A stretch of 64,000 nucleotides of DNA from Deltaproteobacteria bacterium (GCA_031279515.1 JAITII010000037.1:1-64000), one strand, 5' to 3'. Numbered from the stretch's first letter, positions 1-64,000 are shown. Program-made: numbers and translations. Notes: a model not told the origin generated them from the sequence alone.

Positions 1-45
1 CACGATCATGACCACGGGCACAAGCATCTCGTGAACGTGCTCTAG

Positions 46-768
46 GTTGTTGAGCCCGGTGATCTTCATCTCGTTCATCAGCACGAGGATCATGACCACG
101 GGCATCATCATCACGATCATGACCACGGGCACAAGCATCATGAGCATGAGCACGGGCATCACCATCACGATCATGACCACGGGCATCATCATCACGAGCA
201 TGAGCACGGGCATCATCATCACGATCATGACCACGATAAGCACGAGCACGGCCACAAGCACCATGACCATGGGCACAAGCATCATGACCATAAGCACGGC
301 GACAAGCATCATGACCATGAGCACGATGACCAGGGCCACAAGCATGAACATGACCACCACGACCATGAACACACCCACCACGAGGATGGCTCTGAGAACG
401 CCTCCATTGTCTCTTTTGAAAGGAACTACAAGATAGTCCCCCCTGAGGGTGTTAAGTCAGAGCTGATAATATCCAGCTTGGAGCTCTTCATGACAGAACT
501 CGCCTTAATCCTGCGGGCCGACAAGTTCATGGTGGGACATATCAAGGGCTATGTGACCTTTGACCACGGTGGCGCTATGGGCCTTTCCATTGTAAAGAGC
601 AAGGTTAATCGCAAGGAAGCAAATTACAATGCGGACCAGGTGACTAATGGCTTTAAGCTTGCTTTAACCAACATCGTATTTAAGGTGGATGAGAACGAAC
701 TCTGGCGCCTTGTGGAACTGGGCTTGAAAATAAGCCTACCCGGAACCCTAGTAGAATTAATCAAATAG
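46..768 (+). CDS. His-rich (HDHDHGHHHH...) protein with conserved-looking C-terminal domain; 5' end unresolved
   Basis: Frame 1 is open from 46 to 768: VVEPGDLHLVHQHEDHDHGHHHHDHDHGHKHHEHEHGHHHH... continuing into SLELFMTELALILRADKFMVGHIKGYVTFDHGG...LVELIK*. An in-frame TAG lies at 43-45 and there is no ATG/GTG/TTG before TTG 478. The listed ORF 47..436 is the wrong frame. Confidence 0.55.
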   Translation, partial: VVEPGDLHLVHQHEDHDHGHHHHDHDHGHKHHEHEHGHHHHDHDHGHHHHEHEHGHHHHDHDHDKHEHGHKHHDHGHKHHDHKHGDKHHDHEHDDQGHKHEHDHHDHEHTHHEDGSENASIVSFERNYKIVPPEGVKSELIISSLELFMTELALILRADKFMVGHIKGYVTFDHGGAMGLSIVKSKVNRKEANYNADQVTNGFKLALTNIVFKVDENELWRLVELGLKISLPGTLVELIK

Positions 769-790
769 CTAATTCTCATGGATTTATAGT

Positions 791-820
791 CTAAAAAAGG
801 GCCCTTGGGCCCTTTTTTAG
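791..820. terminator. Rho-independent-type terminator hairpin
   Basis: Perfect palindrome ctaaaaaagggccc-tt-gggcccttttttag just after the stop at 768. Confidence 0.8.
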
Positions 821-946
821 TTATAAAACAAATAGTTAAGCTTACAGATATAGTGCATCTAGCTATGATGTAACTATAATGCCTTAACTTTTATCTCCTA
901 AAATGCGCGCAAAAACCCATTAAACTATTCAAAGAGCCCAAGATTT

Positions 947-1804
947 TTATAGGTTTTTGCCTGGAGCTTTTTTTCTAGCCCCTATCTTTTTTGGAAGCTG
1001 GCTTTTTTTTGGTGATGATTTTTTCTTACTCTCAGCTTGCGCCTTTACAACTTCCGGGTACTTACAAAATTTTAGAGGACAGATGTTGCAGAGCGGCCTT
1101 TGGGAGCGACATAGCGCCCTTCCATGGGCTATGCCCTGGTGCGAGAACTTGCTCCAGCTAACTTTGGGAATAAGTTGTGCCAAATCCGCCTCCACCTTGG
1201 CGGGATCGGTATTTTTAGTGAGCCCTAAGCGCCTTGCAATCCTTCCTAAGTGGGTATCCACTGTGATGCCAGGAAGCCCAAAAGCATTGGCTACTACGCA
1301 GTTGGCTGTCTTGCGCCCTACCCCAGGAAGGCTAATTAACTCGTCTATCTGATTGGGCACCTTTCCTCCAAAGCGTTCCACCAAGGCCCTGGAGCAGTTC
1401 TTGATGTTATTAGCCTTCATGCGGAAAAACCCGCAACTTTTTATAATCTGCTCTATCTTCTCCACAGGTGCCCCGCCCATCTTTTCTGGGGTGGGGTATT
1501 TTTGCATAAGTACCGGGGCAACCTTATTGACCCTGGCATCTGTGCACTGGGCTGACAAGATAGTGGAAACCAAAAGGCCGTAGGGGTCCCTTTCATCCAA
1601 ACTGCAGGCTGCCTGGGGATAAAGCTCGTCAAAGGCCTTTAAGACTTTTTTAGCCAATGCCTTCTCTGTAGCCCCTACTTGAGAAATCTTGCCCTTTTGG
1701 CTTTTAGCTTCTACTTGACGCTTATTTACCTGGCCACCAGAACCCTTAGGGCTTTTACCCACTTTTGAGCTACTACCTATGTTTTTCTTAGCTATGGTGG
1801 ACAT
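947..1804 (-). CDS. nth: Endonuclease III (HhH-GPD DNA glycosylase/AP lyase) with Lys-rich N- and C-terminal extensions
   Basis: HhH motif LPGVGRKTANCVV, catalytic VDTHLGRIARRLG, 4Fe-4S cysteines CRSQRPLCNICPLKFC. Confidence 0.93.
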   Translation of the reverse strand: MSTIAKKNIGSSSKVGKSPKGSGGQVNKRQVEAKSQKGKISQVGATEKALAKKVLKAFDELYPQAACSLDERDPYGLLVSTILSAQCTDARVNKVAPVLMQKYPTPEKMGGAPVEKIEQIIKSCGFFRMKANNIKNCSRALVERFGGKVPNQIDELISLPGVGRKTANCVVANAFGLPGITVDTHLGRIARRLGLTKNTDPAKVEADLAQLIPKVSWSKFSHQGIAHGRALCRSQRPLCNICPLKFCKYPEVVKAQAESKKKSSPKKSQLPKKIGARKKAPGKNL

Positions 1805-1846
1805 AAATAATTGACCTTAAGGGTAAGCTTGTAAAAAAACATGCCC

Positions 1847-3856
1847 TTAAGAAATTATCTCCTCAATGAGCTTGGCTACATTTTCTTTTGTGAAACCCAG
1901 CTCCTTAAAGATGACATCAGCTGGCGCCGAAAAACCAAAATCCTCGTTGGAGAGTATCGTCCCTTTATCCCCGGCATACCTTTCCCAGCCCAAGGAAACT
2001 CCCGCCTCCACCACCAAGCGCTTTTGAACTGCCTCAGGAAGTACGGACTCACGGTACTCCGGGCTCTGTTCGGAAAAGAGCTCGAAAGAAGGCATGGATA
2101 CCAGCCGCACGTCCGTGCGGCTGGGGTTCAAGTCCAGGGCACAAAGGGCCAAGGAGACCTCTGAACCTGAGGCTATGACTATGGCAGAGGGCTGTCCATT
2201 GGGGGCGTCTTTTAAGATATAGCCTCCTTTCTTGGGACCCTCTAGGACTGAAGGATAATCTTTGGGATTTAAAACTTTAAGGTTCTGGCGGGAGAGGATG
2301 AGGGCGGAAGGCCCCTTTCTCTCCAAGGCTACAAGCCATAGGACTAAAGTCTCATAGGCATCGGCCGGCCTAAGGACCAAGAGCCGCGGCATGGCGCGCA
2401 GAGCCGCAATATGTTCCACGGGCTGGTGGGTGGGGCCGTCTTCACCTACGCCAACACTGTCGTGGCTTAAGACATAGATGACCCTTTGACCCATTAGGGC
2501 AGACAAGCGGAGGGCCGGTCTTAAGTAGTCGGAGAACACCAGAAAGGTCCCGCCGTAGGGTATGAAGCCTCCGTGGAGGGCCAGCCCATTCATGATGGCA
2601 CCCATGGCGGATTCCCTAACCCCATAGTGGATGTTGCGACCATTGGGGTTTAAGGACAGAAAGGACCCCAAACCGTTTAAGGTAGTCTTATTGGAGGGCG
2701 CCAAATCCGCGCTGCCCCCAATCAGCTCGGGAACAAGTCCGGCCAAAGCGTTTACTACAATTCCCGAGGCAGCCCTAGTAGCTATTGGTTTGTCCGGCGG
2801 AAATTCAATATCTAGCTTAACATCCAAATCAGTGGGCAAAAGTCCCTCTAAGCGGCGCAAGAGCTCGGCTTTCAGCTCGGGGTACTCCTTTCCGTAATCC
2901 TCCAAAAGCTTGTACCAATTGTCCAGGGCTTCCTGGTTTTTAGAGGCCCTATCCCGGAAGTTTTTGTAGACCCTTTCGTCTACGAAAAAGGGCTCTTTAT
3001 CCCCGTAGCCATAAAACTCGCGGGTTTTGGCCAGGTTTTCCGGACCCAAAGGCTCTCCGTGGGCTTCGGGCCTGTCTGCCTTTGGAGATCCTGCTCCCAA
3101 TTTAGTGCGGCACATAATAAGACTGGGCCTTTCCCTATCCGCCTTGGCATTGGAGAGCGCCAACTCCAAAGCCGGAAGCTCCTCCCCATTGGAGACCACT
3201 ATCACCTGCCAACCGTAGGCTAAAAAGCGCGCCTTTACGTCTTCGGTAAAGGTCAGATCCGTTGTGCCCTCTATGGTCATGTGGTTGTCGTCGTAGAGAA
3301 AGATGAGCTTGGAAAGCCCTAGTGTACCTGCCAGAGACGCAGCCTCAGAGGCAACGCCTTCCATCAGATCCCCATCGGAGACCAGGGCATAGGTATAGTG
3401 GTCAAAGAGGTCGTAGCCTGGCTTGTTATAGGTGGCAGCCAGGGCCCTTTCCGCCATGGCCATGCCCACCGCCATGGCAAAGCCCTGGCCCAAGGGGCCG
3501 GTAGTGGCCTCCACCCCTGGGGTTACGCCGTATTCCGGATGGCCCGGAGTGCGGCTGTGGGCCTGGCGAAAGTCCTTTAAATCGTCCATAGTAAGGTCGC
3601 TGCCGGAAAGGTGCAAAAGGGCATATAAAAGCGCTGACCCGTGTCCCGGGGACAGGATAAATCTATCCCTATTGGGCCAATGGGGTTCCCCGGGGACAGA
3701 GACTAAAAACCTTGTCCACAGGACGTAAAGCAAGGGCGCAGCCCCCAAGGGAAGGCCCGGGTGACCGCTCTTGGCCTTTTCCACCATATCGACGGCAAGG
3801 AGCCTTAAGGTATTTACCGAGGCCGTATCCTTTTTAGTGAAATCGCTTGTGGACAT
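1847..3856 (-). CDS. tkt: Transketolase
   Basis: Full-length 669 aa; [59 protein letters not shown]. Confidence 0.97.
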
Positions 3857-4657
3857 AGGGATTCTCCTGTGATGCTAAGGTTTTGGATGCTCCCAATTTC
3901 TGTGCTGGGGACAAAATTAGGCTAATTACCCATGGCCCCTTTTTTTATTTCCGAGCTATCCGCCTCGCGTCTTATATTAATTTAAGCCACCGGCTACTAT
4001 TAAAACTTACAAAAATCATAGGTAAATTTAGATAAAACATTCGATAATAGGCATTTATCTTATCACATGCAACATTTTAAATTCTGCGTACTAGACATCG
4101 CATGCAAGGCTTTAAAAATGGTTTTCTACTTTAAATAAAAATATAGATGCCCTGGTTTTTAATGCGTGAGCCTTAGGGTATCTGATAGCTATAGTTTACA
4201 AAATATTTATAGATGCCTTTCCAAATTCAATAGAGCTTACTAGTAAGGGCTAGCTCCATTTCTAGCTGCTTCATGCTAAAGTTTTAAGTATTTCAAAATT
4301 GCCCGTTTTCTAACCTTTTTTTCTGCTACGACAATGCTTAGTACTTTCCATTAAGTAGGCTTTATTACATCAGAAAAATCTTATTGAAGCTCTTTTTTAT
4401 CCTAAAATGGTTTCAAGCATATTACATCGTTAAAATCAAAGGATGCATGGAGGGCCAAAGAAAATATCGAAGATAATTCAAATGATAAAAAAGTCTTGGA
4501 ATTTTCTTATTGTATTTGTAGCTTTTTGATTTGTCAACAGATATTTAAATACTTCCATCTGCGGCCCTTTCTTCTTTTGGGACAATTTTTGGAAGGCTCT
4601 TTAAATTAAGGTATTGGGGTTTAAAAGATTACCCCGTCCTATTAACCTATCTCCAAT

Positions 4658-5962
4658 TTATGCTTTCACCACCGTTGGGCCTAGGGGAAAGGCGCCCCTG
4701 GTGTCTATCAAGAGCTTGGAGTTTTTGCCTATGAGGTCGTGGTCAAAGGACTTGTGGTTGGTGAGCATCACCACGGCGTCGTAAGAGGCGATATTGTCCT
4801 GCGTCAAGGGGATGGATTTGAGATTGTAGGTGGCTCTGCGGGTGGGCGGCAATTCAGGGACATGGGGGTCGGAGTAATCTACCTTTGCCTCGGCTTCCAA
4901 GAGGAGCCTTAGGACCTCCAGGGAAGGAGACTCGCGCATATCCTCCACATTCTTTTTATAGGCCATCCCCAAGAGGAGCACCTTAGAGCCCTTTAAAGGG
5001 AGTCCCCTCTCGTTTAAGGCTTTGATGAGCTTATCCACCACATAGCGGGGCATGGAAGAATTTATCTCTCCGGCCAGCTCGATAAAACGGGTGTGGATCC
5101 CAAAGGCCCTGGCCTTCCAGGTGAGGTAGAAGGGATCTATGGGGATGCAGTGGCCCCCTATGCCAGGGCCCGGATAAAAGGGCGTAAAGCCAAAGGGTTT
5201 AGTGGCAGCTGCATTGATGACCTCGTGGATGTCCAGGTTCATGCTGTCAGCTACTAATTTGAGCTCATTTACAAGCCCAATATTGACAGCCCGGTAGATG
5301 TTCTCCAAAAGTTTGGTGAGCTCAGCTGCTTCAGGTGAAGAGACGGGCACCATCTTGGCTACCACCTGGCTGTAAAGGGCCAGACCCACCCGGGTGCAAG
5401 ATGGAGTTACGCCCCCCAGGACCTTTGGGATGGTCTGAGTCTTAAAATCTGGGTTAGCGGGATCCTCCCTTTCAGGGCTGTAGACGAGAAAAAAGTTGCG
5501 GCCTATGTTAAAGCCTTTGGCCTCCAAGGGGGGCTTTAGAACCTCCGAGGTGGTACCGGGATAGGTGGTGCTCTCCAAGGACAAGAGCTGCCCCTCTTTA
5601 AAGTGGGGCAAAAGTGACTCTACTGTCCCTTCCACAAAGCTTAAATCCGGTTCCTGGTGGCGGGTAAGAGGCGTTGGTACGCAGATTATGATGGCATCTG
5701 CTTCCCTGGCCAGTTGAAAATCCGTGGTGGCGGAAAAGAGCGCAGCCGAATTTTTCAGCCTGTCTTTTGAGATATGGCCAATGTAGCTCTCCCTCCTTCC
5801 GATCTTTTTGACCTTCTCCCCGTCCACGTCCATACCTATGACCTGGTAGCCGGCCTCGGCAAAGGAAAGGGCCAGGGGAAGACCCACGTAGCCCAGGCCC
5901 ACTATGGCGACAATGGTCTTTTTCTCAGATACCTTTTCCAAAAAGATCTTTTCATAGTCCAT
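4658..5962 (-). CDS. wbpA: UDP-N-acetyl-D-glucosamine 6-dehydrogenase (WbpA-type nucleotide-sugar dehydrogenase)
   Basis: VGLGYVGLPLALSFAEAGYQVIGMDVD; GPGIGGHCIPIDPFYLTWKARAFG, typical of the WbpA subgroup. Confidence 0.88.
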   Translation of the reverse strand: MDYEKIFLEKVSEKKTIVAIVGLGYVGLPLALSFAEAGYQVIGMDVDGEKVKKIGRRESYIGHISKDRLKNSAALFSATTDFQLAREADAIIICVPTPLTRHQEPDLSFVEGTVESLLPHFKEGQLLSLESTTYPGTTSEVLKPPLEAKGFNIGRNFFLVYSPEREDPANPDFKTQTIPKVLGGVTPSCTRVGLALYSQVVAKMVPVSSPEAAELTKLLENIYRAVNIGLVNELKLVADSMNLDIHEVINAAATKPFGFTPFYPGPGIGGHCIPIDPFYLTWKARAFGIHTRFIELAGEINSSMPRYVVDKLIKALNERGLPLKGSKVLLLGMAYKKNVEDMRESPSLEVLRLLLEAEAKVDYSDPHVPELPPTRRATYNLKSIPLTQDNIASYDAVVMLTNHKSFDHDLIGKNSKLLIDTRGAFPLGPTVVKA

Positions 5963-5967
5963 AATCT

Positions 5968-7104
5968 TTATCCTTTGATTGCCGCCTTCAAAGCGTCCGT
6001 TACCCTATCTATGTCGCTTTCCTCCAGGTAGGGATGCATAGGAAGGGAAAGCACTACTTCAGATAAATTCTCAGCTATAGGGCACTCGCCCACCCTAGCA
6101 GCTCCGTAGGCATAGGCCGGCTGCTTGTGGAGGGGTTTGGGATAATACACCATGGTGGGAATACCTTGGTCCTTTAATTGCGCCTGGACCCTATCCCTTT
6201 GCCCCCTTTTAAGCTTTACCGTGTACTGGGCATAGGCGCTTAGGTAGCCCGGGGGAATTGAAGGAACCTCCACAATATCCGCCAGTCTTTCGTTGTAAAG
6301 GGAAGCGGCCTTTTGCCGCAACTGTAATTCCTGGGGAAATACCTTGAGCTTGGCTAAAAGCACCCCTGCCTGGAGGGTATCCAACCTGGAGTTCATGCCC
6401 ACCCTTTGGTGCTCATACTTGTCCTTTCCCTGCCCATGACTTTTGAGGCTCCTTAAAACTTTTGCCAACTCGCCATCTGAGGTGAAGACGGCTCCCCCGT
6501 CCCCGTAACAGCCCAAGGGTTTGGCAGGGAAAAAACTTGTCCCCGCCACCTGGCCAAAGCTTCCGGCGATTTTTTCCCCTATCCTACTCCCAAAGCCCTG
6601 GGCAGCGTCTTCCAGGATAAAGAGATTGTATTTTTTGGCTATGGCCTCTATGGCAGGGTAGTCCGCCGGTAGCCCGAAGAGATCCACACAAATGATACCC
6701 TTAGGTATGTATTGCCCGCTTTCCCTTAAGAGAACAATCTTTTGCTCCAGGTCTTTTGGGCACATATTAAAGGTCACCGGATCCACGTCCACAAACACCG
6801 GGGCTGCCCCCCTCAAAGAGATAACCTCGGCTGTGGCAATAAAGGTAAAGGTGGGACAAAAGACCGCATCTAGGGGTTTAAGCTCCAAGGCCAAAAGAGG
6901 AAGGGTCAAGGCGTCGGTACCATTGGCACAAGTTATTGCATGGGGCACCCCTACGTAATTGGCCAAGGCCTCTTCCAACTCGGCTACATAAGGGCCCTGG
7001 ATAAAGGCGCAGCTGTCTATGACCTTGTGGAGCCTTTGCGCCAAATCGTCTTTAATTTCATTGTATTGTTTTTTCAGATCGATAAAAGCTAGAGAACTTG
7101 CCAT
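5968..7104 (-). CDS. DegT/DnrJ/EryC1 (WbpE-like) PLP-dependent sugar aminotransferase
   Basis: FIDLKKQYNEIKDDL..., CANGTDALTLPLLAL, EDAAQGFGS, TSFFPAKPLGCYGDGGAVFT. Confidence 0.92.
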   Translation of the reverse strand: MASSLAFIDLKKQYNEIKDDLAQRLHKVIDSCAFIQGPYVAELEEALANYVGVPHAITCANGTDALTLPLLALELKPLDAVFCPTFTFIATAEVISLRGAAPVFVDVDPVTFNMCPKDLEQKIVLLRESGQYIPKGIICVDLFGLPADYPAIEAIAKKYNLFILEDAAQGFGSRIGEKIAGSFGQVAGTSFFPAKPLGCYGDGGAVFTSDGELAKVLRSLKSHGQGKDKYEHQRVGMNSRLDTLQAGVLLAKLKVFPQELQLRQKAASLYNERLADIVEVPSIPPGYLSAYAQYTVKLKRGQRDRVQAQLKDQGIPTMVYYPKPLHKQPAYAYGAARVGECPIAENLSEVVLSLPMHPYLEESDIDRVTDALKAAIKG

Positions 7105-7235
7105 AAATCCTCATAAACTTGCGCGAGATGGCGATTTAAAAATGAACTTTTGGGCCTTTCTTATGCAAGGTGATGATAAAAAATGAAATTGGTCTAAAAA
7201 AGGCAAGGGAAAGAAAAGCCCCAAAAGAACTATAT

Positions 7236-7410
7236 TAGTAGATAACTAGAAAAGTAGAAAAGCAGATAACTATAATAAGTAGAAAAGCAGATAACTATAA
7301 TAAGTAGAAAAGTAGAAAACTATAATAAGTAGAAAAGCAGAAAAGTAGAAAAGTAAAAAAGTAGAAAAGTAGAAAAGTAGAAAAGCAGAAAACTATAATA
7401 AGTAGAAAAG
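7236..7410. repeat. AT-rich tandem repeat, 8-bp (aaaagtag) unit mixed with a ~25-bp unit containing aaaagcagataactataataagtag
   Basis: Visible iteration: aaaagcagataactataataagtag x2, then aaaagtagaaaactataataagtag, then serial aaaagtag/aaaagcag. Confidence 0.9.
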
Positions 7411-7450
7411 TTGATTAGTTGATTAATAGCCTATTAGCTTGAGTTTAAGA

Positions 7451-9028
7451 TTACTCAGAAGGGCTAAGCTTCCCTTTGCTTTCCAGGTATTTTTGGCCGC
7501 AGGAGGGGCATTTAAGATCTAAAGGGAGCTTAGTGCCACAGCGGCACATCCAGGCGCTGCGGCGGGCCGGAGTTCCTTTCATGAGGGCATAGGCTGGGAC
7601 GTCGGAGGTGACAGTAGCACCTGCGGCAATAAAGGAATACTCTCCCAAGGTGTGCCCGCAGACTATGGTGGCATTGGCGCCAATGGATGCGCCCCGGCAC
7701 ACCTTGGTGGGCAGCATCTCCTGCATGCGGCGGATAAAAGCCCTGGGATTTATGACATTGGTAAAGACCATGCTGGGGCCGCAGAAGACCTCGTCTTCCA
7801 GTTCCACGCCCTCGTAGACAGAGACATTGTTTTGGATCTTGCAGTTATTTCCTATCTTGACCCTGGGTCCTATTACCACGTTTTGGCCAACATTGCAGCC
7901 GCTTCCCAAAACCGAACCCTCCAGGATATGCGTGAAATGCCAGATGCGGCAGCCGGGACCCAATATGGCCCCGCTATCCACTATGGCCGTGGGGTGGATA
8001 GAGGAGCTGTGCCCTGTTTCTATGGGCTCAGGTACCTGGGGACGGGCCTCCTTATAGGCCCTTTCCAGGGCATCCAGGACTGAAAGCACAGAGAGGGCTT
8101 CCTCCCCGTGGCTATCCGGCGGTCTTTCCCTAGTGCTTATGGCCTTTAAAAAGGCTTGGCACTCTTCCCTTAAAGGCTCGACCGGGGTAAGGGGCACCTT
8201 GATGGGCTCGGAAACTTTCGCATTGGGAACTAGGCCCTTCCACTCTATGCGGTGGGGATAGAGGACCAACTTGTCCTCCCAGGGGGCAAGGTCGTCAAAG
8301 ACCGCCATCTTGTCCAAACCCACCACCACCAAGCGCACTTCTTTAAAGGGATTTAACCAGGAAACGGAGATATGTGCAGTGACCCCGGCGGGAAAGATGA
8401 GATCGCATTGGGCCATATCCGCTATGCCTTCCGTGAGCCAGGCCCCTCCAGAGGCCAATACCTTGAGGGGCATGGCCCCCAAAAGATTCATAATTAGGCT
8501 AATGGAGTGGGGAGCCAAGGACCAGAGGGCGTCCTCCTCCACCCGCAATTTCCCTAAGTTTAGCCTAGTTGACCTGATATGGCACAGGCGCCCAAATTCC
8601 CCGGCGCGTATGAGCTCAGTTAGCTTAGTTATAGCCGGATGGCGGTTTAACAGGTGATCCACCATGAGGATAAGGCCCTTTGAGCGAGCTAAAGAGACCA
8701 CCTTTCTGCCATCTTCCATGGAAAGGGCCAGGGGTTTTTCCACCAAGAGGTCCTTGCCAGCTCCTAAGACCTCTAAGGCGCCTTGAGCGTGCTGTAAGGC
8801 AGGTGTTGCCAAGGCCACGCCCTTTACCTCCGGGTCTTTTAAGATCTCTTCTAAACTGGAGACCCCTATTACCCCTGGATACTCCTCTAGGATGGACCTT
8901 AGGGTATCCGGGTTGGAGTCCGCCACCACCTTGAGGCAGCCGATGTTATAGAAATTCCGCACCAAGTTTTTTCCCCAGTAGCCTGTCCCTGCCACAGCTA
9001 TCTTGGGAAGCGATTTTCTTAAAACCAT
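7451..9028 (-). CDS. Fused Gfo/Idh/MocA sugar dehydrogenase (WbpB-like) + left-handed beta-helix N-acetyltransferase (WbpD-like)
   Basis: N-terminus KIAVAGTGYWGKNLVRNF...VEKPLALS; C-terminus hexapeptide repeats SSIHPTAIVDSGAILGPGCRIWHFTHI...GTPARRSAWMCRCG with terminal Zn-ribbon-like Cys. Confidence 0.9.
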   Translation of the reverse strand: MVLRKSLPKIAVAGTGYWGKNLVRNFYNIGCLKVVADSNPDTLRSILEEYPGVIGVSSLEEILKDPEVKGVALATPALQHAQGALEVLGAGKDLLVEKPLALSMEDGRKVVSLARSKGLILMVDHLLNRHPAITKLTELIRAGEFGRLCHIRSTRLNLGKLRVEEDALWSLAPHSISLIMNLLGAMPLKVLASGGAWLTEGIADMAQCDLIFPAGVTAHISVSWLNPFKEVRLVVVGLDKMAVFDDLAPWEDKLVLYPHRIEWKGLVPNAKVSEPIKVPLTPVEPLREECQAFLKAISTRERPPDSHGEEALSVLSVLDALERAYKEARPQVPEPIETGHSSSIHPTAIVDSGAILGPGCRIWHFTHILEGSVLGSGCNVGQNVVIGPRVKIGNNCKIQNNVSVYEGVELEDEVFCGPSMVFTNVINPRAFIRRMQEMLPTKVCRGASIGANATIVCGHTLGEYSFIAAGATVTSDVPAYALMKGTPARRSAWMCRCGTKLPLDLKCPSCGQKYLESKGKLSPSE

Positions 9029-9235
9029 AATATGACAACTGACCTCTTGGCTTAGACGATTAAATTCTATAGATGAGTAAATAAATAGAGTCCCAAAAAG
9101 GTCTGGAGAGGGCCAATGGGGTAGAACATAGCTCTAAAAAAAAATTAAACCTTAAGTTAACAGATTTCCACAATATTTAGCTTAAATAATTTTTCTTTCC
9201 CCCTTATGTAGTTGAAATTTTGCTCTGCCCTCCAG

Positions 9236-10201
9236 CTAATTTCCGGCCTTTAAGGCTTCTAGAGCCTCACTTTCTTCAGGAAAAAAGGAGTAGGGCTTTT
9301 GCATGTCCAAAACGGCAAACATCAGGTAAAAATCGCTCTGCTCGTCAGTGGATAATAGGATCTTTAGCTTCTGGCCCCAAAAATTATAAAGCCTTTCCAA
9401 AAGCCGCACCTCTGGGGTTGTAAAGCTGGTCATGTGGCGCATGTCTAGGATTAATCCCAAAGGATTGTGGCCGGCTAACTTTTGGGACTCTTCCAAATAG
9501 TTCTCCCCCTTGTCCAAAAGCTCCCCGTTTTCCAAGACTATCTTTTGCACAGCAGAGCTGGGATCGAAGCTTTGGTACTGGGATTCTTTTGGGGGATCCA
9601 TTGGAGGAGTTGGAGGAGTGGGAAGAGCTGTTTGACCCGTAGCAGCTGGGGGGGTGGGAAGGGCTAAGGGAGCAGCGGTAGTGGAAGGGGCCAAGGGAGC
9701 ACTAGGGGCTTGGGTGGTGGGGAGGGCCGTGGGATTCGTAGCGGCCTCCCCTTGGAGGTAAGAGTCCCCGGGATGGACGGCAGCTTCTTGGCCAACTCCC
9801 CATTCTAAAGAGGCCTGGGCCTCGTTTAGGGCGTCCAGGAGGTTGGGTAGCCAGTCCACATCGTCATCTTCGTCATTTTCCAGGCGGCCCATGATGGCCT
9901 CTGCCGTGTCTAAGACCTGGAAGAGGGCTTCTACCACATTGGGTGGACACTTGCGATCTGCAGTATCCCGCACAGTTTGTAATAAGCTCTCAGCTGCGTG
10001 GAGGAGCTCATAGAGGTGCCTCTGGTTGACAAAACCGCTATTGCCTTTAATGGTATGGAGGGTTCCCATCAATGAGTTGAGGCTCTCTAAAGATCCTGGA
10101 TTCTTCTCTAGGGCCAAAAGCTGGCTGGAGGCATTTGACAGATGCTCCCTGGAATCAAAGATAAACTCTTCTAAGAGATCGCTGGACATCACTACCCTCA
10201 C
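9236..10201 (-). CDS. HPt-domain (CheA P1-like) protein with Pro/Ala-rich linker and unknown C-terminal domain
   Basis: FIFDSREHLSNASSQLLALEKNPG...LMGTLHTIKGNSGFVNQRHLYELLHAAESLL, the phosphoacceptor H-x-x-K-G signature. No kinase domain present. Confidence 0.8.
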   Translation of the reverse strand: MRVVMSSDLLEEFIFDSREHLSNASSQLLALEKNPGSLESLNSLMGTLHTIKGNSGFVNQRHLYELLHAAESLLQTVRDTADRKCPPNVVEALFQVLDTAEAIMGRLENDEDDDVDWLPNLLDALNEAQASLEWGVGQEAAVHPGDSYLQGEAATNPTALPTTQAPSAPLAPSTTAAPLALPTPPAATGQTALPTPPTPPMDPPKESQYQSFDPSSAVQKIVLENGELLDKGENYLEESQKLAGHNPLGLILDMRHMTSFTTPEVRLLERLYNFWGQKLKILLSTDEQSDFYLMFAVLDMQKPYSFFPEESEALEALKAGN

Positions 10202-10225
10202 TCTTTTTATCAGGCTAACTTTAAT

Positions 10226-10252
10226 GCGGGCCCAAATTGACTTTGGGCCCGC
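10226..10252. promoter_or_regulatory. Perfect 11-bp GC-rich hairpin in the 5' leader of the HPt gene
   Basis: gcgggcccaaa-ttgac-tttgggcccgc, ~25 nt upstream of the minus-strand start at 10201. Confidence 0.5.
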
Positions 10253-10504
10253 ACATCAAGGCAAGATTTTTATTAATTCTAACATATTGAAATGGAAACC
10301 TGAAATTTAATAGGCCAATGGCGCCTCTAGGTTTTGTACTATCAAGATAAGATAAGCCGCTATAGGCCAGGCTTTAAATTTTAAAAGGGCTATCTTGACC
10401 TATGACTAATTCCAACTTTTTCCAAATAGAGCGCCGCATCTTTTGTTGTGGTACAATTGCCGCGATAAGCCCAGAGCTTTACAGCTCTTGCCATTTGGAG
10501 ACTC

Positions 10505-11731
10505 ATGAACGAACCTGTCTTAGAAAATATATCCAACGAGAAACCCACTCTTTGGACAGGTGCCTTTGTCACCTTTCTTTTCATAAACCTATGTATTTTC
10601 ATGGGTTTCAATATGCTTTTACCCACCCTATCACTATATCTAGCAGGAAACGGCTGCTCAGAGCACGAGATAGGGATAATCTTCGGCTCCTTTACCATCT
10701 CAGCCATAGCTGCTAGGCTCTTAGCCAGTCCCATGAGCCAACGCTTTGGGGCCCTGTGGGTGGCCAGAGCCGGACTTTTCATCTGCGCCATAGGAACCCT
10801 TTTCTACTTTCTCTACGAGAACATACCCTCCTATTTAGCTGCTAGGCTCATGCAAGGGGCTGGCTTTGGCCTTACCTCCACCCTACTTGTTTCCTTGGCC
10901 GCCCAATCCATGCCCATTTCTAGGCTAGCTGAGGGCATGGGCTACCTAGGCTTGGGGGCTACAGTATCCCTGGCTCTAGGCCCTTATGCTGGGATCTTCC
11001 TGGCAGAAACCCTGGGCTTTAAGGTAATGTTCATAGCCGTATCCCTCTCTTACCTGGCCGCCACCCTAGTCTCACTCTTACTTCCCAAGATAGTCCTACC
11101 ACTCCAGGAACAAGCCGGTCTAGATGAGGAAAGGCGCTTTCATTTGGAAAAAAGGGCCATACCCCCAGCCATCTTGATGCTCATCTACGGCTGCGGGGTC
11201 TCAGCAATAATAGCCTACCTGGCTATCTATGCCTCCCAGGAGCACCTTCCCAGTGCAGCGGTGTTTTTCATGGTCTCCACAGTGGGTACCATAGCCTCGC
11301 GCCTGTGGGCTGGCAGGATCTATGACCAATATGGCCACAAGTACGTCATACCCCCGGCCCTCCTGTGTTCGGTAATCGCGGTTATTGCTATCATAAGTAA
11401 GCCTTCCGCTCCCATTATGTTCACAGCCGCAGTTTTCTATGGCTTAGGGGCAGGGGCCATGTTTCCCTCCATGCAGACCTTGGCCTTAACTGCAGTGCCT
11501 ATGGAAAAGCGCACCATCTCCTCGGCCTATTTTTTTGTAGCCTTTGACCTAGGTACAGGCGTAGGGGCGGTCTTCATGGGCTTTATGGCCAGGAGCTTCC
11601 ACACCTACAGGGTATGTTTCATCATGGCTGTGATCTTTTTTGTCATACTCTTTGTCACCTACCTCTACTTATTTAAGACGGACAAAGGCTCCCTTCCCCC
11701 TCCTAAAAGCCCTACCCCCTCGGAGGCCTAA
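10505..11731 (+). CDS. MFS transporter
   Basis: ~12 hydrophobic segments; GIIFGSFTISAIAARLLASPMSQRFGALWVARAG..., ARLMQGAGFGLTSTLL. Confidence 0.9.
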   Translation: MNEPVLENISNEKPTLWTGAFVTFLFINLCIFMGFNMLLPTLSLYLAGNGCSEHEIGIIFGSFTISAIAARLLASPMSQRFGALWVARAGLFICAIGTLFYFLYENIPSYLAARLMQGAGFGLTSTLLVSLAAQSMPISRLAEGMGYLGLGATVSLALGPYAGIFLAETLGFKVMFIAVSLSYLAATLVSLLLPKIVLPLQEQAGLDEERRFHLEKRAIPPAILMLIYGCGVSAIIAYLAIYASQEHLPSAAVFFMVSTVGTIASRLWAGRIYDQYGHKYVIPPALLCSVIAVIAIISKPSAPIMFTAAVFYGLGAGAMFPSMQTLALTAVPMEKRTISSAYFFVAFDLGTGVGAVFMGFMARSFHTYRVCFIMAVIFFVILFVTYLYLFKTDKGSLPPPKSPTPSEA

Positions 11732-11830
11732 CAAAAGCCTAAATTCGTATTTTTAAACCCCATTTAAGATTTAAGAGGTCTTCCCATCCAAGCCCCTTTA
11801 GTCCTCAAAGCCTTTCCAAACCCCAAAGAT

Positions 11831-12883
11831 TTGGAGCTCCCCATCAAGGGCCTCACCCTCAATAGGGGTATTAAAAAGGGCCAATTGATTGCCCAGGGTC
11901 AGTCCATAGCCAAGGCACCTAACCCTAGGGCACCTGACATGGCCGCCTGTCTACCTGGGCTCATAACCGGCCTCAATAGGGACTGGCTCACCCTGGAAGT
12001 GGAGCTTAACTGCGGGGCAAGTCCAATAGCCCCGATAAGCTTTAGGAACTTGGGGCCTGTGGAGGCCCAGGCATCCTTAAAAAAGATAGGCATAGCCCCA
12101 ATCCTCCCCCCCTCTCCGGGGGATCCCGTTATTATCTCTGGTTTTGACCCTGAACCAGGCTTAAATCTAGCCCCTGTCCTCTGGGAGGACCAAAGGTCCA
12201 CCTTGGAGGCGGGACTCCAATTGGTAACCCGCCTCTTTCCGGGAAAACCTATCCTCTTGGCCCTCCCCCACGGGGTGAGGCCCCTTAGCTCCTGCGATTG
12301 TGCCCCCTTGCACCTGCGCCTCAAATACCCCAAGACCCTGCCAGCATTTTTAAAAAAGAGCCTCATTAAAAGCTACGACCCCTTGGCCAAGGGACTCATC
12401 TCCTCCAGGAAATTACACCTTTTGGGCCAGGCTATGCGCAGCGGCAAGACCCCTGTGGCCTATCCCATGACCATAGGTAGGCTAAGGGCCCAAGTACCCT
12501 CTGGGCTATCACCTAAAAAACTCTTTTCCCTGGTAAACTTAGAAGCCAGGGAAAAATCTAGGGCCCTTCTGGGAGGCCCCATGAGAGGGGTAGTTACAGC
12601 CCAGCTGGAGCGGGGCCTAGCAGGGGAAGTAGAGGCTATCTTTTTAATTAACTCATCGGAGATTGGCATAGGAAGCTGCATCTATTGCGCCAGATGCCGC
12701 TCAAGCTGCCCTTTGGGCCTTCCGGTGGACAAAATAGGTGCCGCCCCCATGCACTTGTGGCAAGATATCTTAAAGGCTAACCCCCTTCTGGCATCCTGCC
12801 CGGCCTGCGGGCTCTGCGCCCTAGCCTGCCCCAGCCATCTACCCCTTTCTTCCCTAAGGTCTGGTTCTGGGTCCAATGAATGA
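11831..12883 (+). CDS. Divergent RnfC-like iron-sulfur protein; N-terminus may extend upstream to ~11768
   Basis: LPIKGLTLNRGIKKGQLIAQGQSIAKA matches the RnfC N-terminal barrel-sandwich pattern; C-terminal CIYCARCRSSCP and CPACGLCALACP ferredoxin motifs. Start given is TTG. Confidence 0.65.
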   Translation: MELPIKGLTLNRGIKKGQLIAQGQSIAKAPNPRAPDMAACLPGLITGLNRDWLTLEVELNCGASPIAPISFRNLGPVEAQASLKKIGIAPILPPSPGDPVIISGFDPEPGLNLAPVLWEDQRSTLEAGLQLVTRLFPGKPILLALPHGVRPLSSCDCAPLHLRLKYPKTLPAFLKKSLIKSYDPLAKGLISSRKLHLLGQAMRSGKTPVAYPMTIGRLRAQVPSGLSPKKLFSLVNLEAREKSRALLGGPMRGVVTAQLERGLAGEVEAIFLINSSEIGIGSCIYCARCRSSCPLGLPVDKIGAAPMHLWQDILKANPLLASCPACGLCALACPSHLPLSSLRSGSGSNE

Positions 12884-14327
12884 ACTATCCCCCCATATAG
12901 AAGTAGAAAAGGGGCAGATGCCCCCCTTGGCACCTGGTCCCTACAAGGCAGGGAGGCCTTTGGTACTCTCTGTCTATTACCTAATAATTGCCGCCCTAAC
13001 CCTTCCATTAATCTTTTACTTTCAAAAAGTGGGCGCTTTAAGCCTCTGGGTCCTGGCCCCATTGCCCCTTTCCGCACTAATTCCTTTTCTATTTTTACCC
13101 AGAAAAATAAAGGCCCCCTTAGCGGAGCTGGGGGCTCTCTGTGGGGCTCTAGTTGCCGACTGCCTTTTGCCAACACTGCCCTCCTATTATCCCAGCCTTA
13201 CAGTATCCCTTTCTTGCGGGGCAGCCACCGCCCTGGGCGGGGCACTGGCCGCCATGTTTCCCAGGTACCTCAAAGCCCTCTATGTGCCTAGTCTAATTTT
13301 GGCCTCTGTGAGCCTGGGCTTTTTTAGCCCCCCGGCCCTTCTCCCCTTGGAGGCAAGTTATGAGCTTCCGCAAGTATTAAAAGAGCTTTACCCCTTTTTC
13401 CTCATGCTCCCACTGTGCCTTGCTGCCTTAATCTTTCATGAGATCCCCCGTCTGCCCTTTGTACTAATCCTGGCTGCCTGGGCGTTCTCCGGGCATTTGG
13501 CAGAGTATTTTGATGGAAGCCTCTATCTCTTGTGGTTAGCCGCCGCCCTCTTCACCCTACCAGAGCTCTGGCGCTCCAGACTTAAATACCTCTACGCCAG
13601 CGTCCTTTTTCTCTCTGGTTTATTGGAGCTCCTGGCCCCCAGCCTAGGTAAAGAGATGGCAAGGGCCCTATTTTTACTCTGCCAGCTTCTCTTATGTGCC
13701 CTAAACACCACTGTCCGCCAGCTAAGCTATAGGGCGGAAAGGCTGCCAAAACCAAATTTAGCCGAGCCCAAGCACGGTGCCCTTATCCCACTTCTATCCT
13801 GCAAGAGGACCCTTAGCTATCCAAAACTCTTAACCAGCGGGGGGCTTGTGCCCTACGAATCTTTGAGCTGCGCCCTTTTAAATAAGCTGGGCGGCGGACC
13901 CTACACCTGCCAGGCCGCCTGCCTAGGAATGGGTGATTGTGTAAATTTATGCCCAGCCGGGGCCATTAGTTTTAATGAGGAAAGGCTACCAGTTGCCCAA
14001 GGGGAAAAGTGCCGGCTCTGCGGGCTCTGCGTACGCTCTTGTCCCAAGGGCCTCTGGAGCCTGGTGCCCAAGGACTTCCAGGTCTTTATCCCCTGCAAGG
14101 GGACAGCCCGCATGAAGGAGATGGATGCCATCTGCCAAGCCGGCTGCCTGGGTTGCGGCCTGTGCCGCAAGGGGTGCCCCTTTGGCGCTATTAGCCGCCC
14201 TACCCTTTCCGCCTTGGCTGTAGTGGACCAGGAGCAATGCGTCGGCAAAAGGGGAAAGTGCCATTGGGAATGCACAGAGGCCTGCCCTCGGGGTATACTC
14301 CAAAAAAATATGGGGGGCGGCCAATAG
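12876..14327 (+). CDS. Polytopic membrane domain fused to RnfB-like multi-cluster ferredoxin domain
   Basis: ~10 hydrophobic segments, then CQAACLGMGDCVNLCPAGAI...CRLCGLCVRSCP...CLGCGLCRKGCPFGAI...CHWECTEACPRGIL. Overlaps the upstream gene by 8 bp. Confidence 0.7.
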   Translation: MNELSPHIEVEKGQMPPLAPGPYKAGRPLVLSVYYLIIAALTLPLIFYFQKVGALSLWVLAPLPLSALIPFLFLPRKIKAPLAELGALCGALVADCLLPTLPSYYPSLTVSLSCGAATALGGALAAMFPRYLKALYVPSLILASVSLGFFSPPALLPLEASYELPQVLKELYPFFLMLPLCLAALIFHEIPRLPFVLILAAWAFSGHLAEYFDGSLYLLWLAAALFTLPELWRSRLKYLYASVLFLSGLLELLAPSLGKEMARALFLLCQLLLCALNTTVRQLSYRAERLPKPNLAEPKHGALIPLLSCKRTLSYPKLLTSGGLVPYESLSCALLNKLGGGPYTCQAACLGMGDCVNLCPAGAISFNEERLPVAQGEKCRLCGLCVRSCPKGLWSLVPKDFQVFIPCKGTARMKEMDAICQAGCLGCGLCRKGCPFGAISRPTLSALAVVDQEQCVGKRGKCHWECTEACPRGILQKNMGGGQ

Positions 14328-14336
14328 AGAGAAATA

Positions 14337-14360
14337 AAAAATTGCAATTATGCAATTTTT
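14337..14360 (+). terminator. Putative terminator hairpin
   Basis: aaaaattgca-atta-tgcaattttt directly after the stop at 14327; AT-rich, so modest stability. Confidence 0.45.
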
Positions 14361-15325
14361 GTGGTCTTTTGAGGTCTCAAGTTTAAGTTGCTGTAAAATC
14401 TAGTAAAAATAAAATAAGAAAAGAAAAAAATAACAATATTGTTCATTTTTAGTAATTTTTCCTATTTTTTGAGTGAACAATTCTGAGAAAAATATTGCAA
14501 AACTGCAATAAATAACTTTTTTTTCTTTTTCTCATTGCTGGAGACCACAGACAAGAGGGATAAATCATTTTTTGAGCTGGGCTATAAAAATTTTCTCAAA
14601 ATTAATTGTGGAAAAATTTAAACAAAAATAGGAAAAATTAATTTTTTTCGAGTTTATTTCATTTTAAGAAAAAAAATAGATGGGAAAAAATTATAAAATT
14701 GCAATTTTCTAGATTTTTTTTCAATTATTCTGCCTTGAAAATAGGGGGAAATTTAAAAAAAACAAAAGTTCGTTAGTTCAGTTTAGGGGTCCCGAAAGCC
14801 TGCAAATTGGCCATAAAAGCCTTATGTAGCCTAGCTTTTCCCAATTGGGGGGAACCGGAAGAGAAGCTTAGCAGGGCCAAAAATTGGGTCAAACCACAAA
14901 AAAAACTTATAATTGATTTTCTCAAAACAAAGTACTATATTAAAATATGTCTTTACCCTATTGCGCCTCGTAGTCTTTTTAGCCCTTGATTTCCAAGTGC
15001 TCTAAAATTGCCCCGCCTCGTGGGACCAAAAACCTATTTCACTTTAATCCGCTTTATCCCCAAGCTATCTCATCAAACCTTAAGGCCTCTGTCTTAAATC
15101 ACCAAGAGAGGCAAAAAAGCCGCTCTCGAAAACCTAGCTGGCTACAATAACTAAATTTTTTTCTAGCTCATCTTACAAAATCACTAAAATCTTTAAAACA
15201 CCTATTTTTTTCTAGTTTTTGTTGTTTTCTCCCCTAGCACTCCATACTAGGGTTTTAACTACCAAACTAAAAAACCTCCAAAAAAGATGTAGATATATGG
15301 GTCAAGCCCAAAGGGATTATTGACC

Positions 15326-16648
15326 ATGCTCTTAAAAATGACAATTGAAAATTTTCTATCCTTCAGGGATAAGACCATCTTTTCCATGAACGCCAATAGT
15401 GGGCGCAAGTTTACCCAAAGGGTCCAATACCATTCCCACTACAAGAAAAGGGTCCTTCCCATCGTAGGTATCTTCGGAGGTGAACCTACAGGCCATGAAA
15501 GTTTTTGCAAAGCCCTACGCTTTTTCAGGCAATTGGTGAAAGAGACCCCCAACTATGTCAACTCCTTAAATCTCTACACCTTCCAAAACTATTCCGAATC
15601 TGGCAACCTCCCGGTCAAAATGGGAGTGGAGATCCTCTCCAATGATTCGGTGTACCGCTACAGCTTCATGGCTTTAAAGGACATAATCGTAAACGAAAGA
15701 CTGGTGAAGATCACCAAGAGCTCCAAGAGTATACTCTTTGAAAGGAGGAAGAAAAAGATAAAGTTCCACAGGAACAATGAGACCTCCGATGCCCTAAAAG
15801 ATCTGTTTAAAAACATGCCCAAGACCCAGCTCTTTCTGCCCCACTCGGTAAGGCACAAGTTCAAGATCTACGAGGATGTCTACCAGTGGTTCGACGAGAC
15901 CCTCCACGTGGTGGGTCCTGGTACCTACGTGCACCCGCCCATTAGCTCCGATGAGACCGTAAGGGAGTGCCTCTTAATTGACGACTTTATAGAGCGCATG
16001 GACCGCTTGAATATAGGTAGCCATTTGGACGGCGTCCTGGTACCCAAAGGAGAGCATATCCACACCCTGCTAAAGGAAGGCAAGCTAAATGAGCTGGGGG
16101 ACTTTTTGATCCACGTGGACAAAAAGAACCACCAGGTGGGCGTGTATTACAGATACAAAACCTTTAACGAGCAAAAGCTCGTACAGATTTTTCCTTTCGA
16201 AAGGAACGGTATCGGCGAGTACATCCAGTTGCCCAGGCCCTTTTCCACAGAGAAAGAAAAGCACGGTTTTGTGACCCAACTGTGCCTGGCCGATATCCAG
16301 GCCAGCGCGACCCCCAAGCTCTATGTCCTTAACTTTTTAGAGCACTCCTTTGACCTCATCCAGGCTAGGGAGATAATAGCGGAATACCTGGAGCGCTGCT
16401 CCCAGCAAACCCGCTCCCAGATAATCACCACCACAGGCAATGCCCTCCTTTTGGACAAAAAGGTATTGCGCCCGGACGAGATCTGGATCTCCGAGCCTGG
16501 AAACTACGGAAACACCAAACTCCTGTCCTTAGGGGATTTCCGCAAGACCATCAAGGAAAAGCCCGCCTGGAAAGGGGTCAAGAGCAAGTGCATAGGTGGC
16601 ATCTACACTACCCTACTCATGGCTGCCCTGGAAGTAAACCAGGGCTAG
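15326..16648 (+). CDS. AAA_15 / ABC-ATPase-like protein with degenerate Walker A and B motifs
   Basis: MTIENFLSFRDKTIFSMNA...RVLPIVGIFGGEPTGHESFCKALRFF parallels AAA_15 (xENFxSFxD...GxNxxGKSN); C-terminus LLLDKKVLRPDEIWISEPGNYGNTKLLSLGDF parallels AAA_15. Confidence 0.75.
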   Translation: MLLKMTIENFLSFRDKTIFSMNANSGRKFTQRVQYHSHYKKRVLPIVGIFGGEPTGHESFCKALRFFRQLVKETPNYVNSLNLYTFQNYSESGNLPVKMGVEILSNDSVYRYSFMALKDIIVNERLVKITKSSKSILFERRKKKIKFHRNNETSDALKDLFKNMPKTQLFLPHSVRHKFKIYEDVYQWFDETLHVVGPGTYVHPPISSDETVRECLLIDDFIERMDRLNIGSHLDGVLVPKGEHIHTLLKEGKLNELGDFLIHVDKKNHQVGVYYRYKTFNEQKLVQIFPFERNGIGEYIQLPRPFSTEKEKHGFVTQLCLADIQASATPKLYVLNFLEHSFDLIQAREIIAEYLERCSQQTRSQIITTTGNALLLDKKVLRPDEIWISEPGNYGNTKLLSLGDFRKTIKEKPAWKGVKSKCIGGIYTTLLMAALEVNQG

Positions 16649-16851
16649 GAAGGGAAATTGTGAAAAGGCCCGCCTCCGGCGCGCCTCCACTGCCGGGATC
16701 AGAAAGCGAAATAGAAGGCCCCTTTCGCCTTAATTAAAACCGCCAAGGCCAAATAGCTAAACAAAGACGGCCAGTCTTTCTGGGGATTAGGGGAAAAAAG
16801 GCTCTAAAGAAGCCAAAAAAAACGAAAAAAGGGAAATTTTTACTGCTGCCC

Positions 16852-17223
16852 TTAAAGTTTAACAAAAAAGCTTACTGTTTTATCGGAACCAACAACGTAT
16901 TGTATTTCCGTTGACTTAGATTTTCCCGCTTCATCTCTTGATGTGACAATTGCGTTACCGCACCAATTGCCAGCTGGTGGAGTATATCCTTCCCGGGTAA
17001 ATATATTAGGCTGGCAAGGTGCAGGCTCACTAGTTATTTCAAGGGATTGCAAATTGTGAATTCCTATAGCTGGTCCATTTTCGGAAATACTGGATTGTAG
17101 ATGCGATTTCCAGTTCCATTGGCTAGGCTCAGCATATCCCCCAGATGATGTTACTGTCACGCATCCAATACAGAAAAGAAACAATAGTGAAATAATAACT
17201 AAGAGTAGAGATAGATTTTTCAA
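16852..17223 (-). CDS. Small putative lipoprotein
   Basis: Signal peptide with lipobox: MKNLSLLLVIISLLFLFCIGC. Confidence 0.6.
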   Translation of the reverse strand: MKNLSLLLVIISLLFLFCIGCVTVTSSGGYAEPSQWNWKSHLQSSISENGPAIGIHNLQSLEITSEPAPCQPNIFTREGYTPPAGNWCGNAIVTSRDEAGKSKSTEIQYVVGSDKTVSFFVKL

Positions 17224-17514
17224 GGTAAACTCCTTTTTAATGATATGGAAGATAATTTAACCCGTGAGTCTATTTTTATTTGAGCTCAAAAACAATTAAC
17301 TTTAAACATGCTGGGTATTTGACTATACCCCTTTTGGGCGTCTTGTCAAGGGCTCATCTTTTTTACTTAAAAAATATTTTTATTAAGGAAACACTATCTT
17401 TATAAGGCGAGCCACAATAAGTCAATGACTAGAAGGAAAATTTTTACTAAAATTCCTTATGGAAAAAAAGAAGAATTAGACGCTAGTTTGGGTGATTGAG
17501 ACATAAAAGTAATT

Positions 17515-18190
17515 TCATAGGCAAAAAATCAAATTTTGACTAGAAACCCTGGGCTCTTTAGAAGAAAAGAGCCAAACGTTTTTTTGAAATTTGAAGGGTT
17601 GTTTAACCCTAGCTAGCTCCAAAATCTTGGCCTTGGCAAAAAGAGTCTGATGATCGTTGTGGTGAAGACGGCCCACCAGTTGAGGGTCACTAAGCCATCC
17701 ATGTTGAAAAAAGCTGGAAAGGGTGGCGAAAGTATCACCAGATACCCTAGGCCCTTTTTGGTCCTTGGGAAAAGAATGAGCCCTTAAGACGCTATAGGCT
17801 CTAAGAGTTCCGCATAGATATCCAGGGTGTGATTCCGCCAAACCTATCCAGGTTGCCGATTGCACTAATCTGGGGAGCATCATCTAAGCCAAATTTGAAA
17901 TAGTCGGCAAAGCTTCTTTTGCAAAAAAGCTCTGCTGATCTTAAGTTGAGAGCCATGAGGACAACTAAACAGGGCAATCCATTATAGGAAGCAGCATTGG
18001 TAATATTTATCTTGGATATACCAGAGTTTAGAAGGGTTTCATTTATTGAATTTAAATAAACCTCTCCCTTAAGTGACTAAGGGTAGATGGACAACTACCT
18101 TATTGGAACTATTAAAATGGTCAACTACACTACTTTAGTAGTATTCGCCAGCTGGGTCTTTAAGAGAATATTAAAGCTATCAAAGGTCAT
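17515..18190 (-). pseudogene. Putative degraded ankyrin-repeat-like gene
   Basis: Minus-strand reading from ATG 18190: MTFDSFNILLKTQLANTTKVV*..., three TAG stops, then same-frame GEVYLNSINETLLNSGISKINITNAASYNGLPCLVVLMALNLRSAELFCKRSFADYFKFGL...GGITPWISMRNS*. A different frame (ORF 17515..17883) continues after it. Confidence 0.45.
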
Positions 18191-18360
18191 TGAGGTTCCC
18201 CTTTAGTAATTTGTGTAGCTTTTTACAAGAAATTAAAAGCTGGCTAAGGATTTGATAAAAACTTTGGCAGTCTCAAAGGTTAAATGTAGGTTTTGGTCAC
18301 AAAATTATTTATCTAGAATGAAAGTTGGCGGATTACATTTAAAATATTAGATGATTTTTG

Positions 18361-21300
18361 TTATTGTTCTGAGATTGCCTTGGCAACAAAAGGATCAATG
18401 ACGTAAGCTTTTGGTTGGGCAAATGGATCTATAGGTGTAATTAGTTGAAGATCTGATAAAGTTTTAACCGCTGATGCAACGTAAATATTTCTACCCTCAC
18501 TAATATTTAGATTGATTTTCCATCTGGAAAGCTGAATTCTGTATTGGTGGGTGTTTAAGTCATTCTTATCAGGAAACGGGAGAGGAAAATCCTTACCATA
18601 GCGGTGATAAAACAGTTGCTGGAGTTTTAGGGAGGTAACAGGTCCGTGTAGGGCTACAAGTTTTAAGACTGGAAGGCATATTTTTGTATCAAATTGGAAG
18701 TCCGTGGGGATAATGGAAGTAGTATCATTGGTTTCATCAGTAGTAGAAGCATGAATATCTGAAGAGGCTAAGTCTATATCATGTTGCTCGGCGTAAAGTT
18801 TCATTAGTTTATTTACTACCGATAAATACCATCCACCAGTGCTTTCCATGATTTCTTTGGCATCGACACCCTTTAGCTCATAGTCATCGATTAACAATTT
18901 AAGGGAACTCTCATTGAATTTTTTGACTTGGATTTGCATGATTTGCAGTGATGCTTGGATGATTTTTGGGATTATGCTAAACTCTGGTGTAATCAAAATT
19001 GATAAAATATTTTTGAAGTGGCCAGCTTGATTATTGTGTCCATTTACGTAACCGCATAGATTAAACAGTAAAGGGCATAAATGCTCATATTCTAGTTCTA
19101 ATGGATGAACAATTATATGAAAAATTTGTTCGTTTGAGGAAGTTCTGGATAATTCAAAAATTTGAAAAGCTGAGTCAATAGAAGTGAGCTGCATGGTTAT
19201 AATTTTATTATTAAAAGTGGATTGGACAAGATTAAACAAAGCATCTTTAAGAAGTGTTAACTCTTCCTCCTGGGCACAGGAGATAATACGAACACCGTTA
19301 CCATAGGTATTGTGTATAAGGCCGTATTCTTGTAACATAGTAAGAGGGCTGGGGATGGGAATATTATTATTTTTAGACGGTAAGACATACAGTCGTCGCT
19401 TGTTATTTTTTCCATCAGGTGGAATGATGGGGAGCTTTTTTAAGTCATCTACTGCCTGAAATAATTCATCATTGTTATTCCATAAGATATTAGCTGCAGC
19501 GGGCGAATTCTTAAAATAAAACCCCGAATCATTTACTAGCCCGAAGGATTCCATATCCTTTAGGTAATATTCTAGCTCATAGTCCATAAAGTCAGAAAAG
19601 TTATCAGGACATTCTGCGATAATAGAATGATAGAGATAAGTTAATCCATCTTGTCTAAGTTGCAAATGGGGTGTAGCAAAGGGATTTGCCAAAGCAGTTT
19701 CAAGGCTCATTAAAGTGTAAATGAGCCTATAGAAACTATCTTGACCTAAGATAACTTGGTAAGAATTTTTAAAAGCTCCTGTGATTTTGGATTTAGCCAT
19801 TACCCTAGTTAATATTTCTTCTGTTATTATGAATGGTGGAATGCTGTCGGGGGCCAAATTTTTATTCATTTCTTTTATGAGCTCCCGGCAAATCAGTTGT
19901 ACCAGATGCGGTTGGTTGCTTGAGTTGGATAATAACTTGTAGATTAGCTTTTCGTCTTTGAATTCAAAACCTAAGGATTTCAAGGGATCAATTACAAGGA
20001 GCATAGCTTCGAGGGGCTGAAAGGGTCCCATTATGATGGGAGGTCCCAAGTCAAATAGGTGACTTTCTGGATGTCGGTTTAGTCTCCCGGCCAAAGTATA
20101 TCCTGTAAAGATAATCTCAAAAAATGGGCTCAAGGTCATTGTTTTTAGCAAAAATTCTTTATTTTCTGGATTAGCCATTAATTCGCGAAAAATTTCATCA
20201 CTATTGTCAGCTAATATGGTTATACGTTTTATTATTTTGTCATTATTACTAAGTCTTTGGAGCTGTTCAAGCTTATCCAAAATTTTTTGGGCAGAATCAT
20301 CACTGTCAGCTAATTTCAGGGTAACCATACCGGCGCGGACGAGGCCAACTATATCTCTGTAATCTTGGGCATTTAGTAGGGTGACATACTCTCCATTGGG
20401 CAGATTGCTACTCATTGACTGGAATAGGTATTTTAGGATCGCAGTCTTTCCTTGAAAGGGTCCTCCAAGCAACAGTTTGTGGCCCTTTTGTGTGGATAGC
20501 TTCTTTAACACCTCCATGCGTCCATAAAATAGCGGACGGTTATTGAGGGCACTAAAGATGTATGGATTGAAATTTCCAAGGTGGAAGCCGCTCTTAAAGA
20601 GTACCTGGTGTATTTTTTTCTTGAAAAGCTTGGAGCTTAAAAAGGCAACAAGGTTGGTGTCCACCACCAGGATGTTTTTTTGAGAATTTCTAGCCCATTG
20701 CCATAGAAATTTTCTGTCGGAAGTGGAAAGTTTGGTGAAAGACAAAATGACTGTTGGCTTGTCTTCTATTAAGTATCTGTCTAGAATATTTGTTAGGTCC
20801 TTAGAAGAGAATTTTTCGTCCCAGCACATGATGAGAGTAAGGCGTTCATATGTATCTTTCCAGATGTTTAGGCATGGAGAGGTAGAAGCGTTTATGTCGT
20901 ATATGTGGTAGTGCGGTGAATTTATGTTTTTGTAAATCGGGATGAATTTTGCACTTCGCTCTACAGTAAAACCTAGCCAGGAAAGAAATCTTCTAAGTAA
21001 GCTTGCTCCTTTTTCGTCTGTTTCCTCCAGGCTTTTCATTTGGCTAAGTTGTTCCCAGAGTTTCTTACCATCCTTGTCGATGGAAGAATTTTGCTCTAAA
21101 AGCTTTTGGCCATAATACTGGAAAGGGTCACCGCTTTTATCAAATTCATTTAAAAAGGCGTAAAATTCGGAAGCGTAGTTTAATTCAAAAATGCTTGCCT
21201 CCGTATTCAGTATTCTTGACTTTTGTCTTAAAAAGTCTTTTAATTCTTCAAAACAAGCTCGAATGTCCGAAAAATTATCCTCCACGGTGATCCTGGCGAC

Positions 21301-24300
21301 TTTATCACGCATTTCAGGTGAGATTAATTTTATGGAATCATTGTAAAGTTTAACAATATTGACTAAAATATTGATCTTGAAAGAATAAACTTCCGAATCA
21401 ATATGAGGAATTATACTTGTAGCCATGATGCTTAGATTGGAGAGAATAGAATAATCTTTGTTAGATCGACAAGCTTCAAGTATAGAGAGATGAATTTTGT
21501 TGAAGCTACAGAAAACCGAGTTTGTGTATTCGCTTAAAAAACCAGAATAATAATATAAATCTAGAAGATCTTTGTTAGCATTCAGTGTCGACTCCATCTC
21601 ATCAAGTAAGAGGTCAACAGAACTATCTAAAAACTCTTGGAGGGTATTACTGTGGCCTTTGGGTATATAGTTCCTAGCCGGTCTGTAGGCTTCCAGAAAA
21701 AAAGAAGGAAAGATTATTCTGTTGTCTCTTTTCAAATGAGCTAAAAAGCCCTCAGCAGCATCTTGTAAAGTGTAAGTAGGAATTAAAAAGGAGTTAAGAA
21801 GACTTGGCAAAGGAGGGATGTAAACTCCCAAAATGTTGCTGTGGCTATAGTCTTTTATTACCACTGAATAAGAATGCACATCTACTAGGTAGTTAGTGGC
21901 ATAAAAATCATTTTGCCACCTGTATTCCGACAGATTATCATTGGTGGGAGCCATTTGGTTTTTTCCCACTGTTACAAAATCTAGGAAATCCTGGGATGCT
22001 ATGGAAGATAATACTTTGCGGAACAGCTTCTCTGCGAAGTTCATATGCTCGGGAAAATTTTGCAAAAGCAAGTTGGACTTTTCGATTATATCTTTCAACC
22101 TGTTTGTCCAGAACTCTTTTGTGCTACAAAGGTAGTCCCCTTTGAGAGCTCTGTGATAATCCACCCATTGGGAAGCCAAGGCTAACATTGAGTTGATGTT
22201 TTCTTGTACGATAACTCCGTTGTTATTCCTAAAGGCTTGTTGGGTAAACTTGTCTACATTTTCTTCTATGAATTTTTTGAATGACTCGTCGTCTATGTAT
22301 TTTATCGAGGAAGTTTCCACATCACTAAGGTCTCCTTTGATGGCTGCCTCCAAAATGTCATGTAGTTTCCCTTTTTGCAAGACGGTTTTCCACAAGTGTG
22401 TTGCCAGCGTGTAGTCACAGTAGTGCTTGTCCAGGTATAACTTAAAGTCATCGGTTTTCTCAATTAATTGTGCATGTGCTGTCTTTAAGTTTTGTGCATT
22501 ACAAAATATCCTAAAATCCCTAGAGTAATCTTCACTTGTGTCTATATCACAGAGTTGAACTAGACTATCTAACAAATCAGTTGAATAGCGTTTAGGTAGA
22601 AATTTAGAAAAAAATGTGTAGAAACCTTTATAGAGAGGATTTGGAGCCATGATATTTGGATACAGAAGAGCTGTATACATTAAGATGGCCTCTTCCGGTT
22701 CCAGAGTTGTTTTCCTTAGTCCCTTGTAGCGGTCTATTTCCTCGTTGATGTCTATAAAGGCCTGCTGTAGTGTAAAAGGTGCCGCTTTAAAGTTTAAACC
22801 CAAATGCAGAAGTTTCATTAACCAACTAGCGAAGTAATTATCAACCGTTGCAACTGCAAGAAGATATGCGCTTCTAGTTTGGGATTTGTCCAGGAGTTTT
22901 ATAGTAACACCTCTGACGAGATCGCCCACAACATTATAAGGTAAGTCTTGTCCAGGAAGAGTTCCTTTTAGGGGAATTAAAAATTCTTCAAACTGTTGCA
23001 AATTTCTGTCTGCAAACTCTTGGTCACCTTTTAGCAATCTCAGGTTACTTGTAGATGCGACGAGATTATCATCACTCATATCTGAACGCAACAGAGATAA
23101 AAATTCTTCATTATTATAGTTATTGTCTGTTAAATCTTCATTGGCTAATCTAGTTAGCGTATCTCCCATTTGGTTGACATACATTTTTTGTTTGGGGAAG
23201 TCTGAAGGCCTAGAAAGAAGCTCAATTATATCTGAGCTGGTGATAGCAGCATTTGGAGAGCTGCCGCTTCCATCAAATAATGGTAGAACGTCCTTAGATT
23301 CTACCGGTGTAATAGTGTCATCTCCGTCTACTATGTCTATTTCACTTGTTCTGGTGGCAACTATATCGCTTTCATGATTCAAATCCATTAGTTCTTCACT
23401 TAGAGGTGGTAATTCATCTGTCAATGAGTCTAAAATTGATTCATATGCACCTTCATTGAGTTTAGTTATAAAAGTACTGGAGAATTTATCTTTTAAGTTT
23501 ATTAGTTGCGATTCCTTTAAAGGTTTGGTCATTAACAGGAGCTTTATGAGTTCTTTGCCTAATGGACACTCGGGTTCCCAATTTTTGTCTAATGGAAGTC
23601 TGTTAATTTTATTTATCATTTGGGTCAAAGTATTGTAATCTGTCTTGCCAGGACGCACCAATTTTCGTATCTGAAGAAATATATATGCGGCTGAATTAGA
23701 AACCTGAAATGTTTCCTTTAATCTTTCTAATGGTTCGAATACTTGTTGGAACTGTTCATTCACCATTTCCCAATACGATACTATGTTGTCGGATTTTTTT
23801 GATATATCCTCAGGGGAGACTTTAAATAAGAAATCTAAATTTACGTTGGGCGTACTTTCAAATTTATCAATATTTTGCCAAAATTTGGCAAGTAAATCTT
23901 CGATCAAAGCCATCATTTCTTTTCCGTAAGAGTAGGCTTGTGCGACGATTTTCTTATTGTATTTCCAATGCTTTCCAGACATGATAGAGCATAACTTATT
24001 ATTAATTACTTCAATTTCTTCGTTTAGCTTATTAAAATCTGCTCTTATTATGTGTTCTATCGTTTGTTTGATTTTTAAAATGTCAATATATTTATCCCTA
24101 GCATTTTGAGTTTCTGGAGGTACATATGGTACATTTGATTTGATTTTTGGCAAAAACTTCAATGATTGTAGCAGTTGCAATAGAACAAAGTCAGTTTCTA
24201 GAATTTGCTCATTTTTTTCATCCAGCATATCAAGGAAGATAAACAAAAGCTGTTGCCAATTGGAGAATCTTAGTTTCCTGGCTTTTTCAAAGGGAGGTTT

Positions 24301-24576
24301 AAATATTGCGGTATGCCATAAAAAGATGAGTTCTTGTAACAACTTTTCATTCATGGCGATTTTTTGCATTTCTTCTAAGCGGCTTTTGCTGGTCAAGGCT
24401 ATTTTAGGGTATTTTTTAGCAAAAAAGCTATAATCAAATTTGCAAGCCCTAAAGAAGCGTTCACATTCTTCCGGATACAAGCTAAGATCGCTCAAAAGGG
24501 TCTGGATGCAGTCTTTTTTCATCATTGCTCTAACTAACTCAGTGGGTAAGAGCTGCTTTTTTTCTGTTTTTTTCAT
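18361..24576 (-). CDS. Giant (2071 aa) STAND-like/AAA P-loop NTPase, putative conflict/defence or signalling protein
   Basis: NNRPLFYGRMEVLKKLSTQKGHKLLLGGPFQGKTAILKYL (Walker A GGPFQGKT); ITILADNSDEIF (Walker B-like); FEIIFTGYTLAGRL; LGPPIIMGPFQPLEAMLLVIDPLKSLGFEF; QPHLVQLICRELI; second module with ESTGGWYLSVVNKLM. Confidence 0.75.
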   Translation of the reverse strand: MKKTEKKQLLPTELVRAMMKKDCIQTLLSDLSLYPEECERFFRACKFDYSFFAKKYPKIALTSKSRLEEMQKIAMNEKLLQELIFLWHTAIFKPPFEKARKLRFSNWQQLLFIFLDMLDEKNEQILETDFVLLQLLQSLKFLPKIKSNVPYVPPETQNARDKYIDILKIKQTIEHIIRADFNKLNEEIEVINNKLCSIMSGKHWKYNKKIVAQAYSYGKEMMALIEDLLAKFWQNIDKFESTPNVNLDFLFKVSPEDISKKSDNIVSYWEMVNEQFQQVFEPLERLKETFQVSNSAAYIFLQIRKLVRPGKTDYNTLTQMINKINRLPLDKNWEPECPLGKELIKLLLMTKPLKESQLINLKDKFSSTFITKLNEGAYESILDSLTDELPPLSEELMDLNHESDIVATRTSEIDIVDGDDTITPVESKDVLPLFDGSGSSPNAAITSSDIIELLSRPSDFPKQKMYVNQMGDTLTRLANEDLTDNNYNNEEFLSLLRSDMSDDNLVASTSNLRLLKGDQEFADRNLQQFEEFLIPLKGTLPGQDLPYNVVGDLVRGVTIKLLDKSQTRSAYLLAVATVDNYFASWLMKLLHLGLNFKAAPFTLQQAFIDINEEIDRYKGLRKTTLEPEEAILMYTALLYPNIMAPNPLYKGFYTFFSKFLPKRYSTDLLDSLVQLCDIDTSEDYSRDFRIFCNAQNLKTAHAQLIEKTDDFKLYLDKHYCDYTLATHLWKTVLQKGKLHDILEAAIKGDLSDVETSSIKYIDDESFKKFIEENVDKFTQQAFRNNNGVIVQENINSMLALASQWVDYHRALKGDYLCSTKEFWTNRLKDIIEKSNLLLQNFPEHMNFAEKLFRKVLSSIASQDFLDFVTVGKNQMAPTNDNLSEYRWQNDFYATNYLVDVHSYSVVIKDYSHSNILGVYIPPLPSLLNSFLIPTYTLQDAAEGFLAHLKRDNRIIFPSFFLEAYRPARNYIPKGHSNTLQEFLDSSVDLLLDEMESTLNANKDLLDLYYYSGFLSEYTNSVFCSFNKIHLSILEACRSNKDYSILSNLSIMATSIIPHIDSEVYSFKINILVNIVKLYNDSIKLISPEMRDKVARITVEDNFSDIRACFEELKDFLRQKSRILNTEASIFELNYASEFYAFLNEFDKSGDPFQYYGQKLLEQNSSIDKDGKKLWEQLSQMKSLEETDEKGASLLRRFLSWLGFTVERSAKFIPIYKNINSPHYHIYDINASTSPCLNIWKDTYERLTLIMCWDEKFSSKDLTNILDRYLIEDKPTVILSFTKLSTSDRKFLWQWARNSQKNILVVDTNLVAFLSSKLFKKKIHQVLFKSGFHLGNFNPYIFSALNNRPLFYGRMEVLKKLSTQKGHKLLLGGPFQGKTAILKYLFQSMSSNLPNGEYVTLLNAQDYRDIVGLVRAGMVTLKLADSDDSAQKILDKLEQLQRLSNNDKIIKRITILADNSDEIFRELMANPENKEFLLKTMTLSPFFEIIFTGYTLAGRLNRHPESHLFDLGPPIIMGPFQPLEAMLLVIDPLKSLGFEFKDEKLIYKLLSNSSNQPHLVQLICRELIKEMNKNLAPDSIPPFIITEEILTRVMAKSKITGAFKNSYQVILGQDSFYRLIYTLMSLETALANPFATPHLQLRQDGLTYLYHSIIAECPDNFSDFMDYELEYYLKDMESFGLVNDSGFYFKNSPAAANILWNNNDELFQAVDDLKKLPIIPPDGKNNKRRLYVLPSKNNNIPIPSPLTMLQEYGLIHNTYGNGVRIISCAQEEELTLLKDALFNLVQSTFNNKIITMQLTSIDSAFQIFELSRTSSNEQIFHIIVHPLELEYEHLCPLLFNLCGYVNGHNNQAGHFKNILSILITPEFSIIPKIIQASLQIMQIQVKKFNESSLKLLIDDYELKGVDAKEIMESTGGWYLSVVNKLMKLYAEQHDIDLASSDIHASTTDETNDTTSIIPTDFQFDTKICLPVLKLVALHGPVTSLKLQQLFYHRYGKDFPLPFPDKNDLNTHQYRIQLSRWKINLNISEGRNIYVASAVKTLSDLQLITPIDPFAQPKAYVIDPFVAKAISEQ

Positions 24577-26236
24577 GTTACATCTCTTTTTGCGGACCTA
24601 TATACAGCGAAATAATCAAAGAACAAAGCTATCCCATGGGGCAAAAAGCTATTTGTGGGAACTTTGTTGGTATTAAAGAAGATGGGTAAGTTAGCTCAGA
24701 ACAGAAAGGTCTCCCTAAAAAACCATAGGTTTTAGTATTTCTTAAGGACTTTCCATTTTATGGAACTCTAACGCCTTGTGATAATTATATCCATACTTGT
24801 ATTCATTTTGTCAATTAAATTAGAAGGTGCGCTTTAATCTTGTCTTTAATTTTATCCCTCTTTTCTAGAGTGAAATGTCCTTTGCTATTTACTCCCTTAT
24901 AACACAATATTCTTTATAATTCGATGTTGTATTAAAAATAATATTATTACACCATATGTAGCAGGGATTTTTATATCTTTACGCTAAAAGGCCCTTATGA
25001 GTTTTAGGTTCGCCATGCTAATGGGTTCTGCCAGAGTTTTTTTAAGGGCCTTATAATCCCTATTTGTGCCTAGCCAGAATCTACGGAAAGCTACCTAAAT
25101 CTTAGACCTGTGGTTAAATAGCCCCTTTTAGTACTATGGAAGGCTATACCTTAAGCCCCAGGGAGAGCCTTTTATCGTATTGGGATAAAAAGAAAATATC
25201 CACCATATATTGTGGAACAATCGTCTAAAACAGGCTCATCTTGACGAATTTTAAAGCTAGATTACGACGTAAAAAGTCTCAAAAATTTCAGATGAAAAAA
25301 GAGTCAATATTTAGTAGCAATATAATGCAACATCGACACTATATAGTACTAATTCATATCTCTGATTATACGGGTCCCTTTTACGCTGCGATAAATTAAA
25401 AGAAGAGATAGTTTGTTTAAAGATAAACTCCTGTTTAATGATATCCTTATCCGCTTTAGCCCTTTGGCTTATTTTTATCTGCATAAAAATATAGCTTAAT
25501 AGATGCACTATATTTAACTTTACGCCTTTCAGATGGCTTTTCAAATAGCGTGCTTAGGTCAGGTGATTAATCGCTCCCAAGATGACTATCCCCTTAAAAG
25601 CTGCTGTCAATTGGCGGGAGCTTTCTTTGAAGCCATCCTTTCTAACAAATGGCCCCTTAACTTTCTCTGGTTATTAGATTGAGACAATAATGCGCCAGCT
25701 TGGTAGTGACCTTAAGGTGGGTAAGATCCCACAAAGCTACTAAAGGGGGGCAGATTTAAACCCGATGTTAGGCTATAGCTCTAGGTTACCCTATTATAGG
25801 GAGTAATATTTTAACAGGCCTTAGGGCTTAAATCATTTTACCTTAGGCTACTATACTCTTTTAATTTGCAAGACAGATTAAGCCATATCTGGCCCGGTAA
25901 TTATCCTCAAGCTAAGGCCCAAAACTATTGTAAAAACCCACCCCCTCTTGGTGAACTAGAAACCTTTTTCAGGGCGCTGCCAGCTAAAAAGGGCAAAATC
26001 CAACCCTTTATAAGCTGTTTTAAAGCCCACCCTGATGGCAGGAGCAGCACCGCTAACCCAAAAAGAGGGGGGGACCTAGGGTTAGATCTTATAATAAGCT
26101 CCCCTTAGCCCTTGATTTCTTCCTCTAAATTACCTATATTTATTGTTTTTGGGGCCTCCAATAAGCCCGATAATTAGCAAAAGCTCCCCATTATTAACCA
26201 CTTTCTAGGAGCACAGGCTCACCAGACAGATCCTAT

Positions 26237-27442
26237 ATGAAATATGTAATCCTAATTGGCGACGGCATGGGAGACTATCCCCTGGAAAGCTTAGGCGGCC
26301 GCAGCCCCCTGGAATACGCCACCACAGCCAACCTGGACAGGCTGGCAAAGGAGGGCATGTTGGCCAGGTGTGCCACCATTCCCGAAGGCATGGCGCCTGG
26401 CTCTGATGTGGCTATTTTTTCTCTCATGGCGTATTGCGCCAAAGGAGTCTTGGAGGGACGCGGCCCCCTGGAGGCTGCAGCCCTAAAAATTCCTTTAAAG
26501 GAGGGGGACCTGGCCTTTCGCATGAACCTTGTAACTGTAGGGCATGATGGGGCCGATACTATTATGCTTAACCACGCCTCCGGGGATATCTCTAACCCCG
26601 AGGCAGGGGAACTAATAAGCGCCTTAAAAGAGAATATGCCCCTGGCGGGGCAAAAGATCTACCAAGGCGTTAGCTATCGCCACATCTTAATTTGGCCAGG
26701 GGCACCTCTGGGGCTGCCCTCCATTCCCCCCCACGATCATTTGGATGAGAAGATTACCAATCTGATAAACGAGCCCAAAAATGCCCCTATTATGGATCTG
26801 GTGAAGGCCTCCTGGCCCATCCTAGAAAACCATCCTGTAAATAAAAAAAGGGTCCAGGCGGGTTTGCCCCCTGCCAACTCCATCTGGCTTTGGGGCCAGG
26901 GCCGCACCCCTATTGTGAAAAGCTACAAGGAGCGCTGGGGCATAACTGGGGCCACAGTCTCGGCAGTGGATATCATAAGGGGACTTGCCATTACCACTGG
27001 ACTTGTACCTTTAACTGTTCCAGGTGCCACAGGTACCTTGGACACCAATTACGAAGGCAAGGTAGAGGCAGCCCTAGCTGCCTTAAAGAGCTACGATCTA
27101 GTGATAGTCCATCTGGAGGCCCCGGACGAGTGCTCCCACCAGGGGGATTTGAAAAGTAAAATAAAAGCCATAGAGAACTTTGATGCCAGGATAGTAGGTC
27201 CTATCTTAAAAGCCCTTCCCTCCTTTGGGGACTATAGGATCCTCTGCTCCTGCGATCACTATACCCCTGTCATGAAAAAGACCCACTCTAGCGATCCAGT
27301 ACCCTTTGTCCTCTACGATAGCCAGAACCCAGCTCAGAGCGGCGGGCAAGGTTACTCGGAAAAGGAAGCTGCAAAAAATCCCACTATAATTCCCGACGGT
27401 CCTAGCCTGGGGCTACTCTTTTTTGGCCCGGAAAGGCAATAG
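26237..27442 (+). CDS. apgM: 2,3-bisphosphoglycerate-independent phosphoglycerate mutase, ApgM type
   Basis: MKYVILIGDGMGDYPLESLGGRSPLEYATTANLDRLAKEG; APGSDVAIFSLMAY; VIVHLEAPDECSHQGDL; CSCDHYTPV. Confidence 0.9.
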   Translation: MKYVILIGDGMGDYPLESLGGRSPLEYATTANLDRLAKEGMLARCATIPEGMAPGSDVAIFSLMAYCAKGVLEGRGPLEAAALKIPLKEGDLAFRMNLVTVGHDGADTIMLNHASGDISNPEAGELISALKENMPLAGQKIYQGVSYRHILIWPGAPLGLPSIPPHDHLDEKITNLINEPKNAPIMDLVKASWPILENHPVNKKRVQAGLPPANSIWLWGQGRTPIVKSYKERWGITGATVSAVDIIRGLAITTGLVPLTVPGATGTLDTNYEGKVEAALAALKSYDLVIVHLEAPDECSHQGDLKSKIKAIENFDARIVGPILKALPSFGDYRILCSCDHYTPVMKKTHSSDPVPFVLYDSQNPAQSGGQGYSEKEAAKNPTIIPDGPSLGLLFFGPERQ

Positions 27443-27446
27443 TCTC

Positions 27447-27884
27447 ATGCTCACATTAAAAGAAGACAAAGCCCAATACCTATCCACCAGCTGGTACAGG
27501 GTACTTTACGTCGATACAGACACCATGGGCATAGTAAATAATGCCCACTATTTTCGCTTTTTTGAAAAAGCCCGGGGCGAATATTTGCGTCAGCTAAACT
27601 GCTCTTACGCCTCTATAGAAGAGCGGGGCATCCGCACCCCCCTTACAGAAGCCTTTGCCCATTTTTACCAGCCCTTCCATTACGATGACCTCATCCGCCT
27701 GGAGACGTGGATCTCCCAGTTGAAAAAGGCAAGCTTCCGCTTTGACTACAGGCTCTACAAAGACAAAGAGAACAACTTGAGGGTATCTGGCCATACCCTC
27801 CATGCTACATTGAACTGGGACAATAAGGTAATAAAGATTCCTGACTGGCTCTTAGAATCCCTGTTCCCTAAAAAGGGAAGATAG
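27447..27884 (+). CDS. Acyl-CoA thioesterase (YbgC/4HBT hot-dog fold)
   Basis: WYRVLYVDTDTMGIVNNAHYFRFFEKARGEYLRQL. ATG at 27447 preferred over the TTG at 27423. Confidence 0.88.
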   Translation: MLTLKEDKAQYLSTSWYRVLYVDTDTMGIVNNAHYFRFFEKARGEYLRQLNCSYASIEERGIRTPLTEAFAHFYQPFHYDDLIRLETWISQLKKASFRFDYRLYKDKENNLRVSGHTLHATLNWDNKVIKIPDWLLESLFPKKGR

Positions 27885-27936
27885 ATAGCTTTCTAAGGGT
27901 GCATTTAAAAAAATGAGGTGTTTTTTTTCAAACGGG

Positions 27937-29385
27937 TCAAGGCATAAGATACCTCTTTCCCTCGTCTTGGCCAGGTGCTTCGTCTCCCGCCTCCAAAGGC
28001 CTATTGATATTAAGCGATTTTCCATACGCGTAACCGGCGTTGGCGCTTAAAGCGTCAGAGGGATTAAAACCTTGCCTCCTAGTATTAGTCAACCTAGAAA
28101 ATACAGTATTGACATAATCTTTGAGGCCCGGATCCTTTATTTCCATGAGGGCAGAATAGTTTTCCGCTCCGCCTGTTAAATGCGAGTTTTCGGAGGCCTT
28201 GGCGGCTTGCCTAAGTTTTTGGTCAAATCCTACCAAAAGGCTTCCTTGAAAAGAATAGCGGGCGCTCATCGTCAAGGGTCTAGAAGTTCTGTGATACTCT
28301 TGCCATAATGTTTCAGTCCTTTCCATGAGGAAATGGAAGATGTATTCTGCGAAGACCAGGTTTTCAGGTCGACCGCATATTATAAGATTCTTTTCCATCC
28401 TATCACGAATGGCATTGTAACTAGTCGAATAAATGGGGACTACACAAAAATGGTTATTTAAGATCAATGCAATCTGATTGATCCTATCACTTAACCTGAC
28501 CCGTTTTAACTCAATTGATCTCCTGCCGTAAGAACTCTTTTGGTTTTTCTCTTCAATGGCTTTGATATTGTGTTTGGCCATAATACGTGCCACGGCAGCC
28601 AGTGCTGCTTCTGATTCGGCAGCTACCTTGGAATTGGAAAGCCTTAAGAGCTTTTTTACCTTTGATAAAACATTCTGGGCTTCCGGCTCTACAGGATAGC
28701 TAAAAAATTTTACCTCCGGGTTGGGAGTAAGCACCATATTCTCAACTGTGTCAGTCAAGTAAAATGGATGGATACCAAGCCTTAGGCCAAAGTCTTCAAA
28801 CATTTGCGTATGAAGTCCGGACCTGTCATAACCTCCATTCATGGCTATGCTATACATCATGTGGTGGAGGGCCTCATGCTTGTAAAACTCTTCCACCACA
28901 AACCAGGGAAAATTAAAGACCAGTTCCTCCGAAATGTAGATTTTCTTTTCTCTACGGCTGTAACCAGCCCAGTAGGGTGCCCCGGACATAAAAATAACGC
29001 GCGGTGGGTGTAAATAAAAATCTTCATAGGGTAATTTTGAAGAAGACCATAGGTGAGTACCTCTGTATAACATAGACGCCCAATTTTTCTTCAGTGATTC
29101 GGGCACATTTCCTACTGCAAGAGGCAAAGTTCTATCATAGCCCCCTGTCCTAAAGTTGCCTTTCCAGTTCACCCAGGTCAAAGGAATTTCAGTGGTATTG
29201 GAGTCTCCCGCACCAGGCGGGGTCTGGCTTTTAGGCTCACCTTGGTCAGTTTGGCTAGCACCTGGATCTTTAAAATTATCTTGACTTTCTAGACTAGTTG
29301 CCTTTAATTTTAGCTCTCGCTCAGCTTTAAGCTTGCGCAAGTACTTTTTTTGCGATCTAGACAATCCTTTTTTGTTTTTTTTCAC
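27937..29385 (-). CDS. DUF2786-containing protein with N-terminal zincin-like HExxH region
   Basis: DUF2786-like VLSKVKKLLRLSNSKVAAESEAALAAVARIMAKHNI; HEALHHM metal-binding-like motif. Confidence 0.7.
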   Translation of the reverse strand: MKKNKKGLSRSQKKYLRKLKAERELKLKATSLESQDNFKDPGASQTDQGEPKSQTPPGAGDSNTTEIPLTWVNWKGNFRTGGYDRTLPLAVGNVPESLKKNWASMLYRGTHLWSSSKLPYEDFYLHPPRVIFMSGAPYWAGYSRREKKIYISEELVFNFPWFVVEEFYKHEALHHMMYSIAMNGGYDRSGLHTQMFEDFGLRLGIHPFYLTDTVENMVLTPNPEVKFFSYPVEPEAQNVLSKVKKLLRLSNSKVAAESEAALAAVARIMAKHNIKAIEEKNQKSSYGRRSIELKRVRLSDRINQIALILNNHFCVVPIYSTSYNAIRDRMEKNLIICGRPENLVFAEYIFHFLMERTETLWQEYHRTSRPLTMSARYSFQGSLLVGFDQKLRQAAKASENSHLTGGAENYSALMEIKDPGLKDYVNTVFSRLTNTRRQGFNPSDALSANAGYAYGKSLNINRPLEAGDEAPGQDEGKRYLMP

Positions 29386-30164
29386 CTTTATCCTCCATCT
29401 CTGACGCCCCTTAGGAAAGCTTTAAAACATCATTTAGCTTGAAGTATTCTGTAAAGGCCATGCGGCATTTTCAATTTAGGGGCAATTTTTTAAGGTAGAA
29501 GTCCTGGGAAATAACTAGAAATACACAAAAAACACGAGAACATTTAGGTAAAATTGTTAAAGCCCTGATTTTTGCCAGTGCCTGAAAAAGGCAAGTAACT
29601 ACTCTATATAGGTATACTAAAATATACAATACTGTATATATAAGATGAGGCCTTGAAAGTGAATAAACATACGTATTTAGTGGGTTTTCAATAGGTACCA
29701 TCAAAATCTTGTAGATACCGATAGAAAGGTAGAAATGTTTAAATACCTAGCTTAAATACGACAATATATCTGGTGCTGATCTAAATATAGCAGATTTTTT
29801 TTTGCAAGTAAAATATTTTGTGCCATTTAAAAATATTTTCCCTAAGTTGGCCTACTTGATTTTGTTAACCAACCCCTAGAGGGCTTAAGATAAGATACTA
29901 AAGCTTTATGATTATTTTTGTGGGCTTTAGGCTTTCCAAACAAGAACTTTCCCTTAGATTTCGGCTACAATAGAAACCTCAAAAGACCTCTAGCCCTAAG
30001 CTATCTTTTTGAATACAAGATAATGTACAATATTAGCTTTTAATGCTGTATAATGTATTTCGTTAAGCAACATAAAACCTAGCTTGCCCCATGCCAGCTA
30101 TTAGAATTAAATAATATATAATTAAATATAATTATATATATTAACGATTTTTAAAGGTAATAAG

Positions 30165-30488
30165 ATGGCTGATAAAGATGAATTATGGAAAAAGGCGAAA
30201 CGCGTATGTAGGCTCAATTTGGAGGATATTGCACTTGCCAAAAGCCTGGGATTGAATCCTAAAGGCCTTATGAAAAACGTTCCCAATAGTAAAGAGAAGT
30301 GGAAGTTACCAGTAAAAGAGTGGATCCATTACATTGATGAGTCCCGACAACGCAAAGCCCTACAGAAAAAGAAGCGCAAGGAAAAGGCCGAAAAAGATAG
30401 GCTAGAGAAGGAAGAGGCTCTAAAAGATAGGCTAGAGAAGGAAAATATAATAGAGGAGGAAAAAAATAGCGGGCCAATTGGTTCATGA
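30165..30488 (+). CDS. Small conserved protein of unknown function with charged coiled-coil C-terminus
   Basis: DELWKKAKRVCRLNLEDIALAKSLGLNPKGLMKNVPNSKEKWKLPVKEWI is a recurrent small-protein pattern; the tail repeats KDRLEKE. Confidence 0.65.
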   Translation: MADKDELWKKAKRVCRLNLEDIALAKSLGLNPKGLMKNVPNSKEKWKLPVKEWIHYIDESRQRKALQKKKRKEKAEKDRLEKEEALKDRLEKENIIEEEKNSGPIGS

Positions 30489-30768
30489 TGCCAGTAGCTA
30501 GGGCTATTTTCTTTGCTTTTTGTGAATATGGAAAATCTTCCCAGCCCTTCTTTTCACCCCCTCCCTGTGCTAAAATCCAAGCCGTCTACTGTGGCCAATC
30601 GGGATGCCAGCTTATCCCCCAAAGGCAAGAAATCGCTCTTGGAAGTGATCTTCATAACAGCTCTTGGCAGTTTTCTTGCTAATATTAAAAATAGTAGGCG
30701 GGCCGGAAAAAATGGCCCTCTTGGTCACCTCATTTTTTGGTGGCATAATTTCACCCCTAGGATAGAAG

Positions 30769-32721
30769 ATGTCTGTTTACCAGGTTTCAGAGCCGGACAA
30801 GATAGTTGAGGTCCCTTGGGACAGGGGGGCACCCCCCAGTGCCAAAGAACTTTTTGAGCTTGCCGGACTTCCCCGAAAAGGACCGAATCGTGCCATAGCT
30901 GCCCGTATTCATGGCAAGATGGTGGATTTAGCAAGGCCTTTAGCCGAAAGCCCTGTCCCTATTGCCCCAGTCACCAAAGACGACAAGGATGCCTTGGATC
31001 TCCTGCGCCACAGCGTAGCCCATATTATGGCTGAGGCTGTGATAAAGCTCTTCCCCGAGGCCAAGGTGGCTATTGGGCCCTCCATTGAAGATGGTTTCTA
31101 CTACGACTTTGATAATCCCCAGACCTTTACAACAGATGACTTGGGCCGTATCTCCGAGGTCATGGCAGAGATGATAGCCGAGGCCCAGCCCTTTACCCGC
31201 CGCGAGCTTCCCATAAGCGAGGCACTGGAGTACTTCAAGAGCCGGGGGGAAGACTACAAGGTGGAAATATTAGACGATTTAATGCTATCTGGTGAAAATG
31301 AGGTGAGTATCTACCAGTGCGGTAACTTTGTGGATTTGTGCCGAGGACCCCATATACCTGACAGCTCCTTTGGGGCAGCCTTTAAGCTCTTATCCGTTGC
31401 CGGAGCTTACTGGAGAGGAGACGAAAGGCGTCCCATGCTCCAGCGCATCTATGGCACTGCCTTTTTTTCCAAACGCGATCTAGATGCCTATTTGGCCCTC
31501 TTAGAAGAAGCCAAACGCCGGGATCATAGGCGTTTGGGGAAAGAGCTGGAACTCTTTTCCGTCCACGATGAGATAGGTGGCGGACTCATTGTCTGGCACC
31601 CCAAAGGGGCACTTTTGCGAGTCCTTTTGGAAAACTTCGAGCGCCAGGAGCATATAAATAGGGGTTACGATGTAGTAATAGGCCCCCAGATCTTAAAATC
31701 CGAGCTCTGGAAAAAAAGCGGGCACTTGGATTACTACAGCGAAAACATGTACTTTACCGAGATAGACGGCCAGGGCTATGCCATAAAACCCATGAATTGC
31801 CTGGGCCATATGTTCATCTACAATTCTAGGCTCAGGTCTTTTAAAGATCTCCCCTTACGCCTTTTCGAACTGGGGACAGTTCAGCGCCACGAAAAAAGCG
31901 GGGTCCTCCACGGTCTTACCCGGGTGCGCCAGTTCACCCAGGACGATGCCCATATCTTTTGCACCCCGGCCCAGGTAAATGATGAAATAAAAGGGGTCCT
32001 AAAACTCGTGCGCGACATGATGGACGCCTTTGGCTTTGATTTCGAGTTAGAATTATCCACTCGTCCGGAAAAGAGCATTGGCTCGGATGAGGACTGGGAA
32101 ATGGCTACTAAAGCCTTAACAGAGGCCCTCATTGAATTGGGTAATCCCTACGAGATAAACGAGGGCGACGGGGCATTCTACGGACCCAAGATAGACGTGA
32201 AGCTCAAAGACGCCCTAGGTAGGCGCTGGCAATGCGCCACTGTGCAGTGCGATTTTACCCTTCCGGAGCGTTTCGATCTGACCTATGTAGACACAGACAA
32301 TGCTAGAAAGAGGCCTGTCATGCTCCACCGCACTATATTTGGTTCTTTGGAGCGCTTCATAGGCATCCTAATAGAGCACTACGGGGGAGCCTTTCCCATG
32401 TGGCTTTCCCCGGTGCAGGTACAGATCCTCACGGTCACCGAAAAGGCTAAGGCAGCAGCCTTAAAATTGGCAGGCGATCTAAAAAAGCTTGGATACCGCG
32501 TTGAAACGGACTTGCGTAATGAGAAACTGGGTTATAAAATACGGGAAGCTAGGATGTCCAAAACTCCCTATATCCTTGTCATCGGCGATAAAGAGGTGGA
32601 AAAGGGCACTGCGTCGGCGCAAAAGCGCGGGGGCAAAGAATTGGGCGAGATGGACCTAGCTTCTTTCGTGAAACTCACGGAAAAAGAAAAAGAGCCTCCC
32701 AGCTGGGACCATTGGGGCTAA
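30769..32721 (+). CDS. thrS: Threonyl-tRNA synthetase
   Basis: [25 protein letters not shown]-like [71 protein letters not shown]. Confidence 0.97.
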
Positions 32722-32787
32722 GCTAATAAGGTCTTTGGCAATGGCCTTAAAGGCAATTATTAACCACTTACTAAGAGAGGTGCACAG

Positions 32788-33318
32788 ATTAACGGGAAGA
32801 GGAAAGAGTCGGACACCAAGAGGGTGAACGTAAACGAGCTCATAAGGGCTCATGAGGTGAGAGTTATTGGCGACAATGGCGCGCAATTAGGCATTATGCC
32901 CCTAGCCGCAGCCCTTACGGCTGCAAAAGAATCAGGCTTGGATCTGGTGGAGGTGGCCAGCGATGCCGTCCCTCCAGTCTGCCGCATTATGGATTTCGGG
33001 CGTTACAAATACCAGATGAGCAAGAAGCTCTCTGAGTCCCGCAAAAAATCCACCACTATAGATATAAAGGAAGTGAAGTTCCGGCCCAAGACAGGGGATC
33101 ACGACTACCAGTTCAAGCTGCGGAATATCTTAAAATTTTTAGCCGAAAAGAATAAGATAAAGGTCAGTCTCATGTTTAAGGGCAGGGAGATCACCCACAG
33201 CAACCTGGGCTTAGAACTCATGGAAAGGGTCATTAAAGACGTAGCCGAGTATGGCCACCCTGAACAGTTCCCCCGCTTGGAGGGGCGCACCATAGTAATG
33301 GTCCTAGCCCCCAAGTAA
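32788..33318 (+). CDS. infC: Translation initiation factor IF-3, probable ATT start codon
   Basis: INGKRKESDTKRVNVNELIRAHEVRVIGDNGAQLGIM...; ATT at 32788 with aagagagg Shine-Dalgarno 7 nt upstream. The ORF track start (GTG 32824) truncates the N-terminus. Confidence 0.9.
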   Translation: MNGKRKESDTKRVNVNELIRAHEVRVIGDNGAQLGIMPLAAALTAAKESGLDLVEVASDAVPPVCRIMDFGRYKYQMSKKLSESRKKSTTIDIKEVKFRPKTGDHDYQFKLRNILKFLAEKNKIKVSLMFKGREITHSNLGLELMERVIKDVAEYGHPEQFPRLEGRTIVMVLAPK

Positions 33319-33324
33319 CAAAAA

Positions 33325-33362
33325 AGGGCCCTTTTAGACTTCTATAAGCCTAAAAGGGCCCT
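33325..33362 (+). terminator. Putative terminator hairpin after infC
   Basis: agggcccttttag ... ctaaaagggccct perfect 13-bp stem; lacks a strong T tract. Confidence 0.6.
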
Positions 33363-33447
33363 AATTAGGTGCTGGCAAAAGGCAGCCAAACTTAAATTTT
33401 TATCCCTTTAAGTTTGGACACTAAAGCTATGCCTTTTTTAGCCTTTT

Positions 33448-33762
33448 TTACATATTATTGGCCACCTTGGTGGTGATCTCTTTAATAGTACTCTTGCGCT
33501 CCTCAGCATTTTGGTCCAGATAGCTCTTTTTCTTCTCCCCCTCCTCGGGGCCTTTCTTAGGGGCTTGGGGGGTATTATCGTCGCGGTTTTTATAGTCCGA
33601 GGCGAACCAGCCCGTTCCTTTGAGCTGGAAAGTGGTGCGGCTAATAAGCTTCTGCAGATGCCCCTGACAGTTGGGGCAGACGGTCAAGGGGGGATCGGTT
33701 ATTTTTTGAGAGGCTTCAGTTATCTTGTGGCAACTTTCGCATTCATATTCGTAGATGGGCAT
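33448..33762 (-). CDS. FmdB-family zinc ribbon protein
   Basis: MPIYEYECESCHKITEASQKITDPPLTVCPNCQGHLQKLIS. Confidence 0.9.
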   Translation of the reverse strand: MPIYEYECESCHKITEASQKITDPPLTVCPNCQGHLQKLISRTTFQLKGTGWFASDYKNRDDNTPQAPKKGPEEGEKKKSYLDQNAEERKSTIKEITTKVANNM

Positions 33763-33881
33763 AAAAGCTTTCCTTAAAGGATTATCCTAAATTTGCCAAG
33801 GCGTGCTGCCTTGTGCCCATCAAATCTAATCATGACCGGCCCTTTTGTCAAGAGAATTTGCACTAATGAAAGGCTAAAGGC

Positions 33882-35378
33882 CTAAAAATCCCTAAAATAC
33901 TCCGCCCAGTCTAGGGCCCCCTGGACCGTGGGGGCTACCAGTTTGGGGGTGAAGTTTTCTTGCAGTATTGCTTCACGACTAGGGACTTTCATGCCACTTT
34001 GGAAATAGAGGCAACTTTTGCCCCCGTACTCCTGTGCTGTTTTTAAAAAGCTCAGATCGCTGGCCAGCCAAAAGGAGCGCATGAGGGATAATTTTTGTGC
34101 CTCAGCCAGCTCAGAGTAGATTTGGGGGCTAGTCCCGTCGTAGACGGGAAAGCCCTTATATGAGGCCACTGGTTTTGGCTCTACCCCTAGGGTAAAGCCC
34201 CGTGGCTTTGCTAAAGGGGGCTCCAATAAGGGGCTATTAAGCTCTGTGCCCTTTAAAAGGAGAATTAGCTGTAAAGGGCCGGAGGGCACTTTTAAGTCTT
34301 CTGGGATATTACCCAAAAAGACTGCCCCTCTTAAGTCCGGCGTTCTATCTTTTTTGGGATGCAAGAGGGACCAGGCCGCCTCGGCAGCCAATTGTGGGGT
34401 TAAACCATCAAAGCAAATACGCTTTTTCAAAGGACATTCCCTCTTAAAACAGGGGGCACAAGGGGAAGGTTTTCTTAAGACGCAGGCATTTTTGGCCAAA
34501 GGCCCAGTGGTTAAGGGATTTGTGGACCCAAAGAGCACCACAAGCTTTATTCCCAAGGCCCCTGCCAGGTGGGCTATCCCTGAGTCATTGGCAAGCACCA
34601 AGGTGGTCTCGGAAAGAGTAGCTATTAACTCAGCTAAAGAGGTTTTTCCAGCTAAGTTTTTAACCGGCGGCCCACCTTCTAAAAGCTTTTCCGTCTCATT
34701 GCAGGCCTCAATTTCCCCCTTGCTTCCTAAAATAAGCACTTCCCCTTGGTTCCCCGAGAGGATCTCTTTTGCCGCCTGGGCAAAATTAGCCGGACCCCAT
34801 TGCCTGGCAAGCCCATGCCCATTGCTGGCCCCTGGAACTAAAGCCAAGACTATCTTATCTTGGGCCGGATCCATTGTATCGGAAAGATTAGGGATCTGGG
34901 GTGCTGTGAGGCGGGGAAGGGAAAAGCTTGGGTTAAAACCTGCTGCTTTTACTATCTTTAGATAATAGAAGAGCTCGTGACTTCTAAGATCAGCTGGAAG
35001 CGGCTTTAAGGGGGTGGTTAAAAGTAAACGGCGATAGTGCCTACTGAAGCCTACCCTATCCTTGATGCCGGATAAGGTGCTGGTAAGTGCCGCACCAAAG
35101 GCGTTTTGAAAGAGTACCGCCTTCTGGTAGCTCTTTTGAGAAAGCTTTTTGATAAGCTTTAGCTTATTACATAGCCCCCGATAGTCTTCTATGACAGCCC
35201 CTAAATTGGGCAATTGGCGGTAGAGCTCAGCTCCCGAGGCGCGGGCCAAGACCTCAATAGATCCTGGCGGCTGCCCATGGATGATGGCATGAAGACCAGG
35301 AAGGCTAATTACAGCGTCTCCTAACCAGTTAACCCCCCGCACCAAGATAGGAGAACTCTTGGAGGCTTTAGGCGTCAA
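33882..35378 (-). CDS. ADP-heptose:LPS heptosyltransferase (WaaF-like) with ~150-aa degenerate HAD/GmhB-like C-terminal extension
   Basis: ILVRGVNWLGDAVISLPGLHAI; LANDSGIAHLAGALGIKLVVLFGSTNPLTTGP; HPKKDRTPDLRGAVFLGNIPEDL and SFWLASDLSFLKTAQEYGGKSCLYF as HAD-like remnants. Confidence 0.82.
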   Translation of the reverse strand: MTPKASKSSPILVRGVNWLGDAVISLPGLHAIIHGQPPGSIEVLARASGAELYRQLPNLGAVIEDYRGLCNKLKLIKKLSQKSYQKAVLFQNAFGAALTSTLSGIKDRVGFSRHYRRLLLTTPLKPLPADLRSHELFYYLKIVKAAGFNPSFSLPRLTAPQIPNLSDTMDPAQDKIVLALVPGASNGHGLARQWGPANFAQAAKEILSGNQGEVLILGSKGEIEACNETEKLLEGGPPVKNLAGKTSLAELIATLSETTLVLANDSGIAHLAGALGIKLVVLFGSTNPLTTGPLAKNACVLRKPSPCAPCFKRECPLKKRICFDGLTPQLAAEAAWSLLHPKKDRTPDLRGAVFLGNIPEDLKVPSGPLQLILLLKGTELNSPLLEPPLAKPRGFTLGVEPKPVASYKGFPVYDGTSPQIYSELAEAQKLSLMRSFWLASDLSFLKTAQEYGGKSCLYFQSGMKVPSREAILQENFTPKLVAPTVQGALDWAEYFRDF

Positions 35379-36426
35379 GTTCTGCCTCCCTGTAAATCTT
35401 CTTCAATATCACTTCCAAAAATCCTTGACTGTCCTCTAACTCTAGGGCACTTTCCAGGATCAAAAGTGGGACTTGTAAGTCCTTTAGCTTGATGTAATCC
35501 TTGGCAGTGGTAACTAGGCACAGCGAATGGGTAAAGTCACAAAGCCTTTTTAAGAACTCTTTGTCCTGCGGCTTATAAGGGGCATGGTCAGAAAAAGCCC
35601 GGAAAGCTACGGGCTCAAGATTTAAGGCCTTTAAGGTCTTTTTAAAGTTTAATGGGGAGGCCAGGCCGCAGAAGGCGGCAAAGCGCTTGCCCCTTAAGGC
35701 ATCAAAGTCCCAGCTCTTTTGCTGCCGCGGGTCTGTGAGCCTTAGAGGCTTATTGTGGGCTAAAAATAAAGGCCTTGTGCCAGCCAACCTTTCTAGGGCC
35801 GGGTGGATGCGAGCCCCTACTGCCACTATGATGTCCGCATCCTCATGGGAAGAAGGTCTTTCCCGCAGGGGACCTGCGGGGAAGACCTTACCATTCCCTA
35901 AAAAGTTTTCCGCCTGGAGCATGAGGATATTGGCGTCCCTTTTTATGGCTAGGTGCTGGTAGCCGTCGTCTAGGATAAGGACATCGGCCCCGATGCGAGC
36001 TGCCTCGATGGCTGCCAGGGACCTCTCTTTTGAGACAAAGACAATAGCCCTGGTGAGCCCCGCCATAAGGGCGGGCTCGTCTCCTGAGAGCTGCCAGGGG
36101 AGAAGAGGTCCATCTCCTGCGGAAATTAAGACCGGATCCGGATGGGCGGACTGGCTAGTTCTCCCGTAACCTCTGGAGATTATGGCTGGGTTATAGCCTT
36201 TTTCCATTAAACTGTTGGCTAAAAAGACGCACATGGGCGTCTTGCCATTTCCCCCCATTGTGAGGTTACCCACTGAGATGACAGGAACAGGTGCCTTTTT
36301 GCTAGCAAAGGAGCCTTTCCTGTACATTTTGCGGCGCTTTTCCAATACCAGGCCCCAGAGTGAGGAGATCTTGCGCAGAGGAAAGGCGGGCTCTTTTTCA
36401 CGGCTATAGAAATCGTCTAGATTCAT
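35368..36426 (-). CDS. lpxK: Tetraacyldisaccharide 4'-kinase
   Basis: VISVGNLTMGGNGKTPMCVFLANSL; ISRGYGR; DVLILDDGYQHLAIKRDANILML. Confidence 0.95.
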   Translation of the reverse strand: MNLDDFYSREKEPAFPLRKISSLWGLVLEKRRKMYRKGSFASKKAPVPVISVGNLTMGGNGKTPMCVFLANSLMEKGYNPAIISRGYGRTSQSAHPDPVLISAGDGPLLPWQLSGDEPALMAGLTRAIVFVSKERSLAAIEAARIGADVLILDDGYQHLAIKRDANILMLQAENFLGNGKVFPAGPLRERPSSHEDADIIVAVGARIHPALERLAGTRPLFLAHNKPLRLTDPRQQKSWDFDALRGKRFAAFCGLASPLNFKKTLKALNLEPVAFRAFSDHAPYKPQDKEFLKRLCDFTHSLCLVTTAKDYIKLKDLQVPLLILESALELEDSQGFLEVILKKIYREAELDA

Positions 36427-37703
36427 TGGCCCTTGGGGGGACGGATGAATTCCAGGGTCTTGGCCACAGAACCCCTGTTGGCAAGAACGAAATTGCGTCC
36501 CTTTTCCCCCATCTCCTTAAGTTTAAGTGGATCATTTAATAGTGAGGCCATAAGGCCGGATAATTTTTGGCTATCTGTTACCAGGGCACCGCCAGCCTTG
36601 ACGAGGGCCTTATACACCCATTTGAAATTGTGTACCTGGGGCCCGGTAATGACAGGGCAGCCTGAAATAGCAGCTTCCAGGGGATTGTGGCCCCCTCCCT
36701 CATGGCGCCCGGGAAAACTTTTACCTATGATAGCAAGATCTGCCAAGCTGTAAAAATTAGCCAGCTCCCCCAAGGTATCCAAGAGGAAGACCAGCGCCTC
36801 CTTGTCATCTGTACTGGGCATACTCCGGCGTCCAGCGCGGCCTGGAAAGGACTGGTTGATTAATTCCCACACCTTTTCAAACTTGGGGACATCCCTTGGG
36901 GCAATAATTAACCGCAGCAAAGGATGCACCTCCGCAAGGCCTTTAAAGATGGAAAGGATTAAAGACTCTTCCCCTGGGTGGGAAGAACCCAAGAGGATAT
37001 AGCGCCCATCTGGCCAGCCTGTTTTTTCCAAGAGGGCCTCTCTGGCATTGGGGCCAAAGTCGAAGGGGTCCACGTCAAATTTTAAGTTTCCTGTCACCAG
37101 CATGCGCTCCGGGGCCACCCCCAGGTTTTCAAATTTTTCCAAATCCTCCTGGCTCTGGACTGCGATAGTCTCAAAGTTAGAAAGTACCTTAGACCAAAAG
37201 GGTTTTATCAACTTGTAATTACGGTAGGAGCGAGGAGAGAGGCGGGCAGAGACTAGAGAGGCAGGGATAGAACGTTTTTTTAGTTCTTCTAAGATCCGAG
37301 GCCAGATATCGGTTTCCACCAGAATAAGAAAATCGGGCTCAACTTGCTTTACAAAGTTCCTGGTGGACATCCTGAAATCCAAGGGGCTAGGCAGGACCAC
37401 TAAGGTGGGCCACAGGGAACGGGCTATGGCCAGGCCAGTTTGTGTGGTGGCGGATATTACCACCTCCACTTTAGATTCTAAAAGGGTCGCAACTAGTTTT
37501 CTGGCAGAGAGCACCTCACCTAAGGAAAGGGCCCAGACCCAAATGCGGGGAACTCCACTCATCTTGGGAAGGATGCGCCCTGGACCCAAAATGCGGGCCT
37601 TCATGGTCCTTAAAAAATTCCTATTCACCATCCCCCTTACTAGCCAGTAAGGTGAGCCTAAAAAGAAAGCCAGGGCGTAGAGGATGGAGTAAAGAACGCG
37701 CAT
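36423..37703 (-). CDS. waaA: 3-deoxy-D-manno-octulosonic acid (Kdo) transferase
   Basis: RIWVWALSLGEVLSARKLV; PLDFRMSTRNFVKQVEPDFLILVETDIWPRIL; GGGHNPLEAAISGCPVITGP. Confidence 0.95.
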   Translation of the reverse strand: MRVLYSILYALAFFLGSPYWLVRGMVNRNFLRTMKARILGPGRILPKMSGVPRIWVWALSLGEVLSARKLVATLLESKVEVVISATTQTGLAIARSLWPTLVVLPSPLDFRMSTRNFVKQVEPDFLILVETDIWPRILEELKKRSIPASLVSARLSPRSYRNYKLIKPFWSKVLSNFETIAVQSQEDLEKFENLGVAPERMLVTGNLKFDVDPFDFGPNAREALLEKTGWPDGRYILLGSSHPGEESLILSIFKGLAEVHPLLRLIIAPRDVPKFEKVWELINQSFPGRAGRRSMPSTDDKEALVFLLDTLGELANFYSLADLAIIGKSFPGRHEGGGHNPLEAAISGCPVITGPQVHNFKWVYKALVKAGGALVTDSQKLSGLMASLLNDPLKLKEMGEKGRNFVLANRGSVAKTLEFIRPPKGQ

Positions 37704-37886
37704 GCCTTGTTCCTGGGAGCAGATTAGTTTGGATAAGTTATGATAAGAAGATTATGTGTTCATTTTAGCTGAGCACTAAATAAAAGTCTAATTTAGGCGC
37801 TATATGAATTTAATGGTCCAAATGCTGATTATCAATTCTCTTTTTATAGGCACCCCATCTCAGAGCTTTAAAAAAGGAAAATATTA

Positions 37887-38915
37887 TTATGAAGGGAACT
37901 GGCGCATATAGCGCACATCACCAGCATAGAAGCGAGAAATATTGTCCAGGTGATACTTTAGCATTGCCATTCTGTCAACACCAATACCAAAGGCAAAGCC
38001 CGTAACGGTTTTAGGGTCATAACCCACATTTTTATAGAGGGCCGGGTTTACCATGCCGCAACCTAGGACCTCCAGCCATCCTGAGCCTTTACAGATACGG
38101 CAACCCTTGCCGCCGCAGTTCACGCAGGCAATGTCCACCTCAGCTGAGGGCTCTGTGAAGGGAAAGAAGCTGGGCCTTAACCTTATCTTAGTGTCCTGGC
38201 TAAAAAACTGGCGGGCAAATTCTGCTAGCATCCCTTTTAGATCCGCCATGGTTATACCCTTGTCCACCACTAGGCCTTCCACTTGGTTAAACATTGGTGA
38301 ATGGGTAAGGTCGTCGTCTCTTCTGTAGGTCTTTCCCGGTACCACTATCCACACAGGAGGAGGGGTCTTTTCCATGGTCCTTATCTGGACGCAGGAGGTG
38401 TGGGTACGTAGTAAGAGCTCTTTTCCCACAAACAGGGTCTGCTGCATGTCGCGACTGGGGTGATCCTGGGGGAAGTTAAGGGCCTCGAAGTTATAGTAAT
38501 CGGTCTCCACTTCAGGGCCTTCGGTAATAGTAAGGCCCATCTTTTCGAAGATATGGCAGATCTCTTGGCTAGTGCGGGTAATAAGATGCCTATGGCCCAA
38601 GGGAACCCTGCGACCAGGCAAGGTCACATCAATATAGTCACTTTCACTTACTGGGGCTTTTAGAACCTCTTGGTGTGCCCTTTTATGCTCTAAAGTAATC
38701 TCTTCTTTGGTTTGGTTAAGTGTCTTACCGGCTTCTGGGCGGTCCTGGCGCTCCAAAGTCAACATGGCCTTGGATAATTCACTCAAAAGCCCTTTGGAAC
38801 CCAAATATTTTACCCGGACCCCCTCTAAAGTCTCCTTGTCTTTTGAGGCTTTAATTTCGGAGAAGGCGGCATCTTTTATGCCATTTATCTTATCCAAAAA
38901 CTCCTTTAGGTTCAT
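37887..38915 (-). CDS. pheS: Phenylalanyl-tRNA synthetase alpha subunit
   Basis: DVTLPGRRVPLGHRHLITRTSQEICHIFEKMG; LRTHTSCVQIRTME; GFAFGIGVDRMAMLKYHLDNISRFYAGDVRYMRQF. Confidence 0.97.
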   Translation of the reverse strand: MNLKEFLDKINGIKDAAFSEIKASKDKETLEGVRVKYLGSKGLLSELSKAMLTLERQDRPEAGKTLNQTKEEITLEHKRAHQEVLKAPVSESDYIDVTLPGRRVPLGHRHLITRTSQEICHIFEKMGLTITEGPEVETDYYNFEALNFPQDHPSRDMQQTLFVGKELLLRTHTSCVQIRTMEKTPPPVWIVVPGKTYRRDDDLTHSPMFNQVEGLVVDKGITMADLKGMLAEFARQFFSQDTKIRLRPSFFPFTEPSAEVDIACVNCGGKGCRICKGSGWLEVLGCGMVNPALYKNVGYDPKTVTGFAFGIGVDRMAMLKYHLDNISRFYAGDVRYMRQFPS

Positions 38916-39008
38916 TGGGCTTTGTCCTTGACAGAAAAATGGCCGCCAAATGTGCTGGCGGCCATAGTCTTTTTCGAGAAATTTTATAAATTAGGTAGGC
39001 ACCTTAAT

Positions 39009-39377
39009 TTATGCGCCAACTTGGCCTGCCATCTGGTCTTTCACCTTGCCTATCAACAGATTAAAGGCCTGGGGATCGGTGGCCGCCATATTGGAAAGGG
39101 CCTTGCGGTCTATATTGATGTCAGCCTTCTTTAAAAGGTTAATCACCACGGAATAAGAGGAGCCCAAGGCCTTGGAAGCTGCGCTAATACGGGTAATCCA
39201 AAGACTCCGCATCTGCCTTTTGCGGTCCTTGCGGTCCCTGAAGGCAAAGGTAAGTCCCTTTTCCACGCCTTCCCTGGCACTGCGATAAAGGACCCTTCTT
39301 CCGCCCCGAAAGCCCTTGGCAAGTTTTAAATATTTCTTATGGCGCTGTTTAGTATGTTGTCCGCCTTTGATGCGCAT
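39009..39377 (-). CDS. rplT: 50S ribosomal protein L20
   Basis: HKKYLKLAKGFRGGRRVLYRSAREGVEKGLTFAFRDRKDRKRQMRSLWITRI. Confidence 0.97.
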   Translation of the reverse strand: MRIKGGQHTKQRHKKYLKLAKGFRGGRRVLYRSAREGVEKGLTFAFRDRKDRKRQMRSLWITRISAASKALGSSYSVVINLLKKADINIDRKALSNMAATDPQAFNLLIGKVKDQMAGQVGA

Positions 39378-39437
39378 GGTATAGCTCCTAAAAATCCAAA
39401 AGTTTAGAAATCTTCTCTCTATTGGTTTCTGGGTAAA

Positions 39438-39641
39438 TCAAGTTCCCAAGTAGGGGAGTAACCTTCTGACAGCCTTGACATTGGAGGAGTCAACCAGGGC
39501 CTTGGCCCGCAAACCCCTTTTTTGTTTGGTGGTCTTGGTGGTTAAGATATGTCGGGCATAGGCCTTGTTACGGCGGATACCGCCTGTGGCAGTAGCCCTG
39601 AAGCGCTTAAAAGCAGAGCGGTTAGTTTTCATCTTGGGCAT
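39438..39641 (-). CDS. rpmI: 50S ribosomal protein L35
   Basis: [45 protein letters not shown]. Confidence 0.96.
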
Positions 39642-40183
39642 GATAAGGTCCTTTCGGAGATAAAGCTGCCCTAGGGCGGCTTTATGGGGCTAAAATCCCC
39701 GGTGTAATTTTCGGTTTATACCACAAGCTGGCTTTAGCTGTCAAGATTTAAATAAGTTTTTCTGGCCTTGGTATTAGCCTAGATTAAAATCCCAGAGGCT
39801 TGTGGGACTTAGAAGTCTTTTAGGGATAAAAAGGGAAATAAAGATAGCCCTTTGCCTAAACCCAGAATTAAAAGAAATAGTATCCTTTTCTCGCCTGACT
39901 GTCTTTTTTGAGGCACCTTTCATATTAAAGAAAAATAGCTAAAAAAACTATATTTATACATAATTAAACTAAATAATTATATTGTTAAAAATAATTCATC
40001 ATTACTATTTTCCCAATAATGTTAAAATGAGCCCTCTTCCCAGCATGGCCTTACAATTAACTAAGTACTTAAGCATATTGAGAGGCTAAAATTTCAAGCT
40101 GGCTTTTAGCTAATTTTATCCTGTCTCACTTTTAGAGCTTGGTTACTTAGCTAATGCTAAAAAAAGTTTATCTCCTTTGCAAC

Positions 40184-40220
40184 AAAAAGGCCGAAAGCCA
40201 ATATTATTGGACTTTCGGCC
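40184..40220 (-). terminator. Terminator downstream of tRNA-Val
   Basis: ggccgaaag ... ctttcggcc stem, followed on the minus strand by a T run. Confidence 0.6.
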
Positions 40221-40241
40221 ATATTTGGAATTGTATGTTTA

Positions 40242-40316
40242 TGGTAGGCGTGAAGAGATTTGAACTCTTGACCACTACCGTGTCAAGGTAGTGCTCTCCC
40301 CCTGAGCTACACGCCT
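40242..40316 (-). tRNA. tRNA-Val (anticodon GAC)
   Basis: Minus strand AGGCGTG TAGCTCAGGGGGAGAGC ACTACC TTGACAC GGTAGT ... GAGTTCAAATCTC TTCACGCCT ACCA; cloverleaf with encoded CCA. Confidence 0.93.
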
Positions 40317-40510
40317 GAATTTTAAGCATAGTAGTATGAGCAAAAAAGCTCATAACAGACAAATATTATCCCATAATAAGCCCCCGTTGTCAAGGGTTTT
40401 CCTTTAGTGGCTCGCTTTTAAGGCCAGGCCCTCTATTTCATGAGCTTAGGCCTTGGTGAATCCGCCTTGGGGGTAATAGGGTAAAATGCCTTCCCCCCTG
40501 GCAAGAGGAT

Positions 40511-40550
40511 AAAAAAAAGCGCCCTAAGGGGGGGACCAAAGGGCGCCTTT
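40511..40550 (-). terminator. Terminator downstream of pilQ
   Basis: gcgccct ... agggcgc stem followed by T8 on the minus strand. Confidence 0.75.
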
Positions 40551-40567
40551 ACTATTTAGCTTGGATA

Positions 40568-42046
40568 CTAAACAGTTATGGGAATAATGTTAGCTGTTAT
40601 AAAGATGAGCAGCTCTCTCTTTTGGTTGGAGATGCTCCGATCATTAAAGAGCCAGCCCAAAAGGGGTACTGCATGAAGGCCAGGGACCCTGTTGGCTAAG
40701 CTAGTTTGATCGTCAGTAATGATGCCACCTATAACAACTGTTTCTCCGTTACGTACCATGAGCTTGGTTCTGGCTTCCTTGGTCTCAATTAGGACTTCTC
40801 CGTTAGGTGCCAGGCCGCCCAAAGAGTCCTTGGTCAAGGTAATGTCCAAAGTTACTATCTGGCCATTTTCCTCTATGTGGGGCGTTACCCTCAGCTCCAT
40901 AGTGGCATCTTTAAAGGAGGTGGAAGCAGTGGTGCCAGCTGTTGTGCCACCAGTGGTGTAAGGAATCTGCTGACCTTGTTTTATGTAGACTTCTTGGTCA
41001 TTGGCTGCCAAGATACGCGGGGAAGACACTGTCTTAGTATCGTTTACTGTCTCATGGGCATTTAACTCAGCATTGAGCATCAAGGTCCCAGCCCTGTTTA
41101 AAAAGCCGAAACCTAAGTAAGCATTGCCACCAGTCTGGTCAATGAGACCAAACATCTCTCCGGGAACATAGCCGCCAGTTAAGGGGTCGCCTGATTGCAT
41201 ATCAGTTCTCTCGCCCCAGTTGTTGCCACCACCTGGGGTGCGATCAAAGCCTGCCCCCCAACGGATGCCCAGCTGCTGAGCGAAAGTTGTGCTCGCCTCC
41301 ACAATCCTGGCCTCAATTAAGATCTGCTTGGTCACCCTGTCATTGCGCTGGAAAAGAGCGTCCAGGGCCTCTAAGGTGGACTCGTCATCCTCAACGTAAA
41401 TGTCGTTGCCTATTACCCTCACTGAACCCCTGATGCTCCTGGCTTTTTCCATTTCGGCTGCCATGGCAGAAACAGCGGAATACTTCGGGGTATAAATCTT
41501 CTTGGACAAGGGAATCCTAATGGTGGGATCCGAGCTGTCCAAAGTGGCACTCCGAATTGCAGCTAGGGTATCAATCCTTATGACATTGTCATTTCTCTCC
41601 ATGCCCAGGTTCTTGGAAGCCAAAACTATATCTAATGCCTGATCCCAAGGGACGTCTTTGAGCTTCAAGGTGACCTTACCCTGTACCTGGTCAGAGACCA
41701 CTACGTTCATACCGGAGACTTCACCTATGAGACGTAAAATATTGTGGATATCCGCGTTCTGAAAGTCTAGGCTGATGCGCTCTCCAGTGTACACTTTGTT
41801 AGGATTCATCCCCGAATTGGCGCCAGACAAAGAGAGCATAGTCCCCACGTCAGGTGCTGCAGGCTGAGCTGGAGGGGTAGCTGCGCTACCCCCTTGCGGA
41901 GTAGCAGGCGGAGTGGGAGAAGCCGGTGGCGGAGCGAAAGTTTGAGCTGACAAGGGGGAGAAATCAGAAAAAAAGGCAAAAATGGCAATGACCAAAATTG
42001 GCGTCATGAGCCTGGCTAGATTACGACGAGGGCTGATTATTCTCAT
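40568..42046 (-). CDS. pilQ: Type IV pilus secretin PilQ (short form)
   Basis: ISLDFQNADIHNILRLIGEVSGMNVVVSDQVQGKVTLKLKDVPWDQALDIVL; secretin core ILAANDQEVYIKQGQQIPYTT...VVIGGIITDD. Confidence 0.93.
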   Translation of the reverse strand: MRIISPRRNLARLMTPILVIAIFAFFSDFSPLSAQTFAPPPASPTPPATPQGGSAATPPAQPAAPDVGTMLSLSGANSGMNPNKVYTGERISLDFQNADIHNILRLIGEVSGMNVVVSDQVQGKVTLKLKDVPWDQALDIVLASKNLGMERNDNVIRIDTLAAIRSATLDSSDPTIRIPLSKKIYTPKYSAVSAMAAEMEKARSIRGSVRVIGNDIYVEDDESTLEALDALFQRNDRVTKQILIEARIVEASTTFAQQLGIRWGAGFDRTPGGGNNWGERTDMQSGDPLTGGYVPGEMFGLIDQTGGNAYLGFGFLNRAGTLMLNAELNAHETVNDTKTVSSPRILAANDQEVYIKQGQQIPYTTGGTTAGTTASTSFKDATMELRVTPHIEENGQIVTLDITLTKDSLGGLAPNGEVLIETKEARTKLMVRNGETVVIGGIITDDQTSLANRVPGLHAVPLLGWLFNDRSISNQKRELLIFITANIIPITV

Positions 42047-42409
42047 GGCAAGACTCCTTCAAAGAGGGGCTGAAATATCACGTTTAGTCCTTATGGTCTT
42101 TTTTTGTAAGGTTTAAGGGGTGGCTGATACTTGAGGTTGTGGCAAACCTACCCGAGCCTTTACCCTCACCTTTATAATCGGCATTATGACAGACCCACTT
42201 AAATTAATTTATACGGGTCCATAATAATTTATACTAATTATTTAATTAACTTAACATCAGGTAGCTCTACCAAAACATTTAGCATTCATAAGATAAAACA
42301 AGTATGATTACCTATAAATAAGGCAAGTTGCTTCCCAATGTTTACTATTTATTAACACCCTCTCTAAAAATGATCTGCAGTAAAAGGAAAAGAGCAAATT
42401 AGAAAGTTA

Positions 42410-42895
42410 CTACTGCGGCATACTCAGCACTATAGTATTTCCTCCATAAGCGCTGCCTGGCGCATTGGAAGTTTCAATGATAACGGAAGTAGGCGTTATC
42501 TCTTTCACTACCCCGCCCTGCACTCGGGAACCCTTGCGCACTGTATAACCTATTCCACCGTATTCCAACATGGCAATATTGTGTTCTGGATTATTGGCCA
42601 CCACTATGGCCGAAAGGCTGAAATCATCTAAAGGAAAGCGCTGCAACACTGAAGGATCGTTCTGCCCCTCTGTTAAATCAGGAGGCGTGGCCGGATCCAT
42701 AGGAACCGGAGCGGCGGCTTCTGTATTGGGTGACCCCGGTGGCAAAGGTGGTAAGACCAATTGAGTCCCTGGGGTCTGAGTATTGGGAAGATTATCCTGG
42801 GCCATAAGTGCCCCTGCCGTTAGAACTAACAAGGAAGTAACAAGTATCAGAGAGAGATAGGTCCCTTTAGTAAGCTTGCATATATGCATATTCAA
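42410..42895 (-). CDS. PilP-like periplasmic/lipoprotein-like protein (copy 2)
   Basis: FPLDDFSLSAIVVANNPEHNIAMLEYGGIGYTVRKGSRVQGGVVKEITPTSVII, PilP-type beta fold; N-terminal signal segment. Confidence 0.7.
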   Translation of the reverse strand: MNMHICKLTKGTYLSLILVTSLLVLTAGALMAQDNLPNTQTPGTQLVLPPLPPGSPNTEAAAPVPMDPATPPDLTEGQNDPSVLQRFPLDDFSLSAIVVANNPEHNIAMLEYGGIGYTVRKGSRVQGGVVKEITPTSVIIETSNAPGSAYGGNTIVLSMPQ

Positions 42896-43535
42896 CTCCT
42901 TCTGAGGCGCAAGTTGGATCCTTCTAAAAGAGTATCCAATTTCCTAAAACCTCTTTAGGAAAAAACTTTGTTGTTCTAGACAACTAAATAAAATCCTATA
43001 TTTTATTTCGGCTTGAATTGAATAAAACCAAAATATATTTATCATAAAAGCGACTTAATTCTACATATGCCAAACCATTGTCACTTACTTTCAATATGTA
43101 CTACACCAATGTACTACATTAAACCTTTGTAAATCTTCACCTTGCATTTAAAAATGTTACATTTTTCTTGAGTTAAACCTAAAGTATTTTTTAAGCTTTT
43201 GTAAAAGAAACATTTTGTAACATCTGCTTGCCTTGAAATCAGAAGCTTAAAATGTCACATACAAAAATACCAAATAAAAATTATCTAAAGCTAAACTAAA
43301 ATATTAGCTTTAAAGAATAGTTCAAGAAAAACACAGATTCAAATGCTAAAATAAGGTGAAAACTAAACTTAATGGTTGCCTTTACATAAAAGCTAAAAAC
43401 TTAAAGCTATAATACATCAATTTTGAAGGCAATGGAATAGATTTTTTAAAAAAATTTTAAACTTAAAGTTGAAAAAATTCTTTAGAAAAACCTCAAGTAA
43501 GATGTTACATTTACTAACATTTTGCTTTTAGAAGA

Positions 43536-44627
43536 TTAGCCCAAGATATCTTCGATGCCTTCCAGGGGATTTAGGGAAAACTCAGTTATCCTGCTGGTGC
43601 GCTCACCTCGGTAATTAACCTCGGGCTCCTCTATAATTACCTTGCTAGAGGTAATTTGGCGCACTGTTCCATTATTGGGCCCTATTTTCGTACCTTCATG
43701 GAGGATATAGCCCACTCCTCCGCTAACCACCAGGGCTGTTGTACTGCCTGGAATAGGCGACTCTATGATGGCCTCTAAGGTGAACTGGTTTAAGGCCAAA
43801 CGCTGGATCATGGGGAGGTTTCTAGAGGCCTGACGAGAGGTATCCGTTTCCGGAGGACGCGCTACGGTCTCTATGGGCATAAAGGGATCGTCCATGCGGG
43901 AAACGTCCACAGCATATGAGGACAAGACTTCTTTATGCCATTTTTCCAGTTTCATAAAGCGCTCTATGGTATCGGCATCCGCATCCTCTGGAATTGATGG
44001 GCCTTCTAATTCCGCAGCCAGGTTACCAGCTGTGGGGTCAGGGACCGGGGCTGGCTCCATTGGCATACCTTCCTGGGGCATACCTTCCTGGGGACTAGAA
44101 AAGCCGTCCTGAGGCTGGGTGCCATCTGGAGAGGTCGGAATCTGTGGTGAAAAGTCCGCCGCGGGCGGGGTGTAGGCAGGGGGCTGTTGATATTGATCTG
44201 GGGAGTAAGCAGGGGGCTGTTGATACTGATCCGGACTTGCTGGGACCTGGGGAACTTGGCCCGGAACCTGGGGTACGTAGCCCTGGGGGGGTTGATACTG
44301 ATCCGGGGCGTAGGCTTGTTGCTGCTGATATTGGTCTGGACTTGCTGGGACCTGGGGCGCTTGGGGCGCTTGGCCAGGAACCTGGGGCACGTAGCCCTGT
44401 GGGGGCTGGTACTGCATAGGCGGCTGGGGAGCTTGAGATGGATCTCCAACCTGGCCGCTGGGCACCGGCGTGTATACCTGACCCTGCGGATTAGGGTTCT
44501 GGCCAGCTGGCGGCTGATTTGTCTGAGCTAAACCTGGTACGGCATATAGAATGATAGCGAGTATAAAAGCCCCCAAAGGGATTATCAACGCCAGGCTAGC
44601 ATATAATCTGAAATGTTTTTTCTGCAT
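43536..44627 (-). CDS. PilP-like protein with long Pro/Gln-rich repeat region (copy 1)
   Basis: Repeats ASPDQYQQPPAYSPDQYQQPPAYTPP and GYVPQVPGQ; C-terminal LALNQFTLEAIIESPIPGSTTALVVSGGVGYILHEGTKIGPNNGTVRQITSSKVII. Confidence 0.75.
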   Translation of the reverse strand: MQKKHFRLYASLALIIPLGAFILAIILYAVPGLAQTNQPPAGQNPNPQGQVYTPVPSGQVGDPSQAPQPPMQYQPPQGYVPQVPGQAPQAPQVPASPDQYQQQQAYAPDQYQPPQGYVPQVPGQVPQVPASPDQYQQPPAYSPDQYQQPPAYTPPAADFSPQIPTSPDGTQPQDGFSSPQEGMPQEGMPMEPAPVPDPTAGNLAAELEGPSIPEDADADTIERFMKLEKWHKEVLSSYAVDVSRMDDPFMPIETVARPPETDTSRQASRNLPMIQRLALNQFTLEAIIESPIPGSTTALVVSGGVGYILHEGTKIGPNNGTVRQITSSKVIIEEPEVNYRGERTSRITEFSLNPLEGIEDILG

Positions 44628-44680
44628 AGAGGGTTCTGCTTTTAGGGAATTTAACTAAAGTCCCAGGGACAAAAACTGGC

Positions 44681-45319
44681 CTACTTCTTAGAATCCTTGA
44701 CTTGCTGGGCTTCGTCAGGGGTAAGTAAACGGTAGGTACTCCCCTCACACCTGAAGCTTAAGATCATGAGCATATTATCGCCCATGACAGGATTTTCAAT
44801 CTGTACGGTCCTTATATTGATAATCCTTTGCATCTGGCTTAGGTTATAAAGGAATTTCAGGTTGTTTAAGAACGTGCCTTCCAAGTTCATGGAAAACTCT
44901 ATTTCCGCATAATGATTCTTAAGTGTGGGGGCCTTGGGGGCGAACATGGTGACCCGGGCACCAGACTGGATACCCAAATCCGAGATTATCTGCATAAGCC
45001 TGGGGATCTCGTTTTCCCTGGGGAGATAGCTACTTAAGTAATCAAAAGTATCCTTAACGGGAACCAAGTATTCGGCAATGGGCTTATGTTTATTGATGTT
45101 AGTCTGTTCTGTGGAAATCTGGCTATTTAAGTTATTTATCTCCCCTTGCAGGGAGCTGGCCTTGGCGGTATACGGCTGATAGTACAGAAAATAAAACCCA
45201 ACCCCCACCAGAACGATGGCACCTATTAAGATGCCCATTTTCTGGCCAGACTTCAACTTGGATATCTTAGAAAAGAAATCATTCCCACTCTGGGGCTTCT
45301 TAGGCTGGGCTTTGGCCAT
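44681..45319 (-). CDS. pilO: Type IV pilus assembly protein PilO
   Basis: Single N-terminal TM, coiled coil, YLPRENEIPRLMQIISDLGIQSG; position in the cluster. Confidence 0.88.
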   Translation of the reverse strand: MAKAQPKKPQSGNDFFSKISKLKSGQKMGILIGAIVLVGVGFYFLYYQPYTAKASSLQGEINNLNSQISTEQTNINKHKPIAEYLVPVKDTFDYLSSYLPRENEIPRLMQIISDLGIQSGARVTMFAPKAPTLKNHYAEIEFSMNLEGTFLNNLKFLYNLSQMQRIINIRTVQIENPVMGDNMLMILSFRCEGSTYRLLTPDEAQQVKDSKK

Positions 45320-45374
45320 GTGATTCCCTCACGAAAAAAACATATTATATCTAGAATTATTTATAAAACCATGT

Positions 45375-46064
45375 TTATAGGGTAGAAGGTCCGGCTTGGG
45401 CCTCCTGCAGGATCTTGCCTAGGTCCGGAGACGCTGCTGTCACCATCTGGGCCATGAGCTCCCGAGGCGGAAGATTGGAATCCGGAAGGCCTTCTTCCAA
45501 CAGTAAAGCGCCAGGAAAAACCGTGTTTGCGTGTATCTCAAATGTAACTAAGCGAACATTATTTATAGTGGTGTCCCTTGTGGCCCTGATGAGCTCCACC
45601 TTTGTTAGATAGATATTCTGTTCCAAATTATGTTGAAACTCTGCCACCACCTCAAAGTCCGTAGCCATCCCCTTCAAAATAATAGCGCCTTTATTATGGG
45701 AGACGCTTGTGAGCCAGGAATTGGCGGTGAGGACCTGGCCAGCTATGGCATGCAAGAGCCTAGTCTGGTCCCGGCGCCGTTCTTCTAATTCACTTATGGC
45801 TGAGACTTGTACCAACTGGTTTACAAATTCTGTGGTTTGCTTCAAGGCGTCTTGGCTGGTCGCCTGCAGATCCGCAAGCTTCGAACTGGCTTCGTTTCTG
45901 GTCTTTTCCAAGGATTCTATCTTAGTGTCTAAGACCATGCCCTTGAAGAGGTACAGGGCAACACAGAACCCCACTATCACAAAGGCAAAGATAGTCACTG
46001 ACAGCTGGCCACTGGCAGTTTGGCGGAATGACTCAATGGGGAGAAGATTAATTTTGATCATCAT
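45375..46064 (-). CDS. pilN: Type IV pilus assembly protein PilN
   Basis: MMIKINLLPIESFRQ; single TM; adjacent to and overlapping pilM. Confidence 0.9.
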   Translation of the reverse strand: MMIKINLLPIESFRQTASGQLSVTIFAFVIVGFCVALYLFKGMVLDTKIESLEKTRNEASSKLADLQATSQDALKQTTEFVNQLVQVSAISELEERRRDQTRLLHAIAGQVLTANSWLTSVSHNKGAIILKGMATDFEVVAEFQHNLEQNIYLTKVELIRATRDTTINNVRLVTFEIHANTVFPGALLLEEGLPDSNLPPRELMAQMVTAASPDLGKILQEAQAGPSTL

Positions 46065-47119
46065 GCGAGTTCCACCTTCCGGAGGGCGAGCCCGAAACTC
46101 ACAGCCATTTGTGGTCCCACATATCCTAGGTATTGGGGATCAAACTTTTTCGCATTGTATTTGACATTGTTAAAGGGATTGAAAAGCTCGCAAGGCACCT
46201 GGAAAGAATCCTCAAACTCTTTCACTAATCCCATCAAAAGGGAGCTGCCACCGGCCAAATAGATCTTAGTGGGCTTGAATTCGGGAATCTCCTGGCGAAT
46301 GGCCTCTATGGACCTTTCCAAGACTGCCTTCCAGTTACTTACCACCCGATCCACCACCTCGGCGGCCTCAAGCATGTTGGGCGCTTCGGAAGACCCCAAC
46401 TTAATGGCCTCGGCCTCCTCAGGGGAAACCCCAAAGGTGTCCTCCAGGTCTTCGGTTAGCCTCTGGCCTCCTATGTTTTCCTCCTTGATGGTATGCGGTG
46501 ACCCCTCGTAGAGAATAGTCACGTGCATAATGGAGGCCCCGATATCCACCAAAATGGCATTATCCCTGCTGTCCGGGTGACAGAAGTCATAGGCATTATA
46601 AAGGGCTAAAGAGTCGACATCGATAACTGCTGGCTTCAACTGTTTAGTAAGGGCTAGGGCCTGGATATAATTATATACCACCTCTTTACGGGCGGCAACC
46701 AGGAGCACCGACATCTGGCCATGCCTTTCGTCAGTCCCCAAAATATGGCCGTCAATAATCACCTCATTGATGGGATATGGGATGTACTGCTCCGCTTCCA
46801 TGGCCAATGATTGCCGCAATTCCTTCTGGGTAGTGAGCGGCATGGTGATCTTCTTGATAATCATAGTGTCCCCTGATAGGGACAGGGCCGCGAATTTGCC
46901 CTTGGTGAGCTTGCAAAGCTTCCACAGGGAACGCATAGCAGAACTCATGGCTTGGCGGGCCGGCAGAGGCTGCTCCTCCCATTGGGACATGACCCCCAAG
47001 GGCATCTGCGCCAGACCCAAGCCAAGTAAAGTCACCACTTGGGAAGGACCCTTGCCCTTGATACTCAAAAAGGTTGCTTTTGCGGCGTAGGTGCCTATGT
47101 CAAAGCCAATAACCGACAT
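46061..47119 (-). CDS. pilM: Type IV pilus assembly ATPase-like protein PilM
   Basis: MSVIGFDIGTYAAKATFLS; AILVDIGASIMHVTILYEG; KIYLAGGSSLLMGLVKEFEDSFQVPCELFNPFNNV. Confidence 0.94.
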   Translation of the reverse strand: MSVIGFDIGTYAAKATFLSIKGKGPSQVVTLLGLGLAQMPLGVMSQWEEQPLPARQAMSSAMRSLWKLCKLTKGKFAALSLSGDTMIIKKITMPLTTQKELRQSLAMEAEQYIPYPINEVIIDGHILGTDERHGQMSVLLVAARKEVVYNYIQALALTKQLKPAVIDVDSLALYNAYDFCHPDSRDNAILVDIGASIMHVTILYEGSPHTIKEENIGGQRLTEDLEDTFGVSPEEAEAIKLGSSEAPNMLEAAEVVDRVVSNWKAVLERSIEAIRQEIPEFKPTKIYLAGGSSLLMGLVKEFEDSFQVPCELFNPFNNVKYNAKKFDPQYLGYVGPQMAVSFGLALRKVELA

Positions 47120-47616
47120 CTCTACTGCTTATCCTTTAGAAAAGGCGCCTTTAGCGCCTGATGGGGATTAATCTAAAATATTAAATTAGGTAGATAAATT
47201 GGGTAAAAATAATTCTTAGGCAGGAGTTTGGGAAGCGTTTTGGGGACTCAGAAAAAAAACCGGGGACAAAGCTTAGGGCCAATAGGTTTCAGTCAGAGAT
47301 TCAAAAAGCAACCCAACTTTCCTAATATCATACTCTACAAAAAAAGTGAAGTTTTTTAATAATTTAGCTAAAGAAAGTCCATTCTGAACCTGAAATGAAT
47401 GATTGCCCTTATATATTACAATTTTAGATATATCCACTAAATATAGTTTCCATACATTATATGGCAGTATATTTAACCATTCTCCCAACATGTGGGTCTC
47501 AGCCTTTCCACCTCCGGCATGAGGCGGAAAGGCCTGGACTCCTTGTGGTTTGGGGTTAAATAGTTGTGTCCGCGCTGGCCAGGGAGTGGAGTGGCCCCAC
47601 GGTGGGAAAGTAGCTC

Positions 47617-47817
47617 CTATAGGTCTGAAAAGATCTTGTCCTTATCGTCCAGGGAGTAACCCAGAGCAAGTATAATCTTGCGCTTGGTTTCCATTCGACA
47701 CTTTTCGCCGTTTTCGATACGGTCAATGGTCATGGGAGAAACCCCGGCCTTGCGGGCAAGCTCAGCCTTGCTTAGGAGGAGCTGCTCACGTAACAGTTTT
47801 AATGAATTCTCTGCCAA
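47617..47817 (-). CDS. XRE-family HTH transcriptional regulator
   Basis: LLLSKAELARKAGVSPMTIDRIENGEKCRMETKRKIILALG. Confidence 0.88.
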   Translation of the reverse strand: MAENSLKLLREQLLLSKAELARKAGVSPMTIDRIENGEKCRMETKRKIILALGYSLDDKDKIFSDL

Positions 47818-48367
47818 AATAACACCTCTTTTCTAGAACAAATAAAGTGATAGCAAGTGAGACTAAAACAGTCTGAAAATCAGTAATGCTGTTTTCATAA
47901 ATTAAGCGTTTTCACCTAACGATGTCAAGCATTTTTTTTAAATGATAACCAATGATAACGAACTATACTTAGTTCTGTAGAGAACATAGTAGAAAACCCT
48001 AGATATTGAAAGAGATAGACCTAATTTTTTCTATCTACCTTCTAATCAGGAAGAGACAAACACGGTTCTAAGAGATATGCCTGATACAAGCCGCAAGTAA
48101 AAATTTTGCTAGTAATTCCGAGAATATAACATTTATTTGGAAGATAATTTGCCATTTTAAACGATAAATTCTGAAATTAGCAAAGTATTTAAGCCCTAAT
48201 AAAAAAATTTTGCTAATGATTTCAAGGGCTTAAATAGATTTCCAAAAAATGTTCCCTCTTTTAGCTTATGGAAGCCATCATGATCTTTTTAGTAAAATTT
48301 AGAAAAATTCATGCGGAAGAGAAAAAGCTTTGAAAATTTTTCTCTTCTGGCCCAGGGCTTAAATCCC

Positions 48368-48706
48368 TTACTCAGGCCAAATTTTTCCCAATTTCGCCAA
48401 GAGATCAAAGTTTCCCTTCACCTTAACTTTCCCTGTCAAAAAGGCGTGGGAAGTTGACATTTTCTTCTCTACCACCTGTAAAAGCGTATCTTCGGAAATT
48501 GAAACCGTGACGTCCGGGGCATCCGGACTGGGTGACTCTGGGCCCAAGGCTTTGACCCCCACCTTACCGTCCTTGTAATTGACCAACCACTGCCTACTAG
48601 GTTTGGCATCAATATTTAGTAGGATACTTGCTGGCTCTCCTTCGGCAGGAAGGCTCAAATTACCTACCTTCTCAATAATCTTTTCGTAAAGTTCATCCAA
48701 AGTCAT
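48368..48706 (-). CDS. SCP2 sterol-binding-domain protein
   Basis: WLVNYKDGKVGVKALGPESPSPDAPDVTVSISEDTLLQVVEKKMSTSHAFLTGKVKVKGNFDLLAKL. ATG at 48706 preferred. Confidence 0.85.
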   Translation of the reverse strand: MTLDELYEKIIEKVGNLSLPAEGEPASILLNIDAKPSRQWLVNYKDGKVGVKALGPESPSPDAPDVTVSISEDTLLQVVEKKMSTSHAFLTGKVKVKGNFDLLAKLGKIWPE

Positions 48707-49578
48707 AAAAGTTTCTCTTTCCACCGGATATTATAAAATTATATATGATAAAGATCAAGTAAATTTGCAATAAAATAAGTGGCAATAAATTGCCAGCCGT
48801 CAGCCATAGTTAACCATATATTTGCAACCTGACATCTTAAATATATGAATATCTTGGGTGAGTTGTATTTTTACTTGTTCCTTCCCACCAGTAATAACAA
48901 AATTTAGGTATATAGTATCTGCTAATTGTATATAATGTTTTGTGGATACCATTTCTACTTATTTATGAAGTTACATAATAATTCTAACTTTAAAATCCAG
49001 TCCCCCACTAAGTGGGAGAAATTTTATTACCTTGAATACTTAACTTTTTACTGCAAATCCTTATTTTTTTCAACAAAACCTTTCCATACATATCTAAGCT
49101 GCTATAGAGAATACCTTTATGGGGTCAATAGTCATTTTTTCTCTAAAAGAAGTAAAAATTTGTTTTGTTTCTCTACATTTAGATATGGACCCCGCTAGAG
49201 GAACCTCAAAATTGATTTTAAAGCTTGACAATCGCTCCCATTTTTTTCTTGAGACTACCCCTGGGGCTTATTTACGCATTTTCTGCCAAATATCCACTAG
49301 TTTTCAGGTTACTAAGAACAGTATAGCACAAATCCTCCACATTTTTCCATAACTTCGTGTAGATTGTTTTGACCAAAGCTTAACTAGTTATTATTTTGCT
49401 GGAGGAAATAAGCAAAACTAAAGGTTTAATCCTTTTTTGAGAATTTAGCACCAAAATTCTATGCCATTGGGGATAAATAGTAGGTAATTTTTGCTTTCGC
49501 CTATATAATTTATTAGGGTACTCAAATCCCCTAGATTTGGGTTGCACATTGTTTTCTAGCCTTTTTTGGGGGGTTCAT

Positions 49579-50724
49579 ATGAAATACAAGATGCTAACTT
49601 TACTTCTGGCTTTAGGATTTTTAATGAGCCCGGCCTGGTCCCAAGAAGCCTATAGTACTGAAGGGAAAAAAAGTTGGGAAATTATAAGCTGGGCCTCTCC
49701 CACCGGGGATATGGCGCCTTATTTCAGCACCCTTTATGGCCTCAAGGCCTTTATAGCCTTTATGAAGGAAAGGGGCGGGAGTCAGTATAGGACCATAGAG
49801 CTATCCACCCTGGAAATAGACGATAGTAAGAAAAACTTCCTCTTTAACCTGGACACCTTGTTCATGGAGGTGAAACCCCAGCTCATTGTAGGGGGGGCCT
49901 GCCATCCCCATGCAAAGGAGATAGCCGACTATTTCCGCCGCTTCTCAATACCTTGGTTTGGACCCTGGTCCGACGCCCCAGAACTCTTTAATGGGAGCGA
50001 TACTGACCCCATAGCCCTACTTCCCTCAGAACCTGCCCAGTTCGAGCTCCTTTTGGCCTACGCCAAGCAGTACTCCCCAGAGGGCAGGGAGGTCTATTTA
50101 ATAGTGGAATCCGGGGCCCCTAGTGATGCCAGCGCAGCTCTAGCTAGGGCCAAAGCCCGCTCTTTGGATATTGACCTCAAGGTAGTGACTCTGGCACCTG
50201 ATTTTCGCTTGCAGGCCAATATGGAAAACCTTATCCCCAATGCTGGTACTGTCATACTCTGGCTGAGCCAAGGAAAAGCCGCAGCTTTCCGCAGGTACCT
50301 TGACAAGAGCACAGCTTATGACACCATCTGGATGTCAGGTGCCATTCTGCCGCCCTCCCGAGAGCTAATAAGATTAAGTGGTGGGACCTGGGTAGGCACC
50401 GTATTTCCGGCTATCCTCCACCCTTCCGAAGAGATCCCCTTGGCACACAAGACGGTTTTAGAAAAATACTCCCAACCTGGCTTAAGCCATAACTACTTAA
50501 CTTACCTGGGCTTTGCCCAGGGTCAGCTCATGGCCAAAGCCCTGGCGCAGGTGGCCAAAGATGACATAACCTCTGCCAATGAAATAGCCTTAAGGCTAAA
50601 AGAAATGGACTTTTCAGGGACCATTAAAAGCGGCACAAAGCTCCCCTTTGGCCCCAATGACTATACAAGCAGTTACCTAGCTGTCGTGGGAATGGACGGC
50701 ACCTGGTATCCGGCGGAATTTTAG
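49579..50724 (+). CDS. ABC-type branched-chain amino acid-like substrate-binding protein (periplasmic binding protein type I)
   Basis: Signal peptide MKYKMLTLLLALGFLMSPAWS; LivJ-like fold segments. SD ggggggt before ATG 49579. Confidence 0.75.
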   Translation: MKYKMLTLLLALGFLMSPAWSQEAYSTEGKKSWEIISWASPTGDMAPYFSTLYGLKAFIAFMKERGGSQYRTIELSTLEIDDSKKNFLFNLDTLFMEVKPQLIVGGACHPHAKEIADYFRRFSIPWFGPWSDAPELFNGSDTDPIALLPSEPAQFELLLAYAKQYSPEGREVYLIVESGAPSDASAALARAKARSLDIDLKVVTLAPDFRLQANMENLIPNAGTVILWLSQGKAAAFRRYLDKSTAYDTIWMSGAILPPSRELIRLSGGTWVGTVFPAILHPSEEIPLAHKTVLEKYSQPGLSHNYLTYLGFAQGQLMAKALAQVAKDDITSANEIALRLKEMDFSGTIKSGTKLPFGPNDYTSSYLAVVGMDGTWYPAEF

Positions 50725-50831
50725 GCTCTTAGGGCCAAAAAGAAAGAGACATAGAGCCCACTTTTTTAGTAAAATTTAAAAGCCCTAGCCCATTTAAGAA
50801 AAGACAAAAAGCCCTTACCCTTTGGTGACCC

Positions 50832-51293
50832 ATGGCAGATAACAATAAACCATCCATCCACTGCCCCAACTGTAATGAAAATGTAACCTTGCCCAACGAA
50901 TCCTGCCCAAAGTGCGGCTACAATTTTAGAACGGGACAGAAGCCAAAATCCGGCCCCAGCCCGCAGCCTGGCATCGAAGCCTTAGCCGCGACTACGGCCC
51001 CCAAAGACCACGGGGCGGCCGATGAGATTCATGACCGCAAAAAGGCCTATTGGCTGGCCGGCGGAGCGGGCCTGGTCATCTTAATCATAGTCCTTGCCAT
51101 CATCTTTTCCGGCGGCTCGGACAAAAAAAATCTTGATCCCACTCCGGCAGTTAGCCAAGGCTCTCTGATGAATGCCCAACAGCATATTGGAGAAGCCCAT
51201 GAAGCAGCTGACCTTGCCAACGAGAGGGTCTCCCAGATGGAACGGCATTACAACGCCGAAGATGGCGCTGAGCCAGAAGAAGCTACCAATTAA
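50832..51293 (+). CDS. Zinc-ribbon protein with one transmembrane helix
   Basis: IHCPNCNENVTLPNESCPKCGYNF; TM segment AYWLAGGAGLVILIIVLAIIF. Confidence 0.8.
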   Translation: MADNNKPSIHCPNCNENVTLPNESCPKCGYNFRTGQKPKSGPSPQPGIEALAATTAPKDHGAADEIHDRKKAYWLAGGAGLVILIIVLAIIFSGGSDKKNLDPTPAVSQGSLMNAQQHIGEAHEAADLANERVSQMERHYNAEDGAEPEEATN

Positions 51294-51308
51294 AGGCCCT
51301 TTTTGCCT

Positions 51309-51923
51309 CTAGCTGTCCTCCACCACCAGGGCATCGGCCAAACAGCCATTTAAGAAGGCCAGGCATTCGAAACCTAGAAATTCAGGTGCTCTAGAGGGAA
51401 AAAGCACCCTCACTTCCACTGGATATTCTTCGTCCGCCTCGATAAAGATGACCCGCAAGGGGATCTTAGGCAGGGCCTCAAAATGCCACAGCTTGCCTCC
51501 GGCCTCGTGTTCCCCTAGAAAGCTGCCCCCTATTTTCTTGGCTGCCTCGGCAAAAAGCTCATGGCCGCCCTGGCCAAAGGCCCTTTCTATCTTTCCATTT
51601 AAGATGTCCTTGCCAGGATCCCTGCGGCCTCTTAGGACCCCGGGCAACTGGTAGAGGGTCAGATACTCATCTCCTGGCTCCCCTTTCCCTTGGGAAAGGG
51701 AATAATGGATAAGTATGCTCCGGCAATTGGCGTGGGACTCCTCTCCGTCTAGGGGAAAGACCCCATCTTTGCTTATGAGGTAGTCCCTACCTAAAAGCCT
51801 GGCATTGGCCCCTTTCTCAGTCACTTTTAGACCCAATTCCTTGGCATTGGCAGTAAAATCCTGTTCTAGGAGCCATAGCTTCAAGCGCTCATAATTTTTT
51901 TCATAACCTGAACTTTCTTCCAT
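51309..51923 (-). CDS. DUF3786-like protein
   Basis: ILIHYSLSQGKGEPGDEYLTLYQLPG..., PKIPLRVIFIEADEEYPVEVRVLFPSRAPEFLGFECLAFL resembles DUF3786. Confidence 0.6.
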   Translation of the reverse strand: MEESSGYEKNYERLKLWLLEQDFTANAKELGLKVTEKGANARLLGRDYLISKDGVFPLDGEESHANCRSILIHYSLSQGKGEPGDEYLTLYQLPGVLRGRRDPGKDILNGKIERAFGQGGHELFAEAAKKIGGSFLGEHEAGGKLWHFEALPKIPLRVIFIEADEEYPVEVRVLFPSRAPEFLGFECLAFLNGCLADALVVEDS

Positions 51924-52051
51924 ATCTTGACCTCTATCTGTGGTTTTTTGCTAAATTTAAGGGAGTTTGGTAAATTTTCTGGCCCGATACTTGCTAAATT
52001 GCTTAAGACTTTAAAGGCGCAAAGCCTGTTACTTAATATGTGGAAAAAGCT

Positions 52052-52519
52052 ATGGCAACCTTTCGATTCAGACTAGAGTTCCTTTTAGACCTTAAAAAGA
52101 GGCTCGAAGAAGAAGCAGCAGCCCGCCAGGCCAAAAGACTGGCCAGTATCAGGGAGCTGGAAGGAAAGATAGCAGCCATAGAAGACAGAAGAACTAGCCT
52201 TAGTACTGAGCTTACCCGTAAGAGTGAGGTGGGGGAAGTGACCCCGGCCTTGCTTTCCTTGTACAGCGACTACCAGGTAAAGCTCCTTCAGGATCTTAAA
52301 AAAGCCGATGAATTATTGTTGCTTAGCCGGAGAGAACTGGCTAAAGAACAGGCTGCCTTGAGAAAGGCCCTGGTGGAACGCCAGCTCATGGAAAAGATAA
52401 AGGAAAAGAAGGCCGAAGCTTTCAAAGCCGAAGAACTCTATAAGGAACAGAATACCCTGGAAGAGTTAGCTTCCCTCATGAAGGCCCGAAAAATCAGGAT
52501 GAACAGCGATGCCAGTTGA
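52052..52519 (+). CDS. FliJ-like coiled-coil protein
   Basis: MATFRFRLEFLLDLKKRLEEEAAARQAKRLASIRELEGKI, typical FliJ N-terminus. Immediately followed by the MotE-like gene. Confidence 0.7.
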   Translation: MATFRFRLEFLLDLKKRLEEEAAARQAKRLASIRELEGKIAAIEDRRTSLSTELTRKSEVGEVTPALLSLYSDYQVKLLQDLKKADELLLLSRRELAKEQAALRKALVERQLMEKIKEKKAEAFKAEELYKEQNTLEELASLMKARKIRMNSDAS

Positions 52520-53615
52520 AACCAAAATCCCTTCTAAAACCCAGGGTGCTAGAGCCCAAGGCCCCAAGGCCCCAAAGCCTTCCCCCTTGTCCCCTAAGGA
52601 CAAGGGGGCAGGTCCCAAGAGCAACCTGCCGGCCCAAAAAAACACTACCAGCTCCAACATCTTTACTAAATTGCGCCTAGTCATCATAGTGGCCCTTATT
52701 GTTTTAATTGTCCGCCTGGCCTTTTCAGGCATCATGTACCTCCATGACTACGATGCCTCTCCCAAGATGAGCACAACTAGCACAGCCGAGGCCTCGCCCT
52801 TAGCCCCTGTTGTAGCCGCGCCAGTAACTGCCGAAACTGCCCAGCTGGTATTGCCCGAGGTGGCAGGCTCAGCCCTGACTGCTATGAGCTCTGGAAGCTC
52901 CATGCTCTCTGGGGCCTCGGTTTTCTTCACCGAAGCAGCAGATCCCTCCCTGGCAGCTGCCGCTGCACCTACCCTTGTGGCAGCTGGCCAAGCAGTACCA
53001 CTACCTCCCAACTCCGAAGACCTCCGCCAGCCCCAGAGGCCTATGAATAATCCCCTGCCCCCTTTACCAGGCAACGGGACCGCAGCTTCCACTGGCGATA
53101 CTGCCACCCCCCAAGTGACTACCTCCACCGGCATGACAGCTGATGCCTTAGCCAGAAGGGAATTTGAGCTAAATCACAGGGAGACTCAGTTAAACACCAG
53201 GGAAGACGCCCTAAGGGAACTGGAGGCCAATGTCAACTTGAGACTCAAAGAGGCACAAGAGAAAGAAGACGAGATCAATCAGCTCATCTTAAGAAATGAC
53301 GCCATCCTGGCCGAGACAAGGTCCGTAAGGGAAGAGCAGCAACAGGCAGACGACGCCTTAAAGGACGAGAGGGTACAGCACCTGGTTGCCGCTTTCAAGA
53401 GCATGAAACCTGAGCAGGCCGCTATGTTGGTAAACAGCATGGAAGACAGCGTAGCAGTTGCACTCCTTACCGCTATGCCAGGCAGGAACGCCGGACTCAT
53501 CTTAGGCCTGGTGGCCCCGGAAAAAGCCGCAAGACTAGTAAAGGCCATTTCTGAGCAGCGCATAGACCCTAGGCTCCTATTAGAAAATACCGAGCTGGAG
53601 ACAGCGGTTCAATAA
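52509..53615 (+). CDS. MotE-like protein (MgtE_N-type C-terminal domain)
   Basis: TM near the N-terminus, long coiled coil, VAAFKSMKPEQAAMLVNSMEDSVAVALLTAMPGRNAGLILGLVAPEKAARLVKAI. Confidence 0.75.
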   Translation: MPVETKIPSKTQGARAQGPKAPKPSPLSPKDKGAGPKSNLPAQKNTTSSNIFTKLRLVIIVALIVLIVRLAFSGIMYLHDYDASPKMSTTSTAEASPLAPVVAAPVTAETAQLVLPEVAGSALTAMSSGSSMLSGASVFFTEAADPSLAAAAAPTLVAAGQAVPLPPNSEDLRQPQRPMNNPLPPLPGNGTAASTGDTATPQVTTSTGMTADALARREFELNHRETQLNTREDALRELEANVNLRLKEAQEKEDEINQLILRNDAILAETRSVREEQQQADDALKDERVQHLVAAFKSMKPEQAAMLVNSMEDSVAVALLTAMPGRNAGLILGLVAPEKAARLVKAISEQRIDPRLLLENTELETAVQ

Positions 53616-53669
53616 AACAAGGCCCCTCATTTCCTCTAAATCATCTTGAACGCCCTTATGATAGACAAA

Positions 53670-53712
53670 AAAGGGGGTATATGTCAAAAAAATTATGACA
53701 TATACCCCCTTT
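53670..53712. terminator. Bidirectional terminator between convergent genes
   Basis: Perfect 17-bp inverted repeat aaagggggtatatgtca ... tgacatataccccctttt-type arms (53670-53686 / 53696-53712). Confidence 0.8.
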
Positions 53713-53726
53713 CCTGTGGCCCAGCT

Positions 53727-54527
53727 TCAAGAGCCAGTTGTTACTCTAGCCGGAGATTTGTTGGGCTGGGGTTCCGGAAACTGCAAAATACGCTTTCGCA
53801 AAAAACCTATGATAAAGTACATAGCCGGCTCTATAAAAGCCAGGGAAAATAAGACCGAGAGGATAACAAGAAGGCGTACGTACAAAGGAGTAAATCCAGC
53901 GCTTATCCTGCTCCAGGCAAGGTCCGCCACATAGCCCTCTTGAAACTCGGCTATTAGGTCCCTTTCCACAATAGCTTTCAGCTCCACAGGGGAATAAGGA
54001 CCGCCCTCCCCCAAGGAGTTTAGTAAGACGCTATACACATGGGCTTCAAAAAAGGTGAAGATCTCGTAGCGCTTGGCCTTGAAAGCAGTAGTTAAGCCCT
54101 CCTGGCCGGTTAAAAACACAAAGGAAAGCTCACTGTGATTGAAGCCAGATATGACGTTGGCGATATCCCCTATAAACTCCTCTCCCAGATTGGCTCCGCC
54201 TGTGGCCAGCTCTATCTCAGACAAGGCGCTATAGGTGGCGTAAACCGAAAGCTCAGTTACCTTACCTCTCACCTTTTCAAAGCCATCTTGGACAGTGGAC
54301 TCTATTCCCCAAACACCAAAAGCTAAAATCGCGATGATTACAAAAATAAAAGAGAAGTAAACATAATATAGTTTGGCAAGGAAATTATAAAATCGGTTCT
54401 TGCGTGTAAATAACCCAAGCCTACCCAAAAACATCGCTATGGCTATGCCAACTATTAAGCCTACTATCCCGCCTAGAATCAGATAAAATGTAATGGACGA
54501 AATACTAAAAGATTCAATATAATTCAC
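53727..54527 (-). CDS. Membrane protein of unknown function
   Basis: Three strong hydrophobic segments (N-terminal two, C-terminal one); low-complexity-free 266-aa ORF. Confidence 0.65.
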   Translation of the reverse strand: MNYIESFSISSITFYLILGGIVGLIVGIAIAMFLGRLGLFTRKNRFYNFLAKLYYVYFSFIFVIIAILAFGVWGIESTVQDGFEKVRGKVTELSVYATYSALSEIELATGGANLGEEFIGDIANVISGFNHSELSFVFLTGQEGLTTAFKAKRYEIFTFFEAHVYSVLLNSLGEGGPYSPVELKAIVERDLIAEFQEGYVADLAWSRISAGFTPLYVRLLVILSVLFSLAFIEPAMYFIIGFLRKRILQFPEPQPNKSPARVTTGS

Positions 54528-55337
54528 AATAACTCCATTTAGTTCTTTATAAAACTGTGAATAAACGGAGTCGATTTAGGATTATCGTTTTTAACATTTT
54601 TTTAGCCCAGAGTCAAGGGCAAAAAAATTAACTCTGAGGACTTTAATGTAACAAGATAAAATTTAAGAAGGATTTTACTCCACTGCTAATAAGTTTAGGC
54701 TACTTTTTTAGAAGGCTATACTAATTACAAGAAAATGATACAATTTCCCTTGGGCAAACTAACTAACGTTCAGTATCAACTACTTTATCTGACTATTTTG
54801 CAGTTTTTCTTTATCCCCCTTTCCGTTAGGGCTCGGCACCAAGCTTTGCTAGCTTGGAAATATAGTAAATACCATAATAAGTCTAGAATTGACTTATAGC
54901 TACTACTAAATACTTAGCTCTTTTGCAATCGGTTTTTAGCCAGCATTAGCTAACTAAAATATCTTTGATCTATAGCCTTATTGCTTTAAAAAAGCTCCAA
55001 AAGGAAAATAATATTTTCCAAGCTATCCTTCCTTAATTTTTCAAAAAGTTCTCGCACTTTAAACTCTATTATAAAAGGCCATACGATAGGCGCTTTTCTA
55101 GTCAATCGTCCTGGTTTTTTTGCCTTTCATTTTAGTGTTTTTAATAAAATATTCATCTTTCCTGGTTTTTGTCATTTACCTAGTGTTTTCCGATAATATC
55201 CCCATTTACCTAAAGAGCCTCCAAATTCAGCATAGAGAGAAAATCTTAAAAGACCTTTAAAATAAGAGAAACTAATGGGTAGCAAAAAAGTACAAAGCTT
55301 CTTATGAAAGCTTCTAGAGCTAATAAGCATGCACAAA

Positions 55338-55382
55338 AAAACCCTCTTATTCTTTCACTAATGGAAAGAATAAGAGGGTTTT
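55338..55382 (-). terminator. Strong terminator downstream of eno
   Basis: Perfect 19-bp stem aaaaccctcttattctttc / gaaagaataagagggtttt, 7-nt loop. Confidence 0.85.
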
Positions 55383-55404
55383 AAAAAAATCTTTCTCTAG
55401 CTAA

Positions 55405-56685
<1,281 letters not shown>

Positions 56686-56950
56686 CTAAAACTAAAGCCT
56701 TTGCGGCCGTAATGCCGGACAGAGCCGACAGCTATGTAAATACTAATTACTAAGGCGGTACAGATAATTATAATACCATTTTTTTCCCTTTACCAAAGGG
56801 TCTATCTTTTTTTTAAAGCTAGATCTAGGCTTTTGTTCAATTTAGCTGGTATTGTTTGACAGTTAAAAGGGATAAATACAGCTCATGCCCCTAAATAATA
56901 GGGAACATATATTTTTTATAACTATATATTGTGCTTATAAAAAAAAGTAA

Positions 56951-56973
56951 AAAGGGTGCCAAAGGCACCCTTT
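56951..56973 (-). terminator. Terminator downstream of LpoA-like gene
   Basis: aaagggtgcc-aaa-ggcacccttt. Confidence 0.75.
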
Positions 56974-56982
56974 AAATTATTT

Positions 56983-58968
56983 TTATGGGTTACGAAAAGG
57001 GCCTGCCTCTTTCAGAAGGGTAAATTCAGTCCCTTTAACAGTTAAAAATACGGGTTCCACCCTGTATTCCCCCTGGCTATCAAAGGAAAAGGGTCCAGTG
57101 GCACCTGGGAAGCTCGTCTGCAACAAAAGGGCCCTTCCCAGGTTTACGCGGTTGGTACCTCCTGACCCCAATGCCGTCAAAATGGCCACGCCGGCATCAT
57201 AGCCGTAAGCTGCGAACTGGCCAGGATTTTTGCCGGTATTAGCCATATAGGTCTCGCTTAGGGCTAAGGCCTCAGGGCTGCGGCTTAAGGAACTAAAGGG
57301 AACTGGTATTGCAGAGTCCTTTAGATATCTTCCGGAATTCTGGGGGAGATCGGGGGTGACCCACAAAAGGGAGCCTAGGTACTCCATGCGGGTGACATCG
57401 TTATAGGCCATCTGAGCTAAGATTAAAGAGACCACCCTGGCTGAATCCGGCAGATACATGGCAGTATAACTGGTGGGCGCTTGATAGGAAGTGGAAGCCC
57501 TCCGGACGCTTTGTCCGCCTGAGACCCTGTCTACCGCATCCTTCCAGTTGCCAGTCTGAAAGTCGTAAGTGTCTTGGACAAGCACCTGGGCGCCTAAACG
57601 GACAGCCTCAGCCTGGAAATATGCCAGCATATTCTGGCCATAGCTGTCGTTGGGATAGAGGGCGGCAAGGCTTTTGTGCCCTTTATCCAAAACCGCATAA
57701 CGGGCAACGGATTCCGCCTGGTGCTTGGGGGTCAAAAAGATCCTAAAGACATAGTTTCTATCCTGGGTAATTCCCAAACGCTGGGAAATGGCGATAAGAG
57801 GAATGCCCACCTGCTGTGCCGTTTGCGCAGCAGCTAGGGCCTCGGGGCTGTTAATTGGTCCCACCACGGCTATGACAGTGGGATCGTCTGCCGCCTCGCT
57901 CACCAGGCGCACGGCATTTGCGGGCTTACCTTCAGTGTCCAGCTCCCTTATGGAAATGGGTGCCCCTGACTTATTAATGGCAATCCTTAAGCCGGCTAGG
58001 ATTTCCTGGGAAAAGGGAGCGCTATTGTCCTGGCTTAAAGGTAGGATAGCCGCTATCACCATTCCCTGGGGGATGGGCCCGGCTGTTAGCATACCGCCTG
58101 CCCCCTGGACTCCCCCTGCACCAGCCGGCGGCACATACTGGGCCGGATTAAAACTCGCACTTGGCGATGGCACCGAAGCCGGGCTAGTGCCCAAGCTTGC
58201 AAGGGACGCCGCCCAGGGATGGGTGGGGAAATAGTTCAGGAAATACTGTGCCTGGGCCTGGTAAGTGGCCATATCCCCGCTTTTTGCTGACTGAAAGGCC
58301 ATGAACCACACAGCCTCTGGGCCAGGATAGTTAGAGCCATACTGACGGGCTATGTTACTTAGCTCCTCTTGAGAAAGATGCTCTAAAGACGCCGCCAATC
58401 CCTGTATCGCCTGGTTTCTGGTGGTGGTATCTGCGGCACTTTGTACCGCTAAATAGGTCTGACCCGCCTCCGAGTACCTGCCTAACAAATAGAGGGAACC
58501 CGCCTCCACTAGACGCATTGCCGCTTGACCCTCTCCACTTAGTCCGCCTACTGCCGCCCTGGCAGCCTCCAAGGCTTCCTTGGGCCGGTTCATGGCCAGA
58601 TACACTTGGGGTAACCTTTCGGCAGCCTGGCGGGCATAGGACCCGCCGGGATACTCCTTTGCAAGGGTATTGTAAAGGCCCAGGGCAGCCCGGAAATCCC
58701 CCGCCCTTTCCGCCGCCGTACCAGCAGTAGAAAGTACCGCCTCCCTTATTGGGGAGCTGGGATTGGAGGAGAGATAAAGGTTGTAATCCCTCAAGGCCGA
58801 GCTAAAGTCGCCCCTGCGGGCCGCCTCGTCTGCCCGGTTAAGGACTGTGTCTCCAGCAGAATCCCACCCGGTAGACCCGCTTGGGCTGCCGGTAAAAGTT
58901 ATGCAGGAGCTTAAAAAGAGTACTAGTAGTAGGGTAAGGGGCAAGCGCGAGAGTGAGGGCAGGGACAT
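56983..58968 (-). CDS. LpoA-like penicillin-binding protein activator / TPR + periplasmic-binding-fold lipoprotein
   Basis: Lipobox LFLSSC; TPR-like repeats; VIAAILPLSQDNSAPFSQEILAGLRIAINKSG; VAVVGPINSPEALAAAQTAQQVGIPLIAISQR. Confidence 0.8.
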   Translation of the reverse strand: MSLPSLSRLPLTLLLVLFLSSCITFTGSPSGSTGWDSAGDTVLNRADEAARRGDFSSALRDYNLYLSSNPSSPIREAVLSTAGTAAERAGDFRAALGLYNTLAKEYPGGSYARQAAERLPQVYLAMNRPKEALEAARAAVGGLSGEGQAAMRLVEAGSLYLLGRYSEAGQTYLAVQSAADTTTRNQAIQGLAASLEHLSQEELSNIARQYGSNYPGPEAVWFMAFQSAKSGDMATYQAQAQYFLNYFPTHPWAASLASLGTSPASVPSPSASFNPAQYVPPAGAGGVQGAGGMLTAGPIPQGMVIAAILPLSQDNSAPFSQEILAGLRIAINKSGAPISIRELDTEGKPANAVRLVSEAADDPTVIAVVGPINSPEALAAAQTAQQVGIPLIAISQRLGITQDRNYVFRIFLTPKHQAESVARYAVLDKGHKSLAALYPNDSYGQNMLAYFQAEAVRLGAQVLVQDTYDFQTGNWKDAVDRVSGGQSVRRASTSYQAPTSYTAMYLPDSARVVSLILAQMAYNDVTRMEYLGSLLWVTPDLPQNSGRYLKDSAIPVPFSSLSRSPEALALSETYMANTGKNPGQFAAYGYDAGVAILTALGSGGTNRVNLGRALLLQTSFPGATGPFSFDSQGEYRVEPVFLTVKGTEFTLLKEAGPFRNP

Positions 58969-59064
58969 AAAGGCTCTTTCCTAAATATTTACTGTTATTT
59001 TCACTTTCTACCAAGGGGAGGCTAAAAGCTCCCCTGGTTTTGGTTTTTTGTTTTTTTGATTTCT

Positions 59065-60711
59065 TTAAAAGCCCAGCTGGGATAGGAGATCGTTTACCGC
59101 CCCCTGATCCAAACGGCTTTCCGCGCCCGGGCCCTTTAATTCCGAAGGTTCCCCTGTGGTGGAGAGCTTTTCCAGCATCTTGTCCACTTCCGCCTGAGCC
59201 ACCTTGTCGGTCTCCTCTTTGGGACGGCGGGCCGCAGGTGCCTCGTGGTGGGCCTTTATCTTGGTATCCACGGATACCAGCATGGAAAGGAGCTGGACCT
59301 GAATCTCCCCTATGAGGGCGACTATCTTTTTAATGCGCTGACCTGAAAGATCCTGGAAGGAAAGCGCCTCCATAATATGTGTGAGATGGTTTGTTGTGTT
59401 TTTTATCAGCTTATCCGAGGCGCCTATGGTCTGGATTATGACGTCCCTATCTTTATTCAAGATGGTAGTAGTGCCCTGTCCGCCTCCGCCAGCAGAGCCC
59501 CCTGAAGCTGTAACTAAAGCACCGCCTGCGATGAGGGAATCCAATTCTCCCACCAGGTGGCCCAAAGACGCGTACTGTCCTGCCCCGCCATTACCAGGTT
59601 GGGCAATAGCAGTGCTAGCTGCCACAGGCACTTCCGCTACCTTGGCCGGCACCTCTTCCACCTGGCCCTCCAGGGGCAAATTGGAGTCCAGAAAGATGCT
59701 CCCCAAGGTCTGGTTCATCTTTTTTAAAATTTCCCGATGCTTTTCAGCCTTGGTGTGGGTATAGATGATCTTCAAAAGTGAGGAGAGGGGAATATTATAC
59801 AGTCCATCGTCTTCTCCGATATTTAAGGCCAGCTCGGAAAGCTCGTGGATGATAGGCTCCTCGTCAAAGTCGCCTAGGGACTCCCGCATCTCTTTGATAT
59901 GGTCCTTTACAGACTCATTGGTGCAGAACTCGTAGAGGGTCTGGAAGATAGTATCTAGACTGAATACTACCATAGTACTGGGAGCAGCAACTGGCGCAGG
60001 CTCTGGGGCCTCCTTTGGGCTCCCATTGCCCCCAGAACCCTGGGAAAGCTTTTCCACAACGCTCTTAAGCTCCCCGAACTTTTCCACAAAGGCCTGGTAA
60101 TCCTTGCCATTGGCCCCGCTTACATCATTGGGGGTAGAGGTAGTATCTTCACCTTTAGGTTCTATGATGAACTCCAGGTTATTTAAGGCGCTCATCTGCT
60201 TATTTAGGTTATCCACATCCGCCTGAATAAGATCGGTTAGATCCATGATCTGGATGGAGGCCTTTTCAGTTATCTCCACCACCTCTTCCAACTGGCCCTT
60301 GGCATCTTCTAGATCCTCTCCGGTACGGGAGAGGCCATCCCCTTCCGCCACTGGGAGCTCATTTACCGAAATGGAGAGCTGGCGAGCCAATTGCCCGATA
60401 CTCCCAAAAAGCTCCTGGGAGATCTCCTGGAAAAACGCCGTTCCAGAACCATCCTTAGACCCATGCACGCTGTCTTCCGGAGCTTGTGGAGCAGCCGCAT
60501 CCTGGGGATGCGACTGCAAGCTAGCTCCCGGGCTTATAACTCCCATCCCAGTATTGGCCTTTACCAATTCTGGGGTGACTTTTATCTGATAAATAGCCTC
60601 GGGAGTCACTATGCGGAATTCACCCACTCCCAGCTCAAAGCCAATTACCGGAGGACTCGTGCTCATGGTAATCCTTTTACTTGCCCAAAAAGGCACACCC
60701 TTACCCGTCAA
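59065..60711 (-). CDS. CheZ-like chemotaxis phosphatase, enlarged
   Basis: ALSFQDLSGQRIKKIVALIGEIQVQLLSML (CheZ active-site helix pattern) and C-terminal VNDLLSQLGF, like the CheZ CheY-binding peptide. Confidence 0.75.
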   Translation of the reverse strand: MTGKGVPFWASKRITMSTSPPVIGFELGVGEFRIVTPEAIYQIKVTPELVKANTGMGVISPGASLQSHPQDAAAPQAPEDSVHGSKDGSGTAFFQEISQELFGSIGQLARQLSISVNELPVAEGDGLSRTGEDLEDAKGQLEEVVEITEKASIQIMDLTDLIQADVDNLNKQMSALNNLEFIIEPKGEDTTSTPNDVSGANGKDYQAFVEKFGELKSVVEKLSQGSGGNGSPKEAPEPAPVAAPSTMVVFSLDTIFQTLYEFCTNESVKDHIKEMRESLGDFDEEPIIHELSELALNIGEDDGLYNIPLSSLLKIIYTHTKAEKHREILKKMNQTLGSIFLDSNLPLEGQVEEVPAKVAEVPVAASTAIAQPGNGGAGQYASLGHLVGELDSLIAGGALVTASGGSAGGGGQGTTTILNKDRDVIIQTIGASDKLIKNTTNHLTHIMEALSFQDLSGQRIKKIVALIGEIQVQLLSMLVSVDTKIKAHHEAPAARRPKEETDKVAQAEVDKMLEKLSTTGEPSELKGPGAESRLDQGAVNDLLSQLGF

Positions 60712-60725
60712 TGGGGAAAATTAAA

Positions 60726-61109
60726 TCAATTGTCCAATAGTCTTATCAAAGTCTTGAAACGCAGAACGAAAAGGCTTTTATCTGTCCAAATTCTAGAAGT
60801 GGCCACTTCACCGGCTAGAAATAGGGGTGCGGAATGTCCAGTGGCAGGGCATAAGCTCCCGTCAACATCCAATTTGTGATTAGGGACTTCCATAGCCAGA
60901 CACAGAAAGGGGTCCTGGCCATGATCCTTCTGGCTGAGCCAGGAAGGCTGCCTATGCCTCCTGATGTGGATATGACCCCAGGGCAGCCTTTCACTATTGT
61001 CTAAAAGACGCCAAACTGGGTATACCCCAGGTTCCAAAAAGGCCCCCAAATCCATTTTACAGGTCCCCGCAGCAAAGTGGTAGCTAGAAGAAGAAAACTT
61101 AAAAGGCAT
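60726..61109 (-). CDS. Hypothetical protein, 127 aa
   Basis: Intact ORF directly upstream of the CheZ-like gene, with gggag SD-like sequence 8 nt before the ATG. Confidence 0.45.
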   Translation of the reverse strand: MPFKFSSSSYHFAAGTCKMDLGAFLEPGVYPVWRLLDNSERLPWGHIHIRRHRQPSWLSQKDHGQDPFLCLAMEVPNHKLDVDGSLCPATGHSAPLFLAGEVATSRIWTDKSLFVLRFKTLIRLLDN

Positions 61110-61400
61110 TTAGATGCTCCCGGCGGGTTTAGCCGCCCGGCGCCGGTTGCCGGCGAAGTTAGATAAAGACAGGCTTTGGGATGGGGACAAAGGCACTCAT
61201 TATGGTACTAAACGCCCAAAATAGTTTAATGCAACTAAATGCCCTTTAGGGCATTTATTCTAGCAAAGGGGCGAAATCTAGTCAATTTAAGCCTAGAGGG
61301 GAAACCCTCTGCCCTTGGCCATCACTATAATTATATAAAATTTATTGTAATTATGCATGATTATTTAGGCCCGTAGTTTGAGAAGGAAAAAAGAGTTTTC

Positions 61401-61589
61401 CTATTTCTCTTTTCGGCAGTCCTGTACTTTTTCTAAAAGGTGCACCATTACTGAAAAATAATGCAATAATGATGCCTTATTTTCGGCATTTTTTGCAGCC
61501 TTTGCCTTTTTGGCCAATTCTTTCATCATCTTTTGGCTTATTTGTCCTTGGATATCAAGGGCAGCAAAAAAGCCTATAATTTCAGACAA
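61401..61589 (-). CDS. Small hypothetical protein, 62 aa
   Basis: Helical, Ala/Lys-rich ORF MSEIIGFFAALDIQGQISQKMMKELAKKAKAAKNAENKASLLHYF. Confidence 0.4.
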   Translation of the reverse strand: MSEIIGFFAALDIQGQISQKMMKELAKKAKAAKNAENKASLLHYFSVMVHLLEKVQDCRKEK

Positions 61590-61962
61590 ACTTACAAGAA
61601 CCCCTTTTAAAAGGCCCCATTTATTTAATCTTCACCAGCGAAGAAAAAAGTGCCTACAAAGACTCTGGGAGCTAGGCAAAGCCCAAGGCGAAGCCTTGAC
61701 AATGCCTAGAGATAGGTAAAACTTAGGTTCATGGGAAAAAAGGAGGGCGCTCTTAATGATAATTATAATTTAACTAATATATAAAAATATTAATACTACA
61801 TTAATAAATATAATTAACCAATAAATAGATTTGCTTTTTTGTCCAAATCTGCGTTTATAACTGTTGACAAACAATGTCCGTTTCGCTATAAAGTGTAGAC
61901 CACTTTGAGGCACCTATTGCCCCTTTTTTCGCTTTCAACTCTTGCAAGATAATTTTCTTCTG

Positions 61963-62037
<75 letters not shown>

Positions 62038-62082
62038 ATACTTTTTTTATCGATATCTTTCTAAATTAGCCTCTTTAAAAAA

Positions 62083-62126
62083 AAAAGCCAAATCCTTGAT
62101 ACCTACAAGGCTTTGGCTTTTTTTTT
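62083..62126 (+). terminator. Terminator after tRNA-Gly
   Basis: aaaagccaaatcctt ... aaggctttggctttttttttt, one mismatch, T tract. Confidence 0.75.
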
Positions 62127-62844
62127 GCTCTATATATATTCCGCCTTTAGCTTTTACAAGAAAATAATTCTTAGAAGTCCAAGATAAAACTTAACTACCT
62201 TTATTTTAAAGAAATATCCTTTGGAATACTAATGCTAAAAATAATAAGCAGAATGCCTTTAAGACAGGTTTTACCGTCTTTTAGGATTTTTCACATTGCA
62301 GAAATTTTAGCTGGCTCTTGGATGGGTTATACTTCCATAAAAGCCTATTTTTGCTTTAAAATTCACTAAAAATGCCCCTTTACGGGAAGCTCCAGGCGGG
62401 AAAAAAGGTTTTTTTAACGTGACTATTATCAAGAGTTTTAGCGTAAAAAATAAAGATACCTTATGCAATAATGTTTCTTTTTAGGAAGGGCACAAAAAAG
62501 TATCTAAAAATTAGTCTGTTCTTATAGTAATTCTTGTAATTCTACTTTTATTGTTTTTCTGTAGTTTCTGCCATGATGGGCTCGAAGCAAAGCTCAAAGC
62601 CTAGTACGGCGCCGACGGTAGAAGCGGGCCGTAAATGGCATATCTAGAATTGCCGTAGAGAGGTTTTAGGGGGCCGCCCTAGGGCAAACTACGCCTTTTT
62701 GCTGTTTTTCAGATAAAAGAGACTAAAAGAGAACAAATATCTGGCTCTTTACAAGAAATATTAAAGGTCTTAAGTGCTTGTCATTTTTACCATAAAAGAT
62801 TTGTCTGGCAAAACACTGGTTCATTTTCTATATCGTGTTCTCTA

Positions 62845-63753
62845 TTAGTGTGATGATAATGAATAATTTTTTCTTTGTATGCTCCAGATGTCATCGCCAG
62901 GCCCTTTGCTAATTTCCCAGCCAATTGCTGGTGACATAAGCTCAAAGAGAGCCTCTTCTATGAACTTCTTTTTATCATCAAATTCAATCAAACCAGGTAC
63001 GAAATGCAAATATTCTTCAAGAGTTGCTTGCGAGACTAATGCTTTATCTCCCGGCGCAATTTTAGAGCTTAGCAAATGGTGCAAAAGTCTAGTAGCGTCA
63101 GATTCTATCGCTATTATTTCATTAAAGACTATTTCTTTCGGTTGATGGAATACCTTACCTTCGGGTACAATTGCTCGTATGGTTGAAAAATCACCTGTCT
63201 TTTGTTCAATAGAAAATCCATGAACGGCCTGATTTACTTCAGTGTATTTTTGCTTATTGTTTAGTTCAATTTTTAAATTATATACTTGATGAACTAATCT
63301 GAATAAAGACATTCCAAAAAGCTTAATTTGTTCAGCTAATGGAAATGTTATTAATGGAGATTTAATTTTTTGAAGAAAATTAACAACATTTTCTTCAACC
63401 ATCATATATTCCAGATTCTTTTTATTTTGCGATGAAATGGCGACTTCTCTAATGTTTGAATGAGACAACACGGGGCCTTCTTCAAACCGAGAATGTTGTG
63501 CAGCATTATAAGGTTTCTCAAAAGAGTAAAGACCTTGCAAAATATGCAAATCATTTGTATCAAGTAGTGATTCGGTATTATGAAATAATACACTGTGATG
63601 CTCTTGTTGGTAAGAGAGCTCATATCCTTTGTCTGTCCCGTGGTATTTTTGATATGCGCTGATAAATTGAGGCAAGACGAATACACCAGAGACAGAGCAC
63701 AAGGGCCAAGGAACTTTTAAAGTTTTGGGTTGAAATTTATAAACATCTTTCAT
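62845..63753 (-). CDS. Hypothetical protein, 302 aa, AT-rich gene
   Basis: Intact ORF with normal-looking globular composition; no motif recognised. Confidence 0.6.
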   Translation of the reverse strand: MKDVYKFQPKTLKVPWPLCSVSGVFVLPQFISAYQKYHGTDKGYELSYQQEHHSVLFHNTESLLDTNDLHILQGLYSFEKPYNAAQHSRFEEGPVLSHSNIREVAISSQNKKNLEYMMVEENVVNFLQKIKSPLITFPLAEQIKLFGMSLFRLVHQVYNLKIELNNKQKYTEVNQAVHGFSIEQKTGDFSTIRAIVPEGKVFHQPKEIVFNEIIAIESDATRLLHHLLSSKIAPGDKALVSQATLEEYLHFVPGLIEFDDKKKFIEEALFELMSPAIGWEISKGPGDDIWSIQRKNYSLSSH

Positions 63754-64000
63754 GGAAAAATATTTTTATCTATGTGTTAATTATTTTGGGAACTATTATG
63801 ATTTATGAAATGATGGTAAAAATTTTTTGATGCTTCTATCATCGGTACGTAAAAAGTAGGTAATAACCTGGTAAAATCTCTTTGCAAGCTATATAATCTA
63901 GTGAATGCATTGTATTGTTATTAGATATTGGCTAATTTTTGTCATATAGAATTCTTGTAGACTTTTTACGTTTCATTCTTTTAATATTTGTTAAATGTTC

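Follow-up and report, generated by a model that had tools for sequence, protein, structure and literature searches.

The gene at positions 18361-24576 on the minus strand, from a Deltaproteobacteria bacterium (GCA_031279515.1 JAITII010000037.1:1-64000), probably encodes the large NTPase of a STAND-HEPN conflict system that is widespread, not yet described and made of two genes; the giant protein would act as the sensor and a HEPN protein would cut RNA. This system is probably antiviral. The gene lies in a window of 64,000 nucleotides, by which we mean the whole stretch of DNA that was analysed.

A first-pass annotation had proposed a single uninterrupted gene of 6.2 kb, and the frame indeed starts with ATG and runs through 2071 codons without a break. 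The motifs quoted at that stage, among them a P-loop around residue 1370, a FYGR box and a Rossmann-like segment, were all found again: ILVVDTNLVAFLSS at residues 1300-1313, FYGR at residues 1350-1353, and LLLGGPFQGKT, whose last residue is 1378 and whose GGPFQGKT part spans residues 1371-1378 (codons 20466-20443), as well as IIFTGYTLAGRL, MGPFQPLEAMLLVIDPLKSLGFEF and QPHLVQLICREL. The same genome holds two paralogues, a full-length one with 80% identity on contig 33 and another with 41% on contig 137; the window copy is that of contig 8. Neither these paralogues nor the partner remnant at 17628-18190 (minus strand) had been recorded at that stage. The features of the locus are as follows.

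18361..24576 (-): large STAND/AAA+-type NTPase gene, 2071 aa, from the open reading frame and homologues
23377..24576 (-): N1 region, residues 1-400, predicted all-helical with low confidence
22987..23376 (-): residues 401-530, weakly conserved variable linker, pN/pS >1 against contig 33
21037..22986 (-): residues 531-1180, conserved helical region common to several distant relatives
20527..21036 (-): residues 1181-1350, alpha/beta (Rossmann-like) domain with VVDTNL, ending in NPY...FYGR
19657..20526 (-): residues 1351-1640, STAND/Cdc6-type AAA+ NTPase domain, from the ORC/Cdc6 profile, Foldseek and the model
20443..20466 (-): Walker A, GGPFQGKT; the canonical form in distant relatives is GGRQLGKS/T
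20197..20208 (-): Walker B, D1457-N-S-D1460, from alignment with relatives
19297..19656 (-): residues 1641-1760, helical segment, winged-helix-like by position, with an invariant RR at 1727-1728
18697..19296 (-): residues 1761-1960, C-terminal alpha/beta domain with TGGW at 1913-1916
17628-18190 (-): HEPN partner pseudogene remnant, 5′ half only, frameshifted and with nonsense codons
24577..25254 (-): non-coding upstream region, within the segment duplicated on contig 33, about 88-90% DNA identity

A tail after residue 1960 closes the domain order. By its Walker A and Walker B motifs, its profile match and its fold, the window protein is a STAND/ORC-Cdc6-type AAA+ NTPase, in agreement with the class suggested earlier. 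The GK of Walker A is conserved in 18-19 of 20 family members, and D1457 and D1460 are invariant among the 20-21 members aligned; the second acidic residue of Walker B, present in relatives as DE.D, is N in the window copy. A profile of residues 1100-1760 compared with the PDB matched Cdc6/ORC AAA+ proteins (E 7.5e-7). The AlphaFold model of residues 1001-2071 has a mean pLDDT of 70, rising to 85-93 in many blocks of the NTPase domain, and a Foldseek search with it returned tandem AAA+ ATPases (p97, ClpC, Sec18; best E 7e-8) and Cdc6 (E 8.3e-6), with TM-scores so low that the domain arrangement is unreliable. The domain occupies residues 1351-1640 of 2071 and thus lies toward the C-terminus, as had been noted.

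The second C-terminal alpha/beta domain with TGGW (residues ~1740-1960) was absent from the first-pass annotation. From the tandem AAA+ matches of Foldseek, residues 1761-1960 are possibly a degenerate second P-loop NTPase domain; profile comparison with hhalign gave no support for such a duplication, and we therefore keep it as a conjecture. Many STAND proteins typically carry a C-terminal repeat sensor. No such sensor (TPR, LRR, WD40) was recognized here: the C-terminus models as alpha/beta and has no repeat match in Pfam.

The N-terminal half is predicted to be all-helical with low confidence; its mean pLDDT is 52, and for this reason the model was not used for a fold search. N1 was seen only in relatives from the same bacterial family. 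The alpha/beta domain of residues 1181-1350, with alternating strands and helices in the structure model, is kept across phyla. An effector had been suggested within the N-terminal ~1250 residues, but this region has no Pfam match and only the low-confidence helical model. At E<=10, the whole protein matched no family in Pfam or PADLOC, and NCBIfam gave nothing significant, so that the family appears undescribed as proposed; its members currently carry no annotation beyond “AAA family ATPase”, “ATP-binding protein” or “hypothetical protein”.

When the neighbours of the family genes were clustered, one family dominated, located downstream on the same strand and usually adjoining the NTPase gene. 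It comprises about 430-670 codons, with uncertain start sites; for relatives in general, the protein is put at about 360-600 aa. Among the 18 same-family loci that extend 1 kb or more past the NTPase gene on its downstream side, 15 have this partner, including one (L048) recovered by tblastn with in-frame stops in the matched stretch; two (L035 and L047) are without it, and the window locus holds it as a remnant only. Over 37 genomes, 12 have both genes, none the NTPase only, one the partner only (a fragment) and 24 neither (Fisher p=7e-9, with phylogeny ignored). In distant lineages the partner was found at 15 of 23 loci, its start often a few bases from the NTPase stop or overlapping it; the eight loci without it include two of Streptomyces, Brasilonema and Euzebya.

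The C-terminus of the partner matches HEPN_Swt1 in 11 of 18 proteins (best E 9.6e-5), with matches that are individually weak; single members also match HEPN_RiboL-PSP, HepT, Abi_2 and DUF4145, and no PDB HEPN structure was found by sequence. In alignment A7, which was not selected by motif, an Rx4H motif is visible with H430 invariant and R425 conserved in at least 90%. Alignment A9 was cut around the motif, and its invariant R and H are thus partly by construction, which makes A7 the unbiased one. Distant partners have the form RN..AH, and the proteins of Bradyrhizobium and Azospirillum carry a kinase-like AAA_33 domain after the HEPN-like region. We conclude that the partner likely ends in a HEPN domain of Swt1-like type that carries the Rx4H RNase motif, and that it likely cuts RNA. 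By eye, its N-terminus could plausibly be an inactive STAND domain; as hhalign gave no support, we leave this as a suggestion.

The first-pass annotation had described the NTPase as stand-alone and possibly able to act alone. The first point is incorrect and the second unsupported, because its relatives form a two-gene operon with the HEPN gene, which has decayed in the window, and the effector is likely this separate gene. That the NTPase would nevertheless be a self-contained immune protein, with effector or sensor in its N-terminus, we regard as quite improbable. It would fit the frame having been kept although the partner was lost, and some distant relatives lack a partner and have other N-terminal modules, such as the sigma-70 regions of Brasilonema; yet the partner is the rule in the gene's own clade, and an effector domain is undetectable in the N-terminus.

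Homologues are present in 12 of 61 related genomes, many of them full-length at about 1600-3100 aa, which puts the gene far outside chance. Within its own taxonomic family, 12 of 37 genomes have them; elsewhere in the class, only one weak partial match appeared. Two genomes have matches at 10-11 places each. Named records among these relatives are Deltaproteobacteria MAGs, and bin names together with PMC9137090 suggest termite-gut Adiutricaceae. A scan of genome contigs with the whole window protein recovered no relatives; a second scan, with the conserved GGRQLGKS group as query, did. The core of residues ~1180-1760 (~530-1960 in several relatives) is common to proteins across several phyla, from Streptomyces, Euzebya, Bradyrhizobium, Azospirillum, Microvirga, Methylocystis, Agrobacterium, Bosea, Thiodictyon, Cupriavidus, Burkholderia, Salinibacter and Brasilonema to MAGs of Bacillota and Myxococcota. 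The spread is patchy: in a phylum-wide sample of 396 genomes, 7 have the NTPase. Many relatives are plasmid-borne, as seen in a plasmid collection; no relative was found in phage records. The N-terminus is exchanged among relatives: the B. elkanii homologue carries pPIWI-RE X, MID and RNaseH domains, and that of Brasilonema sigma-70 regions 1.2-4, while nine others had no N-terminal Pfam match of note.

We propose that the variable N-terminus and the helical middle would recognize a cue or target of the invader. Binding of ATP by the STAND/Cdc6-type domain would shift the assembly state, and this shift would release or activate the second protein. The Swt1-like HEPN domain (Rx4H) of this partner would then cut RNA, leading to cell arrest or death.

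Only a broken remnant of the second gene is left in the window (tblastn E 1e-36; blastn 85% over 1080 bp), and it scores 30 bits, compared with about 600 for intact copies. Against the contig-33 gene it shows 11 one- or two-base indels, counted over 738 aligned bases including a short leader, and 2 nonsense codons. Its 3′ half is missing and with it the HEPN domain; the giant gene is therefore without a neighbouring partner, and the window copy has no effector in cis to work with. An assembly error was judged unlikely because 11 small indels and a 3′ deletion lie beside a clean 6.2-kb frame. The HEPN arginine of the contig-33 partner is replaced by S, damaging its motif, and the contig-137 partner keeps RHLSAH. 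Segment 17628-25254 has a duplicate on contig 33, at 88% identity. The genes flanking the contig-33 copy were considered as paired insertion sequences and rejected, since by eye they resemble metal-uptake binding proteins. The upstream regions of the three paralogues align well only between the contig-8 and contig-33 duplicates, and a search for a conserved upstream RNA or leader found nothing in Rfam at E<=1.

Either the window copy is an orphan sensor that would use a paralogue's partner in trans, or the locus is in an early stage of decay. There is an appreciable chance that the gene is a decaying relic, the NTPase having become functionless with the loss of its effector and its frame being open only because little time has elapsed. 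Besides the pseudogene partner, the overall dN/dS of 0.63 between the window and contig-33 NTPases is consistent with this, together with an excess of amino-acid changes in residues 1761-1960 (71 versus 9 synonymous; pN 0.149, pS 0.074; p=1.8e-4, nine regions tested), and some other copies of the family are partial or have broken P-loops. However, the partner's indel density predicts about 90 frame-breaking indels for the 6.2 kb of the NTPase, and none is seen. With contig 137 as reference, the copies in the window and on contig 33 have changed equally (68:70), giving no sign of faster decay in the window, and conserved sites were not lost faster there (3 versus 6). The low dN/dS of the core (0.26-0.45) also speaks against a relic, though part of this could stem from constraint acting solely on the contig-33 branch. 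The open frame modestly favours an orphan sensor over early decay.

Several known systems resemble this pair. Avs and other bacterial NACHT (NLR-like STAND) proteins likewise combine a STAND-type NTPase with very large size, and the window family too would switch on an effector after sensing. Avs proteins have an N-terminal effector and C-terminal repeat sensors. In the window family, by contrast, the NTPase is C-terminal, no repeats were detected and the effector would be a separate gene; no Avs profile in PADLOC or Pfam matched the window protein. The DUF499-HEPN ATPase systems (BREX-related type 1, ‘Hma’) likewise join a STAND/ORC-Cdc6 AAA+ ATPase with a Swt1/Abi2-group HEPN RNase, and pairings of HEPN with DUF499 have been described (PMC12839542, PMC3710099). 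Here, however, the HEPN domain lies in a separate downstream gene and the window NTPase has no DUF499 match; no methyltransferase-helicase pair was recognized in the inspected loci, whose neighbours were domain-scanned in part. HEPN-STAND fusions, some with TPR or S1 domains, are listed in a survey of the HEPN superfamily (PMC3710099), so that HEPN and STAND NTPase are functional partners there as well; those are single-chain proteins, as opposed to a conserved two-gene pair with its own family of large NTPases.

Systems of the pPIWI-RE type consist of a REase, a DinG helicase and pPIWI-RE, and the gene was described in 2013 as occurring alone or in this triad (PMC3702460); a text search of that paper turned up neither a STAND NTPase nor a MoxR ATPase in association with pPIWI-RE. 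In Bradyrhizobium and, by annotation, Microvirga, the NTPase is fused behind RNaseH/pPIWI-RE with the HEPN partner next door, and in Azospirillum an RNaseH-domain gene adjoins the NTPase gene. The window protein differs in having no X, MID or RNaseH domain in Pfam. STAND immune proteins and HEPN-STAND and HEPN-DUF499 combinations are thus already known. The large-NTPase family with a separate Swt1-like HEPN partner is absent from the profile libraries searched, and we found no paper describing the pair in a literature search that covered few subscription journals.

If correct, the assignment would supply a family spread across several phyla with a name, a partner and a mechanism open to test, and would connect PIWI-type modules with STAND switches and HEPN RNases. 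A sensor that outlives its own effector, in a genome with paralogous operons, makes shared effectors in bacterial immunity directly testable. A broader and more tentative idea, which we consider somewhat unlikely, is that STAND NTPase and Swt1-like HEPN RNase constitute a new two-gene immune class whose N-terminal targeting module (helical, PIWI-type or sigma-factor) can be exchanged. This class would be multi-copy in bacteria presumably of the termite gut, where orphan sensors such as the window gene would share effectors in trans, like sensor-helper networks of immune receptors.

A defence context, which would agree with the role proposed in the first-pass annotation, is seen for distant relatives but is not clear in the window. 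Among the examples, which were collected without a statistical test, plasmid homologues lie beside Druantia III DruH and DruE3 (E=0), beside Hhe (1e-197) and beside E1-E2/JAB and patatin genes (CBASS-like), and an NTPase fused to pPIWI-RE X, MID and RNaseH lies in a pPIWI-RE operon beside PprDinG (1e-161). These neighbours and the fusions favour a conflict with invaders over a regulatory or toxin-antitoxin-like module, in which the NTPase would restrain a HEPN toxin in a stress or plasmid-maintenance role. We hold such a module to be unlikely, even though HEPN domains are classic toxin modules (PMC3710099), many relatives from the plasmid collection searched are on plasmids and one is fused to a sigma-70 factor; a pure antitoxin that persisted without its toxin would have to be retained for some other reason. 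Around the window gene and its paralogues the neighbours are mostly metabolic genes (cobalamin/iron uptake and, by eye, phosphoglycerate mutase), and these loci do not form a clear defence island. About 1 kb from the window copy lies an AbiLi-like gene (15320-16648; PADLOC E 7e-34), whose P-loop looks degenerate.

Two relatives of the NTPase carry a pPIWI-RE/RNaseH region and the same STAND NTPase core in one protein of 3100-3400 aa, encoded in an operon with the HEPN partner. Fusion and partner together represent an apparently undescribed extension of pPIWI-RE systems. In B. elkanii (locus L095), a PprDinG helicase is additionally present.

L095:5158-14460, pPIWI-RE/RNaseH-STAND fusion
L119:3982-14166, pPIWI-RE/RNaseH-STAND fusion
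L095:14464-16113, HEPN partner with added C-terminal AAA_33 (polynucleotide-kinase-like) domain
L096:14184-15857 (Azospirillum), HEPN partner with the same addition
L032:13016-14383, HEPN partner of the paralogous contig-33 locus, frame intact
L100:7597-14466 (Brasilonema), plasmid protein, sigma-70 regions 1.2-4 fused to the STAND NTPase core
window 15320-16648 (+), AbiLi-like ATPase gene (PADLOC AbiLi match, E 7e-34)
window 24577-26236, 1.66 kb without clear gene, upstream of the NTPase

The HEPN-AAA_33 partners would unusually combine RNA cutting and end-phosphorylation in a single chain. The contig-33 partner is possibly catalytically dead, because serine replaces the HEPN arginine (LSHLSAHH). 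The sigma-70-STAND fusion gene is without a HEPN partner at its locus and is followed by a helicase gene.

Two genomes of genus g8 (G028, G032) each contain 10-11 places matching the NTPase family, a lineage-specific expansion; several copies within the genus have altered P-loops.

In the window, the AbiLi-like gene, about 1 kb from the HEPN-partner pseudogene, has a degenerate P-loop (GGEPTGHES) and is possibly another defence relic. Of the region upstream of the NTPase, ~680 bp belong to a segment duplicated on contig 33.
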